Positions 1 through 64,000 of a stretch of 64,000 bases of DNA are shown here, piece after piece. Source of the DNA: Polyangia bacterium (GTDB taxonomy: Bacteria > Myxococcota_A > Polyangia > Fen-1088); assembly GCA_036268875.1 (NCBI GenBank), contig DATATI010000007.1, positions 62,001 to 126,000 on the forward strand, read 5' to 3'. Every line of letters starts with the position of its first letter. Position 1 is the stretch's first letter. Under the pieces are notes generated by a model that had not been told where the DNA came from, did no database searches, and was given only the letters and a program-made list of their open reading frames with translations. Position numbers and translations under genes: made by a program.

Positions 1-1
1 T

Positions 2-736
2 TCCTTTCGCCCCCGCCTGGTCGACGGCGACCAACGAAAGGTGCGGCGGCTGGTCTGCGACGGCACGGCGGTCCCCTTCAAGGACCAGTCCTTCGACTTC
101 ATTTTTTCTTCCAGCGTTCTCGAACACGTGCGCGATCGCGCCGCCGTCTATCAGGAGATGCGCCGTTGCCTGCGTCCCGGCGGGTTGATGTTGCACATCA
201 TGCCCTCGCGCACGTGGAAGCTGCTGCAGCTGATCTTCTACTATCCGCACCTGCTGATCGGCGGCGGCGATCTGCTACTGGATCGTCTGAGCCGGTTGTC
301 CGTCAGCGCCAGTGGCGCGGGCGCGGCGGCTCTGCCAGCGCTGGCCGCCCCCACCGCGGCGCCGCCGGCCGCCCTGTCGTTCGATCGCTGGAGCGATCAG
401 CGGCGCTGGCGCGTTTCGCTGCGCACGGTGTTGCAAGGAATGGTGCCGCGGGTTCACGGCGAATACCCTGACCACGTGCGAGAATGGGTCGGCTTCGGCG
501 CCGAGGCGTGGAAGAGCGAATTTCAGGCCGCCGGCTTGCACGTCTGCCGGATCGCGCGCCTGCCCCTTTATTCGGGTTATGGCTTCGGCCTTGAACGCCT
601 GCGCCACTTCGGCGAACGGATGGGACTGTCGGCGCACAACGCCTTTCTGATCTCGACCGAAGCGCAAGCGCCCGCGTCGGCCGCCTGGTTTGATTCGCCG
701 CCTCTGCCGCAGTTGAAGGCCGCGCCGCCGGCCTAG
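2..736 (+). CDS. Class I SAM-dependent methyltransferase, 5' end cut by the window
   Basis: The visible 244 codons are the C-terminal part of a class I methyltransferase. The stretch DGTAVPFKDQSFDFIFSSSVLEHV followed shortly by LRPGGLM matches the post-SAM-binding motifs of the Methyltransf_11 group, in which an Asp-Gly or Asp-Ala contacts the adenine and the LRPGG strand follows. The glycine-rich SAM loop is absent because it lies upstream. A GTG at 41 could be read as a start, but the frame stays open to the first base, so the true start is outside. An Ala/Pro-rich insert near codons 95-125 is unusual and probably a linker. The substrate cannot be named. It ends 10 bases before a convergent phosphoesterase gene. 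Confidence 0.75.
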   Translation, partial: SFRPRLVDGDQRKVRRLVCDGTAVPFKDQSFDFIFSSSVLEHVRDRAAVYQEMRRCLRPGGLMLHIMPSRTWKLLQLIFYYPHLLIGGGDLLLDRLSRLSVSASGAGAAALPALAAPTAAPPAALSFDRWSDQRRWRVSLRTVLQGMVPRVHGEYPDHVREWVGFGAEAWKSEFQAAGLHVCRIARLPLYSGYGFGLERLRHFGERMGLSAHNAFLISTEAQAPASAAWFDSPPLPQLKAAPPA

Positions 737-746
737 GCGATTGGCC

Positions 747-1913
747 CTAGGCGGCCCGCAAGGTGATCACCGCGATCTCTGGCGGCACGCCCAAACGAAT
801 GGGCGGTCCGGTGGTGCCGAGGCCCCGGTTCACGTAAAGCGTGGATTCACCAATCTTGTAGAGATCGGTGGTGAACGACGTCATCAGCCGGGCCAAGTTC
901 CAGCGCCGACCAAAGATCGGCATGGCCAGCTGGCCGCCGTGCGTGTGTCCGGAGAGCGTCAGGTCCACGCCCCGTTGCGCCGCCTGGGAGAACAGCGCGG
1001 GATCGTGGGCCAGTAGGACCGCCCTTGTCCCGGGTGGCCTCTTGGCCAAGGCCCGGTCCAGGTCGTGACGCTGGGACCAGGTGTCGTCGACGCCCGCGAG
1101 GTGAATCGTCGCCTCGCCACGCTGAATGTCGACGCCCCGATTTCGCAGCACCGACAGGCCGGCACCTTCCAGCGCCTGCACCATCGCTTCGCCGTCAGTG
1201 AAGTAGTCGTGATTGCCCATGCAGACGAAGACCCCGTCGCGGGCGCGCAGACGTCCCAGCTCATTCGCAACCACGGAGACAAACGCCGGCCCGCTGGCGA
1301 TCAGATCGCCGGTGACGGCGACCATGTCACCCTTGAGCTGATTGGCCGCGGTCACCCACCCCGCCACCCGCGGGCGGCGGGCGTACGGTCCGCAGTGCAG
1401 GTCGGAGATCTGCACGATGCGATAGCCATCAAACGCCTGCGGAAGTCCAGCGATGACCACCTCCCGCGCGCGGATCCACGGACGCTGGCGAAAGGCGATC
1501 ATCACGCCAACGACCGTGATCGCCAGCGCAAACACGAGACTGACGTTGGTCCGCAGGTGAATCAGCCACCCGACGCCCAGCGCGAGCGGCGCCGCGAACA
1601 GAAAGACCAGCCCCGCCGTCCACCAGATGAAAAACGGCCACGTCACCAGGTACAAACGCACCGGAGCGGTCGCGCCCCACAGCGCCCGCCGGTTTCGCAG
1701 GCCGAAGAGAAAAGCTGCGCTCAGCGCTGCCGGCACGATCAAGACGGGCGTGACGTGCCCGCAGAGCCGCACCAGTGCCAGAAATAGCGGAACCGGAACG
1801 CCCGCCACGGCGAAAAGCGCGATCAAGATGAACCGCGCTGGCCGGCTCCGACGCACGGGCTGACGTTCAGACGCTGGCGACACCCTGCAACCATGAAACG
1901 TCCGTCTCGTCAC
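747..1913 (-). CDS. Membrane-anchored metallophosphoesterase (YkuE/YaeI-like)
   Basis: A 388-residue protein with about four hydrophobic segments in residues 28-141 followed by a calcineurin-like phosphoesterase domain. All metal-site motifs are visible: SDLH (D171, H173), TGDL (D203), GNHD (233-236), a lone His in LLAHDP (H303) and GHTHGGQ (322-328). Family members are binuclear metal hydrolases. YaeI and YkuE act on phosphodiesters such as UDP-sugar-lipids or are anchored to the cell envelope, but the substrate here is inferred only as an envelope phosphodiester. The start is a GTG and no strong ribosome site was seen, so the first about 25 residues are uncertain. It is convergent with the methyltransferase and downstream of an AraC-type regulator on the same strand. 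Confidence 0.88.
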   Translation of the reverse strand: MTRRTFHGCRVSPASERQPVRRSRPARFILIALFAVAGVPVPLFLALVRLCGHVTPVLIVPAALSAAFLFGLRNRRALWGATAPVRLYLVTWPFFIWWTAGLVFLFAAPLALGVGWLIHLRTNVSLVFALAITVVGVMIAFRQRPWIRAREVVIAGLPQAFDGYRIVQISDLHCGPYARRPRVAGWVTAANQLKGDMVAVTGDLIASGPAFVSVVANELGRLRARDGVFVCMGNHDYFTDGEAMVQALEGAGLSVLRNRGVDIQRGEATIHLAGVDDTWSQRHDLDRALAKRPPGTRAVLLAHDPALFSQAAQRGVDLTLSGHTHGGQLAMPIFGRRWNLARLMTSFTTDLYKIGESTLYVNRGLGTTGPPIRLGVPPEIAVITLRAA

Positions 1914-1949
1914 CGCAACCGGTTCGTCCGTTCGACGATCGGTGCCCGG

Positions 1950-2906
1950 TCAGCCCTCGCCGTCCTTTCGTAAGGTGGCCCGAAATTGATCGGGCGTCGT
2001 CCCCAGCGCGCGGCGAAAATGCCGAATGAGAATTCCCGTCCGGTCGATGTCCGACGCCGACTGCGAATCCGCGTCGGCTTTGCGACCCGGCCAACCGACG
2101 TCTTGCGCGATCAACTGCAACGGCCGGTGCGGCGATTCCACCAACGCGCGGCAGGTGCGAGCCACCAGGATGCGGCTTTGATAGACCGAGGGCGGAACGC
2201 CGATCTCTTGCGTGAACGCGTGCACCAGATAATGGGGATGACAGCCGGCTGCTTCCGCCAATCGCGCCAGGTCGTATCCCTCGGTGCAATTCTGGCGCAG
2301 GTGAACCAGCGCCTTGCGAACCGCCGCGGCGCCGCGCGTGGGCATCACAGCGCCGCGCGCGTGCTCGGCGCAATTGGTGATCAAGGCGGCCACCAACGAC
2401 GTCAGATTCTCCAGGTGGCGCTCCAGATCGCGCGCGCACAGGCAGCGCGATTGGCCGACGCGGCGGCCGAATAGATTGGTGCACAGGCCGCGCTGGATGC
2501 GGCGCAAGGCGCCCAGAATCGCCGGGTGGCCTGACCCTGGATGCGGATGGGCGATATTCAGATCGCGGTGTTTCCAGCCCAGCGTGCGCGCCGTCTTTTT
2601 CATCAGCGATTCGCTGACCTGCACGACGATGAAATCCGCGAGCGGCGTCCGGCTGACGTTCGCGTGCAGCTCGCCCGGCTGCATGATCATCGCGTGCCGC
2701 AGGTCAGCGACGTAAAGACGATGGTTGTATCGCCACGGCACCGCCGCCTTGGCCGACATTTTCGTCACCAGGCAAAACGAATAGGTCTCGTGAAAAATGA
2801 CCCAGCGCTTTGAGCTGCGACGCGCTTCGAGAACCCAGAAATCTGGCGTCAGATGGTGAAACCGAACATCCCCTTCGCCTTCGTCGAGCCCTGGCGCGAC
2901 CGGCAT
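1950..2906 (-). CDS. AraC-family transcriptional regulator with an insertion in the second HTH
   Basis: A 318-residue regulator. The N-terminal 190 residues are a sensor-like region without a recognised ligand motif. The C-terminal part has the AraC double helix-turn-helix: DLARLAEAAGCHPHYLVHAF (about 211-231) and then LIAQDVGW followed by LIRHFRRALGTTPDQFRATLR. In typical members only four or five residues separate VGW/VGF from the recognition helix. Here about 19 do (residues 273-291, rich in Asp and Ser), so the second motif carries an insertion of roughly 15 residues that keeps the frame. It may regulate the phosphoesterase just downstream, 36 bases away, but that is only context. Confidence 0.8.
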   Translation of the reverse strand: MPVAPGLDEGEGDVRFHHLTPDFWVLEARRSSKRWVIFHETYSFCLVTKMSAKAAVPWRYNHRLYVADLRHAMIMQPGELHANVSRTPLADFIVVQVSESLMKKTARTLGWKHRDLNIAHPHPGSGHPAILGALRRIQRGLCTNLFGRRVGQSRCLCARDLERHLENLTSLVAALITNCAEHARGAVMPTRGAAAVRKALVHLRQNCTEGYDLARLAEAAGCHPHYLVHAFTQEIGVPPSVYQSRILVARTCRALVESPHRPLQLIAQDVGWPGRKADADSQSASDIDRTGILIRHFRRALGTTPDQFRATLRKDGEG

Positions 2907-3080
2907 GCCGACCTTTCCGTTTTGAAGGTGGACCAGCTCAATCCGAAACGACGGCGCTTCTTGTAGCTTGCGAACGGCCGCGCGGATAGTACGGGATTGC
3001 GAAATCGCTTACAGGCGGCCACTGACGGTTTTTTTACAAGCCGCGCGTCCCGATCGCCTGGCCTGCTCGCATTCGACCTT

Positions 3081-3293
3081 GACGCCGCCCCCTGGCCGCT
3101 GCCGTGGCGGCGCGGCCATCTCGCCGGCGGCGTAATTGACGTCGTTGCCATCGATGAGCTGCACCACCCTGGCGGCAAGCCCGATCGAGCGCATGTACTT
3201 GAGGCTGGCCGGGTCGAAGCTTTGAACGAAGATGGGCGCGGTCTTGCTGTTCAGTCCGTTGTCGTTGATCAGCTTGACGATGGCGCCTTCAGT
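3081..3293 (-). pseudogene. Fragment of a GlpQ-type glycerophosphodiester phosphodiesterase
   Basis: In one minus-strand frame about 70 residues read like the C-terminal part of GlpQ-type enzymes: LVKLINDNGL-like, FVQSFDPASLKYMRSIGL and VVQLIDGNDVNYAAGEM. These match the conserved FxQSF...LK...LVQLID pattern of that family. Neither the catalytic N-terminal half (the HRG and E/D metal ligands) nor the rest of the C-terminus is present in any frame nearby, and the flanking codons do not resemble the family, so this is a decayed remnant. It lies in the otherwise empty 2907-3427 interval, where no intact gene, RNA or strong repeat was seen. Confidence 0.6.
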
Positions 3294-3427
3294 CTCTCTT
3301 TTGCATGACTCCCTGCGCGTGGCGGTGACGAGATCCGAACGGCTGCGCAACGACCACGTGACGGCGGCGGCCATTTTGCCGATCGACGGGCGCCGCGCGA
3401 TCGTCAGGCCTGAGTTGCCGAAGCCCG

Positions 3428-3943
3428 ATGGATGATTACGGTTTCAGCATGGCCACCCGCGGTTTATTTTCGGCCTTCGTGGCATGGTTTGTCTTGTCGC
3501 TGCCTGGACGCGCAACATTGGCCGTGGATCTGTCGTCCGCCGCCATCTTGCAAGATCTTCACCGGTCGAATCAGGAGGCGCAGGAGCTGGGGCGATTGGG
3601 ACAACGCAAAGGCAACACCCAGGAAGCGCGCCGCTTCGGGGACATCGTCTACTACGATCACCGCACCGCAGAGCGGAAGGTCAGCGCGCTGGCCAAGGCG
3701 GAGAAGGTCCAGCTGGTGAAGGTGCCGCCCGCCGAGCGGCCGCTGCCGCCGGGCGCCGAATTCGACGCCGCTTTCGCCGAGATCGTCATCGCCGACCATC
3801 AAAAAGATCTCGCTGCGGTGTCCGAGGCCATCAACAGCACGACGGACAAGTCGCTGCAAAAGATTTTGGGCCAGCAATTGTCCATGCTGCAACGACACCT
3901 GGACATCGCCAAAAAACTGCTGTCCACCGAGCGGAAGAACTAG
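3428..3943 (+). CDS. DUF4142 exported protein
   Basis: A 171-residue protein. A signal-peptide-like hydrophobic stretch (about residues 12-32, ending near GRATLA) precedes an all-helical domain. That domain has the DUF4142 pattern: SAAILQDLHRSNQEAQELGRLGQRKGNTQEARRFGDIVYYDHRTAERKV, with the family's D/H-containing second helix pair and a later FAEIVIADHQKDLAAV. DUF4142 proteins are ferritin-like or helical-bundle proteins of unknown role, often found in envelope or stress contexts. An in-frame ATG at 3449 (MATRGLF) would give a more compact signal peptide. No ribosome site decides between the two starts. The gene is convergent with the receiver/kinase pair. Confidence 0.78.
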   Translation: MDDYGFSMATRGLFSAFVAWFVLSLPGRATLAVDLSSAAILQDLHRSNQEAQELGRLGQRKGNTQEARRFGDIVYYDHRTAERKVSALAKAEKVQLVKVPPAERPLPPGAEFDAAFAEIVIADHQKDLAAVSEAINSTTDKSLQKILGQQLSMLQRHLDIAKKLLSTERKN

Positions 3944-3963
3944 CCAGCGACTTTAGCGAGCGA

Positions 3964-4317
3964 CTAGCGCGCGCAGAACTCGCGCACCACAGAAAGCAGG
4001 CCGTCAAATCTCAACGGCTTTTGCAGCACGCGCGTGACGCCGGCCGGCGCGTCGATCGGCGCCGACGAGTAGACCACGACGGGGACGGTGGCCAGCTCGG
4101 CGCGCTGACGCAGCTTCGCGAAAAATTCCCACCCGTTCATTTCAGGCATCAGCAGGTCCAGGATCACCAGGCAAAGCCGGCCGATTCCTTCGAGCTTGTT
4201 CAACGCGTCCCGACCGTCGTGGGCGGCGACGACGGCGTATCCATTCAATTCGAGGGCCTCGCGCATCATCTCGCGCAGCTCCAGCTCGTCCTCCACCAGC
4301 AGCACCGTGTGGGTCAT
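3964..4317 (-). CDS. Single-domain response regulator
   Basis: A 117-residue stand-alone receiver domain. The acidic pocket (E9, D10), phospho-acceptor D54 in VILDLLMPEMNGWEFF, Ser85/86 at the Thr/Ser switch position and K100 in LQKPL are all present. There is no output domain, so it must act by protein contact or as a phosphate relay. Its ATG directly follows the TAG stop of the upstream PAS kinase with no gap, so the two are almost certainly co-transcribed and cognate. Confidence 0.88.
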   Translation of the reverse strand: MTHTVLLVEDELELREMMREALELNGYAVVAAHDGRDALNKLEGIGRLCLVILDLLMPEMNGWEFFAKLRQRAELATVPVVVYSSAPIDAPAGVTRVLQKPLRFDGLLSVVREFCAR

Positions 4318-5520
4318 CTAACGATCGTCTTTCTTCGCGCTGGTCCATGACTGGCGAGGCAAAGTGACGCGAAAATCCGTCCCCTCTTCCGTGACGGAGC
4401 GAACATCCAGCGCGCCACCGTGCGCACGAACGATCTCTTTGGAAATGTACAGCCCCAGGCCCAACCCTGACGTCTTTGACGTGCGACTGTCGCGCTGGCC
4501 CCTTCGGAACGGATCGAACAGGACCCGCTGCAGATCCTCGGGAATCGGTGGGCCGTCGCTGTGGACGTCAACGCGTACCGTGTCGTCGTCGACGCGCACG
4601 GTGATGGTGACCGGCCTGGCCCCATCGCCGTGAAGGATGGCGTTGCCGATCAGATTGGAAAAGACCTGTTCCAGCCGATCCGCGTCCCAGTTGCCAACGG
4701 CCGAGGGACAGGCGGGCACGATCTCCCGGGACGGGTAGGCGGCTCGCATCTCGTCGACAATGCGGCTGACGATGTCGCGCAGGTCAACCGGCTGGGGACG
4801 CATGGGCAAGCCGCCTGCCAATCGACTTCGGGTGAGATCGAGGATCTGTTCGATCATGCGAGACATGCGCAGCGAGCTGGCGCGCATGCGATCGATGACC
4901 CGCAGCATGGTTGGATCGGTGGCCCGCTGCCGAAGAATCCCCGCGCCCATGTCGATCGAGGCCAGCGGATTTCGCAGGTCATGGCCCAGGATGGCCAGGA
5001 ACCGTTCCTGAAATTCCTGCACCTGGGTCGTGGCCGCCAAGGTCGCCCTCTCCGCTGCCAGCGCGCGCTGGATCTCCTCTGCTTGCCGCCTCTCGGTCAG
5101 GTCGCGCGTCACCTTGGCAAAACCGACCAAGACGCCGTCTGGGCTGTAAAGCGGGGTGATGGTGACGTTCGCCCACATGCGCGAGCCATCCTTGCGAACG
5201 CGCCAGCCTTCCTCTTCAAAGCGGCCCTCGCTCACGGCCACCTCCAGTTCGCGGTCGCATTTGCCGGCCAGGGCTTCTTCCGGCGGATAGAAGACCGAGA
5301 AGTGTTTCCCGATGATCTCGTCGGCTTTGTATCCTTTGATGCGCTCGGCACCGCGGTTCCAGGTACTGACCCGGCCGGTGGGGTCCAGCACGAAGATGGC
5401 ATAGTCCTTCACGCTGTCGACCAGCAGGCGAAAGGTCTCGGCGTCTTTTCCGGACGCTAGCGCGGGGGAGCGACCGTTTCGGCCGCGCTTTGGTGGCGAT
5501 GGAGGTGAACCGGCTGGCAA
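4318..5520 (-). CDS. PAS-domain sensor histidine kinase
   Basis: A soluble 400-residue kinase. It has a PAS domain at about 27-143 (ending in the PAC-type VGFAKVTRDLTERRQAE), a short helical linker, a HisKA helix with phospho-acceptor H180 in LAILGHDLRNPLASID, and a HATPase domain with an N box (LIGNAILHG), a G1 box (DVHSDGPPIPEDL, somewhat degenerate) and a G2 box (SGLGLGLYISKEIV). There are no membrane segments, so it probably senses a cytoplasmic or redox cue through PAS. The first codon of the open frame is TTG, preceded closely by an in-frame stop, so the real start is TTG 5520 or slightly downstream. It is followed without a gap by its receiver partner. Confidence 0.88.
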   Translation of the reverse strand: MPAGSPPSPPKRGRNGRSPALASGKDAETFRLLVDSVKDYAIFVLDPTGRVSTWNRGAERIKGYKADEIIGKHFSVFYPPEEALAGKCDRELEVAVSEGRFEEEGWRVRKDGSRMWANVTITPLYSPDGVLVGFAKVTRDLTERRQAEEIQRALAAERATLAATTQVQEFQERFLAILGHDLRNPLASIDMGAGILRQRATDPTMLRVIDRMRASSLRMSRMIEQILDLTRSRLAGGLPMRPQPVDLRDIVSRIVDEMRAAYPSREIVPACPSAVGNWDADRLEQVFSNLIGNAILHGDGARPVTITVRVDDDTVRVDVHSDGPPIPEDLQRVLFDPFRRGQRDSRTSKTSGLGLGLYISKEIVRAHGGALDVRSVTEEGTDFRVTLPRQSWTSAKKDDR

Positions 5521-5583
5521 TGGAAAACCCTAAGAGGCCCTTCCTGGCAACGTAAACGAAACGAAGCAACGAAATCAGCCGAC

Positions 5584-6030
5584 CTAAAACTCCGCGGCGA
5601 CCGGATCATCCAGCGCCTGTGCCAGCACATCGAGATCGAACGGCTTGACCAGGTGAAGTTTGAACCCCGCTTCGTGCGCCAGCCGGCGATTTTCTTGCTG
5701 GCCGTAGCCGGTGACGGCGATCAGCAGAAGATCCGCACGTACGCCCGCGACGACCCGCAGACGGCGGGCCAGCTCATAGCCGTCCATACCAGGCAAACCG
5801 ACGTCCAAAATGGCGATGTCCGGCGACGCATCGATGGCGCATTTAAGCGCCTCGTGACCGTCGCCAGCCTTGGCCACCAAAAACCCACGCATGGCCAGAA
5901 TCTCGGCCAGGGTCTCCCGCACGTCATCGTCGTCGTCCACCAGCAGTACCCGCCGACGGCAGGTCTTGATGTCGCTGGATGAGGCACTTTGGTCGGAACC
6001 AGGCGGTCGCGGGGGATGGCCGTCTTTCAT
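5584..6030 (-). CDS. Single-domain response regulator
   Basis: A 148-residue receiver protein. A Ser/Pro-rich leader of about 25 residues precedes a receiver domain with acidic pocket residues 32-36, phospho-acceptor D76 (ILDVGLPGMDGYELA), T107 in AVTGYG and K129 in LVKPF. The GYGQ...AGFKLHLVKPFD pattern is typical of receivers linked to CheB-CheR-PAS hybrid systems. The frame stays open to 6291, but the ATG at 6030 has an AGAAGG ribosome site just upstream, and the longer extension reads as non-coding low-complexity Arg/Ala. No output domain. Confidence 0.87.
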   Translation of the reverse strand: MKDGHPPRPPGSDQSASSSDIKTCRRRVLLVDDDDDVRETLAEILAMRGFLVAKAGDGHEALKCAIDASPDIAILDVGLPGMDGYELARRLRVVAGVRADLLLIAVTGYGQQENRRLAHEAGFKLHLVKPFDLDVLAQALDDPVAAEF

Positions 6031-6067
6031 GGATCCTTCTCGCAGCGAGGGCAGCGGCGCTCGGATT

Positions 6068-6089
6068 GTAGGGTTGCACCGCGCCCTAC
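6068..6089 (-). repeat. Inverted repeat in the leader of the receiver gene
   Basis: GTAGGG (6068-6073) and CCCTAC (6084-6089) form perfect 6-base arms around a 10-base loop. The repeat lies about 40 bases upstream of the receiver ATG at 6030. It could be a transcript hairpin or a protein site. The role is unknown. Confidence 0.35.
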
Positions 6090-6104
6090 GGGAGGGGGCG
6101 AACG

Positions 6105-6136
6105 AAAAAAAATGTCCAGCCTCGCCGATCGCTAGG
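6105..6136 (-). terminator. Possible intrinsic terminator after the methyltransferase
   Basis: On the minus strand, just after the methyltransferase stop, a short GC-rich self-complementary stretch (GCCT...AGGC arms around AGCGATCGGCG) is followed within seven bases by a run of eight T. The T run is the only one of that length in the neighbouring intergenic DNA. The stem is short, so this is tentative. Confidence 0.3.
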
Positions 6137-6983
6137 CCCGTGCCGTCACGACGAACGCGGCGCCGTCCATCCAGACGCCGCGCGCGCTGGCAAATGGCTC
6201 CAGCGCCGCCGCCAGCGCTGCGTCCAGCGCCGGGCGCAACGCCTCGGGCGCGTCGGCCATCGCCCGCGAGGCCGGACCGAGTAATCGGCAATATGCCACC
6301 GCCTGCGCTACGGTCATGGCCCCGCCCAGATGCACCGGGTTTTCCCAGCGATCGATCACGACGCTGGTGAATCCGGCGTCCAAGAGAATGGTCCGCACGC
6401 GATCGGGATCGGCCAGATAGAACGGGCCCGGGTTATCCGGCTGCAACATGGATTGCAGCGGCGCGGGCGGCAGCACGGCGGTCACCGCGCGCAGCGGGAG
6501 GTCCGCCCACGGATTGCGGGCCAGCGCTTGCCAGCAGGCGAAAGAAAGGTGTCCACCGGGGCGCAGGGCGCGGCGCAGGTTGGCGAAGGCAGCGCGGGTG
6601 TCCTGAAAAAACATCACGCCGAAACGCGAATACGCCGCATCGAACGCGCCGGCGTCAAACGAATGAGTCTCGGCGTCGGCGACGGCCAAGGCGATCTGGG
6701 GCCGGCCCTGGGCGCGCTGCCGGGCGCGTTCCAGCATCGGCACGGAAATATCCACGCCCAGTACGTAACCTGCCCTTCCAACGATGTCGCCCAGCTGTAG
6801 CACCGTCTGCCCGCAGCCGCACCCGACGTCGATGATCCGCTGGCCCGACGAAAGCGCCAACTGGACGATGGCCGCCCGGCCGATCGGATCGAGCTGAGCA
6901 TCCGTCTGTTCCTGCACCTTGGTCCAGGCCAGGCCGGCGCGTTCGGTGAACACCGGCTCGCGCGGAAGGTCGCCGTCGGTCAT
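6132..6983 (-). CDS. UbiE-like class I SAM methyltransferase
   Basis: A 283-residue methyltransferase of the Methyltransf_25/UbiE type. The SAM-binding glycine loop is IIDVGCGCGQTV (about 50-61). It is followed by the acidic VLGVDIS strand, the ADAETHSF adenine contact, and RRALRPGGHLSFACW. The region AYSRFGVMFFQDTRAAF is the usual post-motif strand. The substrate is unknown, and small-molecule methylation is likely because no protein- or nucleic-acid-binding extra domain is visible. It is a single gene on the minus strand between receiver and SPW-type genes. Confidence 0.85.
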   Translation of the reverse strand: MTDGDLPREPVFTERAGLAWTKVQEQTDAQLDPIGRAAIVQLALSSGQRIIDVGCGCGQTVLQLGDIVGRAGYVLGVDISVPMLERARQRAQGRPQIALAVADAETHSFDAGAFDAAYSRFGVMFFQDTRAAFANLRRALRPGGHLSFACWQALARNPWADLPLRAVTAVLPPAPLQSMLQPDNPGPFYLADPDRVRTILLDAGFTSVVIDRWENPVHLGGAMTVAQAVAYCRLLGPASRAMADAPEALRPALDAALAAALEPFASARGVWMDGAAFVVTARA

Positions 6984-7031
6984 GCCGCATCTTACCGGTG
7001 CGGCGGCGGCCGGGCCATCGCTGTCGACCGT

Positions 7032-7397
7032 CTACAAAGACTTTGGGCGCAGCGGCCAGCCAGGGCCCGCCGGTTTTGCCCGCGACGCTGGAACGATCAC
7101 GCGGCGCGGTCGATCGCCCGTCAACGCGCTGGCCAGCAACAAGGCCGCGCACAGAGCATTGTTCACCAGCGTCAGATCGGTGAACGGCAGCGTCAACAGC
7201 GCGAAGCAAAACAACCACAGCGCGATCATGCCGTTCAGATAGCGCATCCACCCGAAGAAATAACTGGCCACTGCCAGGATGGTCACCAGCATTCCGCACA
7301 CAGCCGCGTTGGTCTGTTGCGCCGGCAAATGCGGCCAGGCAAACACCGACACCATCAGCCACAGTCCAACGAAGGTACTCACCACGCGCATGAACAT
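7032..7397 (-). CDS. SPW-repeat-like small membrane protein
   Basis: About 121 residues with four hydrophobic helices arranged as two related halves: VGLWLMVSVFAWP...NAAVCGMLVTILAVASYF and MIALWLFCFALLTLP...NNALCAALLLASAL. This two-fold pattern (xGLWL..S.F......N....G) is that of SPW-repeat integral membrane proteins of unknown function. The ATG at 7397 is preceded by an excellent GAGAAGGAGGGCCTC ribosome site. An upstream in-frame extension to 7697 has no support. It is divergent from the C39 peptidase operon, sharing a promoter interval of about 160 bases. Confidence 0.75.
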   Translation of the reverse strand: MFMRVVSTFVGLWLMVSVFAWPHLPAQQTNAAVCGMLVTILAVASYFFGWMRYLNGMIALWLFCFALLTLPFTDLTLVNNALCAALLLASALTGDRPRRVIVPASRAKPAGPGWPLRPKSL

Positions 7398-7560
7398 GAG
7401 GCCCTCCTTCTCATTCTTCACTTCTTCGATAGCGCGCCTCGCACTTTGAAATGTGGCCATTGCCGGACCGGCGTCAAGCAAGGGAACGCCCCTTGCGCCG
7501 TCGATCATCGGCCACAGGTTTTCTGATGGACTCTGCGTGCCTGCGGCCAAGGGAGAAAAT

Positions 7561-7920
7561 ATGATTGAGCTGACAGTCGACCATGCCTGCTTGAAGCGAT
7601 GTCCTATATTGGCGCGCCGCCGATCGCGCAGTCTTTTACCGATCGCGATGTCGATCGCTCTGACATTGCTGCTGGGAACCGCGGACGCTTGGGCCAAGGG
7701 CAGCGCACTGCAAGCTGGCGCGCCGCCGGTGCAGGCGACCTCCGCCGAGTCCGTCGCCCGGCGATCAGAAGCCAGGGGTTCAGCGACGGACGGCTCTTAT
7801 GCCCAACGCGAGGCAGCGGCCGCCGGCCTGGAGAACTTCAAAGGCGGCGACGTGGTGATCATCAGCAGCACCACCGTGATCATCGTGCTGCTGATCATTC
7901 TCATTCTGGTCATTATTTGA
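7561..7920 (+). CDS. Small exported protein with a Gly-Gly site and a hydrophobic C-terminal tail (possible C39 substrate)
   Basis: A 119-residue protein starting at the ATG after GGGAGAAAAT. Residues about 24-46 form a signal peptide (LLPIAMSIALTLLLGTADAWA). The middle is polar and Ala-rich. The end is ENFKGGDVVIISSTTVII followed by an unbroken run of Ile/Leu/Val to the last residue (119), with the Gly-Gly at 95-96. It overlaps or abuts the next gene, which encodes a C39-like peptidase. C39 enzymes are known to cut after double glycines. The layout recalls the PA2779/PA2778 pair of Pseudomonas (small protein with hydrophobic tail beside a C39-like peptidase), although the sequences differ. 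That it is a processed substrate is inference. Confidence 0.7.
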   Translation: MIELTVDHACLKRCPILARRRSRSLLPIAMSIALTLLLGTADAWAKGSALQAGAPPVQATSAESVARRSEARGSATDGSYAQREAAAAGLENFKGGDVVIISSTTVIIVLLIILILVII

Positions 7921-7976
7921 GCGCGGCGCCGATAGACTTTCGCCGCGCCCCCAAATTCACTGCTCCACTTTCGGCG

Positions 7977-8528
7977 ATGGTCGTCGGGTCGCTGGTGATG
8001 GTGGCGGCCGCCGGTTGCTACCAGGGCACCGCGCGCTCGGTTTCGCTGGTGGCGATCGCGCACCAACCGGGCTGGCAACTGGTCGATCACGTCAGCATGG
8101 TTCAGCAGGACGGGATGCACGATTGCGGACCGGCGGCGCTGGCCATGGTGCTCGAACGGTGGGGTTATCCCAACGCCGCGCCGGCGATCCGGCAAGCGGT
8201 GGGCCCGGCCAAGCCCGACGGCGTGGCCGCCGGCAAGCTGCGCGACTTTGCCCGCGGCAAGGGACTGCAGGCCTTCTTGATAAGCGGCGTCGACGGCGAT
8301 CTCGAACGAGAGATCGCCAGCGATCGGCCGGTCCTGGTCGGTCTGGTCCAGCGTTACAGCGGCAACCGCGCCTACGCGCACTATGAAGTCGTGGTCGGGT
8401 TCAACCGGCAACGCCGCCGGGTGCTGCTGCTGGATCCAGGGCGCGGCCCGCGCGAAGATGATCTCGGCGCCTTCGAACGCGAATGGATGGGCGCCGCCCG
8501 ACTGGCTTTGGTTGTCGCGCCGGCCTGA
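7977..8528 (+). CDS. C39-like cysteine peptidase, lipoprotein
   Basis: A 183-residue protein. The start is read at ATG 7977, giving a short lipoprotein signal VGSLVMVAAAGC (C14). A TTG at 7917 overlapping the previous stop is an alternative. The peptidase core has Q44 (oxyanion), catalytic C50 in HDCGPAALAMVLERWG, H135 in AYAHYEVVVGF and D153 in LLLDPGRG, which is the full C39 set. There is no ABC transporter domain, unlike bacteriocin exporters, so it acts as a separate enzyme anchored at the periplasmic face or outer membrane. The neighbour upstream is a small Gly-Gly protein. The next gene starts one base after the stop, so the three are one operon. Confidence 0.85.
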   Translation: MVVGSLVMVAAAGCYQGTARSVSLVAIAHQPGWQLVDHVSMVQQDGMHDCGPAALAMVLERWGYPNAAPAIRQAVGPAKPDGVAAGKLRDFARGKGLQAFLISGVDGDLEREIASDRPVLVGLVQRYSGNRAYAHYEVVVGFNRQRRRVLLLDPGRGPREDDLGAFEREWMGAARLALVVAPA

Positions 8529-8529
8529 C

Positions 8530-8991
8530 GTGCGACGCGCGCGGGTACCGATCGTCTGGTCACTGCTGCTGCTGGCCTGTCATCTCGCGGCCTGCAGCAC
8601 GACGTACCAGCCGCGTCCCACCGAGCGCGTGGGGTTGGTCATCCACCATGGCGGTGCCGCTTACACCCACGCCGGCCAGGAGAGCGCCATCGGCCCATTT
8701 GGCGGTGACCTGGAAGGATTGGTCGCCGGCCAGCCCGCCGCCGTCGCCAGGGCCCGCCGCTCGCGCCATCAATTGCAAGCAGGCATCCCCGCGTACCTGG
8801 GTGGATTTGGCGCGGCGGTGGTCGGGCTGGTCCTGTCGGGTCCGGCGGGGTGGATCGTGCTGGGCGTGGGCGCCGCCACCGCGGGCGTTGGACTTGGTTT
8901 GATGGGGGCCGGATTCACCAACGCCGTCGACGCCATAAACACTTATAACGACAGCGTGCCTCCGCTTCCCGGGCCGGCACGCCCGCGTTAA
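8530..8991 (+). CDS. Lipoprotein with glycine-rich membrane-type segment, C39 operon
   Basis: A 153-residue protein of unknown function. The start is a GTG one base after the peptidase stop, which gives a clear lipoprotein signal: Arg-rich n-region, LLLLACHLAAC with C22. Residues about 88-135 are a long hydrophobic Gly/Ala stretch (LGGFGAAVVGLVLSGPAGWIVLGVGAATAGVGLGLMGAG) resembling a glycine-zipper hairpin. The tight spacing suggests it works with the C39 peptidase, for example as a membrane partner. No family was recognised. Confidence 0.7.
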   Translation: MRRARVPIVWSLLLLACHLAACSTTYQPRPTERVGLVIHHGGAAYTHAGQESAIGPFGGDLEGLVAGQPAAVARARRSRHQLQAGIPAYLGGFGAAVVGLVLSGPAGWIVLGVGAATAGVGLGLMGAGFTNAVDAINTYNDSVPPLPGPARPR

Positions 8992-8998
8992 CGCCGCC

Positions 8999-9226
8999 TC
9001 AGGGCGCGTTCTGACTGTCCACGCACTTCAGCTGTTCGCCGCTGACTTTGCAGAGGTAGATCTTTCGATTGGCGCCGAGGAGGCTGTTGCGCGCCACCAC
9101 CACCGTGCCGTCCGGCGTGGCGGCGATGCCGCTGTATGCGCAGCCGCTGAACGCGCCGGACGCCAACACCGCAGTGAACAAAACAGCGGAATAGGCAATC
9201 TTCCGAACCATGGGACTGATGCTCAT
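8999..9226 (-). CDS. Small lipoprotein
   Basis: A 75-residue protein whose ATG at 9226 follows an AAAGGAGCC ribosome site. The signal AVLFTAVLASGAFSGC carries a lipobox-type Cys. The mature part contains ATPDGTVVVARN, SLLGANRKIYLCKV and GEQLKCVD, with two further Cys that could form a disulfide. The TPDGTVVVARN phrase reads like one blade strand of a propeller, but the protein is too short to be a full one. It is convergent with the C39 operon. Function unknown. Confidence 0.65.
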   Translation of the reverse strand: MSISPMVRKIAYSAVLFTAVLASGAFSGCAYSGIAATPDGTVVVARNSLLGANRKIYLCKVSGEQLKCVDSQNAP

Positions 9227-9306
9227 TGACGGCTCCTTTGAGTGTTCCCCGTAACTGATAAGCATCTCCTTCTCACTTAAGAAGGGGGGACCCCGCCGGA
9301 CCGGCT

Positions 9307-9690
9307 TCAGCGCGACGCGCCCGTCCGGCAGCCGTGCTGCTTGACGATCGCCAGCAGCTTGTCCAGACGAACTGGTTTCTTGATCGCCGCCACCACATTG
9401 CCGGCGATCGGGTGGTCGGGATCGGAGCCGGTGGCCGAAAAAATACACAGCGGCAGAGTGGACAACCGCGGATCCCCCGCCACCTCCTGGGCGAAGGTCC
9501 ACCCGTTCATCACCGGCATCATCATGTCCAGCAGGATCAAGCACGGGCGCAGGCCGTCCGCCAACAGCGCCATGCCTTCGCGGCCATTGCGGGCCATCAC
9601 CACGCGAAACCCGTCCAGCGACAGCGCCTCGGCCACCGTCTCGCGGATGTCTTCGTCGTCGTCGACGACCAGGATTTGATCGGTCTCCAT
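9307..9690 (-). CDS. Single-domain response regulator
   Basis: A stand-alone receiver of about 127 residues. It has the DDDED acidic pocket, phospho-acceptor Asp in LILLDMMMPVMNGWTF (D55 from the ATG), FSATG at the switch position and K105 in AIKKPVRLDKLL. The open frame begins four codons earlier at a TTG, but the ATG at 9690 is the better start. It resembles the receiver at 47472-47894 and is probably a paralogue. It is separated from ftsH by about 75 bases on the same strand. Confidence 0.86.
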   Translation of the reverse strand: METDQILVVDDDEDIRETVAEALSLDGFRVVMARNGREGMALLADGLRPCLILLDMMMPVMNGWTFAQEVAGDPRLSTLPLCIFSATGSDPDHPIAGNVVAAIKKPVRLDKLLAIVKQHGCRTGASR

Positions 9691-9764
9691 GGGTGCGTTC
9701 AATAACAGCCTGTCACAGATCGCGGAGGAATGCCGTCCTCTCTTCGATCAGCGAGTCCCCCGGC

Positions 9765-11684
9765 TCAGTGCGCCCACTGGCGAAGGTCTTCGTCCTCGAC
9801 GGTCGGGCGCGGCCCCAAAAGCTCGTCCAGCTCGCCGTGATCCAGCGACTCGCGTTCGAACAGCGTCGCGCCCAAACGATCCAGGTCCTCACGGTGACCG
9901 AGCAGCAGCTGCGTCGCTTCATCGAGTGCGCGGGACAAGATCTTTCGCGCCTCGTCTTCGATGGCGGCGACGGTGGCCGGGCTGGTGGCACCTTCCAGCG
10001 CCACGCGCGCGCCCAGAAACGGATGTTCGGTCTCGTGCTCGTAATAGACCGGGCCCAGACGTTGGCTCATGCCAAAGTTGGCCACCATCCGCGACGCCAG
10101 CCGGGTCGCCTCCTTCAGATCATTTTCGGCACCCGTGGACACGCCGCCCAGCACCACCCGCTCGGCGGCGAACCCGCCCATCAGCACGCGGATGCGCGCC
10201 GCCAGCTCGGCCTCGGCCATCACGTGGCGATCGGTGCCCGGCAGCTGGTGCGTGAAACCCAGCGCCATCCCGCGCGGGATGATGCTGATCCGGTGCGGCG
10301 GCTCGACGTCGGGCGACAGGTGCGCCACCAATGCGTGGCCGGACTCGTGAACGGCGACGCGTTTTTTTTCTTTGACCCCCAGCATGGTCTCGCGCGGATC
10401 GCCGAGTACGATCTTGTCGAAGGCCGCGGCGAAATCGTCGCTGGTGATGCTCTCGCGGCCGGCCCGGGTCGCCGACAACGCCGCCTCGTTCACCAGGTTG
10501 GCCAGATCCGCCCCGGAAAAACCGGCGCTGTTCTCGGCGATGACTTCCAGATCGACGTCCTTGGCCACCGGCTTGCCGCGCAGATGCACCGCCAGGATGG
10601 CCTTGCGCGCCGACAATTCGGGCCGATCGACCAGGACCCGGCGATCGAAGCGCCCGGGCCGCAGCAGCGCCGGATCCAGCACGTCGGGCCGGTTGGTTGC
10701 CGCCATCACCACCACCAGATCGCTGCGGTTGAACCCGTCCATCTCGGACAGCAATTGATTCAATGTCTGCTCGCGCTCGTCGTTGCCGCCGCCCAAACCG
10801 GCGCCGCGCGACCGGCCGACGGCGTCGATCTCGTCGATGAAGACAATGGCGGGAGCGCTCTTCTTGACCTCCTTGAACAGCTCGCGCACGCGCGCCGCGC
10901 CCAGGCCGACGAACAGCTCGATGAACTCGGACCCGCTGATGGAAAAGAACGGCACGCCTGATTCGCCGGCCACCGCCCGCGCCAGCAGCGTCTTTCCCGT
11001 GCCTGGGGGGCCCACCAGCAACACACCGCGCGGCACCTTGCCGCCCAGTCGGGCAAAGCGCTCCGGCTCTTTCAGGAACTGGACGATCTCCAGCAGATCA
11101 TTCTTGGCCGCCTTCAGCCCCGCGATGTCTTCGAAGGTGACGTTCACCTGGTTGGTCTTTTCGAACTTGCGGCTGGGGCTGCTGATCAGCCCTGCCAGCG
11201 GCCCGCCCGCGCCCAGCATTCCGCGCGCCCGCCGCGACATCCAGGTCCAGGCGGCGAAGATCAAGATCCAGGGCAGCAGCGTCAGCACCATCTGCACGGC
11301 GAACGGCTGCTGCTGGCTTTTCACCGTCACCAGCACGCCCTTGTCGCGCAACAAAGGCAGCAGCGCCGGGTCATTGGCCGGCAGGTTGGTGTGGAACGAT
11401 TTGATCGGCCGGTCGTCCACCTTCTGCGGGTCCTTCAGCGTCACGTCGACGGCGTCCCCGGCGATCACCGCGGTCAGCACCTTGCCGTCCTTCACCCAGT
11501 TGAAGAACTGCGAGTAAGGTACCGGCGGCGCGGCGTTGCTCTCCGCGGTGGCCTTCCACAACCACATCGCGCCGATCATCGCCGCCAGCACCAGCCAGGC
11601 CCGCCCGGACGCCCGCGGCGCCGGCGGCACGGTGCCGCCTGGCGCTGGCGCACCTGACGGCTGGTTTTTGCTTGCGTCGGCCAT
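9765..11684 (-). CDS. ftsH: ATP-dependent zinc metalloprotease FtsH
   Basis: A 639-residue FtsH. It has an N-terminal transmembrane helix at about 29-45, a small periplasmic domain (about 52-125), a second helix (about 130-149), and an AAA module with Walker A GPPGTGKT (225-232), pore FVG (258-260), Walker B VFIDEID (281-287) and the second region of homology through RPGRFDRRV. The M41 protease domain has the zinc motif HESGH (446-450) and third ligand D522 in GAENDLKEA. FtsH degrades unassembled membrane proteins and selected regulators. The length is normal. The Pro/Ala-rich first 28 residues differ from the classical enzyme, so this may be one of several paralogues. It lies ten bases downstream of the PoxB-like gene, so they are likely co-transcribed. 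Confidence 0.96.
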
Positions 11685-11693
11685 CGTCGAACC

Positions 11694-13448
11694 TCAGACC
11701 ACCTCGCGGATCCTGTCGGCCATCAAATCCTTGATGATCGTGAACCGCCCCTTCTCGCCGCGGGCCAGGGCCTTGGCGAACGTCAACGCCTGGCTGCTGG
11801 TGATTTGACCGGGCATCGGCGGCTCGTTCGGATCAACCGTCGCTTCGATCAGAGCCGGACCTTCTTCGGCCATGGCGGCGCCGATGACGGCCATGGCGTC
11901 ACCCGGTTTGTCCAGGCGGTAACCGCGCACGCCGCAGGCGTCGGCGACGGCGGCAAAATCGATCGGCTGCAGATCGACGCCGAAGGTGGGATTGCCCTCC
12001 ATCACCAGCTGCTCCCATTTGATCTCGCCCAGGCTGTTGTTCTTGATGACCAGGATCTTGATCGGCAGCTTGTACTTGGCGATGGTGGCCAGCTCGCCCA
12101 TCAACATGGTCAGGCCGCCGTCGCCCACCACCGCCACCACCTGCCGACCCGGGTGCGCCACCGCCGCGGCGATGGCGTACGGAACGCCGTTGGCCATGGT
12201 GGCCAGCGTTCCCGACGCGCTGAACATCATGCTGCCGCGCATGCGCAGATGGCGGGCCGCCCAGGTGGTCACCGTCCCGCAATCGGCGGCGATGATGGCG
12301 TCGTCGGTCAGGAAGCGATCCAGCATCGCCACCGGCACTTGCGGCTTCATCGGCAGCGAATCGCGCGAGGCGCGCAGGTCCATCAGGTTGTTCCAGTCCT
12401 TCATCCGTTGCTGCGTCTTGGTCAGGAACGCGCGGTCGTCCTTGCGTTGCAGTCGCGACACCAGCTGGGCCAGGATGCGCCGGCAATCGCCGACCAGGCC
12501 GACCTCGACCGGGTGGCGCGAACCGATGCGCGCCGGATCAATATCGATTTGAATGGTGCGCGCCTGCTTGGGGGCCGGCAGAAACTCGATGTACGGGAAG
12601 TTCGTCCCCGCCAAAAGCAGGGTGTCGCACTCTTTCATCGCTTCGGCCGACGGTGCGGTTCCCAAAAGGCCGATTCCACCGGTGCAAAATGGACTGTCGT
12701 CGGGCAGCGCGGCCTTGCCCAGCAGGGCCTTGGCCACCGGCGCGGCCAGGCGATCAGCCAGCGCGGTCAACTCTTCGCTGGCGCCCAGGCAGCCGCGCCC
12801 GGCCAGGACCGCCACCCGCGTGCCATGGTTCAAGATCTCGGCGGCGCGCCGCAACGCCTCGTCGCTGGGCAGCGGCTGGACCAGGCCGTTGCCGCCGCCG
12901 TTGTGCTGAGGGACGTTGGCCGGCGATCGTTTGTCGTCGCTGGCGGTCCACTCTTGAATGTCTTTCGGGATGGTCAGGTGAGCGACGCCGCGATGGCCGA
13001 CCGCATGTTTGATCGCCGTGTCCACCATGTTGACGACGTGCGCCGGTCCCATGATCCGCTCGTTGAACACCGCCACGTCCGTGAACAGCTTGTCCAGATC
13101 GACGTCTTGCTGGTAGTGCGCGCCGATCAAATCGTGGAAGGTGTGGCCGGTGATGGCCAGCACCGGCTGGTTGTCCAGCTTGGCGTCGTAAAGACCGTTC
13201 AGCAAATGAATGCCACCCGGCCCAGACGTCGCCAGGCAAACGCCCAGCCGCCCGGTGTACTTGGCGTAACCGCAGGCCGCGAACGCGGCTGTCTCTTCGT
13301 GGCGCACCTGCACGAACCGGATGGCGTCCTGGTGCGTGCGCAGGGCCTCGAAGATTCCGTTGATGCCGTCGCCCGGCAGGCCGAACACCGTATCGACGCC
13401 CCAATCAATCAGTCGTTCGATCAAAAGATCGCTGGTGTTTCGGCTCAT
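11694..13448 (-). CDS. Thiamine-diphosphate enzyme, pyruvate oxidase/dehydrogenase (PoxB)-like
   Basis: A 584-residue three-domain ThDP enzyme. The catalytic Glu that activates the cofactor is E51 in VRHEETAAFAA. The central Rossmann-like domain contains AVLAGRGCLGASEELTALADRL. The C-terminal domain has the ThDP/Mg motif VGDGGLTMLMGEL...IKNNSLG. The opening SDLLIERLIDWGVDTVFGLPGDGINGIFEAL and the GHTFHDLIGAHYQQDVDL segment are closer to PoxB-type pyruvate dehydrogenase (quinone) than to acetolactate synthase. PoxB converts pyruvate to acetate and CO2 at the membrane, but its C-terminal membrane-binding helix is not obvious here. The start ATG follows GAGGAC. It sits between the PfpI gene and ftsH, a stress-type context. 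Confidence 0.85.
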   Translation of the reverse strand: MSRNTSDLLIERLIDWGVDTVFGLPGDGINGIFEALRTHQDAIRFVQVRHEETAAFAACGYAKYTGRLGVCLATSGPGGIHLLNGLYDAKLDNQPVLAITGHTFHDLIGAHYQQDVDLDKLFTDVAVFNERIMGPAHVVNMVDTAIKHAVGHRGVAHLTIPKDIQEWTASDDKRSPANVPQHNGGGNGLVQPLPSDEALRRAAEILNHGTRVAVLAGRGCLGASEELTALADRLAAPVAKALLGKAALPDDSPFCTGGIGLLGTAPSAEAMKECDTLLLAGTNFPYIEFLPAPKQARTIQIDIDPARIGSRHPVEVGLVGDCRRILAQLVSRLQRKDDRAFLTKTQQRMKDWNNLMDLRASRDSLPMKPQVPVAMLDRFLTDDAIIAADCGTVTTWAARHLRMRGSMMFSASGTLATMANGVPYAIAAAVAHPGRQVVAVVGDGGLTMLMGELATIAKYKLPIKILVIKNNSLGEIKWEQLVMEGNPTFGVDLQPIDFAAVADACGVRGYRLDKPGDAMAVIGAAMAEEGPALIEATVDPNEPPMPGQITSSQALTFAKALARGEKGRFTIIKDLMADRIREVV

Positions 13449-13476
13449 GGGCAGGTCCTCGCTTCTTGGCTCTGGT

Positions 13477-14061
13477 TCAAACGCCCGGCTGCGCGTCGGC
13501 GCCCAGCCCGGCGCTGGGGTGCCGTTCTTCTTCTTCGTGCAGCTCCTCGACGAACTTGGCGCTGAACGCTTCCAGATCGTCCGGCTTGCGGCTGGTGATC
13601 CAGTTATCGTCGACCACCACTTCCTGGTCTTTCACCTTGGCGCCCATCTGGCGAAGATCGCTTTGAATCGTGGTCCACGCCGTCAAGGTGCGGCCCTTGA
13701 CCAGCCCGGCGGCCATCAGCAATTGCGGCCCGTGGCAGACCGCGGCGATGGGCCGCCCCGTCTTGTCGAAGTCCTTCACGAATGAGACAAAGCGTTCGTC
13801 CGCGCGCAGCTGATCGGGTGAGTGTCCGCCCGGGATCAACAGTCCTTCATAGCCGTCCACTTTCACGCTGCCGATGGCCTTGTCGACCTTGACCGACTCT
13901 TTGCCCTTGTGACCTTTCAGTTGATCGCCGCGGTGGGTGCCGACCACGTCGACGCGATAGCCAGCTTCGCGCAGACGATCATAGGGAACGCGGAACTCAG
14001 AATCCTCGAACTCGCCGGCCAGCAGGCAGGCGACCGCTTTTTCGGGGTGTGATTTTTCCAT
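13477..14061 (-). CDS. PfpI/DJ-1 family protein (type 1 glutamine amidotransferase fold)
   Basis: A 194-residue protein from the ATG at 14061, which has an AAAGGAG ribosome site eight bases upstream. The nucleophile elbow is AAVCHGPQLLMAAG with C109-H110, E18 lies in the usual acid position (LLAGEFEDSEF), and VDGYEGLLIPGGHSPDQLR is the typical oxyanion loop. Members act as proteases, glyoxalases/deglycases or chaperones under stress. Which activity applies cannot be told. The 3' end is acidic and His-rich (EELHEEEERHP). It is 28 bases upstream of the PoxB-like gene and probably in the same transcript. Confidence 0.88.
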   Translation of the reverse strand: MEKSHPEKAVACLLAGEFEDSEFRVPYDRLREAGYRVDVVGTHRGDQLKGHKGKESVKVDKAIGSVKVDGYEGLLIPGGHSPDQLRADERFVSFVKDFDKTGRPIAAVCHGPQLLMAAGLVKGRTLTAWTTIQSDLRQMGAKVKDQEVVVDDNWITSRKPDDLEAFSAKFVEELHEEEERHPSAGLGADAQPGV

Positions 14062-14148
14062 GACGACGTCTCCTTTGCTTGTTGGTTCCGTCGTCTCGAA
14101 GGTGGGCACGCGCTGCCCACCCGCAAGCGCCCCGCCGCGCGGGAAAAC

Positions 14149-14997
14149 CTAGCCCACGGACGCGCACCGGGCGCCGCCGGCGTCTCTGGACGCGATCCCG
14201 ACGCGGCGAAGGGGAAGGCGAATATCAAAGCAAGGACCGGCCCCTGCGTCGGTCTGAATCTCCATCTCGCCGCCCAGATCGACGACCGTCCGATGCAGGA
14301 TCCACAGGCCCAGGCCATTGCCGCGCTGGACACTGGCCAGGCGCCGAAAAGAATCGCCCACCGCCGCCGACTCTTTCAGCCCGCCTCCGTCCGAGAACAA
14401 CACCCGCAACCAGCCGGACGTCAGGGACAGGTCGACGACCGCGGGCGTCGCCGTCGCCCGCCAGCGGGCATTGCGAAACAGGTGCGAAAACATGCGAACC
14501 AACCCGTCCCGTTTCCACGGCCCCAACAGTCGGCCCTGCTCGGGCGGCGCGCGATGAACGACGATCGAACAATGCGCCCGCTCCAGCGCTTCCTGTTGCA
14601 GCAGGATCGCGTCGCCCATCGCCTCCTCGACGTCCACGTCGACGTCCAGCGCGGCGGCCGCGGCCGGCGGATCGTCGTCGGTCTCGGGCTCATCACCCAG
14701 CCGCAATCGCTCGAGGGCCAGGACGTCCTCCGCCAAGGCGGTCGCTTCTCTGGCCAGCATGCCTACCCGGATCAGAATCATCTCCAGCGCGCTGGCGCTT
14801 TGCTCCTCGACCTCACGGCAGACGTCCGTCAGGACGCCGATGGTGTGCAGCGGCGCCAGCAGATCCGCGCTGGCTGCCCGCAATAGTTCTTCCGCCCGTC
14901 GCTGGTCTCGTCGCGGTCCGTCCTTGCTTGCTGACGAATGCCGGCTGACTTTGAAACCTTCCGCCAACCTCTCCCGATCCCGAACCCAGGTCGTCAT
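14149..14997 (-). CDS. Histidine-kinase-like protein lacking the phospho-acceptor His
   Basis: A 282-residue soluble protein starting at the ATG at 14997 after AGGAGGAGCACACG. Residues 38-52 read LLRAASADLLAPLHT. Aligned with the usual ASHELRTPL helix, the acceptor His is replaced by A44, while the flanking Leu-Pro-Leu frame is kept. The HATPase part has an N box (MFSHLFRNARWR, N176), a weak G1 box (FSDGGGL, 203-207) and a good G2 box (RGNGLGLWILHRTV, 225-238). ATP binding is therefore plausible, but autophosphorylation at the standard site is not. It may be a regulator or inhibitor of another kinase. It is transcribed upstream of the PfpI gene. Confidence 0.7.
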   Translation of the reverse strand: MTTWVRDRERLAEGFKVSRHSSASKDGPRRDQRRAEELLRAASADLLAPLHTIGVLTDVCREVEEQSASALEMILIRVGMLAREATALAEDVLALERLRLGDEPETDDDPPAAAAALDVDVDVEEAMGDAILLQQEALERAHCSIVVHRAPPEQGRLLGPWKRDGLVRMFSHLFRNARWRATATPAVVDLSLTSGWLRVLFSDGGGLKESAAVGDSFRRLASVQRGNGLGLWILHRTVVDLGGEMEIQTDAGAGPCFDIRLPLRRVGIASRDAGGARCASVG

Positions 14998-15183
14998 CGT
15001 GTGCTCCTCCTTTCGAATGTCCCCTGAAATTTTGAAAGCCACGTTTTACGACTGACGACCCGGCGCCGTCAGTACACCAAATCACGTATTTTCGCGAACC
15101 GCGCCAGATGGGTGAAAAAGGCGTGGCGAATTCCTGGACCACCACTTCCCTCATGAGGGAGACGCCTTAGACTTCCCACCTGC

Positions 15184-16404
15184 ATGACGGCATTGCGCAT
15201 TGACCGCTCGAAAGCGATCCGGCGACTGCTGATCGCGCTGGTCACGCTGCTGGGCCTGATCGTGGTTATCCGGGTGGTGCTGGATCCGGTGGCGACGTAC
15301 GGCACCCGGAAGGGTCTTGAACAGATGCACGGCATGAAGGGCGACTTTCGGCGCGTGCACGTCACGGTGTTATCGCCCGGATACACCATCAATCGCCTGA
15401 AGCTGATCCAGGATCCGGGCGGTGAGTGGCGATCGCCGCTCTTTTACGCGGAATCCATTCACGTCGGCCTGGACTGGCGCCACCTGTTGCACGGCCAGTT
15501 GCTGGCCGCCGTCCGCATCGTCGAGCCGAAGGTCACGGTGCTGGCCGGCGCAGCGCCGTCCGAAAAAACCAAGACGCCCAAGGCCCCGGATCTTTCGGCG
15601 CAGCTGGAAAAGATCACACCGCTCAAGGTCGATCGCCTTGAAGTATTGCGAGGCGAGCTCTTGTTCCGCGACCTCGGCGAGCCGCACCACCCTGAGCTGT
15701 GGGTTCACCGACTGGATCTGGCGGCGGAGAATCTTCCCACCCGCGACAAGCTGCTGAACGGCCGCCCCACCACCGTCAATGCCCACGGCACCGTCGGCAA
15801 AAGCGGCGACATGACCCTGTTCGTCTCGGCCGATCCGTTCGCCCGCCCGCTGGCCTTCGCCGGCCGCTTCCAGGAGCAGGGTCTTCGGGTGGCCGAGCTG
15901 TTCGATTTCATTGAGCCCAAGACCAAGCTGCAGACGCCGGCCGGCACCTTCGATCTCTTCACCGAATTCAAAGTGCGCGACGGGCGCATCACCGGTGGCG
16001 TCAAGCCGGTGCTGAAGAACGTTCAAGTTCGCCCGGCCGAATCCGGCATGTGGGATCGGCTGAAGGCATGGTTGGCGGACAAGGCAGTGCACTTCGCATC
16101 GGATCGCGTACCCGATCGCAACGCCGTGGCGACCACCGTCCCCATCGAAGGTCGCCTGGTCGATCCGGACATCCAGTTATGGCCGGCGATTCTGGGAGTG
16201 GTTCGCAACGCCTTCGTCGAAGGACTGACTGCCGGGTTCACCGAGCTGCCGCCCCCGCAAGCGGGGGAAAAACAAAGCGTGCTGACGCAGGCAAAAGCGG
16301 CGGTGACGAAGAGCGACGGCCCACCCAAAGCCCAACCCGCCAAAACGGATGTCACAAAAGCTGACAACGACAACGATAAAAACAGAGACAAGGGTACTCG
16401 TTAA
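15184..16404 (+). CDS. DUF748/AsmA-like envelope protein
   Basis: A 406-residue protein with one N-terminal membrane helix (RLLIALVTLLGLIVVIRVVL, about 14-33) and a periplasmic body. The features VHVTVLSPGYTINRLKLIQD, ESIHVGLDWRHLLHGQLLAAVRIVEPKVTVL, PLKVDRLEVLRGELLFRDL and TVNAHGTVGKSGDMTLFVSADP match the repetitive beta-strand pattern of DUF748/AsmA-like proteins, which form bridge-type scaffolds implicated in lipid traffic or outer-membrane homeostasis. The C-terminal tail is Lys-rich and low complexity. The start ATG lacks a clear ribosome site. Its stop is four bases before the next gene's ATG. Confidence 0.78.
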   Translation: MTALRIDRSKAIRRLLIALVTLLGLIVVIRVVLDPVATYGTRKGLEQMHGMKGDFRRVHVTVLSPGYTINRLKLIQDPGGEWRSPLFYAESIHVGLDWRHLLHGQLLAAVRIVEPKVTVLAGAAPSEKTKTPKAPDLSAQLEKITPLKVDRLEVLRGELLFRDLGEPHHPELWVHRLDLAAENLPTRDKLLNGRPTTVNAHGTVGKSGDMTLFVSADPFARPLAFAGRFQEQGLRVAELFDFIEPKTKLQTPAGTFDLFTEFKVRDGRITGGVKPVLKNVQVRPAESGMWDRLKAWLADKAVHFASDRVPDRNAVATTVPIEGRLVDPDIQLWPAILGVVRNAFVEGLTAGFTELPPPQAGEKQSVLTQAKAAVTKSDGPPKAQPAKTDVTKADNDNDKNRDKGTR

Positions 16405-16408
16405 CAAC

Positions 16409-16933
16409 ATGCGCTTGTTCGGGTGCTCGCCGCCGCTTCGTCGTCTCATTGCCCGCGTCGGCCGGATGGCGTTGGCTTTGTTGCTGGGTGCGGCCGCCCT
16501 CGCCGGGTCGACGGTGGGCGGCTGCGGCCATACGCACGCCGTCGGTGCGACGGCCGGCGGGACCAGCGACCGCGCCGGCGGGGACCATGCCACGCCACCC
16601 CATGACCGCCAGGCTTCCGCCGAGCACCGTCCCGCCGCGGCCGCGCCGGCCGCCGCCAATCATCAGTCACCGCCCAAGGACGAGACCCCGCTGGGCATGT
16701 CGCCGGCGGCGCTGCTAAAGCCAGGCGCCGTCGCCGATGTGCAACGACAGCTGGTCCAGGCCGGCGCCTTGCCCGCCGAACACACTGGCGGCGAATTGGA
16801 TGCGACCACACAGCAAGCCCTGGCGCGGTATCAGCGTGAGCACAATTTGCCGGCGACGGGCGCTTTGGACAATACGACTGTCAAGAAGCTGGGTCTCAAC
16901 CCTGAGAACATTTTCAAAAGCAGCCATGATTGA
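16409..16933 (+). CDS. Peptidoglycan-binding domain lipoprotein
   Basis: A 174-residue protein. After an Arg-containing n-region it has the lipoprotein signal MALALLLGAAALAGSTVGGC, then a His/Ala/Pro-rich linker of about 60 residues. The C-terminal PG_binding_1 domain reads ADVQRQLVQAGALPAEHTGGELDATTQQALARYQREHNLPATGALDNTTVKKLGL. This fold binds peptidoglycan peptides non-catalytically, so the protein probably tethers the outer membrane or a partner to the wall. The ATG at 16409 is chosen because it places the lipobox correctly. The frame is open further upstream, inside the previous gene. It is likely co-transcribed with the DUF748 gene. Confidence 0.82.
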   Translation: MRLFGCSPPLRRLIARVGRMALALLLGAAALAGSTVGGCGHTHAVGATAGGTSDRAGGDHATPPHDRQASAEHRPAAAAPAAANHQSPPKDETPLGMSPAALLKPGAVADVQRQLVQAGALPAEHTGGELDATTQQALARYQREHNLPATGALDNTTVKKLGLNPENIFKSSHD

Positions 16934-17061
16934 GCGCTTTTTCGGAGGTATTTCAGATCGAGGGTTTTCACTGATCTTTTGCGGGAGATCCGGCAGGGGC
17001 GTTTCCTTTTGCAAAATCAAGATGGTGAACCGAAAATAAAAAACAAAAAGGGGAGCGGGAC

Positions 17062-17736
17062 ATGACACGAATCATGATCGTTGATGACCACGAAATGGTG
17101 CGCGATGCGCTGACCGAGCTGATCGATTCGTTTGCCGATCATGAGGTGGTGGCGTCGACCAACAGTCTGCGAAATGCGGGACCTCTGCTGGAGCGGACCC
17201 AGCCCGATCTGGTGCTGGCAGATCTGTCGCTGGAGGACGGTCGGGGAACCGAGATGGTCCGCATGATCCGCCAGGCGAAGCAGAAGGCGCTGGTGCTGAT
17301 CATGACCAGCTTTCGCGACGCCTTCGCCGCCAGCGAGGCGCTGAAAGCGGGCGTGGCCGGATATGTGCTGAAGGCCCAGCCCACCCGCGACTTGAAAACA
17401 GCGATCGCCGCGGTGATGGCCGGCCAGCGCTATGTTTCGCCGGACGTGCCCCTGCCGCCTGCCGAGGCCTCGAGCCCGACGACGGCGTCGCCGCCGGCGA
17501 TGGGCGAGCTGTCGCGCCGCGAGAACGAGATCTTCCGACTGGTCGTCGAAGGCCTCAGCAGCAAGGAGATCGCCCGTCGCCTGTGCATCAGCGTGAAGAC
17601 GGTCGAGACGCACCGGAGCAACATCTATCGCAAGGTGTCCGTCCGACGCACGTCGGATCTGATCCGCTTTGCCGTGGCGCAAGGGATCTCTGTCGCCCCC
17701 AGCCATCCCGGAACTTCGCCCGATCGCGCCGCCTGA
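17062..17736 (+). CDS. NarL/FixJ-type response regulator
   Basis: A 224-residue two-domain regulator. The receiver has D8-D9, phospho-acceptor D54 (LVLADLSLEDG) and K104 (YVLKAQPTRDL). The C-terminal LuxR/NarL helix-turn-helix spans about 149-205: LSRRENEIFRLVVEGLSSKEIARRLCISVKTVETHRSNIYRKV. The ATG follows a purine-rich AAAAGGGGAGCGGGAC site. The AT-rich 130-base interval upstream (16934-17061) is the promoter candidate. No adjacent kinase is present, so the partner is elsewhere. Confidence 0.93.
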   Translation: MTRIMIVDDHEMVRDALTELIDSFADHEVVASTNSLRNAGPLLERTQPDLVLADLSLEDGRGTEMVRMIRQAKQKALVLIMTSFRDAFAASEALKAGVAGYVLKAQPTRDLKTAIAAVMAGQRYVSPDVPLPPAEASSPTTASPPAMGELSRRENEIFRLVVEGLSSKEIARRLCISVKTVETHRSNIYRKVSVRRTSDLIRFAVAQGISVAPSHPGTSPDRAA

Positions 17737-17814
17737 TCGCTGCCCCTCTTGTAGGCCGGCGCCTCCGTCGTCACGTTCAGGGTACGTCGCCTGTGCGACG
17801 AACGAGGTGCCTTC

Positions 17815-18339
17815 ATGACTGAAATCAGGATGCAGACAGAGACGACCGCGCGGAGACGCGCGATCGCGGTGGGTGGGATCGTGGCGGGCCTGATTGGCGG
17901 CGCCGTGATCGCCGCATTGATGATGGTGATCGCCGCCGGACGCGGCGACAGCGTCTGGCGGGTGCTGAAGATGGCGTCGTCGCCGTTTTTTCATCAGCGC
18001 GCCATGACCGGCGGGTTCGACGCTGCGCCAATCGCCGCCGGGGTGCTGATCCACTTCGCCGTTTCGATCATCTGGGGTGTGCTGTTCGCGGTCGTCGCCT
18101 ACGGAATCTCGCGGTCGGCGACGGTGGGGGTGGGTGCGCTGTGGGGCGTGGCGGTTTGGCTGGTGATGTTCTTCATCGTCGTGCCGCTGGTCAGCTCGCA
18201 CCCGATGCGCATGACGAACATGGCCCTGCCGTTGGTGGAACACATCATCTTCGGCCTGGCAGTGGGCGTGGGCTTCCTGCCTTACCAGCACGAGCAGGCA
18301 GCGCGCCGCCCGTGGTGGCGTTTCCGCCGCGTTCAGTAA
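17815..18339 (+). CDS. Four-helix membrane protein of unknown function
   Basis: A 174-residue protein with four hydrophobic segments: about 20-42 (VGGIVAGLIGGAVIAALMMVIAA), about 73-100 (IAAGVLIHFAVSIIWGVLFAVVAYGI), about 105-126 and about 140-160. A conserved-looking HFAVSIIWG pattern with His in the second helix recalls DUF6789/YagU-like membrane proteins, but I cannot assign it firmly. Just downstream, a hairpin separates it from a convergent collagen-like gene. Confidence 0.7.
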   Translation: MTEIRMQTETTARRRAIAVGGIVAGLIGGAVIAALMMVIAAGRGDSVWRVLKMASSPFFHQRAMTGGFDAAPIAAGVLIHFAVSIIWGVLFAVVAYGISRSATVGVGALWGVAVWLVMFFIVVPLVSSHPMRMTNMALPLVEHIIFGLAVGVGFLPYQHEQAARRPWWRFRRVQ

Positions 18340-18351
18340 GCCGTTTGGCGA

Positions 18352-18386
18352 CGGCGATCGGGATCCGAAAGTCCTCCTGATCGCCG
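18352..18386. terminator. Hairpin between two convergent genes
   Basis: CGGCGATC (18352-18359) and GATCGCCG (18379-18386) are perfect 8-base arms with a 19-base loop. They lie between the membrane-protein gene (ending 18339) and the collagen-like gene (ending 18409 from the other strand). There is no U tract on either strand, so this is a candidate bidirectional, possibly Rho-assisted, end point rather than a classical terminator. Confidence 0.4.
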
Positions 18387-18408
18387 CCGTTGCTCAACGC
18401 CGACCGGA

Positions 18409-18810
18409 CTACGCGCTCGCGCTGCCGGATCGGCCATGGATTCCGGGCGCACCGCCAGCGCCGCTGCCGCCACCTGCGCCGCTGTTGCCGCCCGGGGCGC
18501 CCGCGCCGCTGCCGCCGCCAGCGCCCCCGCCCGGAGTTCCGGGCGGAACGGGAACGCCGGGACTCCCCGGCGAACCGGGCGAACCGGGCATGCCCGGCGC
18601 CCGGCCGGGCGTTCCAGGAACGGCGGGCGTGCCAGGAACCCCGGGCGTGCCAGGAGCGCCCGGTACACCGCCGCCCGGTCCCGGCGCTTGCGCCACCAAT
18701 GAATAGCCGCCGAACGACGGCGGGCGACGGCTTTGCGCGCCGCCGGCGGGTTCGACCAGCACGGCGGTGGAACTGTTCACGACGATTTGTGGACCGACGT
18801 TCATGATCAT
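18409..18810 (-). CDS. Collagen-like Gly/Pro repeat protein
   Basis: A 133-residue protein with a strong ribosome site (CGGAGGTCCGAG) ahead of the ATG. Residues 1-43 form a non-repetitive head (MNVGPQIVVNSSTAVLVEPAGG...). Residues about 44-95 are irregular Gly-X-Pro or Gly-Pro-X-like triplets (GAPGTPGVPGTPAVPGTPG...), and the tail is Gly/Ala/Ser-rich with almost no Pro. No signal peptide or membrane helix is visible, so it may be cytoplasmic or exported by a non-classical route. Bacterial collagen-like proteins are usually surface filaments or spore-surface proteins. It is divergent from a cytochrome lipoprotein, with 78 bases between the starts. Confidence 0.7.
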   Translation of the reverse strand: MIMNVGPQIVVNSSTAVLVEPAGGAQSRRPPSFGGYSLVAQAPGPGGGVPGAPGTPGVPGTPAVPGTPGRAPGMPGSPGSPGSPGVPVPPGTPGGGAGGGSGAGAPGGNSGAGGGSGAGGAPGIHGRSGSASA

Positions 18811-18888
18811 CTCGGACCTCCGTTGTCATTTCGGTTTCGTTGCAACGTGCGGCCTCGCTGAAACGACGCCATTGCGGCTTTTCCCGCA

Positions 18889-20754
18889 ATGCGCATTTTT
18901 TCATTGAAAGGCCTGATCAGCATGGACGCGCCGGTGCCGTCGTCTCCCGTGGTTTTCTCCGCGGTGATCGTGTGGCTGGCTGGTTTCGCGGCATGCAACC
19001 CGGATGACGGGCCAGAAAGGGTCACCGCCGGTCCCGGCTTCGTCGCCGACGGTGTGGACGCCGGGATGGACGCCGACGCCCCGCCGAGCACGGTCTTCAC
19101 CAGCGACGACGCCGGCGCGGTCGACGACGATGCGAGCGCCGCCACCGACGGTGGCGCGGTCACGGACGCCGCGACAGCCGTTTCCACCGACGCCGCCAAT
19201 GGCCCGGAAAATCAAGGGCCGGATCTTCCCCACGCCGCGGGTAACGCCGCCGCCGGTCAGGACGTCTTTCGCTTCGAGACCTTCGGCAACGAAGGATTCT
19301 GGACCGACGCGGTTCGCTTGCCGTCAGGGTTGCTGGCGCAAAACCTGACTTTGGCCCGACTGTTGGCCTGGGGACTGTCGGTTAACATCGATGCGGTTGC
19401 TCCCGACACGCGCGCCAGCTTGACGGCCGCCACCACCAGCGGCGGCGGAGCGCCAGGATCGGCGCTGAACGACCCGGCGACAGCGATTCGCCTGCTGAAC
19501 GCCAACGCCGTCGTCGGTCTGGTGGTCAAAGACAGCGACGGCGACGGCGCGCTGAATGTCGCCGCCGGTGACAAGCTGGGAATCACCTGCGCGCTTTGCC
19601 ACGCCATCACTGACGGCTCGACGGTCGCGTCCCCGAACAACCTGGGCGGGGGCGGCATCGGCCGACAGATCGACGGCCCGGTTCCATACAACCTGAACCT
19701 GGGCGCGTTGCTGGCGGCGGCCGACAACTCGCGGGCGTTGTTTCCGTTCCTGCAAATCAAGCTGACCGCGATGAGCGGCCGATCGATCGGACGCGCGCCC
19801 GACAGCGCCGCGCTGACCGTCGCATCCAGCGAGGCCGACGTGGACGCGTTCCTCGGCAATCCCAACTATTACCCGCCCGGCATGTTCGACGACTTTCCCG
19901 ACGGCAACGGCGCGCCGCAGTCCATCGCCCCGCTCTTTCGCACCGATCTGTCCGCACCGTACGGCGCGGCGGGCGAGATAGCCGGCCTCGATAACTTCAG
20001 CAACTTCATCTACACGGTGGCGCTGGATCCGACGACGCTGGTCTCGTCCGCCGGTGAGAATTTCCTCAAGGCCATGAACGGGGTCACCGCCGGCGCCGAG
20101 CTGGCCGTCGACTATCAGCAGATTCTGGCCGACACCGGGGTGGCCGGTTTTCCGTTTGTGCGTGCGTCGGCGCCGGACGACGGAGCGGCCGGCAGCGAAG
20201 CCGCGCCCGTCGGTCTGCGCGTCGATGGCCAGCGCCTGCTGGATCTGAATGCCTATACTGATGGCCTGCACCCGCCACCCGCGCCGAGCGGCCTGGAGGG
20301 TGACCCGATCGGCGCCGGCCGCGAAGCCTTTCGCGAGCACTGCACCGGCTGCCACAACGTCGATCAAAGCCTGCGGGTCCCGACGCTGACGGTGGCCGAG
20401 GCCGCCGTCTTTCCCGCCTATGCGCCCGTCCTGCTGGCCGACCGTCCGCTCGAGCTGCCGTTCCGCCCGCAGGCGCTGGCGCCGATTGAGGACGATCCCA
20501 GCACCATCTTCGACGATCAGGTGGTCGTCGACGACGCCAGCCGGCGTGGCGATCTGCGCGGCAGCGCCCTGCCGTTGCTGATGGATCTTTCGCGCAAAGA
20601 TCGCTTCCTGCGCGACGGCGAGGTGACCAGCCTTGATCGCCTGCTGGATCCCGCGCGCGGTTCGGCGACGCCGCATCCCTTCTTCATCGCCGACGCCGCC
20701 GCGCGCGCCGCGTTGGTGACGTTCCTGAAAAGCCTGACCGACCAAAGCCGCTGA
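18889..20754 (+). CDS. Cytochrome c-type lipoprotein with two heme-binding motifs
   Basis: A 621-residue protein. The N-terminal signal ends in WLAGFAAC (lipobox), followed by an Asp/Ala-rich linker of about 75 residues. Two CxxCH heme motifs are present: CALCH at 234-238 and CTGCH at 485-489. They lie far apart, as in the di-heme MauG/CCP-related and thiol-oxidoreductase-like DUF1924 groups. The segment GREAFREHCTGCHNVDQSLRVPTL is a standard class I cytochrome c start. It is probably an outer-membrane or periplasmic electron-transfer lipoprotein, and peroxidase activity cannot be shown. The start at 18889 is preferred over ATG 18922 because only it supplies a basic n-region for the signal peptide. 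Confidence 0.8.
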   Translation: MRIFSLKGLISMDAPVPSSPVVFSAVIVWLAGFAACNPDDGPERVTAGPGFVADGVDAGMDADAPPSTVFTSDDAGAVDDDASAATDGGAVTDAATAVSTDAANGPENQGPDLPHAAGNAAAGQDVFRFETFGNEGFWTDAVRLPSGLLAQNLTLARLLAWGLSVNIDAVAPDTRASLTAATTSGGGAPGSALNDPATAIRLLNANAVVGLVVKDSDGDGALNVAAGDKLGITCALCHAITDGSTVASPNNLGGGGIGRQIDGPVPYNLNLGALLAAADNSRALFPFLQIKLTAMSGRSIGRAPDSAALTVASSEADVDAFLGNPNYYPPGMFDDFPDGNGAPQSIAPLFRTDLSAPYGAAGEIAGLDNFSNFIYTVALDPTTLVSSAGENFLKAMNGVTAGAELAVDYQQILADTGVAGFPFVRASAPDDGAAGSEAAPVGLRVDGQRLLDLNAYTDGLHPPPAPSGLEGDPIGAGREAFREHCTGCHNVDQSLRVPTLTVAEAAVFPAYAPVLLADRPLELPFRPQALAPIEDDPSTIFDDQVVVDDASRRGDLRGSALPLLMDLSRKDRFLRDGEVTSLDRLLDPARGSATPHPFFIADAAARAALVTFLKSLTDQSR

Positions 20755-20772
20755 AGGCCGGCGCCGCGATTT

Positions 20773-22524
20773 TCACCGCACTTCCTGAATCGCTTGCAGC
20801 AGCTCGGGGATGGTCACGGGTTTGACCAGATAACGTTGAAAACCGGCGGCGCGGCTGCGCTGGATGTCGTCGCGGGCGCCGAAGCCGCTCAACGCGATGC
20901 CCGCGATCGGGCGTTTGGCCCGCAACTGCTTCATCAGCTCGAGGCCGGTGCCGTCGGGCAGATCGATGTCGCTCACCACCAGATCGAACGGCTTGTCGGC
21001 CTGCGCCAGGGCGGCGGCGACCGTATGGGCCACCGCCACGTGATGGCCGGCGCCTTCCAGGACGGCCGCGGTCAGGCGGGCGGCGTCCAGATGGTCCTCG
21101 ACGAACAAGATGCGCTTGCCCGGGCCGATCGGCGGCGCGTTGAGCGACGGCGCCGGTCGCGGGCGGCGCCGCGGGCCCGCCGGACGGACCCCACCTTCGC
21201 CGCGACTGGCGTGCGCGCCGCGCAGAGCGTTCAGCGTGACCTCGAAGGTGGCGCCCCTACCGGCGCCGCCGCTGCGGGCGCTGATCGTTCCCCCGTGCGC
21301 TTGCACGATGTCGCGGGCGATCGCCAGGCCAAGGCCCATGCCCTCGCGGTCATTCCCGTTCGAACCCTGGACAAAGCGCCCGAAGATGCGTTCCCGTTCT
21401 TCCGGCCTGATGCCCACCCCGGAGTCGCGCACTTCGATCCGGACCTGGTTTTTCCGGCGGCAAGAGACCACCCTCACCTGTCCGCCCGCCGGCGTGAACT
21501 TGATCCCATTGTGCAGGAGATTGGCGAACACCTGCCGCAGGCGATCAGGATCGCCATGAATGTGCACGCGGTCAGCCTGCAGCTCGGCGGACAGCGTGAC
21601 GCCTTTCTTTTCGGCCTCCGAGCGGACCTGGTTGATCGCCTCGCTGATCGGCTGGTGCAAATCGACGGCCTGCTTCTCCATCGCCAGCTTGCCGTGGCCG
21701 AGTCGGGTGACGTCGAGCAGATCGTTTATCAGCCGGACCTCCTGGTGAAGGTTGCGGTGAATGGTCTCGAACAGATCGTCGGTGCCGACGCCGGCCTGAG
21801 CGCACACCCGCTCCAGCGTGTCGATGGCGATCATCACCGGCGTCAGCGGTGTGCGCAGCTCGTGGCTCAAGGTGGCCAGAAAGTCGTCCTTGGTCTTCAT
21901 GGCGGCGCGCGACGCCTCGGCCTTGACGGCGTGATCACGCCGCTCGAGTTCGGCGCGCTGCCTTTCGCGCAGATCGATGATCGCCATGTAGATCCAACCC
22001 ATCTGAGTCAACGCGCTCGAGACCTGCACGACCGCGCTGCCGCTGGGAAGGGCCAGCGAGACCTCGACGGTGACAATCTTGCGGCTGCGCGAGCAGGCGG
22101 CGATGTGTTGCCGAAAGCGCGGCCGGTCCGCGGCCGCCACCAGCATCGCGAACGGCTTGCCGATCAGCTTCGGCGCCGGCTGCTCCAGGAACCGGGCCGC
22201 ACTGACGTTGACCGCTGCCACCTCGGCGAAGCTGGTCAGCGTGACGTAAGGAATCGGCGCCAGTTCGTAAAGATCGCTCAGGTCCACCCGCGCCTGCCAC
22301 AGCTCCCGTTCGCGGCTACGCAGCTCTTCGTTCTGGGCCTCCAGCTCTTCGCGGTGGGTGGTCAGTTCGGCGAACAGATGGTTGCGCGCGGCCAGGGACG
22401 TCTCTGCGATGGCCAGACGTCGGCGAAGCGCGAGACTGCTCTTCAGCGTGATCTCTGGCGTGGCCTTCGGCGGGCCCACCAGCGCCTTGGTTTCCCGTCG
22501 ACGTCTGACCGGCCGCTTAGGCAC
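20773..22524 (-). CDS. Hybrid PAS sensor histidine kinase with C-terminal receiver
   Basis: A 583-residue kinase starting at a GTG (22524) with GAGGAG upstream. The start overlaps the end of the cheB-cheR gene by eight bases. Order of domains: coiled-coil helix with NEELRSRERELWQ, a PAS domain (about 85-200), a HisKA helix with H221 in ATLSHELRTPLTPVMIAI, a HATPase (N box LLHNGIKF, G1 RDSGVGIRPEE, G2 EGMGLGLAIAR), a Pro/Arg-rich linker and a receiver domain with phospho-acceptor D519 (LVVSDIDLPDG) and K in YLVKPVT. There are no membrane helices. The fused receiver suggests an internal phosphorelay, and the operon position links it to the CheB-CheR-PAS protein. Confidence 0.92.
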   Translation of the reverse strand: MPKRPVRRRRETKALVGPPKATPEITLKSSLALRRRLAIAETSLAARNHLFAELTTHREELEAQNEELRSRERELWQARVDLSDLYELAPIPYVTLTSFAEVAAVNVSAARFLEQPAPKLIGKPFAMLVAAADRPRFRQHIAACSRSRKIVTVEVSLALPSGSAVVQVSSALTQMGWIYMAIIDLRERQRAELERRDHAVKAEASRAAMKTKDDFLATLSHELRTPLTPVMIAIDTLERVCAQAGVGTDDLFETIHRNLHQEVRLINDLLDVTRLGHGKLAMEKQAVDLHQPISEAINQVRSEAEKKGVTLSAELQADRVHIHGDPDRLRQVFANLLHNGIKFTPAGGQVRVVSCRRKNQVRIEVRDSGVGIRPEERERIFGRFVQGSNGNDREGMGLGLAIARDIVQAHGGTISARSGGAGRGATFEVTLNALRGAHASRGEGGVRPAGPRRRPRPAPSLNAPPIGPGKRILFVEDHLDAARLTAAVLEGAGHHVAVAHTVAAALAQADKPFDLVVSDIDLPDGTGLELMKQLRAKRPIAGIALSGFGARDDIQRSRAAGFQRYLVKPVTIPELLQAIQEVR

Positions 22525-25500
22525 GCGGCGGCTCCTCGAGCGACAGCAAGGCCAGCGGCGAGCGCCGCATTCCGCCGTCGAACTTGCGCGCCCGCAGCAC
22601 GACCTTCTGGCTTTCACTGCCGTCGATCGCCCGCGGCACATCGAACAAATCCAGCGGCCGATCACCCGGCCGGATCTTGGCGATGCGATCCTTGAGCTCA
22701 GCGATGTTCCAATCGGCGTTCACCAACGCGGCCAGCGGCTTGCCGACCACCTCCGGGTGATCTCTGCGCAGCAACTGGGTCAGCAATCGATTGGCTGCCA
22801 CCACGTGCATCTCGGCGTCAAGCACCATCATCGGCCGTTCGACGCTGTCCAGGATGGCGCCGGCCAGATCCTGCGCCTGCTGGCTGCGCTGCTCGTGCTT
22901 GCGGAGGGCGTCGATATCCAGCAGGACCAGCACCGCGCCGTCGATCCGATTGTCGAGGCTCTTGTAGGGACGGATGCGCAACAACAGCCAGTTGCCGTCG
23001 CGATCCTGGACCTCGCGCTCTTTGACGATGACGTTGTCCACCGCTTCCTTGATCAACGTCTCCAGATCCGGGCAGTCGATATTCGGCCGGATGTTCCCGA
23101 TCGGCCGCCCGACGTCGCTGGCGATCAGATTCAAGGCCTTCTCGGCCATTGGTGTGAACCGGCGGATACGCAGGTCGCTGGTCACGAAGACGATGGCGAT
23201 CTGCACGCCGGCCAGCAGGTTGACGAGATCGCCGTTGGCGCGCGACATCTCTTCATTGCGCGACTGCAGCTCTTCGTTGACGGTGTTGATCTCTTCATTG
23301 GTGGACTGCAGCTCTTCCTTGGCGGTGTCCAGCTCCTCGTTGGTCGACTGCAGCTCTTCGTTGGACGACAGGATCTCCTCGTTGGCCGACTGCAGCTCTT
23401 CGTTGGTCGCTTCGAGATCTTGAATGATCGACTGCAGGTACTCGCGGCTGGCCGCCAGCTCTTGCCGAAGCTCGAGAACCCGCGTGTCATCCAACTGACG
23501 GCCGCGATTTTTCTGTCGCGCCAGCGATCCAGCCGCTCGCGCCGACGGCCGGTGGGCGGGTTCGGCGGCGGCGGACCGCCCGGCCGCGCTGGGTTCGAAC
23601 AGCACCAGATAGTGGCGCTCGCCGGCCGGCGCCGCCGCCAGCGGGATGACCTCGATGTCGACGGTCTGCCGTTCGCCGTTCAAGCGCAGTTTGATCCCTT
23701 CCTTGCGCGCCGCCTGGCCGGTCTTGCGCGCCTGGTTCAGCGCCTCTCGGGCCCCGAAAAGCAGTCCCTCGCGCAGCATCTTGAACAGATTCAAATTGGG
23801 CTCGCCGGGCGACAGCTCAAGAAAGGCGGAGGTCTGGCCGCGGGTCTGCACGATGCGCAGGTCGCTGTCGACGATCACCCCCGGCGGCGCGAACCGGGAC
23901 ACCAAGATGCGGGTGGCCTCGCTTTGGAACCCGTTGCCTTCGCGGGCGGGTTGGCTCGGCCGGCGACTGGGCGGCGCCTTCAAGGCCGTCGGGTCCACGG
24001 GATGAAACTCCAGGTCGGTTCGCGCCGCCGACGGCTTGCGCAGGAAGATTCGATGCTTTTTCTCGATGGTTTGAAAGTAGTCGCCATAGGATCCGGTCGA
24101 TTCGGCCCGGCCCAGCATCAAAAAACCGTTCGGCTTCAGCGCATAGTGAAACAGCGACATCAATTTTTTGTGCACTCCCGGATCGAGATAGATAAGGACG
24201 TTCCGGCAGACGATCAGATCCAGCTTGGAAAACGGCGGATCGCGGGTGAGATCCTGGTGGGCGAAGACGCAGAGATCTCGCACCGCCTTCGAGATCTGAA
24301 AGTTGCCGTCGAGCTTGCTGAAGAAACGCCGCAGACGTTGCGGCGAGACGTCCTCCGAGATGGTCTCCGGGTAAAGGCCGGCCCGGGCCCGTTCAATGGC
24401 CCGATCACTGACATCGGTGGCGAAGATCTGGATGGGCACCTGGTTGGCCTGATCGCCCAGGAACTCCAGAAGCACGATGGCCACGGAGTACGCCTCCTCG
24501 CCGGTGGCGCAGCCGGGAATCCATATGCGAAACCCACCCTCCTGCGGGCGATCCTCGGTCAGGCGGGGAAACACCTTGCTGGTAAGAGCGACGTAGGACT
24601 CCGGCTCGCGGAAGAACCTGGTCACCTGAATCAACAGATCTTGATAAAGGCTTTGCACCTCGGCCGGCTTTTCTTCCAGCAGCTTGATGTAGTGGTTCGC
24701 GTCGGCCACCTTCTGCAGCAGCATCCGCCGTTGCAACCGGCGGCGGATGGTCGGTTCTTTGTAGCGGCTGAAGTCGACCGCCGTGGCCCAGCGCAAGAGG
24801 GTGAAGATGCGGCGCATCTGTATCTCGGAGAACAGCGACTCGGGCGCCACTTGCGTCCGCTCCCGCTCGGCCAGCAGCGGATGAGCGACCAGGCGCGCCA
24901 GCGAGGTGGCGATTTGCTCCGGGGCCTGGACCAGATCGGCGACACCGGCGGCGATCGCCGCCCGCGGCATGACGGGAAACTCGGTGCTCTCCGGCTCCTG
25001 CACCAGCGCCGTGCCACCGGCGGCGCGAATCTCGCGCAGGCCGGCCACCCCGTCCGACGACGTCCCCGACAGCAGCACGCCGAAAGCGCGCCCTTCGGCC
25101 CAGGTCGCCAGCGAGCGAAAGAAAGCGTCGATGGGATTGTACTGGGTCTTGTCTTGGGGACGGGCGCCCAGCCGCAAGATGCCGTCGACCACCGTCAGCT
25201 CGGCGTTCGGGGGCACGACGTACACGTGATTGATAGCGATCTGGGTGCGGTTGGTGGCTTGACTGACCGGCAGGTGCGTCTCCTTGGACAAAAGCTCGGG
25301 CAGCGCGCTTTCATAGGTGGGCGACAGGTGCTGGACGAACACCAGGGCCATCCCCGGATTGGGCGGCAGCCCCCGTAAAAGTTGTGTAAACGCCGTCAGG
25401 CCTCCGGCCGAGGCGCCGACACCCGCCACCGGGACCGGCGCGCGCCGCTGAACTTTCTTCGGGCGACCGGCCGCCGCTTTGGCGCTCGCCGACGTGGCCG

Positions 25501-25531
25501 CCGGGCGATTATTTTTGGTTGGTTTCTTCAT
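22517..25531 (-). CDS. CheB-CheR-PAS fusion protein (methylesterase/methyltransferase sensor)
   Basis: A 1004-residue protein. A CheB methylesterase domain comes first, without its receiver: S41 (GVGASAGGL), H68 (FVQHLSP) and D160 (GTSSDGVAGL) form the triad. The CheR domain (about 215-490) follows, with RFFREPESY, the SAM loop PGCATGEEAYS, FATDVSDRAIERA and DLIVCRNVLIYL. A PAS-like segment is next, then a long coiled coil of repeated NEELQS-type heptads (nt 23230-23440), then two PAS domains. Such fusions are thought to sense signals by methylation-type chemistry and to control a partner kinase. The start is read at MKKPTKNN (25531) with a weak GAAAG site. It overlaps both neighbours. Confidence 0.92.
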   Translation of the reverse strand: MKKPTKNNRPAATSASAKAAAGRPKKVQRRAPVPVAGVGASAGGLTAFTQLLRGLPPNPGMALVFVQHLSPTYESALPELLSKETHLPVSQATNRTQIAINHVYVVPPNAELTVVDGILRLGARPQDKTQYNPIDAFFRSLATWAEGRAFGVLLSGTSSDGVAGLREIRAAGGTALVQEPESTEFPVMPRAAIAAGVADLVQAPEQIATSLARLVAHPLLAERERTQVAPESLFSEIQMRRIFTLLRWATAVDFSRYKEPTIRRRLQRRMLLQKVADANHYIKLLEEKPAEVQSLYQDLLIQVTRFFREPESYVALTSKVFPRLTEDRPQEGGFRIWIPGCATGEEAYSVAIVLLEFLGDQANQVPIQIFATDVSDRAIERARAGLYPETISEDVSPQRLRRFFSKLDGNFQISKAVRDLCVFAHQDLTRDPPFSKLDLIVCRNVLIYLDPGVHKKLMSLFHYALKPNGFLMLGRAESTGSYGDYFQTIEKKHRIFLRKPSAARTDLEFHPVDPTALKAPPSRRPSQPAREGNGFQSEATRILVSRFAPPGVIVDSDLRIVQTRGQTSAFLELSPGEPNLNLFKMLREGLLFGAREALNQARKTGQAARKEGIKLRLNGERQTVDIEVIPLAAAPAGERHYLVLFEPSAAGRSAAAEPAHRPSARAAGSLARQKNRGRQLDDTRVLELRQELAASREYLQSIIQDLEATNEELQSANEEILSSNEELQSTNEELDTAKEELQSTNEEINTVNEELQSRNEEMSRANGDLVNLLAGVQIAIVFVTSDLRIRRFTPMAEKALNLIASDVGRPIGNIRPNIDCPDLETLIKEAVDNVIVKEREVQDRDGNWLLLRIRPYKSLDNRIDGAVLVLLDIDALRKHEQRSQQAQDLAGAILDSVERPMMVLDAEMHVVAANRLLTQLLRRDHPEVVGKPLAALVNADWNIAELKDRIAKIRPGDRPLDLFDVPRAIDGSESQKVVLRARKFDGGMRRSPLALLSLEEPPRA

Positions 25532-25856
25532 GGATCTTTCGCCGGGACCGCCTCGACATCGCCGCCTTGCCGTCGGCGAGAAGCTGGCTGACTTGCTCGA
25601 GCTGCTCTCCCGAGGAGCGCACCGCGCGCAAAGCATCTTCGATGTGCCGCCTTCCTTCCGCCGACGTTGTCTTCTGACTGGCCAGATAAAGGTGAACATT
25701 GAGGGCGCCCAGTGAACTGGCCACCAGGTGCGCCGCTTTTGCCGCCTTGACCATGATCTGCAGCAGCGGCTCATCGTCCGGCGGCTTGCCGTCGCCCGCC
25801 CGCGCCCGCCGACCGGCTGGCGATGGGCGAGAACCGGGTTTGCGCTTGGTTCTCAT
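25509..25856 (-). CDS. Small helical protein ahead of the CheB-CheR-PAS gene
   Basis: A 115-residue basic protein. Residues about 33-105 are predicted helical: LLQIMVKAAKAAHLVASSLGALNVHLYLASQKTTSAEGRRHIEDALRAVRSSGEQLEQVSQLLADG. No known domain is recognised. It overlaps the CheB start by 23 bases, which implies translational coupling and a shared job, for example as a small partner or adaptor. The ATG at 25856 is used because upstream codons are low-complexity and unsupported. A divergent exonuclease-like gene lies about 140 bases away. Confidence 0.6.
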   Translation of the reverse strand: MRTKRKPGSRPSPAGRRARAGDGKPPDDEPLLQIMVKAAKAAHLVASSLGALNVHLYLASQKTTSAEGRRHIEDALRAVRSSGEQLEQVSQLLADGKAAMSRRSRRKIHEETNQK

Positions 25857-25994
25857 CGAACGTGAAAAACCTATAGGCCGTTTGCAGGGAAGGGGCAACG
25901 CGCCTTTGTTCGACATCTGACAATGCCCTCTTTGGCCGTGACCTGATAATCTGTTCAGGCCAGGCACTAGCCTTTCAAAAAACTGGCCTTCAAG

Positions 25995-26840
25995 ATGTTG
26001 ACCTCCACTTTTCAGCTGGCCGCGGGCGTGGGCCCTTCGCGCGAACGGCAGCTCTGGCGCCGCGGGATCGCGCGCTGGTCGGATTTTCCCGCCTCGCCCA
26101 CCGTCGCGCTGTCGCCTGCGGCCGACGCGCGCCTGCGCCCTGCCCTGGACATCGCGGCCGCGGCGTTGGATCGCCGTGACTGCCAGCGACTGGCCGCGCT
26201 GCTGCCGGCGGGCGAACACTGGCGTCTTTTCGGTGTCTTCGGCGACGACGCCGCCTACCTGGACATCGAGACCGGCGACGATGACTGGGGCCGGGCCGGG
26301 ATCTCGGCGATCGGGATCTGGGACGCCGACGGGCCACACCTTTTGCTGGGCGGGCGCGATCTCGATCGATTTCCGTCTCTTTCGCGGCGCTGGCCGGTGC
26401 TGGTGACGTTCAATGGTCTGTCCTTCGACGTGCCGGTGCTGCAGAAGGCCTTCCCCGATTGGCGGCCGCCCGCCGCGCACATCGATCTGCGCCACGTGCT
26501 GGGACGCCTGGGCCACCACGGCGGTCTCAAGGCGATCGAACGCGCCATCGTCGCGTTGAATCTGCGGCGCCCGCCCCATCTGGCCGCCATCGACGGGTGG
26601 GCCGCCTGTCACCTTTATCGGCGCGGCCTGCGCGGCGATCGCCCGGCCTTGCGTTTGTTCGCCGAATACAACCTCTACGACGTCGTCAACCTGCGCACGC
26701 TGATGGCCTATGCTTACAACGCGCTGGTGTCGCGCGAGGTCGCCGAGGCGCCCGACCTGCGCGACGCCGCGCCGGCGCTGGTGGTTCCCGCGCGCGGCGA
26801 CGGTCTCTACGACATCTCGAAGATCCTGCTGGCGCTGTGA
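25995..26840 (+). CDS. Ribonuclease H-like exonuclease (YprB-type)
   Basis: A 281-residue protein with the DEDD exonuclease pattern. The first acidic pair is in YLDIETGDDDW, the second site in TFNGLSFDVPVLQKAFPDW, and the Tyr-containing third motif in EYNLYDVVNLRTLM. HIDLRHVLGRLGHHGGLKAIERAI matches the YprB/exonuclease connecting region. Such proteins trim nucleic acid ends, but the substrate is unknown. The usual helicase or TPR partner is not adjacent. The gene is convergent with the molybdenum cofactor gene cluster, with an 18-base gap. Confidence 0.78.
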   Translation: MLTSTFQLAAGVGPSRERQLWRRGIARWSDFPASPTVALSPAADARLRPALDIAAAALDRRDCQRLAALLPAGEHWRLFGVFGDDAAYLDIETGDDDWGRAGISAIGIWDADGPHLLLGGRDLDRFPSLSRRWPVLVTFNGLSFDVPVLQKAFPDWRPPAAHIDLRHVLGRLGHHGGLKAIERAIVALNLRRPPHLAAIDGWAACHLYRRGLRGDRPALRLFAEYNLYDVVNLRTLMAYAYNALVSREVAEAPDLRDAAPALVVPARGDGLYDISKILLAL

Positions 26841-26857
26841 CGCGGGCGCGGCGCGCT

Positions 26858-27472
26858 TCAGTGGTGATCACCCGCGGCGTTGGTCTGATCAAGGCCAGCA
26901 GCGTCGGCGGCGGTGTCGACATCGCGCGCCCCTGCCGGCCAGGGCACGGCGATCACTCGAAACGCCGTGTGCCGCAGCAGCGAGCGGGCGCCCGCGTCTC
27001 CGGACAATCCTTCCAGGCGGTGAAAAAGCTCCCACGGAAACAACGCCGGCACGCCCAGCACGTCGGCGTACGCCGAGGCGGCAATGCGCGTGGCCCCCTG
27101 CGACGCGGCGACGAGCGCGTTCAGGTGCGCCGACGACAGGTGCGGCTGATCGGCCACCGCCAGCAACAGCCCGTCGCAATCGCGCCGCCGCGCCCACGCC
27201 ACCGCCGCGCGCACCGACGATGACATGCCCTCTTGCCACTGCCCGTTTTCGACCACGTCGACGTCGGTGTCTTCCAGCAGCTCCGCTACCAGCGCTTGTT
27301 CGGCGCCCACCACGACGGAGACGAACGTCGCCGACGACCCGCAGGCAGCGTCCAGCGCCCGCCGCAGCAGCGGCCGGCCCTTATAAGACAGCGCCTGCTT
27401 CGGGTGGCCGAGGCGCCGCGAAGCACCCGCCGCCAGCACCGCCACGCCGATGCGCGCCCCGCGCAGGGTCAC
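26858..27472 (-). CDS. MocA-like molybdenum cofactor cytidylyltransferase
   Basis: A 204-residue nucleotidyltransferase of the MobA/MocA fold. The nucleotide loop is VAVLAAGASRRLGHPKQALSYKGRPLL (13-40 region). It is followed by VENGQWQEGMSSSVRAAV and the metal-binding LLLAVADQPHL. In E. coli, MocA makes the CMP form of molybdopterin used by the PaoABC/XdhABC enzymes. Here it is the last gene of the PaoABC-like operon and its GTG overlaps the xdhC stop as GTGA. Both points support that role. Specificity for CTP over GTP is inferred from context. Confidence 0.85.
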   Translation of the reverse strand: MTLRGARIGVAVLAAGASRRLGHPKQALSYKGRPLLRRALDAACGSSATFVSVVVGAEQALVAELLEDTDVDVVENGQWQEGMSSSVRAAVAWARRRDCDGLLLAVADQPHLSSAHLNALVAASQGATRIAASAYADVLGVPALFPWELFHRLEGLSGDAGARSLLRHTAFRVIAVPWPAGARDVDTAADAAGLDQTNAAGDHH

Positions 27473-28647
27473 CGGCGCACCGCCAGTCGCGCCGCCGGAC
27501 GCTCGGTGGTGGTGGCGGCGGCATGGATGGGCTGCGCTTGATCGCGCAGATGTCCGGCCGCCGAGAGGGCCAGCACCGCCTGCGCCTGCGCGACGATCGA
27601 CAGCGCGATCTCGTCGGGGGTCTCGGCGCCCAGCTGCAGGCCGACGGGCGCGTGCAGCCGCCGTCGCTGCTCGTCGGTCAGCGCCCCGCCGCCGGGCAGG
27701 GCGCCCAGCAGTCGTTCGGTGCGACGGCGCGGGCCCAGCACCCCGACGTAGCTGGCCGGCGACGACAGGGCCAGCTGCAGCGCCTGCCGATCGTGTTCGA
27801 GATCGTGCGCCATGATCACCGCCAGCGGACGAGCGCTGGCGGCGATGCGCGCCCGGACAGCTTCCAGATCGCCGGCCACGAGGTGATCGGCCGCGGCAAA
27901 GCGCGCCTTGGTCTGAAAGCGCGCCCGCGGATCCCAGACCGTCACCGTCCAGCCCAGCGTCCGCGCCAGCGTCACCACCGGCGCGGCGTCCGGGCCGCTG
28001 CCGAAGACGAACAGATGCGGTGGCGGGCGTAACCGCTCGGCCAGCGCTTCCACGCTGCCGTCGGGCAGGCTGGCAATCGCGAACGATTTGCTGTCGCTGG
28101 TCAGCGACCAGCGGGCGCGTTCCAGAAGAACGGTCCACGGCGCCACCGACGGGACGGCCGCCGCCAGCCGGCCGACCGGCGGCAGCACCCGCCGGACGCC
28201 CACCGGCATGTCGGGGCGGCGCGAACGAAAGACGGTCAGCATTTCCACGGTGGCCTCGTCGGCGATGGCCGCGTCCAGCAGCTCCAGCGGATCGCTGGCT
28301 GCTCCCGGCTCCACCCGTTCAAGCAGGATCTCGACCATGCCGCCGCAGCCGGTGCGCGCGTGCGGCGGCCGATCCCCGCTGTCGTTGTCGTCGTCGTCAA
28401 ACGATTCGAACCTCAGCAGCGCCGGCCCACCATCGCGCGTGTGCCACCACCCGCGGCGAACCAGCTCGCCTTCCAGGCAGCCGCCGCTGACCGAGCCGAC
28501 CACCACCCGATCCTCGGCGATCAGCATCCGCGCGCCCGGCCGCCGATACGACGAGCCGCGCACGTTGACCACGGTGGCCAGCAAGAAAGGGGCGCCCGCC
28601 TCGCGCAACGAACGCCCCGCTCGCACGATGTCTTTGATGTCGCTCAT
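27469..28647 (-). CDS. XdhC/CoxI-family molybdenum enzyme maturation protein (PaoD-like)
   Basis: A 392-residue protein. The N-terminal XdhC_CoxI domain shows TVVNVRGSSYRRPGARMLI, VGSVSGGCLEGELVRR (with the key Cys) and TGCGGMVEILLERV. The C-terminal Rossmann-like XdhC_C domain has HLFVFGSGPDAAPVVTLARTLGWTVTVWDPRARFQ, VIMAHDLEHDRQAL and YVGVLGPRRRTERLL. XdhC/PaoD proteins bind the molybdenum cofactor, help sulfurate it and insert it into the apo-enzyme. The ATG lies ten bases after the large subunit stop. It overlaps the MocA gene by four bases. Confidence 0.92.
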   Translation of the reverse strand: MSDIKDIVRAGRSLREAGAPFLLATVVNVRGSSYRRPGARMLIAEDRVVVGSVSGGCLEGELVRRGWWHTRDGGPALLRFESFDDDDNDSGDRPPHARTGCGGMVEILLERVEPGAASDPLELLDAAIADEATVEMLTVFRSRRPDMPVGVRRVLPPVGRLAAAVPSVAPWTVLLERARWSLTSDSKSFAIASLPDGSVEALAERLRPPPHLFVFGSGPDAAPVVTLARTLGWTVTVWDPRARFQTKARFAAADHLVAGDLEAVRARIAASARPLAVIMAHDLEHDRQALQLALSSPASYVGVLGPRRRTERLLGALPGGGALTDEQRRRLHAPVGLQLGAETPDEIALSIVAQAQAVLALSAAGHLRDQAQPIHAAATTTERPAARLAVRR

Positions 28648-28657
28648 GGCTTCCCGC

Positions 28658-30874
28658 TCACAGCAGTTTGTCCAATGTGATAGGTAAATCGCGCACCCGC
28701 TTGCCGGTGGCGTGATAGACGGCGTTGGCGATGGCCGCGGCGGCGCCGGTGATGCCGATCTCGCCCAGGCCCTTCGCCCCGACGTCGTTGACGTGTCGAT
28801 CTTCTTCGTCGACGGTGATGACGTCGATGTCCGGCACGTCACGGTTCACCGGCACGTGATAGTCGGCCAGATCGCGGGTCACCACCCGACCGGTGCGGGG
28901 ATCGCGCCGGGTCTCTTCCAGCAGCGCCATCCCGATGCCCCACACCATCCCGCCGATCAATTGATTGCGCGCCGTCTTGGCGTTCAGAATTTTTCCGCCC
29001 GCGAACGCCCCCACGAAACGCGACACCCGCACCTCGCCCAGATCTTCATCGACCCGCACCTCGGCGAACTGCGCGCCGAACGAGTGCAAGGAGAAGTTCT
29101 TACGCTCCGGCTTTTCTTTCGACTGGAAGACGGCGGTGATCTCGTCTTTCGCCGCTCGCTTCATGATCGCCGCATAGCTGTCGCGGTGCTGGCCGTCGTC
29201 AACGAACGACAGCTGTCCGTCGACGACATCGATTTGCGCCGGCAGGAATCCGTGCAGCGGCGACTGCGGATCGGCGACGGCCAGCGCGACCAACTGGGCG
29301 CGGGCGGCGGCGCCGGCGCCTTTGACCGCCGGACCCACGCTGGATGCCGTGCGCGATCCGGCGGACAGCGGCGCCTCGGGGAATTGCGTGTCGCCCAGCT
29401 GCACGCGCACCTTCTCGACCGACAAGCCTACGGCGTCGGCGGCGATCTGGGCCATGATGGTGTACGTGCCGGTGCCGATGTCCTGCGAACCGGTCTGCAC
29501 GATCGCCGTGCCGTCCGCCTGCACGCGCACCATCGCCGACGCCCCACTTTGACCGGCCGGATAGGTCGCGGTGGCCATGCCCCAGCCGATCAGATGATGG
29601 CCGTCGCGCATCGCCCGCACCTCGGGCTTGCGCCGAGCCCAGCCAAAACGCGCGGCGCCCTGACGGTAACATTCCCGCAGCGACTTGCTGGAGAACGGCC
29701 GGCCGCTGTCCGGATCGACGTCGGCGTAATTGCGCAGCCGCAGCTCCAGCGGATCGAGCCCGACCGCATAGGACAGCTCGTCCATCGCCGCTTCCAAAGC
29801 ATAGGTGCCGGAGGATTCGCCGGGCGCCCGGGTGAATGTCGGCGTGGGGATGTCCAACCGCACCAGACGGTGGCTGGTCGCGATGCTCGGGCAGGCATAG
29901 AGCATGCGCGTCTGCGCGGCGCTGGGCTCGGCGAACTCGTCAAAACGAGACGTCGCCGACACCACGTCGTGGCGGATGGCCAGAAGCTTGCCCTGACGAT
30001 CAGCCCCGAGGACGATGTGCTGGCGCGTGACCGGACGGTGCCCGACCAGCGAAAACATCTGGTGGCGGGTGACCGCCAGCCGCACCGGCCGACCCACCGC
30101 CCGCGCCGCCATCACCGCCAGCGGCACGTGCGACCAGGCCGCGCCCTTGCTGCCAAAGCCGCCGCCGATGAACAGAGAAATCACGCGGACATTTTCGGGA
30201 CGTAAACCAAAAAGCGCCGCCAACCGCTTGCGCACGCCGAACACGCCCTGGGTCGAATCGTAGACGGTCAGATGATCGTCGCCGCGCCAGACGGCGACGG
30301 TGCCGTGCGGCTCCATCGGGTTGTGGTTCTCGGTCGGCGTCGAATACACCTGGTCGACACGCACGACCGCACTGGCCAGCGCGGCGGCGACGTCACCTGT
30401 GCGTGAATCGGTCGGCCCGCGCGACAGTTGCTTGGGCGCGTATGGCGGGGAGGACTCGCGCCCGAGATCGATGTTCGGGGCCGTACCGTCATAACGAATC
30501 GCCAGCAGCCGGGCGGCGTGCTGGGCGCGCTCCAAGTTGTCGGCGACCACCACCGCCACCGGCTGATCGTTGTACAGAATGCGATCGTCCTGCAAAAGCT
30601 GCAGCACGCGATCGCTGCCCGGCGTGGTGCTGTACCCCGGCAGGCGCGGCGCATTGAGGTGCGTCAGCACCTTCCACACGCCGGGCGCGCGCTCGGCGGC
30701 CGCTGCATCGATGGCGGTGATGCGCCCGACGGCGATGGTGCTGGAGACGATCACCGCGCAGCCGGCGTTCGCCACCGGAGTCTCGGGCGCGTACTGCGCG
30801 CGCCCGGTCACCTTCAACGGCGCGTCCAGGCGATCGATGCCCAAGCCGACAGCATTGTTGGCGGGCGGGCTCAC
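28658..30874 (-). CDS. Molybdenum-binding large subunit of PaoC-type aldehyde oxidoreductase
   Basis: A 738-residue xanthine dehydrogenase family large subunit. It opens with the PaoC-type phrase GLGIDRLDAPLKVTGRAQYA. It carries the molybdopterin contact GGGFGSKGAAW, RAPGESSGTYALEAAMDELS, VQTGSQDIGTGTYTIMAQ, and near the C-terminus GAKGLGEIGITGAAAAIANAV, whose Glu is the catalytic base in this family. It oxidises aldehydes (in E. coli PaoABC, aromatic and aliphatic ones). The start is a GTG overlapping the FAD subunit stop (GTGA). Its partners are the FAD and 2Fe-2S subunits upstream. Confidence 0.92.
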   Translation of the reverse strand: MSPPANNAVGLGIDRLDAPLKVTGRAQYAPETPVANAGCAVIVSSTIAVGRITAIDAAAAERAPGVWKVLTHLNAPRLPGYSTTPGSDRVLQLLQDDRILYNDQPVAVVVADNLERAQHAARLLAIRYDGTAPNIDLGRESSPPYAPKQLSRGPTDSRTGDVAAALASAVVRVDQVYSTPTENHNPMEPHGTVAVWRGDDHLTVYDSTQGVFGVRKRLAALFGLRPENVRVISLFIGGGFGSKGAAWSHVPLAVMAARAVGRPVRLAVTRHQMFSLVGHRPVTRQHIVLGADRQGKLLAIRHDVVSATSRFDEFAEPSAAQTRMLYACPSIATSHRLVRLDIPTPTFTRAPGESSGTYALEAAMDELSYAVGLDPLELRLRNYADVDPDSGRPFSSKSLRECYRQGAARFGWARRKPEVRAMRDGHHLIGWGMATATYPAGQSGASAMVRVQADGTAIVQTGSQDIGTGTYTIMAQIAADAVGLSVEKVRVQLGDTQFPEAPLSAGSRTASSVGPAVKGAGAAARAQLVALAVADPQSPLHGFLPAQIDVVDGQLSFVDDGQHRDSYAAIMKRAAKDEITAVFQSKEKPERKNFSLHSFGAQFAEVRVDEDLGEVRVSRFVGAFAGGKILNAKTARNQLIGGMVWGIGMALLEETRRDPRTGRVVTRDLADYHVPVNRDVPDIDVITVDEEDRHVNDVGAKGLGEIGITGAAAAIANAVYHATGKRVRDLPITLDKLL

Positions 30875-31866
30875 CCGGCGGCTCCCGCGGCGCGGTCCAG
30901 CGCGCGCACGATGGTGCGGCGCCCGAGCGGAACCTTGAAGGCGTTGTCAGGCGTGACCCGCGCATCGGCCAGGGCCAGCGCCGCCGCCCGCGTGAACACC
31001 GGCAGCGACGCGTGCTGGCCGATCAACGCCTGTTCCACTTCCGGGCAGCGCCACGGCTTCGTCCCCACACCACCCATCGCCACGCGCGCCGCGACGATGT
31101 GGCCGTCGGCGTGCAGGTCCAGCGCCGCCGCCGCCGAGGTCAGCGCGAAGGCGTACGACGCGCGATCGCGCACCTTCACGTAGCCGGACCGAACCGCAAA
31201 CGACGAAGGCGGCAGTAATACGTGCGTGATGAGCTCGCCCGGTTCCAGCACCGTCTCGCGCTCCGGCTGATCGCCGGGCAAAAGGTGCAGGTCATTCATG
31301 GCGATGGCGCGCGTGTCCAGCCGCCGGCGCGTATAGACGACGGCGTCCAGGGCCAGCAGCGCGACGCACATGTCCGAAGGGTTGACGGCGATGCACTGAG
31401 CGCTGCCGCCCACCACGGCGTGCATGCGCGACCAGCCATCGCGCGCGGCGCAGCCTGATCCCGCCGATCGCTTGTTGCAGGGGCCGACGCCCACGTCGCG
31501 AAAGTACGCGCAGCGGGTGCGCTGCATGAGGTTGCCGCCCACCGTGGCCATGTTGCGCAGCTGCGGCGACGCGCCGGCCAGCAGCGCCTCGGACAGGACG
31601 GGATAGCGACGCTTGACCAAGGGGTGATCGGCCACGTCGCTGTTGCGGGCGCGGGCGTCGATGCGCAGGCCGTCCTTGGTGTCCGTCACCACATCGCCCG
31701 AGCCGAGCGCGTGCACGTCGATCACCACCGGCGGCGACTGGACGTCCAGCTTCATCAGATCGACCAGGCAGGTCCCGCCGCCGATGAACGCCGCTCCCGG
31801 CGCGTCGCCGGCGGCCTCGACAGCGCCCTGCAGGGTGGTCGGTCGAACGAACTGGAACGGCCGCAT
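30871..31866 (-). CDS. FAD-binding subunit of PaoB-type aldehyde oxidoreductase
   Basis: A 331-residue CO dehydrogenase/xanthine dehydrogenase FAD-type subunit. The FAD loops are FIGGGTCLVDLMK (28-40) and NMATVGGNLMQ (105-115). As in E. coli PaoB, an insertion after that loop carries four Cys (C119, C130, C139, C158) that would hold an extra 4Fe-4S cluster: RTRCAYFRD, GPCNKR, GSGCAA, AQCIAV. This strongly separates it from ordinary XdhB/CoxM subunits. The ATG at 31866 has GGAAGG upstream and sits two bases after the stop of the 2Fe-2S subunit. Confidence 0.92.
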   Translation of the reverse strand: MRPFQFVRPTTLQGAVEAAGDAPGAAFIGGGTCLVDLMKLDVQSPPVVIDVHALGSGDVVTDTKDGLRIDARARNSDVADHPLVKRRYPVLSEALLAGASPQLRNMATVGGNLMQRTRCAYFRDVGVGPCNKRSAGSGCAARDGWSRMHAVVGGSAQCIAVNPSDMCVALLALDAVVYTRRRLDTRAIAMNDLHLLPGDQPERETVLEPGELITHVLLPPSSFAVRSGYVKVRDRASYAFALTSAAAALDLHADGHIVAARVAMGGVGTKPWRCPEVEQALIGQHASLPVFTRAAALALADARVTPDNAFKVPLGRRTIVRALDRAAGAAG

Positions 31867-31868
31867 TT

Positions 31869-32963
31869 TTACGTTTCCTTCCAAGCGCGGTTGATGGCCG
31901 CACGGATGTTCGGATAGGCGCCGCAGCGACACAGGTTGCCGCTCATTCCCTCGCGCAGCTCATCGTCGGCCAGCGGTGCGTCCGACATTTTTCGGGCGCG
32001 ACATTCCCGGCGCAGACCGACCGCGCTGATGATCTGCCCGGAGGTGCAATAGCCGCACTGGAAGCCGTCTTCGGCGATGAAGGCCGCCTGCAGCGGGTGC
32101 TGCGATCCGTCCTTTGACAGACCTTCGATGGTGATGATGGGAACGTCCTGCACCATCACTGCCAAGGTCAGACAGGCGTTCACCCGCCGTCCGTCGACCA
32201 GCACCGTGCAGGCGCCGCACTGACCCTGGTCGCACCCCTTCTTTGTGCCCGGCAAGCTCAAACGTTCGCGCAGAGCATCCAGCAAGGTCAGGCGGGCATC
32301 CGCCCGCACCGTCCGCTTGGTGCCGTTGATGGTCAGCGACATCTCGATCTCGTCGGGTGTAGCGACCGGTTCCAGCGCGGGCGCCGGGGCGTGGGTGGAC
32401 CCGCAGGCGTCGGCGAAGGCGGCCGCGAAGGCCACCACCAGGCTGCTGACCACGAATTGCCGCCGCGACATCGTGAACGACGCCGACCGCCCGGCGGCCA
32501 AATTTTTTCCCGCCGCCCCGAGAGCGTCCACCAGCGCGGTGAATGGCGGTGACGTCATCTCGGGCGCCATCGCTTGCGCTGACTGCACGCCCAGCTGCCC
32601 GTCCAGGATAAAGATCCCGCAGTCGATCTCCGGGTGGCCGACCCAGGCACGCAAGGCAGCGACCTCGTCGGGTGACAGCGATCCGGGCGGCGCGATCACC
32701 TCGAGCTCGTCGTCGGGGCTGAACAACCACAGGCCGCCCTCGCAAAGCAACAATAGCACGGCGCCCAGTCCCCGCAGTTCGGCACGCGCTCGCGCCCACG
32801 TGGCGTCATCGCCGCGCAGATCGTTCAGCCGTCCTGCATCCCAGACCCCCAACACCAGCGGCTGACCGGCGAACAACCGCAGATCCAGCGTTCGCCCACT
32901 ATCAAGCCGCAGAGTCGGCGGGGCGGCTCTCTCCACCAAAGCATCCGTGGGGCTGGTGTCCAT
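31869..32963 (-). CDS. 2Fe-2S subunit (PaoA-like) with N-terminal redoxin-like domain and internal Tat signal
   Basis: A 364-residue protein, far longer than the about 200-230 of PaoA. The C-terminal 160 residues are a classical two-cluster subunit: C244/C249/C252/C264 (plant-type) and C303/C306/C345/C347. Ahead of it, MSRRQFVVSSLVVAFAAAF (from M165) is a twin-arginine signal. Before that, residues about 20-150 resemble a peroxiredoxin/redoxin-type domain (LRLFAGQPLVLGVWDAG...ELRGLGAVLLLLCEGGLWLF). A Tat signal placed inside a protein is unusual, so either the front domain is fused and retained, or a second start at M165 makes the exported subunit. First gene of the operon. Confidence 0.85.
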   Translation of the reverse strand: MDTSPTDALVERAAPPTLRLDSGRTLDLRLFAGQPLVLGVWDAGRLNDLRGDDATWARARAELRGLGAVLLLLCEGGLWLFSPDDELEVIAPPGSLSPDEVAALRAWVGHPEIDCGIFILDGQLGVQSAQAMAPEMTSPPFTALVDALGAAGKNLAAGRSASFTMSRRQFVVSSLVVAFAAAFADACGSTHAPAPALEPVATPDEIEMSLTINGTKRTVRADARLTLLDALRERLSLPGTKKGCDQGQCGACTVLVDGRRVNACLTLAVMVQDVPIITIEGLSKDGSQHPLQAAFIAEDGFQCGYCTSGQIISAVGLRRECRARKMSDAPLADDELREGMSGNLCRCGAYPNIRAAINRAWKET

Positions 32964-33115
32964 GCGGCATGGTGACGTTGCGTCCGCCGATCACGCAGGC
33001 AAGACCCATTTGCTGAAATCAGGGTCATTGCCGCCGCCTCAGTGTTGGCCCCGGGATCTTTCATTGTCCGAAAAGAGTGCTAGGTTTTCTAAGTGGGTGG
33101 GGAAGGAGGGTTGCG

Positions 33116-33307
33116 ATGCTGTTTATCGCACTGGGTTCGTTCGCATTGATGGTGCTCTTGATGGTCCTGGACCTTTTGGGAGTCACCCCGGGAGCAGCCG
33201 GTTTTTCCAATATCCTGCTGCTGACTGCGTTGTTCTTTTTGGGGCTTCATTGGAGCTTCAAAGGAATATTCGCATTGCATGATCGCCATCGTTTGCATCA
33301 CATGTAA
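33116..33307 (+). CDS. 63-residue two-helix membrane peptide
   Basis: The ATG at 33116 follows AAGGAGG with five bases of spacing, a strong ribosome site. The product has two hydrophobic segments (LFIALGSFALMVLLMVLDLLGV and FSNILLLTALFFLGLHWSFKGIFAL) and a His/Arg-rich tail (HDRHRLHHM). Such short membrane proteins are often regulators or subunits. It is followed after three bases by the UbiA gene, so it may belong to that operon. No family is recognised. Confidence 0.65.
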   Translation: MLFIALGSFALMVLLMVLDLLGVTPGAAGFSNILLLTALFFLGLHWSFKGIFALHDRHRLHHM

Positions 33308-33310
33308 AAG

Positions 33311-34225
33311 ATGGTGACGGCGCTGGGCCGGGTCCGGGCGTTCGTCAAGCTGGGGAGGCCGCTGTTTCTGGGCGGCGGGTTCGTGATGTACGCCTTGGGC
33401 GCGGCGCTGGCGTCATCGGTCGGCGCGCCGATCGACTGGCAGCAATATGCCTGGGGGCAGCTGGCGGTGACGGCGACGCAGCTCATGACCCATTATGCGA
33501 ATGACTATTTTGATCAGGAGGCGGATCGCGCCAACACCACGCCCACGCGCTGGTCTGGCGGGAGCCGGGTCCTGATCGCGGGCGCGCTGCCGCCTTCGGT
33601 AGCCCTGGTGACGGCGCTGCTGCTGGCGGCGATCGCCCTCGGCACGGTGGCGCATTTCGCGCTGGCGATGGTCTCGCCGGTGGTGGCGATGGGGTTGGCG
33701 GTGATGATTGGACTGTCGTGGGGATACAGCGCGCCGCCATTGCGCTTGCATTCGCGGGGCCTGGGCGAGCTGACCACGGCGACGGTGGTGACGCTGTTGG
33801 TGCCGGGACTGGGATTTGTTTTGCAGACCGACGCACCCCGCTTGCTGTTGCCCCTGGCGGTGGCGCCGCTGTGTATTTTCCAGTTCGCCATGTTGCTGGC
33901 CATCGAGTTTCCCGATGCCGCCGGCGATCGGGTGACCGGCAAACGAACGTTGGTGGTCCGCTGGGGTGCCGGTCGCGCCGCCCGCGTTTATGTCGCGGTC
34001 ATCGCGACGGCGTACTTGATCTTGCCCGCTCTGGTCGCTGCTGGACTTCCCCTGCGGATGGCGGTCGCCGCGCTGGCGCCGTTTCCCATCGCGGCCTGGC
34101 AGATCGTCCGCATCACCACCGGCGCCTGGCGCAACCCCCAGCGCTGGGAGAGCGTGGCCTTCTGGTCGGTGGCGCTGTTGATCCTGACCGGCACCGCCGA
34201 GCTTCTGGCGGCGGCCAGCCTCTAA
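33311..34225 (+). CDS. UbiA/MenA-type prenyltransferase
   Basis: A 304-residue polytopic membrane protein with about eight hydrophobic segments. The first prenyl-diphosphate motif is THYANDYFDQEAD (N64, D65, D68, D72). The second is LLAIEFPDAAGDRVTGKRTLVVRWG. This is the MenA/UbiA pattern, in which the motifs bind Mg and the isoprenyl diphosphate. MenA makes demethylmenaquinone, but here the gene faces a type III polyketide synthase operon, so it may prenylate that product instead. Its stop overlaps the stop of the convergent FAD gene by four bases. Confidence 0.88.
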   Translation: MVTALGRVRAFVKLGRPLFLGGGFVMYALGAALASSVGAPIDWQQYAWGQLAVTATQLMTHYANDYFDQEADRANTTPTRWSGGSRVLIAGALPPSVALVTALLLAAIALGTVAHFALAMVSPVVAMGLAVMIGLSWGYSAPPLRLHSRGLGELTTATVVTLLVPGLGFVLQTDAPRLLLPLAVAPLCIFQFAMLLAIEFPDAAGDRVTGKRTLVVRWGAGRAARVYVAVIATAYLILPALVAAGLPLRMAVAALAPFPIAAWQIVRITTGAWRNPQRWESVAFWSVALLILTGTAELLAAASL

Positions 34226-35334
34226 AGACCGGCCGCGATCCCCAGCAGCCGGCGCATCAGCCGCGGCCGCGCGCGCATCAGGTGCAGTGTGCATCGGGCC
34301 AGCCACGGACGGCGCACGGCGGCGAGCAACGCGGCGGTCAGTAACGTCGGCGCACGCAGCTTGCGACGGCGTTCTTGATCGAACCGGCGCAGCCAGATGT
34401 CGCCGCCGGCCAACGCACGGGGAATGTGAATGGCCAACCGTTCGGCGGTGACCAGCGCGTGCGCCAGCCCGCCCGCCGTCAATGGATCGGTGGCGCTGGC
34501 CGCGTCTCCCAATAACACCGCGCCCGGCGCCCAGCCCGCGCGCGCTTGACCCGCCACCGGCGCCCGCCCCGCCACGTCGGTCAGCGCCTGCGCGCCGTCC
34601 AGCAGTTCGCGCAGCCGCGCCGAGCCGGCGATCCAGCGCGCCAGCGCCGCGCGGGCCCGACCGCCCAGCGCCGCCCGATCCGACAGCGCCGCCACCAGCA
34701 ACTCGCCGTCGGGCAGGGCCGCCGCGTACAGTTCGTGCCCGTCGCCAAGGACGATCTCCAGCCGCTCGGGTGCGGGCCGTCCAGCCGCCAACCGGTAGTG
34801 CGCCCGCACTCCCACCCGCGTTGACCGACGCGCCGCCGCGTCCAGCCCCAGTGATCGCCGCACCGCCGAGCCCAATCCGTCGGCCCCCACCACCAGACCA
34901 CCGCGCACGCCCTGCCCGCCCACCCGCAGTCCGACCGCCCGTCCGTTTTCCATCACGGCGCCTTCCACCGCCGCATCCTCGAACACGCGCACGCCCCGGG
35001 TGGCCCGAGCGGCCGCCACCAGCACGTCATCCAGGCGCAGGCGGCGCTGGGCCAGCATCGTCGCCGGCGCTCCCGCCTGGCTGGGAAACGTGCTCTCCAC
35101 GCAAAGACCAAAGCCATGGTAACGAACGCCGTCCAGACGCCGGCCGCCGATCGCCGGCAACAACCCCAGCCGTTCCAGCACCGCCACGCCCGACGGCATC
35201 ACGCCTTCGCCGCAGGGCTTTTCCCGCGGAAAATGGCGCGCGTCGAATAGGTCAACCAGGAGGCCGGCTCGTCCCAGCATGATCGCCAGCGACGCGCCCG
35301 CCGGGCCGGCGCCGGCGATCAGGACGTCGGCCAT
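34222..35334 (-). CDS. FAD-dependent oxidoreductase of the type III PKS operon
   Basis: A 370-residue flavoprotein. The dinucleotide fold is VLIAGAGPAGASLAIMLGRAGLLVDLFDAR (4-33). The family motif KPCGEGVMPSG marks geranylgeranyl-reductase-like members, and the FAD pyrophosphate motif is VLLGDAASATDPLTAGGLAHAL. In the Streptomyces srs cluster an FAD hydroxylase (SrsC) oxidises the alkylresorcinol. A similar ring-hydroxylation role is inferred here. It overlaps the ICMT-type gene by 16 bases at its start and shares a four-base overlap with the UbiA stop. Confidence 0.82.
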   Translation of the reverse strand: MADVLIAGAGPAGASLAIMLGRAGLLVDLFDARHFPREKPCGEGVMPSGVAVLERLGLLPAIGGRRLDGVRYHGFGLCVESTFPSQAGAPATMLAQRRLRLDDVLVAAARATRGVRVFEDAAVEGAVMENGRAVGLRVGGQGVRGGLVVGADGLGSAVRRSLGLDAAARRSTRVGVRAHYRLAAGRPAPERLEIVLGDGHELYAAALPDGELLVAALSDRAALGGRARAALARWIAGSARLRELLDGAQALTDVAGRAPVAGQARAGWAPGAVLLGDAASATDPLTAGGLAHALVTAERLAIHIPRALAGGDIWLRRFDQERRRKLRAPTLLTAALLAAVRRPWLARCTLHLMRARPRLMRRLLGIAAGL

Positions 35335-35927
35335 TGCGTCGCTCCCGCGCGCAGGCGACCGAGGCGCGGAAAAAAACGGGGCTTGTCGCCCATGGCCCTA
35401 CGATAGCCAGCGTCGGCGATCAGCACGGATTCCTCGATGGCAAGGCGCCGCCGCAACACCAGGCCGTGCAGGACGCCGCCGAGCAGCGCCGTCACCCAGG
35501 CGCCGTGGATCAGCGGCAGCGCCAGAAGCTCGACGAAGACGGCGACATAGTTCGGGTGGCGAACAAAGCGGTACGGCCCGTCCGTCACCACGCCCAGCGA
35601 CAACGACCGCATCACCTGCACGTTCCAGTGCGGTCCCAGCGTGGCGATCACCCACCAGCGCAGGCCATTGGCCAGGGCAAAGACGATCAGCGCGGGTACA
35701 CCGACGGCGGGGATGAACCGACGGTGAAAGGCCAGCACCTCGATCGCGGCGGCCAGCAGGACGCCGGCGTGCAGCGCCACCATTGAACGAAACCCTGGCT
35801 CAGGTGCCAGCGACACGTTTCGTGAGGCCAGCGCGCGCTGATGCCGGCGCGAGATCCGCATCTCGATCAGGCGACCGACCGCCACCGCCGCCAGCAGCGA
35901 CAGATAAAGGCGCACGGATGTCGTCAC
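35319..35927 (-). CDS. ICMT-family methyltransferase of the type III PKS operon
   Basis: A 202-residue membrane protein with about five hydrophobic helices. The SAM-binding signature of the isoprenylcysteine carboxyl methyltransferase/PEMT family is present: DGPYRFVRHPNYVAVFVELLALPL, then RRRLAIEESVL. Bacterial members beside type III PKS genes, such as SrsB, O-methylate the phenolic ring. The GTG start overlaps the PKS stop as GTGA, and its 3' end overlaps the FAD gene, so the three are one operon. Confidence 0.85.
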   Translation of the reverse strand: MTTSVRLYLSLLAAVAVGRLIEMRISRRHQRALASRNVSLAPEPGFRSMVALHAGVLLAAAIEVLAFHRRFIPAVGVPALIVFALANGLRWWVIATLGPHWNVQVMRSLSLGVVTDGPYRFVRHPNYVAVFVELLALPLIHGAWVTALLGGVLHGLVLRRRLAIEESVLIADAGYRRAMGDKPRFFPRLGRLRAGATQWPTS

Positions 35928-37015
35928 GTCTCCGCTCCCGACAGCAACAGGAGATCGACGCTGAGTCCCGGGCCGAACGCGGCCAAAAGACCGTGCCCTT
36001 CGGGCGGCGCGGCGCGCGCGGCCAGCCAGCGATCCAGCACGAAGAACACCGAAGCGCTGGACTGATTGCCAAAGTCGCGCAGCACCTCCCAGGAGATCTG
36101 GGTGTCTTCCCGCAGAAGGGCCAGTTCTTCCTCCACCACGCCCAAGATCCGGCGGCCCCCCGGATGCAGAAGGAAGAACGAGAGCTGTTCGCGCGTCAGC
36201 CCGCGGCGCCCCGCCAGCGTCCGCACCAGGGCCGCGATTTCCGTCTTGATCAGCACGGGCACGTCCTTTGACAGCACGGAGTGAAAACCATCGTCGCGCA
36301 GGTCAAAACCGAGCACACCCGTGCTGCGGGGAAAAATGTGCGCCAGCGTTTCCAGCACGCGCAGCCCGCGCTCGCCGCCCGGGGTGGTCGTCGGCGCCGC
36401 GCCACCCGCCAGCACCGCCGCCGCCGCGCCGTCGCCGAACAGGGCCGTCGACACCAGGTTGGCCGGCGTGAAGTCGGCGTTTTGAAAGCTGAGGCTAGGC
36501 AACTCGACCGAAACCACCAGCGCGCGAGCCGAGGGAAAGCCGCGCAAAAAATCGTGCGCCCGGGCCAGCGACGCCGCCCCGCCCGCGCAGCCCAATTCCG
36601 TGATGGGCAGCCGCCTAACGTCGCGCCGAAAGCCGAGTTCATCGATCAAGAAGGCGTCCAGCGACGGGATCATGATTCCGGTACACGAGACGGTGACGAA
36701 CAGGTCGATCTCGTCTGCACCAACGCCGGCCGCCGCCAAGGCGCGCGCCGCCACGTCGCGGCCCAAGGTCAGCGCGTGAGTGCGGTATTGCTCGCTGATT
36801 TCGCCCAGAGTTCGCCGCCGCCCAAAGTCGGCCAGCGGGTAGACACTGTACCGCCGGTCGATAGCGGCGTGATCGAACAAAGCCAGCGCCGCCTGCAGCC
36901 GCCTTTCATCGAGCGGTAGCAATGCGCGCAGGCGGGTTTTGACCTCTGCTTGCGTCGCACAATGAGACGGCACCGCCGTCGCCGTGGCGACGATGCGCGG
37001 GTCGGCTGTGGTCAC
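35924..37015 (-). CDS. Type III polyketide synthase (chalcone synthase-like)
   Basis: A 363-residue enzyme with the complete type III PKS triad: C143 in ELGCAGGAASLARAHD, H284 in FFLLHPGGRRILG and N317 in RDFGNQSSASVFFVLDRW. SCTGIMIPSLD and TPANLVSTALFGDGAAAAV are conserved surrounding segments. Type III enzymes condense an acyl starter with malonyl-CoA units to give resorcinols, pyrones or phloroglucinols. Product chain length cannot be read from the sequence. The start is a GTG. It leads an operon with an ICMT-type methyltransferase and an FAD oxidoreductase, as in srsABC. Confidence 0.93.
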   Translation of the reverse strand: MTTADPRIVATATAVPSHCATQAEVKTRLRALLPLDERRLQAALALFDHAAIDRRYSVYPLADFGRRRTLGEISEQYRTHALTLGRDVAARALAAAGVGADEIDLFVTVSCTGIMIPSLDAFLIDELGFRRDVRRLPITELGCAGGAASLARAHDFLRGFPSARALVVSVELPSLSFQNADFTPANLVSTALFGDGAAAAVLAGGAAPTTTPGGERGLRVLETLAHIFPRSTGVLGFDLRDDGFHSVLSKDVPVLIKTEIAALVRTLAGRRGLTREQLSFFLLHPGGRRILGVVEEELALLREDTQISWEVLRDFGNQSSASVFFVLDRWLAARAAPPEGHGLLAAFGPGLSVDLLLLSGAET

Positions 37016-37098
37016 GAGATCACGCCTTCCCTCGCCCGGAGCATGCGCACAGTCTGCGCCGGGAGCAAGGGGACGCGACGTGGGTCAGTCCGTCCGAC

Positions 37099-37635
37099 CT
37101 AAAACGATTGGGTCCAAAGCGCCAGCCGCACCGTGGGAGCGGGATCAGTCGGGAGGTTCGTTCCGACCGCGCGATCGGCACGGCTTTCCTCGGTGGCGAC
37201 CTGGATGACGCCCACCGTGACGCCCAGTAGCACGCCGCCCGCCCCCCAGTAGAGCACCCGTCCGGCGTGGTGCTGATTGTCAGCCAGGTAATAGATCGAT
37301 CCGCCTACCAAAACGCCGGCCAATCCGCCCATCAACGCATTGATGGCGACCGTCGACATATAGCTGCGGTGATTCTCGTGCTCCACGTAGGTGGTGTTGG
37401 AACGCGGCGCCTCGACCGCCACCGGCGCGGGCGCGACCACCGGCGCCGCCACGGGAGCGGGCGCGGGCGTCGGCGAGGAAGGCGGAGACTGCACGACCAC
37501 GTCCGCCAGTTGCAGCGGCTGCACCAGATGAACGGCCGCTTTGGTGCGAGCCGGAATCTCGGTCTTGGCCATCGCCGCCGCTGGAACCATCGCCGCCAAC
37601 AACACACCCAATGAGATCAGTCTTTGTCGCATCAT
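37099..37635 (-). CDS. Exported protein with Pro/Ala-rich linker and glycine-zipper C-terminus
   Basis: A 178-residue protein starting at ATG 37635 after AAAGGGAGGCTCTC. A signal peptide ends at AAAMA (LGVLLAAMVPAAAMA). A Pro/Ala-rich linker follows (about residues 50-80). Two hydrophobic Gly-rich segments are present (INALMGGLAGVLVGGSIYYLA and VLYWGAGGVLLGVTVGVIQVA). The pattern resembles glycine-zipper envelope proteins. No function is known. It is separated by 83 bases from the type III PKS gene upstream of it in the cluster and may not belong to that operon. Confidence 0.65.
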   Translation of the reverse strand: MMRQRLISLGVLLAAMVPAAAMAKTEIPARTKAAVHLVQPLQLADVVVQSPPSSPTPAPAPVAAPVVAPAPVAVEAPRSNTTYVEHENHRSYMSTVAINALMGGLAGVLVGGSIYYLADNQHHAGRVLYWGAGGVLLGVTVGVIQVATEESRADRAVGTNLPTDPAPTVRLALWTQSF

Positions 37636-37741
37636 GAGAGCCTCCCTTTGGTTCCGCTCCCTTTGCAGTCGATGTGCCACCCGTCCGGCGAGCCGTCCTG
37701 GCGATTACGGGGAAAATTCCGCGTTGCGACGGTTTCGGCAG

Positions 37742-37757
37742 GGTAACCACCGTTACC
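37742..37757. promoter_or_regulatory. Inverted repeat GGTAAC-N4-GTTACC
   Basis: Perfect 6-base arms with a CACC loop in the divergent promoter interval. A regulator site or a small transcript hairpin is possible. Confidence 0.35.
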
Positions 37758-37930
37758 GGCGCGCGCGCCGCGCGTCCAAAAGAGAATTTTCGTCCCGCTC
37801 ATCGTTTTGGCGACATGACCCGGGTGAAAATAAAAGGCTCGGTCCTTGCGCCGACCATTGCTGGAAACTCTCAGCGGCGAGGCACGTTCACGGCCGGCTC
37901 CATGAAACAGTTTCGCAACGATACGGTTCC

Positions 37931-37946
37931 TGTTTGCCGGCAAACA
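37931..37946. promoter_or_regulatory. Perfect 16-base palindrome TGTTTGCCGGCAAACA
   Basis: A two-fold symmetric sequence without spacer, about 110 bases upstream of the lipoprotein start at 38055 and about 295 upstream of the divergent gene. The size and symmetry suit a dimeric repressor such as a LacI- or TetR-family protein. No such regulator is adjacent. Confidence 0.45.
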
Positions 37947-38054
37947 ATCGTAAAATTCGCCACTTCCTGGCCGGCGGCGTCGCGATCGCCCTTCGCTGAG
38001 GGGCTCACCCCGCGCCGGCCGCGGCGGTCGGGTAAGTTTCGCTCGGACGTGGCA

Positions 38055-39731
38055 ATGGCGGCTCGATGGATTGGCACCAGGAAATGGGGAAACGGCGTCG
38101 GCGTCGGGATCTCCGCGCTGGCGGTCGTCCTGGCCACCGCGACCAATCTCGGGTGCTCGAAGGCTCAGTTCCCTGCCAACGGGCCCGACTCCAGAATCGA
38201 CGTTCTTGGCACGCCGGACGGCGCGAGACCGCCGGACGATTCCGGATCGACTGATCAGGGGCCATTCGACGACACCGCCGATGAGGGCACGGACGCGCCC
38301 GCAACCGACGACCTGGCTGATGCTGGGGGTGATGAGCCGGCTGATGAACCGTCGCCGATCGACGCCGACGATGCAGAAAACGGCGACGGAATCGGCAGCG
38401 ACGGCAGTTCGCCGAAGGCATGCGCGACAGTGACGGACTGCCCGGGCACCGACAGCGTCTGCCGCACCCGCTCCTGCTCGGCCGGATTTTGCGTCGTCAG
38501 CTATCAGCCCGCGGGCGCCAAGATCACCGACCAATCACCAGGCGATTGCCACGGCAGCGTGTGCGACGGCGCCGGCAACATCGTGACGGTGGTCGATGAC
38601 AACGACTTCGGGGTCAGCCCACAGCAGTGCGTGCGCAAGGCTTGCAGCGCCGGCGCGCCCGTCACCGTCACGCAGGCGGTGGGAACGCCGTGCAATGACA
38701 ACGGCGGCACCGACTGCGGCGCCAACGGGGCCTGCATCATCGATCAACATTTCTTTGTCGTCCGCGTCGGCGACGGCGTGACCGCTCTGAGCAACAGAGC
38801 GACGGCGGTTTTTCTGGAAGAACAACGGCTAGACGGAACCGTGGTGCGAACCGTCGCTCTGCCCACCGACGCCAATGGCGGCAACCGCCGCCTGACGGAC
38901 TCTGGCTCGGCCACCTCCGACGGCGCCTTGGCTCTCTCCGCCGACAGTCATTTTGTCACCTTGGCTGGTTACGACGCGGCGTTGGGATTGTCAAATGTCA
39001 CCAACAGTGACGCCACGACAGTCAACCGGGTGATCGGTCGTGTTGATGCCGCCGGCAACGTCGACACCACCACCACTGTGAACAATGTTTTCTCCGGTAA
39101 CAATATTCGCGGGGCAGTAACGACGGACGGCACGCGGTTCTGGGTCGCGGGCGCCAACCTCGGCCAGGACGGCGGCGTGCAAACACTGCTGCTGGGCGAG
39201 TCGACCGCCGCGTCGATCACCACCAACCTGCCGAACGCGCGCGCGCTGCAGATCATCGGTGGCAACCTTTACGGTTCGTCGGGCAGCGCCGGCTTTACCA
39301 CCGTCTTCCAGGTGGGCAACGGGCTGCCGACGACCGGAGCACCGGTGGTTTCGTTCGCCGGGATGCCCCCGTCTGGCGCCAATCCGTACGGATTTGTCCT
39401 GCTGGATCTCGACAGCACTGTGGCTGGCCTGGACACGTTGTACGTCGGCGACGATCGCGCGCCCACCATGGACGGCGGCCTGCAGAAGTGGCGCTTCGAC
39501 GGCACGACCTGGAAGAAGGTGGCGACCTTGAGCAGCACCGGTATCCGCGGCCTGGCCGGCGTGGTCAGCGGCGCCAACGTCTGGCTGCTGGCGGCCACCG
39601 CCGACGGGCTGGGCTCGAACCGCTTGATCGTCTACGTCGACTCAGGATCGGGACCTCCGACGATCATTCCCGCCGCGCAGGTGGACGGGGTAAAGAAGGT
39701 CTATCGCGGTTTGTCGCTGGCACCGCAGTGA
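38055..39731 (+). CDS. Large Asp-rich, Cys-containing lipoprotein of unknown function
   Basis: A 558-residue protein. The start is read at ATG 38055, giving the signal ALAVVLATATNLGC (lipobox). A linker of about 90 residues is very rich in Asp, Ala and Pro. Next comes a Cys-rich segment (about 115-220: CATVTDCPGTDSVCRTRSCSAGFC, CHGSVCDG, CVRKACSAG) of the kind called Myxo-type Cys repeats. The remaining 330 residues look like a beta-propeller: repeated GNVDTTT, TDGTRFWVAGANL, GGNLYGSSGS, LDTLYVGDDR and GIRGLAGVVSGANVWLLAAT strands. Probably a surface protein of myxobacterial type. Function unknown. Confidence 0.75.
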   Translation: MAARWIGTRKWGNGVGVGISALAVVLATATNLGCSKAQFPANGPDSRIDVLGTPDGARPPDDSGSTDQGPFDDTADEGTDAPATDDLADAGGDEPADEPSPIDADDAENGDGIGSDGSSPKACATVTDCPGTDSVCRTRSCSAGFCVVSYQPAGAKITDQSPGDCHGSVCDGAGNIVTVVDDNDFGVSPQQCVRKACSAGAPVTVTQAVGTPCNDNGGTDCGANGACIIDQHFFVVRVGDGVTALSNRATAVFLEEQRLDGTVVRTVALPTDANGGNRRLTDSGSATSDGALALSADSHFVTLAGYDAALGLSNVTNSDATTVNRVIGRVDAAGNVDTTTTVNNVFSGNNIRGAVTTDGTRFWVAGANLGQDGGVQTLLLGESTAASITTNLPNARALQIIGGNLYGSSGSAGFTTVFQVGNGLPTTGAPVVSFAGMPPSGANPYGFVLLDLDSTVAGLDTLYVGDDRAPTMDGGLQKWRFDGTTWKKVATLSSTGIRGLAGVVSGANVWLLAATADGLGSNRLIVYVDSGSGPPTIIPAAQVDGVKKVYRGLSLAPQ

Positions 39732-39873
39732 ACCCCCGAAGGCGGGCGACGTCTTCATTGCGCAACAGGATTGCGACAGACAGGTTACAAATCGTTTTCG
39801 GCGCCCAAAGTCGCCGTTGCTTCTCTTGGTCGTCGCAATGACCGCCCGAAGAGCATGCTAAGGTCCCGCCGCA

Positions 39874-40545
39874 ATGATTGGCCATACCGACAGGGAGTTC
39901 GAGCAGGAACTGCGGCTGCTTCGCGATCGGCTGTCGACCATGGCCGAGCGGGCGTCGGCCCAGATCGCGCTGGCGATGAAGGCGCTCAGCGATCAGAACG
40001 ACGATCTGGCGCAGCAGGTGATCCGCTCTGACGCGGCCATCGACGCCGACGAGAACGACATCGATCGCCTGGCGATGCACATTCTGGCCACCCGTCACCC
40101 GGTCGCTTCCGACCTGCGCTTCACCACCATGGCGTTGAAGTTCGTCGTCGACGTTGAACGGATCGGCGACCTGGCGGCGGGCATCGCCAAGCGGGCCCTG
40201 GAGCTGAACCGGCTGCCAACGCTGGAGGCGCGCGGCGATCTCAGCCAGCTGGCCACGATGGTGCAGAAGAATCTGCACGTCGCCATCGACGCCTTCGTGC
40301 GCGGCGACGCCGAACAAGCATCGGTGGTGATCAAGGCCGACAGCGAGATCGATCGATTGAACGCCAGCCTGTTCGCCGAGTTGATGGCGCACGTCGCCGC
40401 CAATCCGGCCACCGTGACCCGGGTGCTGCCGCTGAGCTCGGTCTGCCGATATCTGGAGCGCATTGGCGACCACGTGAAGAATCTGGCCGAGGAGGTCATT
40501 TTCATGGTGGAAGCGACCGACGTGCGTCATCGCTCCGTCACGTGA
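39874..40545 (+). CDS. phoU: Phosphate-specific transport regulator PhoU
   Basis: A 223-residue protein of two PhoU three-helix repeats. The first contains HTDREFEQELRLLRDRLSTMAERASAQIALAMKALSDQNDDLAQQVIRSDAAIDADENDIDRLAMHILATRHPVASDLRFTTMALKFVVDVERIGDLAAGIAKRA; the second ends EYLERIGDHVKNLAEEVIFMVEA-like. The ExxxD motifs bind metal in this family. PhoU links the Pst transporter to PhoR and represses it when phosphate is plentiful. Here it is the first gene of the pst cluster, whereas in many bacteria it is the last. Confidence 0.95.
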   Translation: MIGHTDREFEQELRLLRDRLSTMAERASAQIALAMKALSDQNDDLAQQVIRSDAAIDADENDIDRLAMHILATRHPVASDLRFTTMALKFVVDVERIGDLAAGIAKRALELNRLPTLEARGDLSQLATMVQKNLHVAIDAFVRGDAEQASVVIKADSEIDRLNASLFAELMAHVAANPATVTRVLPLSSVCRYLERIGDHVKNLAEEVIFMVEATDVRHRSVT

Positions 40546-40554
40546 ACGAGCCAA

Positions 40555-40578
40555 AATTGTTGCCGTTCGGTAACAATT
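40555..40578. repeat. Inverted repeat between phoU and pstS
   Basis: AATTGTTGCCG (40555-40565) and CGGTAACAATT (40568-40578) pair at 10 of 11 positions around a two-base centre. It starts nine bases after the phoU stop and ends about 145 bases before pstS. As RNA it would be a stem with an AU-rich base and one G-U pair. No U tract follows, so either an attenuating hairpin or an operator is possible. No clear Pho box was found in the interval. Confidence 0.5.
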
Positions 40579-40724
40579 CAGACGGAGTTCTTGCGCGCAT
40601 TTTGAGTCGGATCGCCTAAGGTAGGCCGCAACCGGACAGGTGGACATCTCTTCAGCGCCGAAGAGAAGGCTACCGGCAACGAAGCCCCCCAATGAACGAC
40701 CCCCAATTAAGGAGAATTCTGGCG

Positions 40725-41750
40725 ATGATGAACACCAAGAAACTAACGGGCGCTCTGGCTTTCCTCACTCTCACCAGCGCGTCGGCGGCGTTTGCCGCTG
40801 GAACCACTCTCAACGGCAGCGGCTCGACCCTGTCGAAGCCCTATCAGGAAACGGCGATCGAGGAGTTCAAGAAGGGCAACAAGGGCGTCACCTTGAACTA
40901 CGGCGGGGGCGGCAGTGGCAAGGGCCGACAGGATCTCTCGGACATGGTGGTGGACTTCGCCGGCTCAGACTCGCCTTACAAAGAAGCGGACCTGGCCAAG
41001 GTCAAGGGCGGCGAGGTGCTTTACTTCCCGATTCTCCTCGGCCCCATCACCATCAGCTACAACGTCGAAAGCATCGGCAAGTTGATGTTGTCCGCCGCGA
41101 CCATCGCCAAGATTTTCCAGCGGGACATCAAGAAGTGGAACGACAAGGCCATCGCTGCGGACAACCCGGGCGTCAAGCTGCCTGACCTGGACATCGTGGT
41201 TGCTCATCGCGCGGACGGCTCCGGCACCACGCAGAACTTCACCGAATACCTGAATAACGCGGCCAAGGGCATCTGGCGCCTGAAGAGCGGATCAACCGTG
41301 GAATGGCCCGCCGACACGCAGGCGGGCCAGGGCAACGGCGGCGTCGCGCAGATCGTGAAGTCGACCAAAGGGGCAATCGGTTATGTCGATCTGTCGGACG
41401 CCAAGGCCTCAGGGCTGAAGTACGTGGCGGTGAAGAACCAGGCCGGCAAGTTCGTCGAGCCGACCACCTCCGCTGCCTCGGCGGCGGGCGACGGCATCGA
41501 CGTCAAGGGCAACCTGCTGTTCAGCGCGCTGAACGCCAAGGGCGACAAGTCGTATCCGATCACCTGCCAGACCTGGGTGATCGTCTACGCCAAGCAGAGT
41601 GACCACGCCAAGGGCGAGGCGCTGAAGTCGTACCTGAAGTTCCTGGTCAAGGACGGCCAGAAGCTGCTGCCCGAGATCGACTACGCGCCGTTGCCGGCCA
41701 GCCTGCAAGAGCGGGCCGTCAAGCAGATCGAGAAGATCAAGGTCCCGTAA
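40725..41750 (+). CDS. pstS: Phosphate-binding periplasmic protein PstS
   Basis: About 341 residues from the ATG at 40725, which is preceded by AAGGAGAATTCTGGCG (AAGGAG at 40709-40714). A signal peptide ends near SAAFA. Phosphate-binding features are visible: GSGSTLSKPYQETAIEEFKK, NYGGGGSGKGRQDL, DFAGSDSPYKEADL and HRADGSGTTQNFTEYL. Ligand contacts in PstS are supplied by these Ser/Thr/Arg/Asp residues. It supplies phosphate to PstCAB directly downstream. Confidence 0.95.
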   Translation: MMNTKKLTGALAFLTLTSASAAFAAGTTLNGSGSTLSKPYQETAIEEFKKGNKGVTLNYGGGGSGKGRQDLSDMVVDFAGSDSPYKEADLAKVKGGEVLYFPILLGPITISYNVESIGKLMLSAATIAKIFQRDIKKWNDKAIAADNPGVKLPDLDIVVAHRADGSGTTQNFTEYLNNAAKGIWRLKSGSTVEWPADTQAGQGNGGVAQIVKSTKGAIGYVDLSDAKASGLKYVAVKNQAGKFVEPTTSAASAAGDGIDVKGNLLFSALNAKGDKSYPITCQTWVIVYAKQSDHAKGEALKSYLKFLVKDGQKLLPEIDYAPLPASLQERAVKQIEKIKVP

Positions 41751-41752
41751 CC

Positions 41753-42622
41753 ATGATGGACCTGCGGGGAAATCGAGCCTACGCCGAGCGCGCCTTCCGC
41801 GGACTGGCGGGCGGCGCGGCCGGGCTGGTGCTGCTGATCTTGGGGCTCATCGCCGTCACGATCACGAAGCGCTCGCTGCCGGTGTTCCGGCACATGGGCG
41901 TCGATTTCTTCACCACCAGCCGCTGGTCGCCGGCCGATCTTTTGTTTGGTGCCCTGCCCTTCGTCTGGGGCACCGCCTTCACCGCGCTCATCGCCCTGCT
42001 CATCGCGGTGCCGATCAGCCTGGGCATGTCGCTGTTCATGACCCAGGTGGCGCCGCCGTCGGTGCGGCGCCCGATGGTGTACATGATGGACCTGCTGGCC
42101 GGCGTGCCGTCGGTGGTCTTCGGTCTGTGGGGCGTGCTGGTGTTGTCGCAGTACTTCGACCTCGGGCGATCGTTTCTCACCGCCGGGATCATCCTGGCCA
42201 TCATGATCATCCCGATCATCACCTCGCTGTCCCGCGAGGTGATCGAGACGACGCCCCCCGGTGACAAGGAAGGCGCTCTGGCGCTGGGAGCCACGCGCTG
42301 GGAGATGATCAACGCCGCCGTCATTCCGCACAGCGCCGGTGGCCTGGTAGGCGCGGTGATGCTGGGCCTCGGCCGGGCCATGGGCGAGACCATCGCTGCG
42401 GCGCTGGTGATCGGGTCGGCGCTGGGGCAGATCACCGTCAATCCGTTCGCGCCTGGTAACTCCATGCCGGCGGTCATTGCCAACGAATGGGGAGAAGCGG
42501 ACACGCTGCACAAATCGGCGCTGATCGCCCTGGCCGTCACCCTGTTCGTTATCACTATCATCGTGAACTTGATCGCCACTGGCATCGTTCAGCGGTCGAT
42601 GAAGAGATCGAGGGGAACGTGA
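41753..42622 (+). CDS. pstC: Phosphate ABC transporter permease PstC
   Basis: A 289-residue permease with six hydrophobic helices. The typical cytoplasmic coupling loop is [71 protein letters not shown]. PstC and PstA form the channel. It starts two bases after pstS, so they are one operon, and its stop overlaps the pstA start as GTGA. Confidence 0.94.
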
Positions 42623-43527
42623 TCGAACTGACCGAGGTCGCCGCATCGACCACCCCGCCGCCGGATCTCAGCGCCAAGCGAAGCTGGCGTTCGTTCAAGA
42701 GCGGCGCCATGACCGTGCTGATGATCGCGTCGGTGCTGGCCGTGGCGCTGCCGCTGGTGGCGGTGGTGTATGCCGTCTTCGGCCGCGGGTTCGCCGTCGC
42801 CTTCCGCGATTTTCCGGACTTCTTCATCAAAGAGATCCCCATGGTGGCGCGCCGAGCAGGCCCGGGCATGGGCCCGGCCATCCTGGGTACCCTTCTGACC
42901 TCGGGCGCGGCCACGCTGATCGCCGTTCCGCTGGGCGTGCTGGGCGCCGTCTACCTCCACGAATATGGCGTGAAAAGCCGCTTTTCCCGCCTGGTGCGCT
43001 TCATGGCCACCGTGATGACCGGCGTGCCGTCGATCGTGATGGGTCTGTTCATCTACGTCCTCTGGACGCTGCACTTCGGGTATTCCGCCTTCGGCGGCGC
43101 GCTGGCGCTGGCGTGTTTGATGTTGCCGGTGGTCATCGGGGCGACCGAGCAAATGCTGATGCTGGTCCCCCACCATCTGCGCGAGGCCTCTTATGCGCTG
43201 GGTACGTCGAAGAGCCGCACCATCTTGACAGTGGTGTTGCCGGCAGCGCTGCCAGGGATCGTGTCGGGCTCGCTGCTGGCGGTGGCGCGCGCCGCCGGCG
43301 AGACAGCGCCGCTGCTGTTCGCGGTGGGCGCCGCCAGCGAATACAACCCGCACCTGTTCACCGAGGCGAACACCGCCCTGTCCATCCAGATTTTCGGCAA
43401 CGCCACCTCATCCTTCGTCGCCGCGCAGGATCGCGCCTGGGGCGCGGCGCTGACGCTGGTCTTGCTGACGTTTGTCATCACGCTGGTTGCGCGCGTCTTC
43501 ACCGCGCGCATCGCCCGGAGGAGGTAG
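42619..43527 (+). CDS. pstA: Phosphate ABC transporter permease PstA
   Basis: A 302-residue permease starting at a GTG that overlaps the pstC stop. The polar N-terminal 30 residues are followed by six helices. The coupling loop contains [52 protein letters not shown] periplasmic loop of about 40 residues separates the first two helices ([29 protein letters not shown]). It pairs with PstC. Confidence 0.94.
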
Positions 43528-43532
43528 GTTCG

Positions 43533-44426
43533 ATGCTGACCGAGGATCGCACGGAGACCCACAGTCGCTCGCCACGCGCGCCGGCCGGCGTGCCACCGAT
43601 TGAAGTCCCACCGGCCAAGGCCAGCAGCGGCCGCGTGGACCAGTCGATCGTCTTCGAGCTGGCCGACCTGGAGGTCTACTACGGCGCTTTCCGCGCGGTC
43701 CGCGGCGTGACCATGAAGATCTTCAAGAACGAGATCACCGCCTTTATCGGGCCTTCGGGGTGCGGGAAGACCACCGTGCTGCGCAGCTTTAACCGCATGC
43801 ACGACGTGACGCCGGGGGCGCGCGTGGCCGGAGGCCTGCACTATCGCGGCGCCGCGCTTTACGGTCCCAACGTGTCGGCGGCCGAGGTGCGCCGGCGCAT
43901 CGGCATGGTCTTTCAGAAGCCCAATCCCTTTCCCAAGAGCATCTATGACAACGTCGCCTTCGGCCCGCGCTCCAAAGGCGTGCGCTCGAAAGCCGACCTG
44001 GACGTCATCGTCGAAAAGTCGCTGCGCAGCGCGGCCCTGTGGGAAGAGGTCAAGGATCGCCTGAAGGCGTCGGCGCAAGGGATGTCCGGTGGCCAGCAGC
44101 AGCGCCTTTGCATCGCCCGCACCATCGCCGTCGGTCCGGAGGTGGTGTTGATGGACGAACCGTGCAGCGCGCTGGATCCCATCGCCACTGCCCGCATCGA
44201 GGACCTGATGCGCGAGCTCAAGAGCCAGTTCACCATCGTCATCGTCACGCACAACATGCAGCAGGCGGCGCGGGTCAGCGATCGCACCGCCTTCTTCACC
44301 ACCGAGATCGATCCCAAGTCCGACCGCCGCACCGGCACGCTGGTCGAATACGACGAGACATCGAAGATCTTCTCCAACCCCAGCGACGAACGGACCGAGA
44401 ACTACATCACCGGCCGCTTCGGCTGA
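43533..44426 (+). CDS. pstB: Phosphate ABC transporter ATP-binding protein PstB
   Basis: A 297-residue ATPase. A Pro-rich N-terminal extension of about 38 residues precedes Walker A ([20 protein letters not shown]), the Q loop ([20 protein letters not shown]), signature [16 protein letters not shown], Walker B ([13 protein letters not shown]) and the H loop ([15 protein letters not shown]). The [12 protein letters not shown] and [16 protein letters not shown] ends are PstB-specific. The ATG has GAGGAGG upstream. Its stop is four bases from the convergent discoidin lipoprotein gene. Confidence 0.96.
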
Positions 44427-44430
44427 TCAT

Positions 44431-45714
44431 TTAGGGCGCGATCGTCAGTTCGTTGATCGACCACCACGATCCGCTGCTGCCGGTCTGATCGATGCGGACA
44501 TAGCGCGCGTTGTGCGGCGGCAGGGCGATCGTGGTGTCGCTGACGCCCACGCCTTTGGCGATCGGAATGTACACGTTGTCATCGGCCGACACCGACACCA
44601 CGAAGGCGTTGGGAAAGTCGGTCCCCGGCGACGTCATCTCGAGATGGCCGACGCAACCCGACGAGCCGAGGTCCACCTTGAAGAACTGCCCGGCTGCCTG
44701 GGGTACGCCGCTGCTCCAGCGCGTGGCTGCCAGGCCGTCGATGGCGTTGGTGATGACGTCGGTGGCCATGGTGCTGGTGCTGGATGCGGTCAGGGTCCAG
44801 TTGGTGCGCGTGAACGGCGGCGTTCCGGCGGCGGTGAGATCCGCCGTGCACTGCAGGTTGTCCGTGGGCAGATCAGTGGTGAGGCCACCATTGCCATCGG
44901 AGATGTGGCAGGTGGCGGTCAATTCGTGGATCGACCACCAGCTGCCGCTGGTGCCCGTCATCTGGATGATGAGGCCGCGCAGCGCGGTGGGCGGAAAGTC
45001 GATGGTGGTGACGCTGTTCGGAGGCGCGACGTCGCCGGGCGAATCGCTGGCGATGACGTTGGAGAAATCGAAGTTGTCCGACGAGGCCATCACCTGATAC
45101 CCCCGTGGGTAGTCGCCGGGGCTGCCTCCGGTGTCCAGACGCAGTTCGCTCAATTGAACGAATCCGCCAAAATCGATCTGATAGTTCAAGCCGGGGGCTT
45201 GCGGCACGCCCGTTGACCAGCGGGTGGTGGCGACGCCGTCGACGGCGTTGCCCGGCGGATCCAGCGGCGCCGAGTTGCTGGCGCTGACCGTCCAGTTGAA
45301 TGGGATGCAGGTGCCGACGGCGGCGCCGATGGGAAAGCCGGCGTCGTCGGTGCTGACCTGATCGACCGCGCCACCGTCGCTCGCGCCAGCGTCGGCTTGA
45401 TCATCGGCGGCGTCGTTGTCCGCGTCGCCAGCCGGAGCGTCATTCGTCGATGCGTCGGTGGTCGCTCCGCCGGTGCCGTTGTCCGTCCCGCCGGTGCCCG
45501 TGCTGCCGCCGGTGCCGAACACCGGTAGGCCGCCGCTGCCACCCGAGCCATTGTCAGAACCGCCGGTGCCGCTGCTGCCGTTGTCGCCACCGCTGCCGCT
45601 GCTGCCGCCGGTGCCCATGGTGTAATTCGGTTGCGAATGCGTGCACGCGCCGACAGCCAACAAACAAGCCACCACAACGGCCATCCCATTTTTCCTCATC
45701 GTCACACGCGCCAT
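44431..45714 (-). CDS. Lipoprotein with two discoidin (F5/8 type C) domains
   Basis: A 427-residue lipoprotein. The signal VVVACLLAVGAC (lipobox) is followed by a Gly/Ser/Thr linker (GTGGSSGSGGDNGSSGTGG...) and an Asp-rich stretch. Two related discoidin-type beta-sandwich domains follow: one with FNWTVSASNSAPLDPPGNAVDGVATTRWSTGVPQAPGLNYQIDFGGFVQLSELRLDTGG and one with NWTLTASSTSTMATDVITNAIDGLAATRWSSGVPQAAGQFFKVDLGSSGCVGHLEM. Both show the conserved AxDGxxxTRWSSG and the SWWSI(H/N)ELT end. Such domains bind carbohydrate or lipid. It probably shares a transcript with the barrel gene upstream. Confidence 0.85.
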   Translation of the reverse strand: MARVTMRKNGMAVVVACLLAVGACTHSQPNYTMGTGGSSGSGGDNGSSGTGGSDNGSGGSGGLPVFGTGGSTGTGGTDNGTGGATTDASTNDAPAGDADNDAADDQADAGASDGGAVDQVSTDDAGFPIGAAVGTCIPFNWTVSASNSAPLDPPGNAVDGVATTRWSTGVPQAPGLNYQIDFGGFVQLSELRLDTGGSPGDYPRGYQVMASSDNFDFSNVIASDSPGDVAPPNSVTTIDFPPTALRGLIIQMTGTSGSWWSIHELTATCHISDGNGGLTTDLPTDNLQCTADLTAAGTPPFTRTNWTLTASSTSTMATDVITNAIDGLAATRWSSGVPQAAGQFFKVDLGSSGCVGHLEMTSPGTDFPNAFVVSVSADDNVYIPIAKGVGVSDTTIALPPHNARYVRIDQTGSSGSWWSINELTIAP

Positions 45715-45733
45715 TTTCCCGCCCCCGATATGT

Positions 45734-47305
45734 TCAATAGAAGTTTATTTGCAATCCGGCGTTCAAATCGCAAACGACCGAGAATGCGGAGTACCCGAAC
45801 AATGCGTTTGTTTCAACCATGAAAGACAGAGTCTGGGTTAGCGCGTAGGACAGCCCCGCGCCGCCACCTGCGACAAAGAGCCCGCCTTTGATGGTGTCGC
45901 GGGCGGTGCCGCCGCCAGTTGGTTCAGGCGCGCTGAAGAGAAAGCGAAACGTCCCGTACCCGGCCACCGGACCGCCGTAAAAACGCAGCGCGCGCGGCTG
46001 GGAGAAAAACAGCAGACGCAACAAAGCCGCGTTGGCGCTGGTCGCCGCTCCCTTGGCGTCCGAGCCCGAGTGCGGGATCCATTGATTGCGCCCCTGCAAC
46101 GCCACCGCCATGGTCGGACTGATGTGCAGCCCCACTTCGGGCGACGCCTGCCCCAAGCCCGCCCACCCGGCCCCCGAACCAAACAACGGCTGAAGGTCCT
46201 TGCGGCTCTCCAGCCCGTCGCCATGGGCGTAACCGAATCCACTGCCAATGCCGAGGCCGATCCACCATTTGCGCGCCAGCGGCGACCCGTTCTTGCTGGC
46301 GGCGCGATGAACCACTGCCCCGGGCGCGACATCCAGCGGATTTTCCTCCGGTTCGGTGGCGACCGCGGAGGATGCGGTGGGCGGGAGCTCGACGGCGGGC
46401 GCGGCGGCGGCGGTTGGGTCACGCACCAGCATCAAATTGGGGCTGCCACGGCCGCCGTTGGCGACGATGGCTTTGCCGTTCTGATCACGGCCCTCGACGT
46501 AGAACTGCAATGACTTGCCGCCGGTGACTTCCTTGGCGATCTGGCCGATGTACCAGCCGTTCTTTTGACCGGTCTTCTTCATCTCTATGCCGGTGAAGCT
46601 TCCTTCACCCGGCAGGCGATAGAACAGCATCACCGTGCTGACCTTCAGACCGGCGGCCACCGAACAACGAACGGTGGCCACCTGGTCGCGCACCACCTCG
46701 TCGGCGTTCGGGCAATCCAGGGCCAGACCACTGCCCGACACGGGCGGCGCTTCTTCCTCGTCCGCGGTTTTTTCCGGTGGTGGTGGCGGCGCAGCATTGG
46801 CCGGGCGCGGGGGTGGGGCGGCGGCTGGCGGCGCTTCATTGTTGTTCGCGGTCGCGCCGACGCCGGTGTCATGTAGGCGCGCCGTCGTGGTCTGCGCTTC
46901 GAGAAACGCGCCGGCGATCTCGGTGGTCTCCATGGCGGCGGAGACGCGGATGGTCGGATCGATGCGCAGCGCGCGGGCAAAGAATTGAACCGCCACCTCT
47001 CGATCGTCCAGACCCACCAGATACACCGCCCCGAGGTGCAGGTACGTCCGCGCCATGATCGGGTGGTTCTCCAGGCCCGCGCGCTTGCCTTCGGCGATGG
47101 CGTCCCAAAGATGGCTCTTGGCGCTGCGCCAGTCTTTCTTGTCGTAATCGTCCAGCGCGCGCCGGTTTATCTGGATCAACTTCGCCACCGCGGGCGGATC
47201 GCGGGCCCAAACCGGCGCTGGTGCAAACACCAGCGCACCAATACCGACGACAGACAGAAAAAGAACAACAGCCGGCAAAATTCGATGCTGAGTCATCGTC
47301 GCCAT
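45734..47305 (-). CDS. Outer-membrane barrel candidate with N-terminal TPR-like region
   Basis: A 523-residue exported protein. A signal peptide ends near APVWA. Next come helices of TPR style (RRALDDYDKKDWRSAKSHLWDAIAEGKRAGLENHPIMARTYLHLGAVYLVGL...FFARALRIDPTI), a Pro/Ala-rich linker, a beta-sandwich domain (CPNADEVVRDQVATVRCSV...VMLFYRLPGEGSF), and about 170 residues of alternating-hydrophobic strands ending in the aromatic LQINFY. A terminal aromatic residue is the usual BAM signal of outer-membrane barrels. This myxobacterial architecture is of unknown function. Its stop lies 19 bases from the discoidin lipoprotein start. Confidence 0.7.
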   Translation of the reverse strand: MATMTQHRILPAVVLFLSVVGIGALVFAPAPVWARDPPAVAKLIQINRRALDDYDKKDWRSAKSHLWDAIAEGKRAGLENHPIMARTYLHLGAVYLVGLDDREVAVQFFARALRIDPTIRVSAAMETTEIAGAFLEAQTTTARLHDTGVGATANNNEAPPAAAPPPRPANAAPPPPPEKTADEEEAPPVSGSGLALDCPNADEVVRDQVATVRCSVAAGLKVSTVMLFYRLPGEGSFTGIEMKKTGQKNGWYIGQIAKEVTGGKSLQFYVEGRDQNGKAIVANGGRGSPNLMLVRDPTAAAAPAVELPPTASSAVATEPEENPLDVAPGAVVHRAASKNGSPLARKWWIGLGIGSGFGYAHGDGLESRKDLQPLFGSGAGWAGLGQASPEVGLHISPTMAVALQGRNQWIPHSGSDAKGAATSANAALLRLLFFSQPRALRFYGGPVAGYGTFRFLFSAPEPTGGGTARDTIKGGLFVAGGGAGLSYALTQTLSFMVETNALFGYSAFSVVCDLNAGLQINFY

Positions 47306-47379
47306 CCTTCGTGCGAAACTGATCGGGGAGCGAGTCCAGCCGATATGGCGATCAAGATGCCAGTTTCAACGTGGCCACG

Positions 47380-47402
47380 CAGTCAACTGACAATGTTGAC
47401 TG
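47380..47402. promoter_or_regulatory. Palindrome CAGTCAAC-N7-GTTGACTG
   Basis: Perfect 8-base arms (47380-47387, 47395-47402) around a 7-base spacer, 75 bases upstream of the barrel-protein start. The same GTCAAC-N7-GTTGAC core and spacing recurs at 59420-59440 upstream of a GH71/99-like gene. The arrangement suits a dimeric helix-turn-helix regulator. Confidence 0.5.
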
Positions 47403-47471
47403 TCGCCGTCCCGCCGAACGGCCAATTTGCGCGACAATAACCAGCGTTCTTTCGAAGCTGGCGCGCGTCTT

Positions 47472-47894
47472 TCAGGACGACGGCGCTTCGGGACCAAGAG
47501 CGGCGGCGCGGTGACAGCACAGGCCCACCGTCTCGAGCAGGAGCGCCGCCTTCACCGGTTTGCACAGACACGCCTTGACCCCGCCACGGGCGCCTGACGG
47601 ACCGAGCGGCGCGCTGAACGCGGACAGCACGACGATCGGCACCTGGTTCAGATCAACGTCGCCGTCCTCGAGCAGCTCCAGCAACTCGAAGCCGCTCATC
47701 ACCGGCATCATCATGTCCAGCAGCAACAGGGCCGGCTTTTGCGGGCCGCGCACCACATCCAGCGCCACGGCGCCGTTCTCGGCCACCTTGACCTCGTAGC
47801 CGGCATCGCTGAGCAGCTCGCTGACCGCCTCGCGGATTGAACGGTCATCGTCCACCACCAACACCGGCCCTGACGGCGCCGCCACGCTCAGCAT
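47472..47894 (-). CDS. Single-domain response regulator
   Basis: A 140-residue receiver protein. Phospho-acceptor D60 lies in LLLLDMMMPVMSGFELLELL, the acidic residues are in VLVVDDDRSIREAVSELL, and the Lys is in CLCKPVKAALLLETVG. Two additional Cys (CLC) precede that Lys. No output domain. It is similar to the receiver at 9307-9690 and likely a paralogue. Confidence 0.86.
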   Translation of the reverse strand: MLSVAAPSGPVLVVDDDRSIREAVSELLSDAGYEVKVAENGAVALDVVRGPQKPALLLLDMMMPVMSGFELLELLEDGDVDLNQVPIVVLSAFSAPLGPSGARGGVKACLCKPVKAALLLETVGLCCHRAAALGPEAPSS

Positions 47895-47990
47895 GGTCTA
47901 TTTTGGGGTCCAAGGCCTGGTCAACGCAAGCAGTCGCCCGCCGGCAAGGTAGGGTTGTGTCGGCGCGGCTTAGCGTTAAAATTCATCGTC

Positions 47991-48620
47991 ATGGACGGCC
48001 GCAAACGCATCGTGCTCGGCTCGCTGCTTTTGGCGGCGGCGGTTGGCCTGGGTTTTGTGGTCGGCCGCGTGACCGGTCACGGCGGCGCGTCCCGGTCGGT
48101 GGCGGCGACGTCCGAGAACGACGACCCGTCGTCGCGGCGTTTTTCCGGCGCGCTCACCGACACCACCCCCAGCGCGGCGCGGGCCGTCGAACCGTCCCCC
48201 GTCGCGCCCGGCGACGAATCGCCGGTCACGATCGTGGCCGTACCGCCACTGCCGGTAGCGACGCCCAAGCCGGCACCCGCTGCGCCGGCCGCCGTCAAGG
48301 CGCAGGCCGACGCAGGCGCGCCGGCCGCAGCGACCACCACGCCGGCTTCTGCCGAACCGCCGGCCGCTGCACCGCCCGCTCCCGCCGCTCCCATGACCCC
48401 GACCGAGTTCGCGTTGTCACTGCGCCACCAGACCGACCAGCTCGCCGTCACCCACTCGAGCTTCGACGAGGACGACGTCACCGAAGATCATCCGGTCTCC
48501 GATCACCCGGTCACCGGCTCGGCCTTCGATCAGCAAGATCGGGCGGGCGCCAGCCGCGACCTCACGCGTTCCAGCTTCGACGACGACGACAGCGTCGATC
48601 GCCACCCCACCGGGCCCTGA
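47991..48620 (+). CDS. Membrane-anchored protein with Pro/Ala linker and acidic SFD repeats
   Basis: A 209-residue protein from ATG 47991 with one N-terminal hydrophobic anchor (IVLGSLLLAAAVGLGFVVG). A long Pro/Ala/Thr linker leads to a C-terminal region with three related acidic units: HSSFDEDDVTEDHP, GSAFDQQDRAGAS and RSSFDDDDSVDRHP. The last unit's DNA (48574-48603) recurs 1.7 kb away on the other side of a HipA/HipB module, so the 3' end seems to be the insertion point of that module. No family recognised. Confidence 0.65.
   Translation: MDGRKRIVLGSLLLAAAVGLGFVVGRVTGHGGASRSVAATSENDDPSSRRFSGALTDTTPSAARAVEPSPVAPGDESPVTIVAVPPLPVATPKPAPAAPAAVKAQADAGAPAAATTTPASAEPPAAAPPAPAAPMTPTEFALSLRHQTDQLAVTHSSFDEDDVTEDHPVSDHPVTGSAFDQQDRAGASRDLTRSSFDDDDSVDRHPTGP
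48574..48603 (+). repeat. Direct repeat, left copy, flanking the hip module
   Basis: A 30-base segment at the 3' end of the acidic-repeat gene, encoding SFDDDDSVDR, is identical to 50305-50334. Weaker similarity continues for about 35 bases beyond both copies. Confidence 0.75.
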
Positions 48621-48641
48621 CGTTCACGGCGGGTGGGTTGG

Positions 48642-49907
48642 TCATGCGAGCCGATTCGCGAACCGGAAGGCGTTCGCCATCCGGTCCTGCTCCGCCCGCA
48701 AGATGCCCGCCCGCTTGGCCTCGGCACGCCATTGCCCGACAGCGGTTTCTACCTCGCCCACGATCTCCTTGGCGCGCCCCGCCTTCACCCGGAAGTGCTT
48801 CGCCACGTCGAGCACGAGCTCGAGATCCTGGGCGTTGTCAGTCTCCGATATATTGAGCGTAAGCCCGTCGCCACGGGCCACGGGGTTCATATCGTAGGCC
48901 GGCGCCAGCGCCCAGCCTTTCTTCTCGAGGAGAAAGCCATGGTTGCGCAGGTGGTCGTCGACATTCGAGATGCACACGAAGAAGACGATGCGGCGCCACA
49001 ACTGCTCGAGGTCGCGCGGCGTGTGCGCCCCGCGTTGGGTGAGCACGCCAGCGAGGTCGATATATGAGGCGCCCTCTTCGCCATCGCCCCGTTCCAGCAT
49101 CGTCATCGCGGAGGCGAAATGGATGCGCTCCCCGGCGTCGGTGCGATCGAAGCGTCGACTCAAGAACGTGTGGTGTTTCTTGCCGAAGCGTTTGCGGTCC
49201 GCGGCGGCGACGATGACGCCGGCCTTCTCCGCGAGCGCGTGCGCGACGCTCTCCCACGCACCGATGTCGTCGGTGTCGTTGGCGCTGGGGAACTTCGCGA
49301 TCCAAAGGCGCTTCTCTGTGTCGAGGACGCTAGCCTTCGGGCGCGATCCACCAAGTGAGCGCCCGGGCGCGATCAGCATGCTGAGCCACTTGCCATAGGA
49401 CGGGTCACGCTCGACGCCCACCCGCTCGAGCTGAAGGCTCGCATGCTCGAGCTCGCGGAGGGACGTCCACGGCGGCGACGCCAGCTCGATGTTGTCATCG
49501 AGGAAAGGGCCGCCATCGATCCTGAAGCGGAGTCCGCCAAGGCGGTGCCCGTCGTAGACGCCGAGGAGGTAATCCGATTCGACCAAGGTCCGCTCGCGCC
49601 GATTTTCTGTCCGCGCGCGCTGCGCTTCGCGACGTTGCAGCAGCACGCGCCCCCACCGGTCGGGCGACGAATCCAAGAAAACGCCGAATGTGTCCCGGCC
49701 GGTCGGGACGTGTTGTGGCCCGGGGTCCAAACGAAGACCGGGGTCTATGACCAGCGCGTGCTTCGACTCGAGCCACGTGCGATCGTACTTGAATGAGAAG
49801 ATCTCCTTGCCCCTCGAAGGCGTCGCATGCAGTCGGCCCATCCGCACAGGTTCCCCGAGCCCGACCCAGCTGGCGACGACGTCGACCGTGCGGCGTTCAA
49901 CGGGCAT
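48642..49907 (-). CDS. hipA: HipA-type serine/threonine kinase toxin
   Basis: A 421-residue HipA protein. The glycine/Ser loop is APGRSLGGSRPKASV (180-194). K206 in LWIAKFPS binds ATP. The catalytic segment is ISNVDDHLRNHGFLL with N315, D317 (catalytic base), H319 and N322, followed by the metal-binding D339 in PAYDMNP. This matches the NxDxHxxN and YD motifs of HipA kinases, which in E. coli phosphorylate GltX and halt translation. Length is near the E. coli protein. It overlaps HipB by 11 bases, with the antitoxin upstream. Its base composition appears slightly lower in GC than its neighbours. Confidence 0.93.
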   Translation of the reverse strand: MPVERRTVDVVASWVGLGEPVRMGRLHATPSRGKEIFSFKYDRTWLESKHALVIDPGLRLDPGPQHVPTGRDTFGVFLDSSPDRWGRVLLQRREAQRARTENRRERTLVESDYLLGVYDGHRLGGLRFRIDGGPFLDDNIELASPPWTSLRELEHASLQLERVGVERDPSYGKWLSMLIAPGRSLGGSRPKASVLDTEKRLWIAKFPSANDTDDIGAWESVAHALAEKAGVIVAAADRKRFGKKHHTFLSRRFDRTDAGERIHFASAMTMLERGDGEEGASYIDLAGVLTQRGAHTPRDLEQLWRRIVFFVCISNVDDHLRNHGFLLEKKGWALAPAYDMNPVARGDGLTLNISETDNAQDLELVLDVAKHFRVKAGRAKEIVGEVETAVGQWRAEAKRAGILRAEQDRMANAFRFANRLA

Positions 49908-50226
49908 CGTGCGACCCGGGCTTCTTGCGAGGGTTCGCGGGAGTCAGCGCAGCGTCCTGCAGCTTGCGGCCAAGTTCATCGTCCCGGCCGACGTTCCCGA
50001 GATCCTTCTCGAGCCCAAGGCAATGCAGGACGTTGGCGTAGGAACCCAATGTCACGCCGAAGTCGCCTCGTTCGATGGCGCGCAACGTCGGTCGCGTCAT
50101 GCCCGCCCGCTCAGCGACCAACGAAGCCGAGAGCTTCCGCCTCCGACGCGCAAGGCGGATGTTCTCCCCCAGTTCGGCAAGCGCGCGAGCAACACCCGGC
50201 AGAGGGGAGCGGGCCGTCCGTGACAT
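49897..50226 (-). CDS. hipB: HipB-type XRE antitoxin
   Basis: A 109-residue DNA-binding protein. The XRE helix-turn-helix is GENIRLARRRRKLSASLVAERAGMTRPTLRAIERGDFGVTLGSYANVLHCLGL (about 20-72). The tail is basic and flexible. In known systems HipB binds and blocks HipA and represses the operon. The ATG lies just inside the candidate operator. Confidence 0.9.
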   Translation of the reverse strand: MSRTARSPLPGVARALAELGENIRLARRRRKLSASLVAERAGMTRPTLRAIERGDFGVTLGSYANVLHCLGLEKDLGNVGRDDELGRKLQDAALTPANPRKKPGSHDAR

Positions 50227-50273
50227 GGACTATAAGATATCCAATGGCTGGTAAAATGGCAATTTTATAATCC
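50227..50273 (-). promoter_or_regulatory. Candidate HipB operator and promoter
   Basis: The 47 bases upstream of hipB are AT-rich in an otherwise GC-rich window. GGACTATAA (50227-50235) pairs with TTATAATCC (50265-50273) at eight of nine positions. Between them TATCC-N7-GGTA resembles the E. coli HipB operator TATCC-N8-GGATA. Confidence 0.45.
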
Positions 50274-50280
50274 ACACTGA

Positions 50281-50300
50281 CCCTGACCGACCCTGACCGA
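50281..50300 (+). repeat. Two tandem copies of CCCTGACCGA
   Basis: Perfect 10-base tandem duplication just upstream of the right direct repeat, between hipB's promoter and the discoidin/GH-like gene. Confidence 0.6.
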
Positions 50301-50304
50301 CTCG

Positions 50305-50334
50305 GCTTCGACGACGACGACAGCGTCGATCGCC
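50305..50334 (+). repeat. Direct repeat, right copy, flanking the hip module
   Basis: Identical over 30 bases to 48574-48603. The following bases continue as a degenerate copy of the end of the acidic-repeat gene but without a gene context of their own. Confidence 0.75.
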
Positions 50335-50361
50335 GCTCCACCGAGCTGACGCTCACAGCGC

Positions 50362-52104
50362 TCACGGCGGGGTGGGGAACATCGCGCACGCGGTCTGAAA
50401 CTCAGCGATGCCCCACCAGCTGCGGCTGTTTGCGGTGCCGACCTGCGCGACCTTGACGGCGCGAACCGCCCGCGGCGCAAAGTTCACCACCGTCGAACCG
50501 TTGGTCCCCGCGCCGCCGACGAACGGCGCTCCGTCAAACGAAACGCCGTCGACCGAGCCGCGAATTTCGTAGGCGCCGGGATAGTCGCCGGGAAAGGTCT
50601 CGGTGTTGTTCAACGTGATGCTGGTCAGCTGAACCGAACCGCCAAAGTCGACTTGAAACCAGTCGGTCCCGTTCTGGACATGAGCGGAGTCCCAGCGCGT
50701 GGTGAGATCCCCGTCGATGGCACCCGGCGGACCACTGTTGTCGCCGCGCACCGACGCGGTGGCGGTCCACATCGAACGATCGCAATAATTCGTGGCGGCG
50801 ATCGCCACCAGGGTGACGTCGTCACCGACGACGATCGGAACGTCGCGGACGTTCTCCCAGTGATTGGTGGCGGTCGCGGCTTGCTGCGGAACGAACGTGG
50901 TGACCTTCTTCGCCGCCGCCGGAAACCGCAGCGTGATGGACACCATCTGCAGGCTGTCGGCGCTGACCACGTCTTGCCACAAGGCCAGCAGGTAACTCCC
51001 GTCGCGCTTTTGCAACAGCGTGTGGTGCAGCGTCGCCGGTGCTCCATCCAGGCGATAGGGAAGCGCGCCGTTGGTGACGGACGCCCCGGCGTCGGCCAAA
51101 GTGGCGATGATGTTCTGCGCGGCGATGAACGAAGGCTTGGGCGTGCCGTCAAAGTGGGCCAGGCCTTCGGCGGCGGCGAAACCGGAGGCCACCGCGCCGG
51201 TGTCGGCCGTGCGCACGCCGTTTTGCACGTTCACATCGTCCGGCCGATCGGTGACGCCGCCCAGATAGACGCGGACAAAATCGCGGTTGAACGCCTCGAA
51301 GATCAGGCGAACCAGATATTTTGCCTGCACGATCTCCGACACCGCGCCGTTCGGATCGCCGGCGGCAGTGCTGTATCCCTCCAGACCCAGCATCAGCGGT
51401 TGTGCGCCGGCCAGGCGGCGCTGCAAGGAGGTCTCGTCGTCCAGGCTCAGACCGCCGGCGTTCTTTGCCGTCGGTGGACCGATGGTCTTCGGACGATGGA
51501 CGACGCCGTAGTCGACGCACGGTCCGAAATCGACCAGCGCCAGATTGGTCGGAACCAAGAGATCAGGCCCGACGACGGACACCCCGGCCACCCGCGCCGC
51601 CTTCACCGCGGCGAACAGCTCGCCGCAAAAATTTCGGCGCCCTTGCAGCCAGGTTTGATCCAGCGTCACCCCGGCGGTCAGCGCATCCACCTCCAGCGCG
51701 TCGATGGGTCCGGCCAGCGCCAGCGCTGATTGAAAGTAACTGTCCAGCGCGGCGATCCAAACCTGCGTGTGAATGCCCATCCCGCCCAGCTCTTGCACGC
51801 GGGTGAGGTCCGCTTGCGGCGACAGCTCCATCACGTGACGGACACCCAGCGTCGCCAGCAGCGGCTTGACCACCGCGTAATTGTCGTTGGCCGGCGTGGT
51901 GGCGCCGAGGTGCGTGCCGACGGAGATCGTTTCCACCACCGCGTCCGCCGAGCGGGCGGCCTCCGCGGGCCAGGCCTCGCCGGTGATCACGACGCCCGGA
52001 GGGGCGAGCACCTGCGTGCGCACGTCGCAGCCGGCGGCGGAAAAAAAATCCAAGCCCAGCACCACGCAGCCAAGCACGCAGACGGTGCCTCGGCCGGGGG
52101 TCAT
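50362..52104 (-). CDS. Lipoprotein with GH-A-clan-like barrel and a discoidin domain
   Basis: A 580-residue lipoprotein (signal ending in FFSAAGC). Residues about 40-340 look like a (beta/alpha)8 glycosidase-type fold: GTHLGATTPANDNYAVVKPLLATLGVRHVMEL, IDALEVDALTAGVTLDQTW, VAGVSVVGPDLLVPTNLALVDF, DYGVVHRPK, PLMLGLEGYSTAAGDPNGAVSE (Glu at the nucleophile-type position) and RLIFEAFNRDFVRVYLGG. Clan GH-A families show a similar end-of-strand Glu, but the acid/base position is not clear, so activity is doubtful. The C-terminal about 140 residues are a discoidin domain (GPPGAIDGDLTTRWDSAHVQ...RSWWGIAEFQTA). It is the last gene of the sigma/FecR operon. Confidence 0.6.
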   Translation of the reverse strand: MTPGRGTVCVLGCVVLGLDFFSAAGCDVRTQVLAPPGVVITGEAWPAEAARSADAVVETISVGTHLGATTPANDNYAVVKPLLATLGVRHVMELSPQADLTRVQELGGMGIHTQVWIAALDSYFQSALALAGPIDALEVDALTAGVTLDQTWLQGRRNFCGELFAAVKAARVAGVSVVGPDLLVPTNLALVDFGPCVDYGVVHRPKTIGPPTAKNAGGLSLDDETSLQRRLAGAQPLMLGLEGYSTAAGDPNGAVSEIVQAKYLVRLIFEAFNRDFVRVYLGGVTDRPDDVNVQNGVRTADTGAVASGFAAAEGLAHFDGTPKPSFIAAQNIIATLADAGASVTNGALPYRLDGAPATLHHTLLQKRDGSYLLALWQDVVSADSLQMVSITLRFPAAAKKVTTFVPQQAATATNHWENVRDVPIVVGDDVTLVAIAATNYCDRSMWTATASVRGDNSGPPGAIDGDLTTRWDSAHVQNGTDWFQVDFGGSVQLTSITLNNTETFPGDYPGAYEIRGSVDGVSFDGAPFVGGAGTNGSTVVNFAPRAVRAVKVAQVGTANSRSWWGIAEFQTACAMFPTPP

Positions 52105-53130
52105 TCAGAAGCGCGCCCCAAGACCGGCGGCCGCGGAGAATCCCGGCGCGTAGGTGGCGACCGAAAAGTCGGCGCCATCGGCGGCGGTCACGGTGCGCAG
52201 CGGAATCTGCCAGCCGACGAAGGCCACCAGCCGCAACGGTTGGAGCAGCGCGAGCCATCCTGCCACGCCGCCCAGCACGGCCGCCCCGAACAGGGTGCTG
52301 GCGCGCGCACTGGCGCCGGCGCTGGGCGAACCTTGCACGCTGACCCACGCGCCTTGCAACCGCGCGGTCAGCTCGGCACCCGCGCGCTGGGCAGCGGCGC
52401 GCGCCGGCCAGGCGACGCTGGCGCCCACGCCGGCGGTCACCAGGTGGCTGCTGATGGCGCCGTCGGGAGCCGCGTGCGAACCGGCGTCGCGCCAGCCGAG
52501 CGCGACGTCGACGGAGAGCCGCGATCCCAGAAGCGCCGCCACCACTGCGTCCGGGCCGATGGCCACCGTGCCGCCGCGCTGGCGCTCGCCTGACATCAGC
52601 AAGCGGGCCTCGATCCGCGGTGTGTGCGGGGCCGCGCGGGGAGCGGGCGGCGGCGTCGACGCGGGGCCGGTGGCCACGCCGCCCAGCGACCAGGTCGCCC
52701 GCAACAGCTCGTCGACGGCGATGGCGATCGCCAGCGGCACGCTGTCGCCGGGGATCGAAGAGACATCAACCATCCGGTGCACAATGATGCCCGAGCGCAG
52801 ATATTTAATCTCCAAAGTCACGGCGCGCCGGTCAGGGCCCAGCGCGACGACAGTCAACTGCGTATTCGGGACCAGTGTCGCCGCCTGCCCTGTCACCACC
52901 ACCGGAACCGCCGCGGCGGCCAGCTCGGCGCGAATCTGCTGCAGCAAGGTGTCGCCGCGATCGACCGACGCCGGCAGCGAATCGATCTGCACGGCCAGCA
53001 CCAATCCGTCCGCCGATGCCGCCGCCGTGACGGCGACGCTTCGCCTGGCGATCGCCGGGTCGTCGATAGCCGCCGCGCCGGGATCGGCGGCGGCCAACAG
53101 ACAATAAAGGAAAGCTCCGGCGACTGTCAT
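52105..53130 (-). CDS. Exported barrel-like protein of unknown function
   Basis: A 341-residue protein starting at ATG 53130, which overlaps the FecR stop (ATGA). The signal peptide is MTVAGAFLYCLLAAADPGAAA. A periplasmic alpha/beta-type part (about 25-150) follows, then a Pro/Ala linker and a C-terminal region of alternating strands ending GLGARF, a terminal Phe that suits outer-membrane insertion. Its stop immediately precedes the next gene's ATG. No family recognised. It is likely a target or partner of the FecR/sigma pair. Confidence 0.6.
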   Translation of the reverse strand: MTVAGAFLYCLLAAADPGAAAIDDPAIARRSVAVTAAASADGLVLAVQIDSLPASVDRGDTLLQQIRAELAAAAVPVVVTGQAATLVPNTQLTVVALGPDRRAVTLEIKYLRSGIIVHRMVDVSSIPGDSVPLAIAIAVDELLRATWSLGGVATGPASTPPPAPRAAPHTPRIEARLLMSGERQRGGTVAIGPDAVVAALLGSRLSVDVALGWRDAGSHAAPDGAISSHLVTAGVGASVAWPARAAAQRAGAELTARLQGAWVSVQGSPSAGASARASTLFGAAVLGGVAGWLALLQPLRLVAFVGWQIPLRTVTAADGADFSVATYAPGFSAAAGLGARF

Positions 53131-54227
53131 CGACCCCGGCAAGCGCCGGTGACCGATCCGACGTGCGGTCCCGTCGGGTACTCCGCCAGGTAAGCGTCGC
53201 GCGCCGCTCGACAAGCGGAAGCGTCGCCCTTGCGATCCAGCGCTTCGATAAAGCGCGTGGCCGCGTCTTCACGCAAACTCGAATCGCCTGCCAGATTCAT
53301 CGCCATGCGGAAAGCGACGGCGGCGGGCCCCGGCTCGTGCAGGGTGTCCAGGCGAATGCGGCCCAGTTCCAGCGCGGCCAGCGCGGCCCGCGGATCCTCG
53401 GGAAATTTTCGGCACAAGGTCTCCAGCGCCGCCGCCGCTTGACGGTTGCGTCCTTGCACCCGCGCGCCCGTCGCCACGGCGAACAGGCTGCGGGCGTCGG
53501 CGGCGGCGGCCTTGGCGGGCGCGCGCGGCGCCGGCGTACGGGTGGCCGGCGGGCTGGGCGCCGGCGGTTCATCAGTGGGCGGCGCCGCTGGCGGCGACGT
53601 CGGCTCGAGCGGCTGCGCCGGCGCGGCGCTGGTCCACGACTCGCCGGCCAGCAGCAACGAACGCGCGTGCGGGCGGCGCACCTCGACCGCGCCTCGTGCG
53701 ACAGAAACGGCGGCCGTCTTTCCTTGCGCGCTGTCCGAAACCGAAACCACGAAGCGCGTTCCCACCACCACCACTTCGACCTCCGCGGCGGCGATCACGA
53801 AACGCCGTCCGTCCACGTGCGTGACATCAAAGTCGGCGCTGCCCTGTTCAAGCGCGACGCGCACCTCGTCGGATCGATCGCGCAGGAGCGCGATGGCGGC
53901 GTTCGGGCCCACCACGATGCGCGAACCGTCGGTCAATTCAACGGTCCGCGGCGTGGCGCCCAGAGTCTCGACGCGCGAGCCTTCGGCGACCAGCGAGCGC
54001 GTCGCCGCCGGTGACGACGACAGCGCAGCCGTCCGCGGGCGGCCGACCACGACGAAAAGCGCGATCGCGCCCGCCACCGCCAGCGCCCCGCCGACCGCCA
54101 GCCACAGCGGCGCGCGCGGCGCCGGCCGAACCAGCGCGGCCGACAAGCGCCGCCATTGCCGATCCAGATCGGCCTCGGTGAACGGCTCAACCAAGTGCGA
54201 ACTCAGATCCTGATCCGGTAGGCTCAT
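53127..54227 (-). CDS. FecR-domain membrane protein (anti-sigma-type) with TPR-like tail
   Basis: A 366-residue protein with its ATG overlapping the sigma factor stop (ATGA). A cytoplasmic N-terminus of about 50 residues (LDRQWRRLSAALVR) could bind the sigma factor. One membrane helix follows (LWLAVGGALAVAGAIALFVVV), then a periplasmic FecR domain: VELTDGSRIVVGPNAAIALLRDRSDEVRVALEQGSADFDVTH, VVGTRFVVSV, VSVARGAVEVRRP. A Pro/Ala linker leads to TPR-like helices (AAAALETLCRKFPEDPRAALAALELGRI...). FecR relays outer-membrane signals to the sigma factor FecI. Confidence 0.85.
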   Translation of the reverse strand: MSLPDQDLSSHLVEPFTEADLDRQWRRLSAALVRPAPRAPLWLAVGGALAVAGAIALFVVVGRPRTAALSSSPAATRSLVAEGSRVETLGATPRTVELTDGSRIVVGPNAAIALLRDRSDEVRVALEQGSADFDVTHVDGRRFVIAAAEVEVVVVGTRFVVSVSDSAQGKTAAVSVARGAVEVRRPHARSLLLAGESWTSAAPAQPLEPTSPPAAPPTDEPPAPSPPATRTPAPRAPAKAAAADARSLFAVATGARVQGRNRQAAAALETLCRKFPEDPRAALAALELGRIRLDTLHEPGPAAVAFRMAMNLAGDSSLREDAATRFIEALDRKGDASACRAARDAYLAEYPTGPHVGSVTGACRGR

Positions 54228-54811
54228 GTTTGACTCCCCACAGTGCGACGCTCCCCCTCCAAAACCTTGTCGGCCTGGGCCAACCATCTTTTGACGCTGG
54301 CCAATGACGCTCCCATCAGTTCAGCGACCTCTTCCAATTGTCGGCCCTCGACCCGGCGCAGGACCAAGGCGATGCGCACCTTCGCCGGCAACCGTTCCAA
54401 GGTTCGATAGATCGACGTCAACGTCAGCATGCTCTCGAGGGGCGTGTTGGGCGTGATCAAGCCATCCACGTCGATGGGGCGCGTCGTGCGCAGGCCGATG
54501 CGGCTCATCAAACGACGCCGACGAATCAGATTGTGAGCGGTGCGAACCACGATCTCTGAGAGCCATCCCCGAAACGCCTCCGGCTTGTCCAACCGCTTCA
54601 GTGACCGGAAGGCCTGTAAAAAGCTCTCCTGAACGAGATCATCCAGATCTTCGCTGCCGCCCAGCAATCGGAAGGCCAGTCGGTTGACCATCGCGCCGTA
54701 CTTACGAACCAAGGCTTCCTGCGCCTTTACCCCACCTTGCTGCGCCTCGCCCACCAGCGCGGCGTCGTCGACGCCGTCATGGTCGGGGCGGGGAAGCGCG
54801 CGCAAAACCAT
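54224..54811 (-). CDS. ECF-type RNA polymerase sigma factor
   Basis: A 195-residue sigma factor. Region 2 is EALVRKYGAMVNRLAFRLLGGSEDLDDLVQESFLQAFRSLKRLDKPEAFRGWL. Region 4 is LERLPAKVRIALVLRRVEGRQLEEVAELMGASLASVKRWLAQADKVL. The ATG at 54811 is used because the open frame begins two codons earlier at a TTG. It heads an operon with FecR, barrel and GH-like lipoprotein genes, all coupled by four-base overlaps or abutting codons. The promoter it recognises is unknown. Confidence 0.9.
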   Translation of the reverse strand: MVLRALPRPDHDGVDDAALVGEAQQGGVKAQEALVRKYGAMVNRLAFRLLGGSEDLDDLVQESFLQAFRSLKRLDKPEAFRGWLSEIVVRTAHNLIRRRRLMSRIGLRTTRPIDVDGLITPNTPLESMLTLTSIYRTLERLPAKVRIALVLRRVEGRQLEEVAELMGASLASVKRWLAQADKVLEGERRTVGSQT

Positions 54812-54856
54812 CTGCAAATAGTAACTCGAACACCCAAAGAAGGCTCAGCGCGCCTG

Positions 54857-54871
54857 GCCGACAATGTCGGC
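54857..54871. promoter_or_regulatory. Inverted repeat GCCGAC-N3-GTCGGC
   Basis: Perfect 6-base arms with AAT between them, in the 110-base interval between the divergent sigma-factor and beta-propeller lipoprotein genes. Candidate operator. Confidence 0.4.
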
Positions 54872-54920
54872 GAGCCGAATCGACGGGGCACGGTTACTTG
54901 TGGTGCTCGACGGGAGATCT

Positions 54921-56090
54921 ATGCCGCGCACGTTCGTCTGTTTGCGCCTGGTCCATCCGATCATTTTGCTGTTTGGTTTCGCCGCTGGCGCTGGCGCCGG
55001 CTGCGCCGCCAGTCAACCGCCAGAAGGCGGCGGGCCGCCGGACGCGGGCAGCGGCGGCGCGGGAACCGCCGGCGCGTCGGCGACGGGCGGCGCCACGGGC
55101 AGCGGCGGCGCTGCGGCGAACGACGACGCGTCGACCATCCCGCCGGTCGACGCCGCCGTCGACCACGGTGCAACCGAGGCCAGCGACGCCGCCCCGCCCG
55201 ACACCGCCACCGTCGACACGCCCACCGATCGCCCGCCCGGCAAAGTCACACACCGGGTGCTGAGCTCGGTCTCCGACAAGGGAATGATGGCGATCGTCGG
55301 CGCCGACGGACAGATCGAATGGCAATACGACGCTCTTTCGTTGGGCGGCGAGGCCAACGACGCCTGGATGCTGGCGAACGGCGACATCGTCTTTGCTTAT
55401 AAGTCGGGCGCCCGGCAAATGACGCAGGCCAAACAAGTGGTGTGGAATTACAACGCGCCGGCCGGAACCGAGGTTCATTCGTCGCAGCCATTGCCCGACG
55501 GCAACACGCTGATCGGCGAAGCGCACGACGGCGGGCTGGGGCTGCTGCACGAGATTGATCAAACCGGGAAAGTCATCTCGACAGTCACAATCAACGTGGG
55601 CGGCGGCATCGCGCCGCACAATCAATTCAGAGAGGTCCGCAAGACGCCGCAGGGCACGTACCTGGTGACCTATCTGCAAACCAACAAAGCGATGGAGTTC
55701 GACGGCGACGGCAAGATGCTGCGGCAGTTCCCCTGCGGCAGCTTCGTCGCCGTTCGCTTGCCCGATGGCAACACACTGATCTCGTGCGGCGACGCCCACA
55801 GCGTGATCGAAGTGGATCCGCAGAACAAAGTGGTGTGGCAAGTCAACGAAACGGACGTGCCGGGCAATCGATTGGGATTCGCCGCCGGCCTGCAGCGTCT
55901 GCCCAACGGCAACACGGTGATTTGCAATTGGCCCGGCCATTTCGCGATGGATCCGCATCAGCCTCAGGCTTTCGAACTGAGTCCCGACAAGAAAGTGGTT
56001 TGGGAGCTCAATAACGCGCAGCTCGGGTGGGTTTCCAATCTCGAAGTGCTGGATCCCGACGCGGTGGTCGGCGGGGTCGTTCTGCGTTGA
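54921..56090 (+). CDS. Beta-propeller lipoprotein (arylsulfotransferase/PQQ-like repeats)
   Basis: A 389-residue lipoprotein from ATG 54921 (GGGAGA upstream) with a signal ending AGAGAGC. The Gly/Ser/Ala/Asp linker is about 85 residues. The rest is propeller strands that repeat LPDGNTLI, GKVISTVTIN, GDGKMLRQF, VRLPDGNTLISC, DPQNKVVWQV, LQRLPNGNTVICNW and DKKVVWELN. The WxxxxPDGNTL pattern is shared by ASST-type and PQQ-type propellers. Catalytic His residues of arylsulfotransferases were not identified, so a binding role is more likely. It is divergent from the ECF operon. Confidence 0.72.
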   Translation: MPRTFVCLRLVHPIILLFGFAAGAGAGCAASQPPEGGGPPDAGSGGAGTAGASATGGATGSGGAAANDDASTIPPVDAAVDHGATEASDAAPPDTATVDTPTDRPPGKVTHRVLSSVSDKGMMAIVGADGQIEWQYDALSLGGEANDAWMLANGDIVFAYKSGARQMTQAKQVVWNYNAPAGTEVHSSQPLPDGNTLIGEAHDGGLGLLHEIDQTGKVISTVTINVGGGIAPHNQFREVRKTPQGTYLVTYLQTNKAMEFDGDGKMLRQFPCGSFVAVRLPDGNTLISCGDAHSVIEVDPQNKVVWQVNETDVPGNRLGFAAGLQRLPNGNTVICNWPGHFAMDPHQPQAFELSPDKKVVWELNNAQLGWVSNLEVLDPDAVVGGVVLR

Positions 56091-56134
56091 AAACGTCGAG
56101 CCGTTCTTCCGAGGCGCGGTTACTTCCAACCACG

Positions 56135-57847
56135 ATGGAACCCATGTTTCGCGCTGCGATCGGGTCGGGTTGGATCTTCCTTTGCGCGGCGGCCCTGGGA
56201 TGCACCGGGGCGATCGGCGCTGGCGGCGCATCGAAAGGCGGCGTGCAAACCACCACCGGCACCGGCGGCAACTCTGGCTTGGGCGTCGGCGGCACGGTCG
56301 GCACCAGTGCTTGCGCGCCATCCACCAGCTTCGCGCCGCCGCGACTGTGGCGGTTGAACGACCAGCAATACGGCAACGTCGTGCACGACGTGTTCGGTTC
56401 GGCGATCACCGTCCCCGCCGCGGTCAGCGAGGCCAGCGTCTTGGGCGCGGAAGCGGTGACCAGCGCTGACCGCCTGACCATCGGCAGCGAGATGACCGCC
56501 GGCAATTACATGGACTCGGCGCACAGCACGGCGGTCAGCGCGGTGGCGGACTTGCCGGCGCTGCTCGGCTGCGGATCGGCGACGACGGTCGATCCAAGCT
56601 GTGTGCAGAGCTTCATCCAGACCAAGGTGGCGCGGGCCTTCCGGCGCCCGGTCACCGACGACGAGGCGCAGAGCATGCTGGCCCTTTACCAGCTGGGCGC
56701 GCCCGACGGGCCAGCCGAGGGCGTGCGCGTGTTGATGGAGTACGTGCTGCAAGCGCCGGCGTTCTTGTGGCGGACGGAGCTGGGCGGCATGCCCGCGGCG
56801 ACCAGCGCGCCGCAACCTCTAGGGTCGTACGAGCTGGCCGGAGCGCTGGGATTTCTGTTCCTCAACTCGGCGCCCGACGGCGAGCTGTGGGATAAGGCGA
56901 CCACCGGGACATTGACCGATCCGACCGTGCTGGCCATGGAAGTGGATCGCCTGATGGTGCTACCGGCGGTCAAGGCCAACGTGGCCAGCCAGGTGGGAAG
57001 CTGGCTGGACGTGCTGAAAGCCGAGGCCACGGTCAAAGACCCGAACGTCTTCCCTCAATTCACTGATCAGATCAAAAACGAGCTGACCCAGAGCGCGCAG
57101 CTGTTCGTGCAGGACGTGGTGGAGAGCGGCAAGCTGTCCGACTTGCTGACCTCGCCGCGCATGTTCTTGAACCAAGAGCTGGCGACGCTGTACGGCGTTC
57201 CGGGCGTCATCGGACAATCGCTGGTGCCGGTGGACGTCGCGGCGCCGGAACGACACGGCGGAATCCTTACCCAGCCGGCGTTGCTGGCGGCGAACGCCCA
57301 CGTCGACGGCGGCGACGTCGTTCACCGTGGCCTCTACATCTATTTGTCGATGGTGTGCGGGGCCACCCCGCCGTCGCCACCAGCCAACGCCGCCTCCGTC
57401 AACAACGCTTTGCCAGCCGATTACAACCAGCGGCAGCGGGCGGCCTTCCGCGCCTCGCGTGCCGATTGCGCGATCTGCCACACCAACTTTGATCCCTTCG
57501 GCCTTTTGACCGAGCGGTACGATCCGATCGGGCGCTACGCGGAAAAGGACGCCGCCGGGCAGACCATCGATCAAAGCGCGACGATCAACGTCGGAAGCAA
57601 GGTCCTGGACGGGCCGGCGAACGGGATTGGCGATCTGATCAGCCGCCTGCAATCGTCGCGGCAATTCTCGGACTGCGCGTCGGGCAAGCTGGCGGCCATC
57701 GCCCTCGGCCGCGTCGTCAGCACCGACAACACCTGCGCGCTGCGCGACGTGCAGGACGACTTCGCCAAGAGTGGATCGTTCACCGGCCTGATGCGCGCCA
57801 TCGCCACCTCGCCTGCCTTCCAGACCCGCGATGCCAGGCTTCAGTAA
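56135..57847 (+). CDS. DUF1592-family (cytochrome-like) lipoprotein
   Basis: A 570-residue protein. The signal gives AAALGC as the lipobox. A Gly/Ser/Thr linker follows. The main body has the DUF1595/1592/1588/1585 layout: LWRLNDQQYGNVVHDVFG, KVARAFRRPVTDDEAQSMLALYQ, LQAPAFLWRTELG, YELAGALGFLFLNSAPD, PRMFLNQELATLYGVP, RHGGILTQPALLAANAHVDGGDVVHRGLYIYLSMVCG, and a CxxCH motif in RADCAICHTNFDPFGLLTERYDPIGRY. These proteins are common in Planctomycetes and Myxococcota and are adjacent to DUF1552 genes. The function is unproven. The CxxCH suggests heme. Confidence 0.85.
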   Translation: MEPMFRAAIGSGWIFLCAAALGCTGAIGAGGASKGGVQTTTGTGGNSGLGVGGTVGTSACAPSTSFAPPRLWRLNDQQYGNVVHDVFGSAITVPAAVSEASVLGAEAVTSADRLTIGSEMTAGNYMDSAHSTAVSAVADLPALLGCGSATTVDPSCVQSFIQTKVARAFRRPVTDDEAQSMLALYQLGAPDGPAEGVRVLMEYVLQAPAFLWRTELGGMPAATSAPQPLGSYELAGALGFLFLNSAPDGELWDKATTGTLTDPTVLAMEVDRLMVLPAVKANVASQVGSWLDVLKAEATVKDPNVFPQFTDQIKNELTQSAQLFVQDVVESGKLSDLLTSPRMFLNQELATLYGVPGVIGQSLVPVDVAAPERHGGILTQPALLAANAHVDGGDVVHRGLYIYLSMVCGATPPSPPANAASVNNALPADYNQRQRAAFRASRADCAICHTNFDPFGLLTERYDPIGRYAEKDAAGQTIDQSATINVGSKVLDGPANGIGDLISRLQSSRQFSDCASGKLAAIALGRVVSTDNTCALRDVQDDFAKSGSFTGLMRAIATSPAFQTRDARLQ

Positions 57848-57866
57848 CCGGAGGAATGCGACTGCC

Positions 57867-59357
57867 ATGAAGAACGCGCTGTCTTCACGCTCGGGAATTC
57901 GCCGCCGCACTTTCCTGGGTGGCGGTATCGGCGCCGGGCTCGCTTCAATGTTCCTGCGTCAGCTGGAGGCGGACGCCGACAGCGGGCCACCGACGCGCTT
58001 CCTGGTCATCCACCGTCCCTGCGGGACCATCGCCGAAAGATTTTTCCCCACCGCCGGCACCAGCGACACGGACTTCACGCTGGGACCGATCATGGCGCCG
58101 CTGCAGGCGCTGAAAGGCGACATGGTTGTCTTCAACAATCTCACCACGCCGCGCGACGGCGGCTGGCAAGGTGACCGGCACGGGCAAGGGATGATCTGCA
58201 GCGTGGCCGGCAACCGCGGCATCAGCGACGGCACGCCGATCGACAACGACGATCAGTTCCACAACATCACCTCGCCGACGCCGTCGGTGGATCAGCTGCT
58301 GCTGGCCGGCTCACCGCGGTTGAAGGGGTCGACGTCGATCCACCTTGGGTCGTATCGCGATTCGGTGCAGGGCGGGCGCATCTACCCGGCCAACGGGGCG
58401 GCCAACTTTCGGCCCATCTCCTACGCCGCGGCCAGCACACCGGGCGGGACGCCCTCGCCCACGTTTCCCGAGGTGCGCCCCGACGTTGCCGCGCAACGGC
58501 TTTTCGGACCGGTCATGGCGGGGGGCAGCGCCACCGTGGCGCGCCAGCAGGCGCAGAACAAGAGCATTCTGGATCTGATCGCCAAGGACCTCGGCACGCT
58601 GCAAAAGCAGGTCCCGGCGTCGCAGCGGCCAAAGCTGGACGCGCACCTGACGTCGATCGAGCAACTGGAAGCGAAGATCACCGCCACGAACACCGGCACC
58701 GGCGGGCCCGCCTGTCTGCCGCCGACGGTGCCGCCGGAGCTGTCGTCGATCCCGGCGGGCACGCCGGCCGGCATCCGCATCGATGCCCTTGATCACCAGA
58801 AGGTCTCGCAAGCGCAGCTCAACACCATCAAGGTCGGCTTTCAGTGTGATCTGTTGCGGGTGGCCACGTTCACTTACGGCCACGGCAATTCCGATGTGCA
58901 GTTTCAGCAGATCCTTCCCAGCTTCGGCACGCTGACCGGATACCACGACATCTCGCACGCCACCGACTCGGGCTCGGTCGATCGTTTGGCCGCCATCGAC
59001 ACCTGGTACTCGCTTCAGGTTGCCGCCTTCCTCACTGATCTCAAGAACACCCCGGAGAGCGACGGCTCGAGCATGCTGGACAACACGCTGGTCTTCTATT
59101 TCAGCGAGGTCAGCTACGGCGCCACCCATCTTTGGGACAAGCTGCCGGTCGTGCTGTTCGGCGGCAAATCATTGGGCCTGCAGCGCGGGCGCAATCTGCA
59201 AATGAATGGCCGTTATCTGAACGATGTGCAGGCCGCGATCATGCTGGCGTTTGGATACCCGCTGCCCGCGGACAACAAATTCGCCGGCAACAACGTCTGG
59301 AAAGGCGTCACCGGTCCGCGCCTGGGACAAGGCGCCGTCGACGGTCTTTTCGCCTAG
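57867..59357 (+). CDS. DUF1552-family Tat-exported protein
   Basis: A 496-residue protein starting at MKNALSSRSGIRRRTFLGGGIGAG, a twin-arginine signal. The body contains the DUF1552 features: FLVIHRPCGTIAERFFP, GPIMAPLQALKGDMVVFNNLT, GWQGDRHGQGMICSVAGN, PRLKGSTSIHLGSYRD, RPISYAAASTPGGTPSP and LDNTLVFYFSEVSYGATHLWDKLPVVLFGGKSLGL. It follows the DUF1592 gene by 19 bases, so the pair is an operon. In other genomes the two families are nearly always neighbours. Function unknown, and a periplasmic phosphatase- or sulfatase-like fold is only a guess. Confidence 0.85.
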   Translation: MKNALSSRSGIRRRTFLGGGIGAGLASMFLRQLEADADSGPPTRFLVIHRPCGTIAERFFPTAGTSDTDFTLGPIMAPLQALKGDMVVFNNLTTPRDGGWQGDRHGQGMICSVAGNRGISDGTPIDNDDQFHNITSPTPSVDQLLLAGSPRLKGSTSIHLGSYRDSVQGGRIYPANGAANFRPISYAAASTPGGTPSPTFPEVRPDVAAQRLFGPVMAGGSATVARQQAQNKSILDLIAKDLGTLQKQVPASQRPKLDAHLTSIEQLEAKITATNTGTGGPACLPPTVPPELSSIPAGTPAGIRIDALDHQKVSQAQLNTIKVGFQCDLLRVATFTYGHGNSDVQFQQILPSFGTLTGYHDISHATDSGSVDRLAAIDTWYSLQVAAFLTDLKNTPESDGSSMLDNTLVFYFSEVSYGATHLWDKLPVVLFGGKSLGLQRGRNLQMNGRYLNDVQAAIMLAFGYPLPADNKFAGNNVWKGVTGPRLGQGAVDGLFA

Positions 59358-59419
59358 AAAACAACGTTCCGCGCCCCCGCGCGCCCACTGTGGCGCCACC
59401 CGCGCACACGCGAATACGC

Positions 59420-59440
59420 GGTCAACTTCCTATGTTGACC
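59420..59440. promoter_or_regulatory. Palindrome GGTCAAC-N7-GTTGACC
   Basis: Perfect 7-base arms (59420-59426, 59434-59440) with a 7-base spacer, 150 bases upstream of the GH71/99-like gene. The core and spacing are the same as those at 47380-47402. Confidence 0.5.
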
Positions 59441-59589
59441 ATGATTGTGCTTGCGTCCCCCGACGAGGAAATGCCACAAAAATAGGTATTCCTCTTGTCG
59501 GTAATGTTCTCGACGCGGGGACCGCGCTCACGCGAGGTAACAGCGACTCCGTCCCGCCCAGGTAATTTTTGGACGCAGGAGAGATCATT

Positions 59590-61104
59590 GTGAGACGTCA
59601 TCGCCTTCGGTCCGTCGTGTGGGCACTGTCGACCATTGCCATCGCCGCGTGCGAGGGCCCGACCGCGGAGGTCGAGCTGGGAACAACGTTCCAGCCGGTG
59701 TCCATCCAGAAGGTCTACACGCGAAAGATCTTCGTCCACATGATGCCGTGGTTCCAGGTCGGCGGGCAGCACTGGACGATGAACAACCGCAACGGCGCCA
59801 CCGGAATCGCCTCGTATGCGTCGCCGATGATCGGCGAGTACAGCTCGAACGACGGCAACGTCATCGAGTACCAGCTGCTGACCATGAAGTACGCCGGCAT
59901 CGACGGTGTGTTGATGGACTGGCCGGGACTGTCGGGCGCCTTTGATCTGCCGCAGAACAAGGCCAACGCCGACGCCGTCATCAATCGAACCGCCGCCTTC
60001 GGCATGGACTTCGGCATCGTCTACGAAGATCAGAACGCCGGCTCGGTGGACGCGGCGAAGGCCGACATGGCTTACGTGCGCGACAATTTTCTTTCCAAGC
60101 CCAACTTCATGAAGGTGAGCGGCGCACCGGCGGTGCTGGTGTTCGGCCCGCAGAAGTTCGTCAACCCCACTGACTGGACCACCATCCTCTCGGCCTTCCC
60201 CCAAAGGCCGAAGTTTTTCGCCCTTTGGTACAACAACGACGCGGGCAGCAACGCCGACGGAAAGTTCGCCTGGCTGGCCCAGAACGGCCTCAAGGGGATA
60301 TCGGATTTCGACAACGGGCTGGACGGGGTGAACCACGGGCTGATGATCCCCGTTCTTTATCCGGGATTTAACCCGTACTACGCGCAAGGCGGGTGGCCCG
60401 GCCCCACTTACAAGATTTCTTACACGTTGAAGACGGATAACACCGAAGGCGGCGACACACTGACGTCAACGTTCGAACTGGGCAAGTACGTGGGCGATAC
60501 CCTGCAGATCGCCACCTGGAACGACTATGGCGAAGGCACGATGATCGAACCGACCAATCAATTTCAGTATCAATTCCTCACCACGCTGCAGAAGAGCGTG
60601 GGCGCCGTCTATACCGACGCCGAGCTGAAGATCGTCAAGATGTTGTTTGATCAGCGCAAGCAGTTCGGCGCGTCGAAGCAAGCGGACCTGGACAAGGCCT
60701 CGGCGGCGCTGGCCAACCTGGACGTCGCCACGGCGTGCACGGTCCTTGGCTGCACGGCGCCGGTGCACGCCGGAACGGGCGGCGCCTCCGGCTCGGGCGG
60801 CGCGTCGGGATCGGGCGGCGCCGGCGGCTCGGGTGGCGCGTCCGGTGCCGGTGGAACGAAGGCCGGTACTGGCGGGCGCAGCGGATCGGGCGGCGCCGGC
60901 GGCGGCGATCCATCGATGCCGGCAACCGGAGGCGGTAGCGGCAGCGACGCTGGCGCGCCGGGCGCGACGGGCAACGGAACACATGCGGGCGGGTGCGCGG
61001 TGGTGGGAATGGCGGAGGTGGATCCATCGGCAGCCTGGATGGTGGCTGCGGGCGGCGTCGCCTGCGCCCTGGCCGCGCGCCGACGGCGCGCGCGGCGGCG
61101 GTGA
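59590..61104 (+). CDS. GH71/99-like lipoprotein with MYXO-CTERM-like tail
   Basis: A 504-residue protein. The start is GTG 59590 with GGAGAG upstream, giving STIAIAAC (C21) as a lipobox. Residues about 38-360 match the GH71/GH99-like barrel: RKIFVHMMPWFQ, PMIGEYSSNDGNVIEYQLLTMKYAGIDGVLMDWPG, FGMDFGIVYEDQNAGS, GAPAVLVFGPQKF, KFFALWYNND and DTLQIATWNDYGEGTMIEPT. GH99 acts on alpha-mannosides and GH71 on alpha-1,3-glucan. A long Gly/Ser linker leads to GGCAVVGMAEVDPSAAWMVAAGGVACALAARRRRARRR (C469), a MYXO-CTERM-like sorting tail. Both anchors on one protein is odd. Confidence 0.75.
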   Translation: MRRHRLRSVVWALSTIAIAACEGPTAEVELGTTFQPVSIQKVYTRKIFVHMMPWFQVGGQHWTMNNRNGATGIASYASPMIGEYSSNDGNVIEYQLLTMKYAGIDGVLMDWPGLSGAFDLPQNKANADAVINRTAAFGMDFGIVYEDQNAGSVDAAKADMAYVRDNFLSKPNFMKVSGAPAVLVFGPQKFVNPTDWTTILSAFPQRPKFFALWYNNDAGSNADGKFAWLAQNGLKGISDFDNGLDGVNHGLMIPVLYPGFNPYYAQGGWPGPTYKISYTLKTDNTEGGDTLTSTFELGKYVGDTLQIATWNDYGEGTMIEPTNQFQYQFLTTLQKSVGAVYTDAELKIVKMLFDQRKQFGASKQADLDKASAALANLDVATACTVLGCTAPVHAGTGGASGSGGASGSGGAGGSGGASGAGGTKAGTGGRSGSGGAGGGDPSMPATGGGSGSDAGAPGATGNGTHAGGCAVVGMAEVDPSAAWMVAAGGVACALAARRRRARRR

Positions 61105-63032
61105 ACGTGGGCCCCACCGTTTCGGAGAGTCGCGCTTTTTGCCGACGGCGGTGGTCTCTGTTGGTCGGCCTCGGCTGGCTGGCGATGAGCTTCGCCTGCG
61201 CGCCCAAGACAAGCGGCGGCGGCGTGAAAAATCCCCCGGCCTCCGATGACGGCGGCAGCGGCGGTCAAGCTGGCTCCAACCAGACGACGACCGGCGCTGG
61301 CGGCAGCCAGGTTGGCAGCGGCACGGGCGGCAACAACAAACCGGGCGCCGACGCTTCGGGCGCGGGCGGCACGATCGGCAACGACGCCGGCAGCGCCGGT
61401 GTCGGCGGCAACGCGGTCGGGACCACCGATCCCGTCGGGCAGCCAACGTTGCCGTCGGGCCGCGGCGCCATCATGCCCTTCACCGAATACGAAGCAGAGG
61501 CGGCCACTCTGACGGGCGCCACCGTCCTGGGACCCACCCGCACCGTCAACAGCCTCGACGACATCGCCGCCGAAGCGTCCGGACGCAAGGCCGTCCGACT
61601 GGGCGCCACCGGCAATTACCTTGAATTCAAGAATCTGAACCCCAGCAATTCAATTGTCGTGCGCTATTCCATCCCCGACGGCGCACCGGACACCACGGTG
61701 AGCCTGTACGTGGACGGCAAATTCCGGCAAAAACTGAAAGTGACGGCGCGCTATTCCTGGTCGTATGGCGGCGCTGACGACTTTGCCAACACCGGGATCC
61801 AAAACAACCCGGGCTCCGGCAACCCGCATCACTTCTTCGACGAGACCCACGCGCTGACCGGCGACCTTGCCGTCGGGGCGATGGTCAGATTGCAGAAAGA
61901 CGCCGACGACACCGCCGCGCACTACGACATCGACTTCATCGACATGGAGCAGGTCCCGCCCGCGCTGGGCAAACCGGACGGTTCGCTGTCGTTGACCGAC
62001 TGTGGCGCCACCCCCAATGACGGCATCGACGACACCGCCGCCATGCAGACCTGTGTCACGCGCACCCGGAATCTCTACATTCCCGAGGGGGTCTTCGACA
62101 TCAAGACCAAGGAGATCAGCGTCCCCGGCATCACCATCCGCGGCGCCGGGATGTGGCGGTCGGTGCTGAATGGTTTCTTCGCGCGCCTTGATTGCTACGC
62201 CAAGGGGTGCAAGTTTTACGACTTTGCCGTCAACGGCGACACCACCCAGCGCGACGACAGTTCGCCCGAGACTGGCTTTACCGGCAACGGCATGTCCGGC
62301 GCGGTGATTGAACACATCTGGGTCGAGCACAAGAAACTGGGCGTGTGGCCGGGATCGAACACCACCGGCCTCACCATCCGCAACTCGCGGTTTCGCGATC
62401 TGTTCGCCGACGGCATCAACTTTCCCTGCGGCACCACCAACTCCCTGGTCGAACACACCCAGGTCCGCAACAGCGGCGACGACTCTTTCGCCGTGTGGTC
62501 TCAGAACACCTGCGGCCAGGCCACCAGTAACATCATTCGCCACGTCTATGCCCAGCTGCCGTGGCGGGCGAACTGCTTTGGCTTGTACGGCGGCAGCACC
62601 ACCCTGCAAGACAGCGTCTGCGCGGACGCCGTGCAATATCCCGGGCTATTGATCGGTCGGATGTTCGACGCCAACGCCTTCACCACCACCACCATCTCCG
62701 GCATCACCCTCACCCGCGCCGGCGGCCCGATGTATGCCCAGCAGGGCGCGCTGAAAGTGAACGCCGAGCAGGGGCCGGTGCAGAACGTCCAGATCAGCAA
62801 CGTGGACATCGACTCGCCCACCTTCAGCGGCGTTCACCTGGCGGGCGGAAACACCATCGACACGCTGTCGTTCACCGGCGTGTCGATCACCAACCCCGGT
62901 GCCTGCGGCATCCTGGCGCAAAGCACGGGCGCCGCCAACGCCAGCAACGTGGTGGTGACCGGAACCGGCTCCGGTCTGTGCAACGAAAAAGGCTTCTCGT
63001 TCATCAAGGGCGCCGGCGACACCGGCTGGTAG
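61101..63032 (+). CDS. GH87-like (alpha-1,3-glucanase family) beta-helix lipoprotein
   Basis: A 643-residue protein whose GTG overlaps the previous stop (GTGA). A signal (LVGLGWLAMSFAC, C33) is followed by a Gly/Ser linker, a CBM35/CBM6-type sandwich (about 126-283, EYEAEAATLTG...NYLEFKNLNPSNSIVVRYSIPD) and a right-handed beta-helix. The phrases YIPEGVFDIKTKEISVPGITIRGAGMWRSVL, IWVEHKKLGVWPG, FADGINFPCGTTNSLVEHTQVRNSGDDSFAVWS match GH87 (mycodextranase/alpha-1,3-glucanase). Likely catalytic Asp residues are D437, D460 and D461, in line with the family. It is co-transcribed with the GH71/99-like gene. Expected to hydrolyse fungal or bacterial alpha-1,3-glucan. Confidence 0.8.
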   Translation: MNVGPTVSESRAFCRRRWSLLVGLGWLAMSFACAPKTSGGGVKNPPASDDGGSGGQAGSNQTTTGAGGSQVGSGTGGNNKPGADASGAGGTIGNDAGSAGVGGNAVGTTDPVGQPTLPSGRGAIMPFTEYEAEAATLTGATVLGPTRTVNSLDDIAAEASGRKAVRLGATGNYLEFKNLNPSNSIVVRYSIPDGAPDTTVSLYVDGKFRQKLKVTARYSWSYGGADDFANTGIQNNPGSGNPHHFFDETHALTGDLAVGAMVRLQKDADDTAAHYDIDFIDMEQVPPALGKPDGSLSLTDCGATPNDGIDDTAAMQTCVTRTRNLYIPEGVFDIKTKEISVPGITIRGAGMWRSVLNGFFARLDCYAKGCKFYDFAVNGDTTQRDDSSPETGFTGNGMSGAVIEHIWVEHKKLGVWPGSNTTGLTIRNSRFRDLFADGINFPCGTTNSLVEHTQVRNSGDDSFAVWSQNTCGQATSNIIRHVYAQLPWRANCFGLYGGSTTLQDSVCADAVQYPGLLIGRMFDANAFTTTTISGITLTRAGGPMYAQQGALKVNAEQGPVQNVQISNVDIDSPTFSGVHLAGGNTIDTLSFTGVSITNPGACGILAQSTGAANASNVVVTGTGSGLCNEKGFSFIKGAGDTGW

Positions 63033-63039
63033 CGGTCCT

Positions 63040-63060
63040 CGTCGCACGGCGTGCGCGACG
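63040..63060. terminator. Hairpin between convergent genes
   Basis: CGTCGCAC (63040-63047) and GTGC-(GC)-GACG (63051-63060) pair with a GGC loop and a two-base bulge. It lies eight bases after the GH87-like gene stop. There is no U tract. Candidate transcription end point for both strands. Confidence 0.4.
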
Positions 63061-63083
63061 GCGCGAAAAGCGAATCGTCGTCC

Positions 63084-64000
63084 TCAGCGAGAAAAGTCGA
63101 CGAAGCCACGCTGGACGTCGGTGCGCTCCAGCTTGACGGTAACGCGATCGCCGACGTCCAGGCCCTGCTCCCCGCGCACCACCCGACCCTCGACGGGCGG
63201 ATTGATCAGGCGAACCCAGGTGCCTTTGTCCGACGCGCCGGTGACCAGCGCCTCGAACGTCTGGCCAATGCGGGTCCGCAGCAGCGCCGCCGCCGCTGAT
63301 TTGCGCACCCGGCGTTCGACCTTGGCGGCGTTGTCTTCTTGCACCGTGCAGTGCTGGGCCAGCGTGGTCAGCTGATCGGGGGCATACGGCGCCGGCTTGC
63401 CCGCCAGCGCGCTTTTGAGCAGACGCTGGGTGATCAGATCGGGAAAGCGCCGGTTGGGCGCCGTCGAGTGGGTGTAATTCTTCACCGCCAGCCCGAAGTG
63501 CTCGGTCGCGCCCTGCCCCGGTTGCTCGACGGCGTACTCGCCACGCCCGAGCAACTTCACCACCGCCAGAGACAGATCCGGGAAGCGCAGCGGATCTTTC
63601 CGGCGCTGTTCACCGAGAAATGCGTCCAGTGCCCGCGCGTCCGGCCGGGCGGGCAGTCGCGTGCCGTGAATGGCGCCCAGCTCGACGATGCGGCTCCAGC
63701 GCTCCGGCGAGCGCAGCACCCGCCGCAAAGACGGCATTCCCTTGCCTTGAAGAAACCGCGCCGTGGCCACGTTGCCGGCGATCATGAAATCCTCGATCAG
63801 CTCTTTGGCGCGATTTTTCTGTTCGAGGCGCAGCTCGGTCACGGCGTCGCCGTCGAACACCGCCCGCGGCTCCAGGGTCTCCAGGCTCAAGGCCCCCTGC
63901 TGATGCCGGCGCTGCCGCAATGCCTGCGCCACGCGATCCTGCAAGCGCAGGTTCTCGTCCAAACCCGGCAACGCAGTGATGGCGGTCGGCGCCCCCGCCG
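63084..64000 (-). CDS. RNB-domain exoribonuclease (RNase II/R type), N-terminus cut by the window
   Basis: The visible 305 codons are the C-terminal part of an RNB-type 3'-5' exoribonuclease. The end of the RNB domain is seen in LEQKNRAKELIEDFMIAGNVATARFLQ, VKNYTHSTAPNRRFPDLITQRLLKSALAG and CTVQEDNAAKVERRVRKSAAAALLRTRIGQTFEALVTGASDKGTWVRLINPPVEGRVV, the last being an S1-type RNA-binding domain. The catalytic Asp residues lie upstream. The frame continues through the last base. It degrades RNA in the cytoplasm. It is convergent with the GH87-like gene. Confidence 0.85.
   Translation of the reverse strand, partial: AGAPTAITALPGLDENLRLQDRVAQALRQRRHQQGALSLETLEPRAVFDGDAVTELRLEQKNRAKELIEDFMIAGNVATARFLQGKGMPSLRRVLRSPERWSRIVELGAIHGTRLPARPDARALDAFLGEQRRKDPLRFPDLSLAVVKLLGRGEYAVEQPGQGATEHFGLAVKNYTHSTAPNRRFPDLITQRLLKSALAGKPAPYAPDQLTTLAQHCTVQEDNAAKVERRVRKSAAAALLRTRIGQTFEALVTGASDKGTWVRLINPPVEGRVVRGEQGLDVGDRVTVKLERTDVQRGFVDFSR

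Follow-up and report, generated by a model that had tools for sequence, protein, structure and literature searches.

We analysed a 64-kb window, that is, the whole stretch of 64,000 nucleotides, in which three closely spaced genes on the forward strand encode a small protein with a double glycine and a hydrophobic C-terminus (gene 1, the tail protein), a C39-type lipoprotein peptidase (gene 2) and a further lipoprotein (gene 3). Their features are:

7561..7920, +: tail protein gene (gene 1), 119 aa; relatives in 27 of 27 peptidase-carrying genomes (phylum survey plus further search)
7561..7695, +: signal peptide of gene 1, RRRSRSLLPIAMSIALTLLLGTADAWA, judged by eye; helix at residues 25–47 in the model
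7798..7848, +: leader-like helix with the double-glycine site, YAQREAAAAGLENFKGG, residues 80–96, assigned from conservation in 35 tails and the modelled helix
7849..7917, +: 23-residue hydrophobic C-terminal segment past the GG (21–26 residues in 35 of 35 tails; modelled helix)
7917..8528, +: C39 lipoprotein peptidase gene (gene 2), 203 aa; TTG start at 7917, alternative ATG at 7977; Pfam PF03412
8016..8018, +: lipobox cysteine Cys34, followed by a conserved YxGxAR motif, from alignments
8124..8126, +: predicted catalytic Cys70 (with Gln64, oxyanion hole), invariant in alignments and aligned to PCAT1
8379..8381, +: predicted catalytic His155, invariant in alignments
8433..8435, +: predicted catalytic Asp173, present in 28 of 28 family members and replaced in four of four PA2778 proteins
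8530..8991, +: gene 3, encoding a lipoprotein with paired Gly-rich hydrophobic segments; GTG start; judged to lie outside the system

The original prediction treated these as three tightly coupled genes, and the spacing at this locus agrees with it: genes 1 and 2 share 4 nt (TTGA), the TTG at 7917 sitting within ATTTGA, and gene 3 begins 1 nt past the end of gene 2. Spacing between tail and peptidase genes ranges from −4 to +17 nt in relatives. Gene 3, however, is not part of the system. It encodes, as predicted, a lipoprotein in which two hydrophobic segments are rich in Gly, and has no significant match in Pfam or NCBIfam. Homologues occur in 44 of 284 Myxococcota genomes; the gene adjoins the pair only in the source genome, and at nine fetched loci outside that genome neither a C39 gene nor a tail gene was found near its homologues. 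Because of this, and because the pair has no recurrent third neighbour, we rejected gene 3 as a component. A gene for a small membrane protein (7032–7402, −) lies on the other strand, shortly ahead of the tail gene.

By its predicted fold and its catalytic residues, gene 2 encodes a full C39 double-glycine protease. It matches Pfam Peptidase_C39 (PF03412) at 46.2 bits against a cut-off of 22 (E = 5.1e-12), and its 203 residues hold no other domain and no fusion to an ABC transporter. A profile of eight relatives matches the C39 domains of PCAT1, ComA and LahT, for which structures have been solved, with Cys, His and Asp aligned. The model of the mature protein has a mean pLDDT of 95, and a Foldseek search with it returned PCAT1 first (1.1e-8), then ComA, then LahT with a bound leader. 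C39 family enzymes cut after GG, GA or GS. The lipobox and the PF03412 match above the cut-off bear out the lipid-anchored C39-type peptidase that had been predicted, and the C50, H135 and D153 named for it are the same residues as C70, H155 and D173, numbered from the ATG at 7977. An inactive enzyme family had been considered at that stage; counterparts of Gln64, Cys70, His155 and Asp173 are kept in all 28 aligned members. The family is also sharply delimited, with profile scores of at least 195 bits for full-length members, 94 and 64 for two members with a shortened C39 frame, and below 60 for every other C39 protein. Phylogenetically it forms one group (79/71); a larger cluster of this group, PA2778 and the majority of the other stand-alone C39 proteins lies apart from the ABC-type domains (95/96).

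Gene 1 starts at an ATG preceded by GGGAG, and its product runs from a signal peptide through an Ala/Pro-rich linker and a leader-like helix to FKGG and the hydrophobic C-terminus, ending in ENFKGGDVVIISSTTVIIVLLIILILVII; the stretch across the predicted GG cut reads SYAQREAAAAGLENFKGGDVVIISS. Both the signal peptide and the tail of the exported FKGG protein with an all-hydrophobic end, as first described, are thus seen in the gene. In the AlphaFold model a helix at residues 78–92 is followed by a break at 93–96 (FKGG) and a single helix at 97–118, the latter with pLDDT of about 88–96; apart from these two C-terminal helices the model is low in confidence. Across all frames of the window, gene 1 is the sole ORF with a 16-residue end of mean hydropathy above 2.5, and with no second such ORF there, its hydrophobic C-terminus is not that of a chance ORF. 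The 478 kb of loci that we fetched hold 27 ORFs with such an end; 25 are relatives of gene 1, and an FxGG tail was present at none of 36 control C39 loci. Weak family matches of the tail protein to a TmoA carrier (0.15) and RIFIN (0.18) in Pfam and NCBIfam exceed any useful threshold and were disregarded, as were the weak matches of gene 3.

Tail and peptidase profiles mark the identical eight of 379 Myxococcota genomes, with neither gene occurring alone, a perfect co-occurrence for the pairing that the original prediction had put up for checking in myxobacterial genomes. No further tail match appeared in this survey at E ≤ 0.01, and peptidase scores dropped from 242 to 59 bits. Beyond the source genome the search yielded seven peptidase homologues (L003–L009), and directly upstream of every one of them (7/7) lies a gene for a protein with GG and a hydrophobic tail. 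An initial contig scan with a single protein as query gave no match; a profile scan of 84,980 species, the pattern of which restricts what could be detected outside Myxococcota, succeeded and returned 26 peptidase loci, seven of them L003–L009, with a tail gene in front in 25. At the exception, L036, a methyltransferase gene stands upstream of the peptidase instead; this genome (G394) has a split pair, with its tail gene on another contig (L153), so that both halves are kept. All 19 further genomes chosen for their peptidase also carry a tail gene. All family members detected come from Myxococcota or from MAGs under older or vaguer names; those of the MAGs that the genome search also returned are assigned to the window's phylum.

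Counted by gene, 32 of 35 tail genes lie directly ahead of a peptidase gene, and the remaining three stand apart from any peptidase gene but in genomes that have one: the source genome (L081), G393 (L155) and G394. L081 and L155 are second tail genes in genomes with a linked one, and no genome was found to have more than two tail proteins. Second pairs occur in several genomes (L156, L157, L159, L160 and, with its C39 frame short, L158); one more pair (L163) is borne by a genome of the same family. In L158 (genome G379) the C39 frame spans about 80 aa and may reflect a broken copy or an error of assembly; the frame of L160 is also shortened. No third neighbour of the pair recurs except through synteny within one group of nine related loci, and because nothing else recurs beyond that group, the pair does not include an ABC transporter. 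It is nearly certain that the tail and peptidase genes act together.

To characterise the tails we read 35 of them, all from Myxococcota (32 linked to a peptidase gene and three unlinked), counting positions back from the presumed cut past the GG. Glycine at −1 and −2 and an aromatic residue at −4 ([F/Y]xGG) are present in all 35. L, I, V, M or A occupies −7 in 31 and −16 in 30, position −17 is hydrophobic in 32 and −13 is E in 31, while −3, −5, −8, −9 and −14 are mainly polar. Past the GG, every tail consists of 21–26 hydrophobic residues, so that GG and hydrophobic tail, whose conservation had been made a check on the prediction, are kept in all relatives (35/35). A basic C-terminal cluster is absent from the 35 tails; eight have a single C-terminal Arg and the others no Arg. 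The linker N-terminal of the leader helix is variable and of low complexity, with no recognisable conservation among the tails. C39 peptidases recognise a helical leader through hydrophobic residues at −4, −7 and −12 (PMC10885120), a rule with which the tails appear to agree in part, at the GG, −4 and −7, and at −12 in half of them.

The diverged second pair L160 (genome G397) keeps Y..RE and FEGG, and a charged RRGRGVEATT precedes its hydrophobic segment. Because this tail retains the pattern ahead of the GG and gains the insert past it, the portion ahead of the GG seems to be the more constant one. Divergence of tail and peptidase is weakly correlated, at 0.44 for the leader helix, 0.35 for the part past the GG and 0.22 for the linker, values in which related rows were counted as independent and which we therefore set aside as evidence.

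We propose that the peptidase cuts its tail partner after the GG, with a probability of roughly 0.6. The small tail protein would be exported by Sec and lose its signal peptide; its C-terminal hydrophobic helix would hold it in the inner membrane, with the leader-like helix and GG placed just outside. There the lipid-anchored C39 peptidase would read the leader helix, through the aromatic residue at −4 and the hydrophobic residues at −7 and −16/−17, and would cut past the GG in the periplasm, yielding a leader-bearing N-terminal piece and a hydrophobic peptide some 23 residues long. We infer that the tail protein is the peptidase's substrate, its export and topology being those predicted from sequence and model. 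The original proposal, a C39 lipoprotein that acts outside the cytoplasm on a GG protein without an ABC transporter, therefore stands as far as the GG and tail, the active site and the co-occurrence are concerned; the cut itself is probable, and its use in freeing the tail, in removing it or in sorting the protein is conjectural. Speaking against a cut at the GG are the hydrophobic residue at −12 in just 18 of 35 tails, the charged insert of L160 and the low confidence of the model beyond the two helices.

As to the product, we lean slightly towards a freed membrane peptide, itself less likely than not, over the nearly as likely case that the cut serves to remove the anchor or to release the N-terminal piece, because the linker is variable and of low complexity and the segment past the GG is constant in length and pattern. 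At slightly less than even odds, the pair may represent a double-glycine pathway of Gram-negative envelopes that needs no transporter and in which a Sec-exported, anchored precursor is cut by a C39 lipoprotein at a GG between leader and membrane helices, maturing a 23-residue membrane peptide or releasing an N-terminal peptide, and of which PA2778/PA2779 would be a second branch, separately evolved or very diverged.

To our knowledge, C39 peptidases are known almost entirely as the leading part of ABC transporters that export peptides; FapD, described below, is the single studied periplasmic example that we came across, and its target is unsettled. Genes 1 and 2 offer an exported C39 enzyme with an obvious candidate substrate, and because that candidate is so tightly coupled, the target of exported C39 peptidases becomes directly testable with two small genes. 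A confirmed cut would assign a role to a kind of protein that lacks any family model, and it suggests a possible function for the functionally unstudied PA2778/PA2779 pair. Because genomes that bear the peptidase always hold an exported protein that looks shaped for its cut, with leader helix, Gly-Gly and hydrophobic tail, our findings suggest an undescribed route by which small membrane proteins would be processed outside the cytoplasm. A literature search for the gene 1/gene 2 pair found no paper.

Co-occurrence of adjacent genes would arise equally with a partner that is not a substrate. The tail protein could be a membrane partner of the peptidase (an anchor, a regulator or a propeptide-like inhibitor) whose helix docks in the peptidase groove, with the GG a mere hinge and the true substrate elsewhere. 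A hinge would account for the invariant GG and for the helix-break-helix model, and PMC5557850, citing other work, describes a catalytically inactive C39-like domain in some ABC exporters, with a chaperone role implied. We consider such a partner unlikely: the catalytic residues are intact in 28 of 28 family members, the unlinked second tails L081 and L155 suit substrates better than a subunit in fixed 1:1 ratio, and a mere hinge needs no hydrophobic −4 and −7 with polar −3 and −5.

We regard it as distinctly improbable that genes 1 and 2 are no more than a divergent PA2778/PA2779 pair, overlooked by NCBI models and sharing that pair's function. PA2778 (NF033920) and PA2779 (NF033919; PF20332, DUF6627), examined at four pairs (L010, L011, L181 and L182), do resemble them: the gene for an exported C39-type lipoprotein directly follows that for a Sec-exported protein, the C39 domains of the two families are homologous (hhalign 99%, E = 2e-19) and cluster in the tree away from ABC-type C39, and PA2779 ends in PAG or PAGG and a hydrophobic C-terminal helix, as the tail protein ends in GG and a helix. 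Gene 2, however, reaches only 53.9 bits against NF033920, whose cut-off is 150, over positions 8–146 of 255. PA2778 has a C-terminal TPR region and no triad Asp, whereas the gene 2 peptidase is free of TPRs with an intact triad. Homology between the tail protein and PA2779 was not detectable; the tail protein does not match NF033919 or DUF6627, NF033919 is not present in the source genome, and a profile comparison gave 5%, on which grounds membership of the tail protein in PA2779 was rejected. The comparable layout cited in the original prediction is thus an apt analogy and not an identity, and from these comparisons PA2778/PA2779 appears to be a related yet distinct pair of similar plan.

Where the catalytic Asp of C39 stands, the PA2778 proteins have HSGR, HTGR, RSGR or RSGH, and the PA2779 proteins carry an invariant PAG ahead of the membrane helix. 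By eye and for these few sequences, a cut past the PAG would make −4 an L, M or A and −7 an L or I in each of the four, a register that would fit the hydrophobic −4/−7 of the C39 leader rule. A PA2778 family search over the genomes was dominated by TPR matches, and a literature search on the function of PA2778/PA2779 found no paper, the names coming from NCBI.

We know of no C39 enzyme that acts as a transpeptidase, which counts against C-terminal sorting, in which the GG cut would strip the anchor and pass the N-terminal protein to lipid, peptidoglycan or the surface as sortases, rhombosortases and myxosortases do. Sorting is the least probable of these alternatives: its features of exported proteins with a C-terminal motif and hydrophobic segment, some species with more than a single tail protein in the genome, and a GlyGly-CTERM gene that adjoins rhombosortase where a genome has just one (PMC3237569) are set against tails that lack a basic cluster at the C-terminus (one Arg in 8 of 35), short, low-complexity N-terminal parts without a recognisable cargo domain, and no more than two tail proteins found per genome.

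In the GlyGly-CTERM/rhombosortase and MYXO-CTERM/myxosortase systems, a C-terminal motif and hydrophobic helix on Sec-exported proteins are served by a dedicated protease (PMC3237569, PMC11980579), and the former is a precedent for a protease gene adjoining its sole substrate gene (PMC3237569). Rhombosortase and myxosortase are intramembrane enzymes, whereas gene 2 encodes a lipid-anchored cysteine peptidase; the tail protein, unlike their substrates, has no basic tail, has a helix N-terminal to the GG within its motif, and comes as one or two candidate substrates per genome. The tail was rejected as a GlyGly-CTERM (Gly/Ser motif, helix, basic cluster), as it has no NCBIfam CTERM match and no basic cluster, and as a MYXO-CTERM (invariant Cys, helix, Arg-rich end), as the aligned tails have neither the motif Cys nor the Arg-rich end.

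Two further systems resemble the pair in part. FapD of the Pseudomonas Fap amyloid system is a Sec-exported periplasmic C39 peptidase, active without an ABC domain, within a six-gene amyloid operon; its substrate is unsettled, and no dedicated GG-tail partner has been described (PMC5557850). Like gene 2 it is an exported C39 enzyme without an ABC transporter, and it differs by that description, since amyloid genes do not recur beside the gene 1/gene 2 pair. The C39 domains of PCAT1, ComA and LahT and their double-glycine leaders share with our pair the fold, the catalytic residues and the pattern of −4/−7 plus GG. Gene 2 is unlike them in lacking a transporter domain and in being exported and lipid-anchored, and the tail protein is unlike double-glycine leader peptides in that a signal peptide lies ahead of the leader, the 'core' is a membrane helix and −12 is only half conserved. 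The second tail protein of the source genome (L081; G000:C36:60432-60719, −), with no adjoining C39 gene, is flanked by genes for an NtrC-type response regulator and an amino-acid-type substrate-binding protein, and its leader helix is 56% identical to that of the window over 18 residues.
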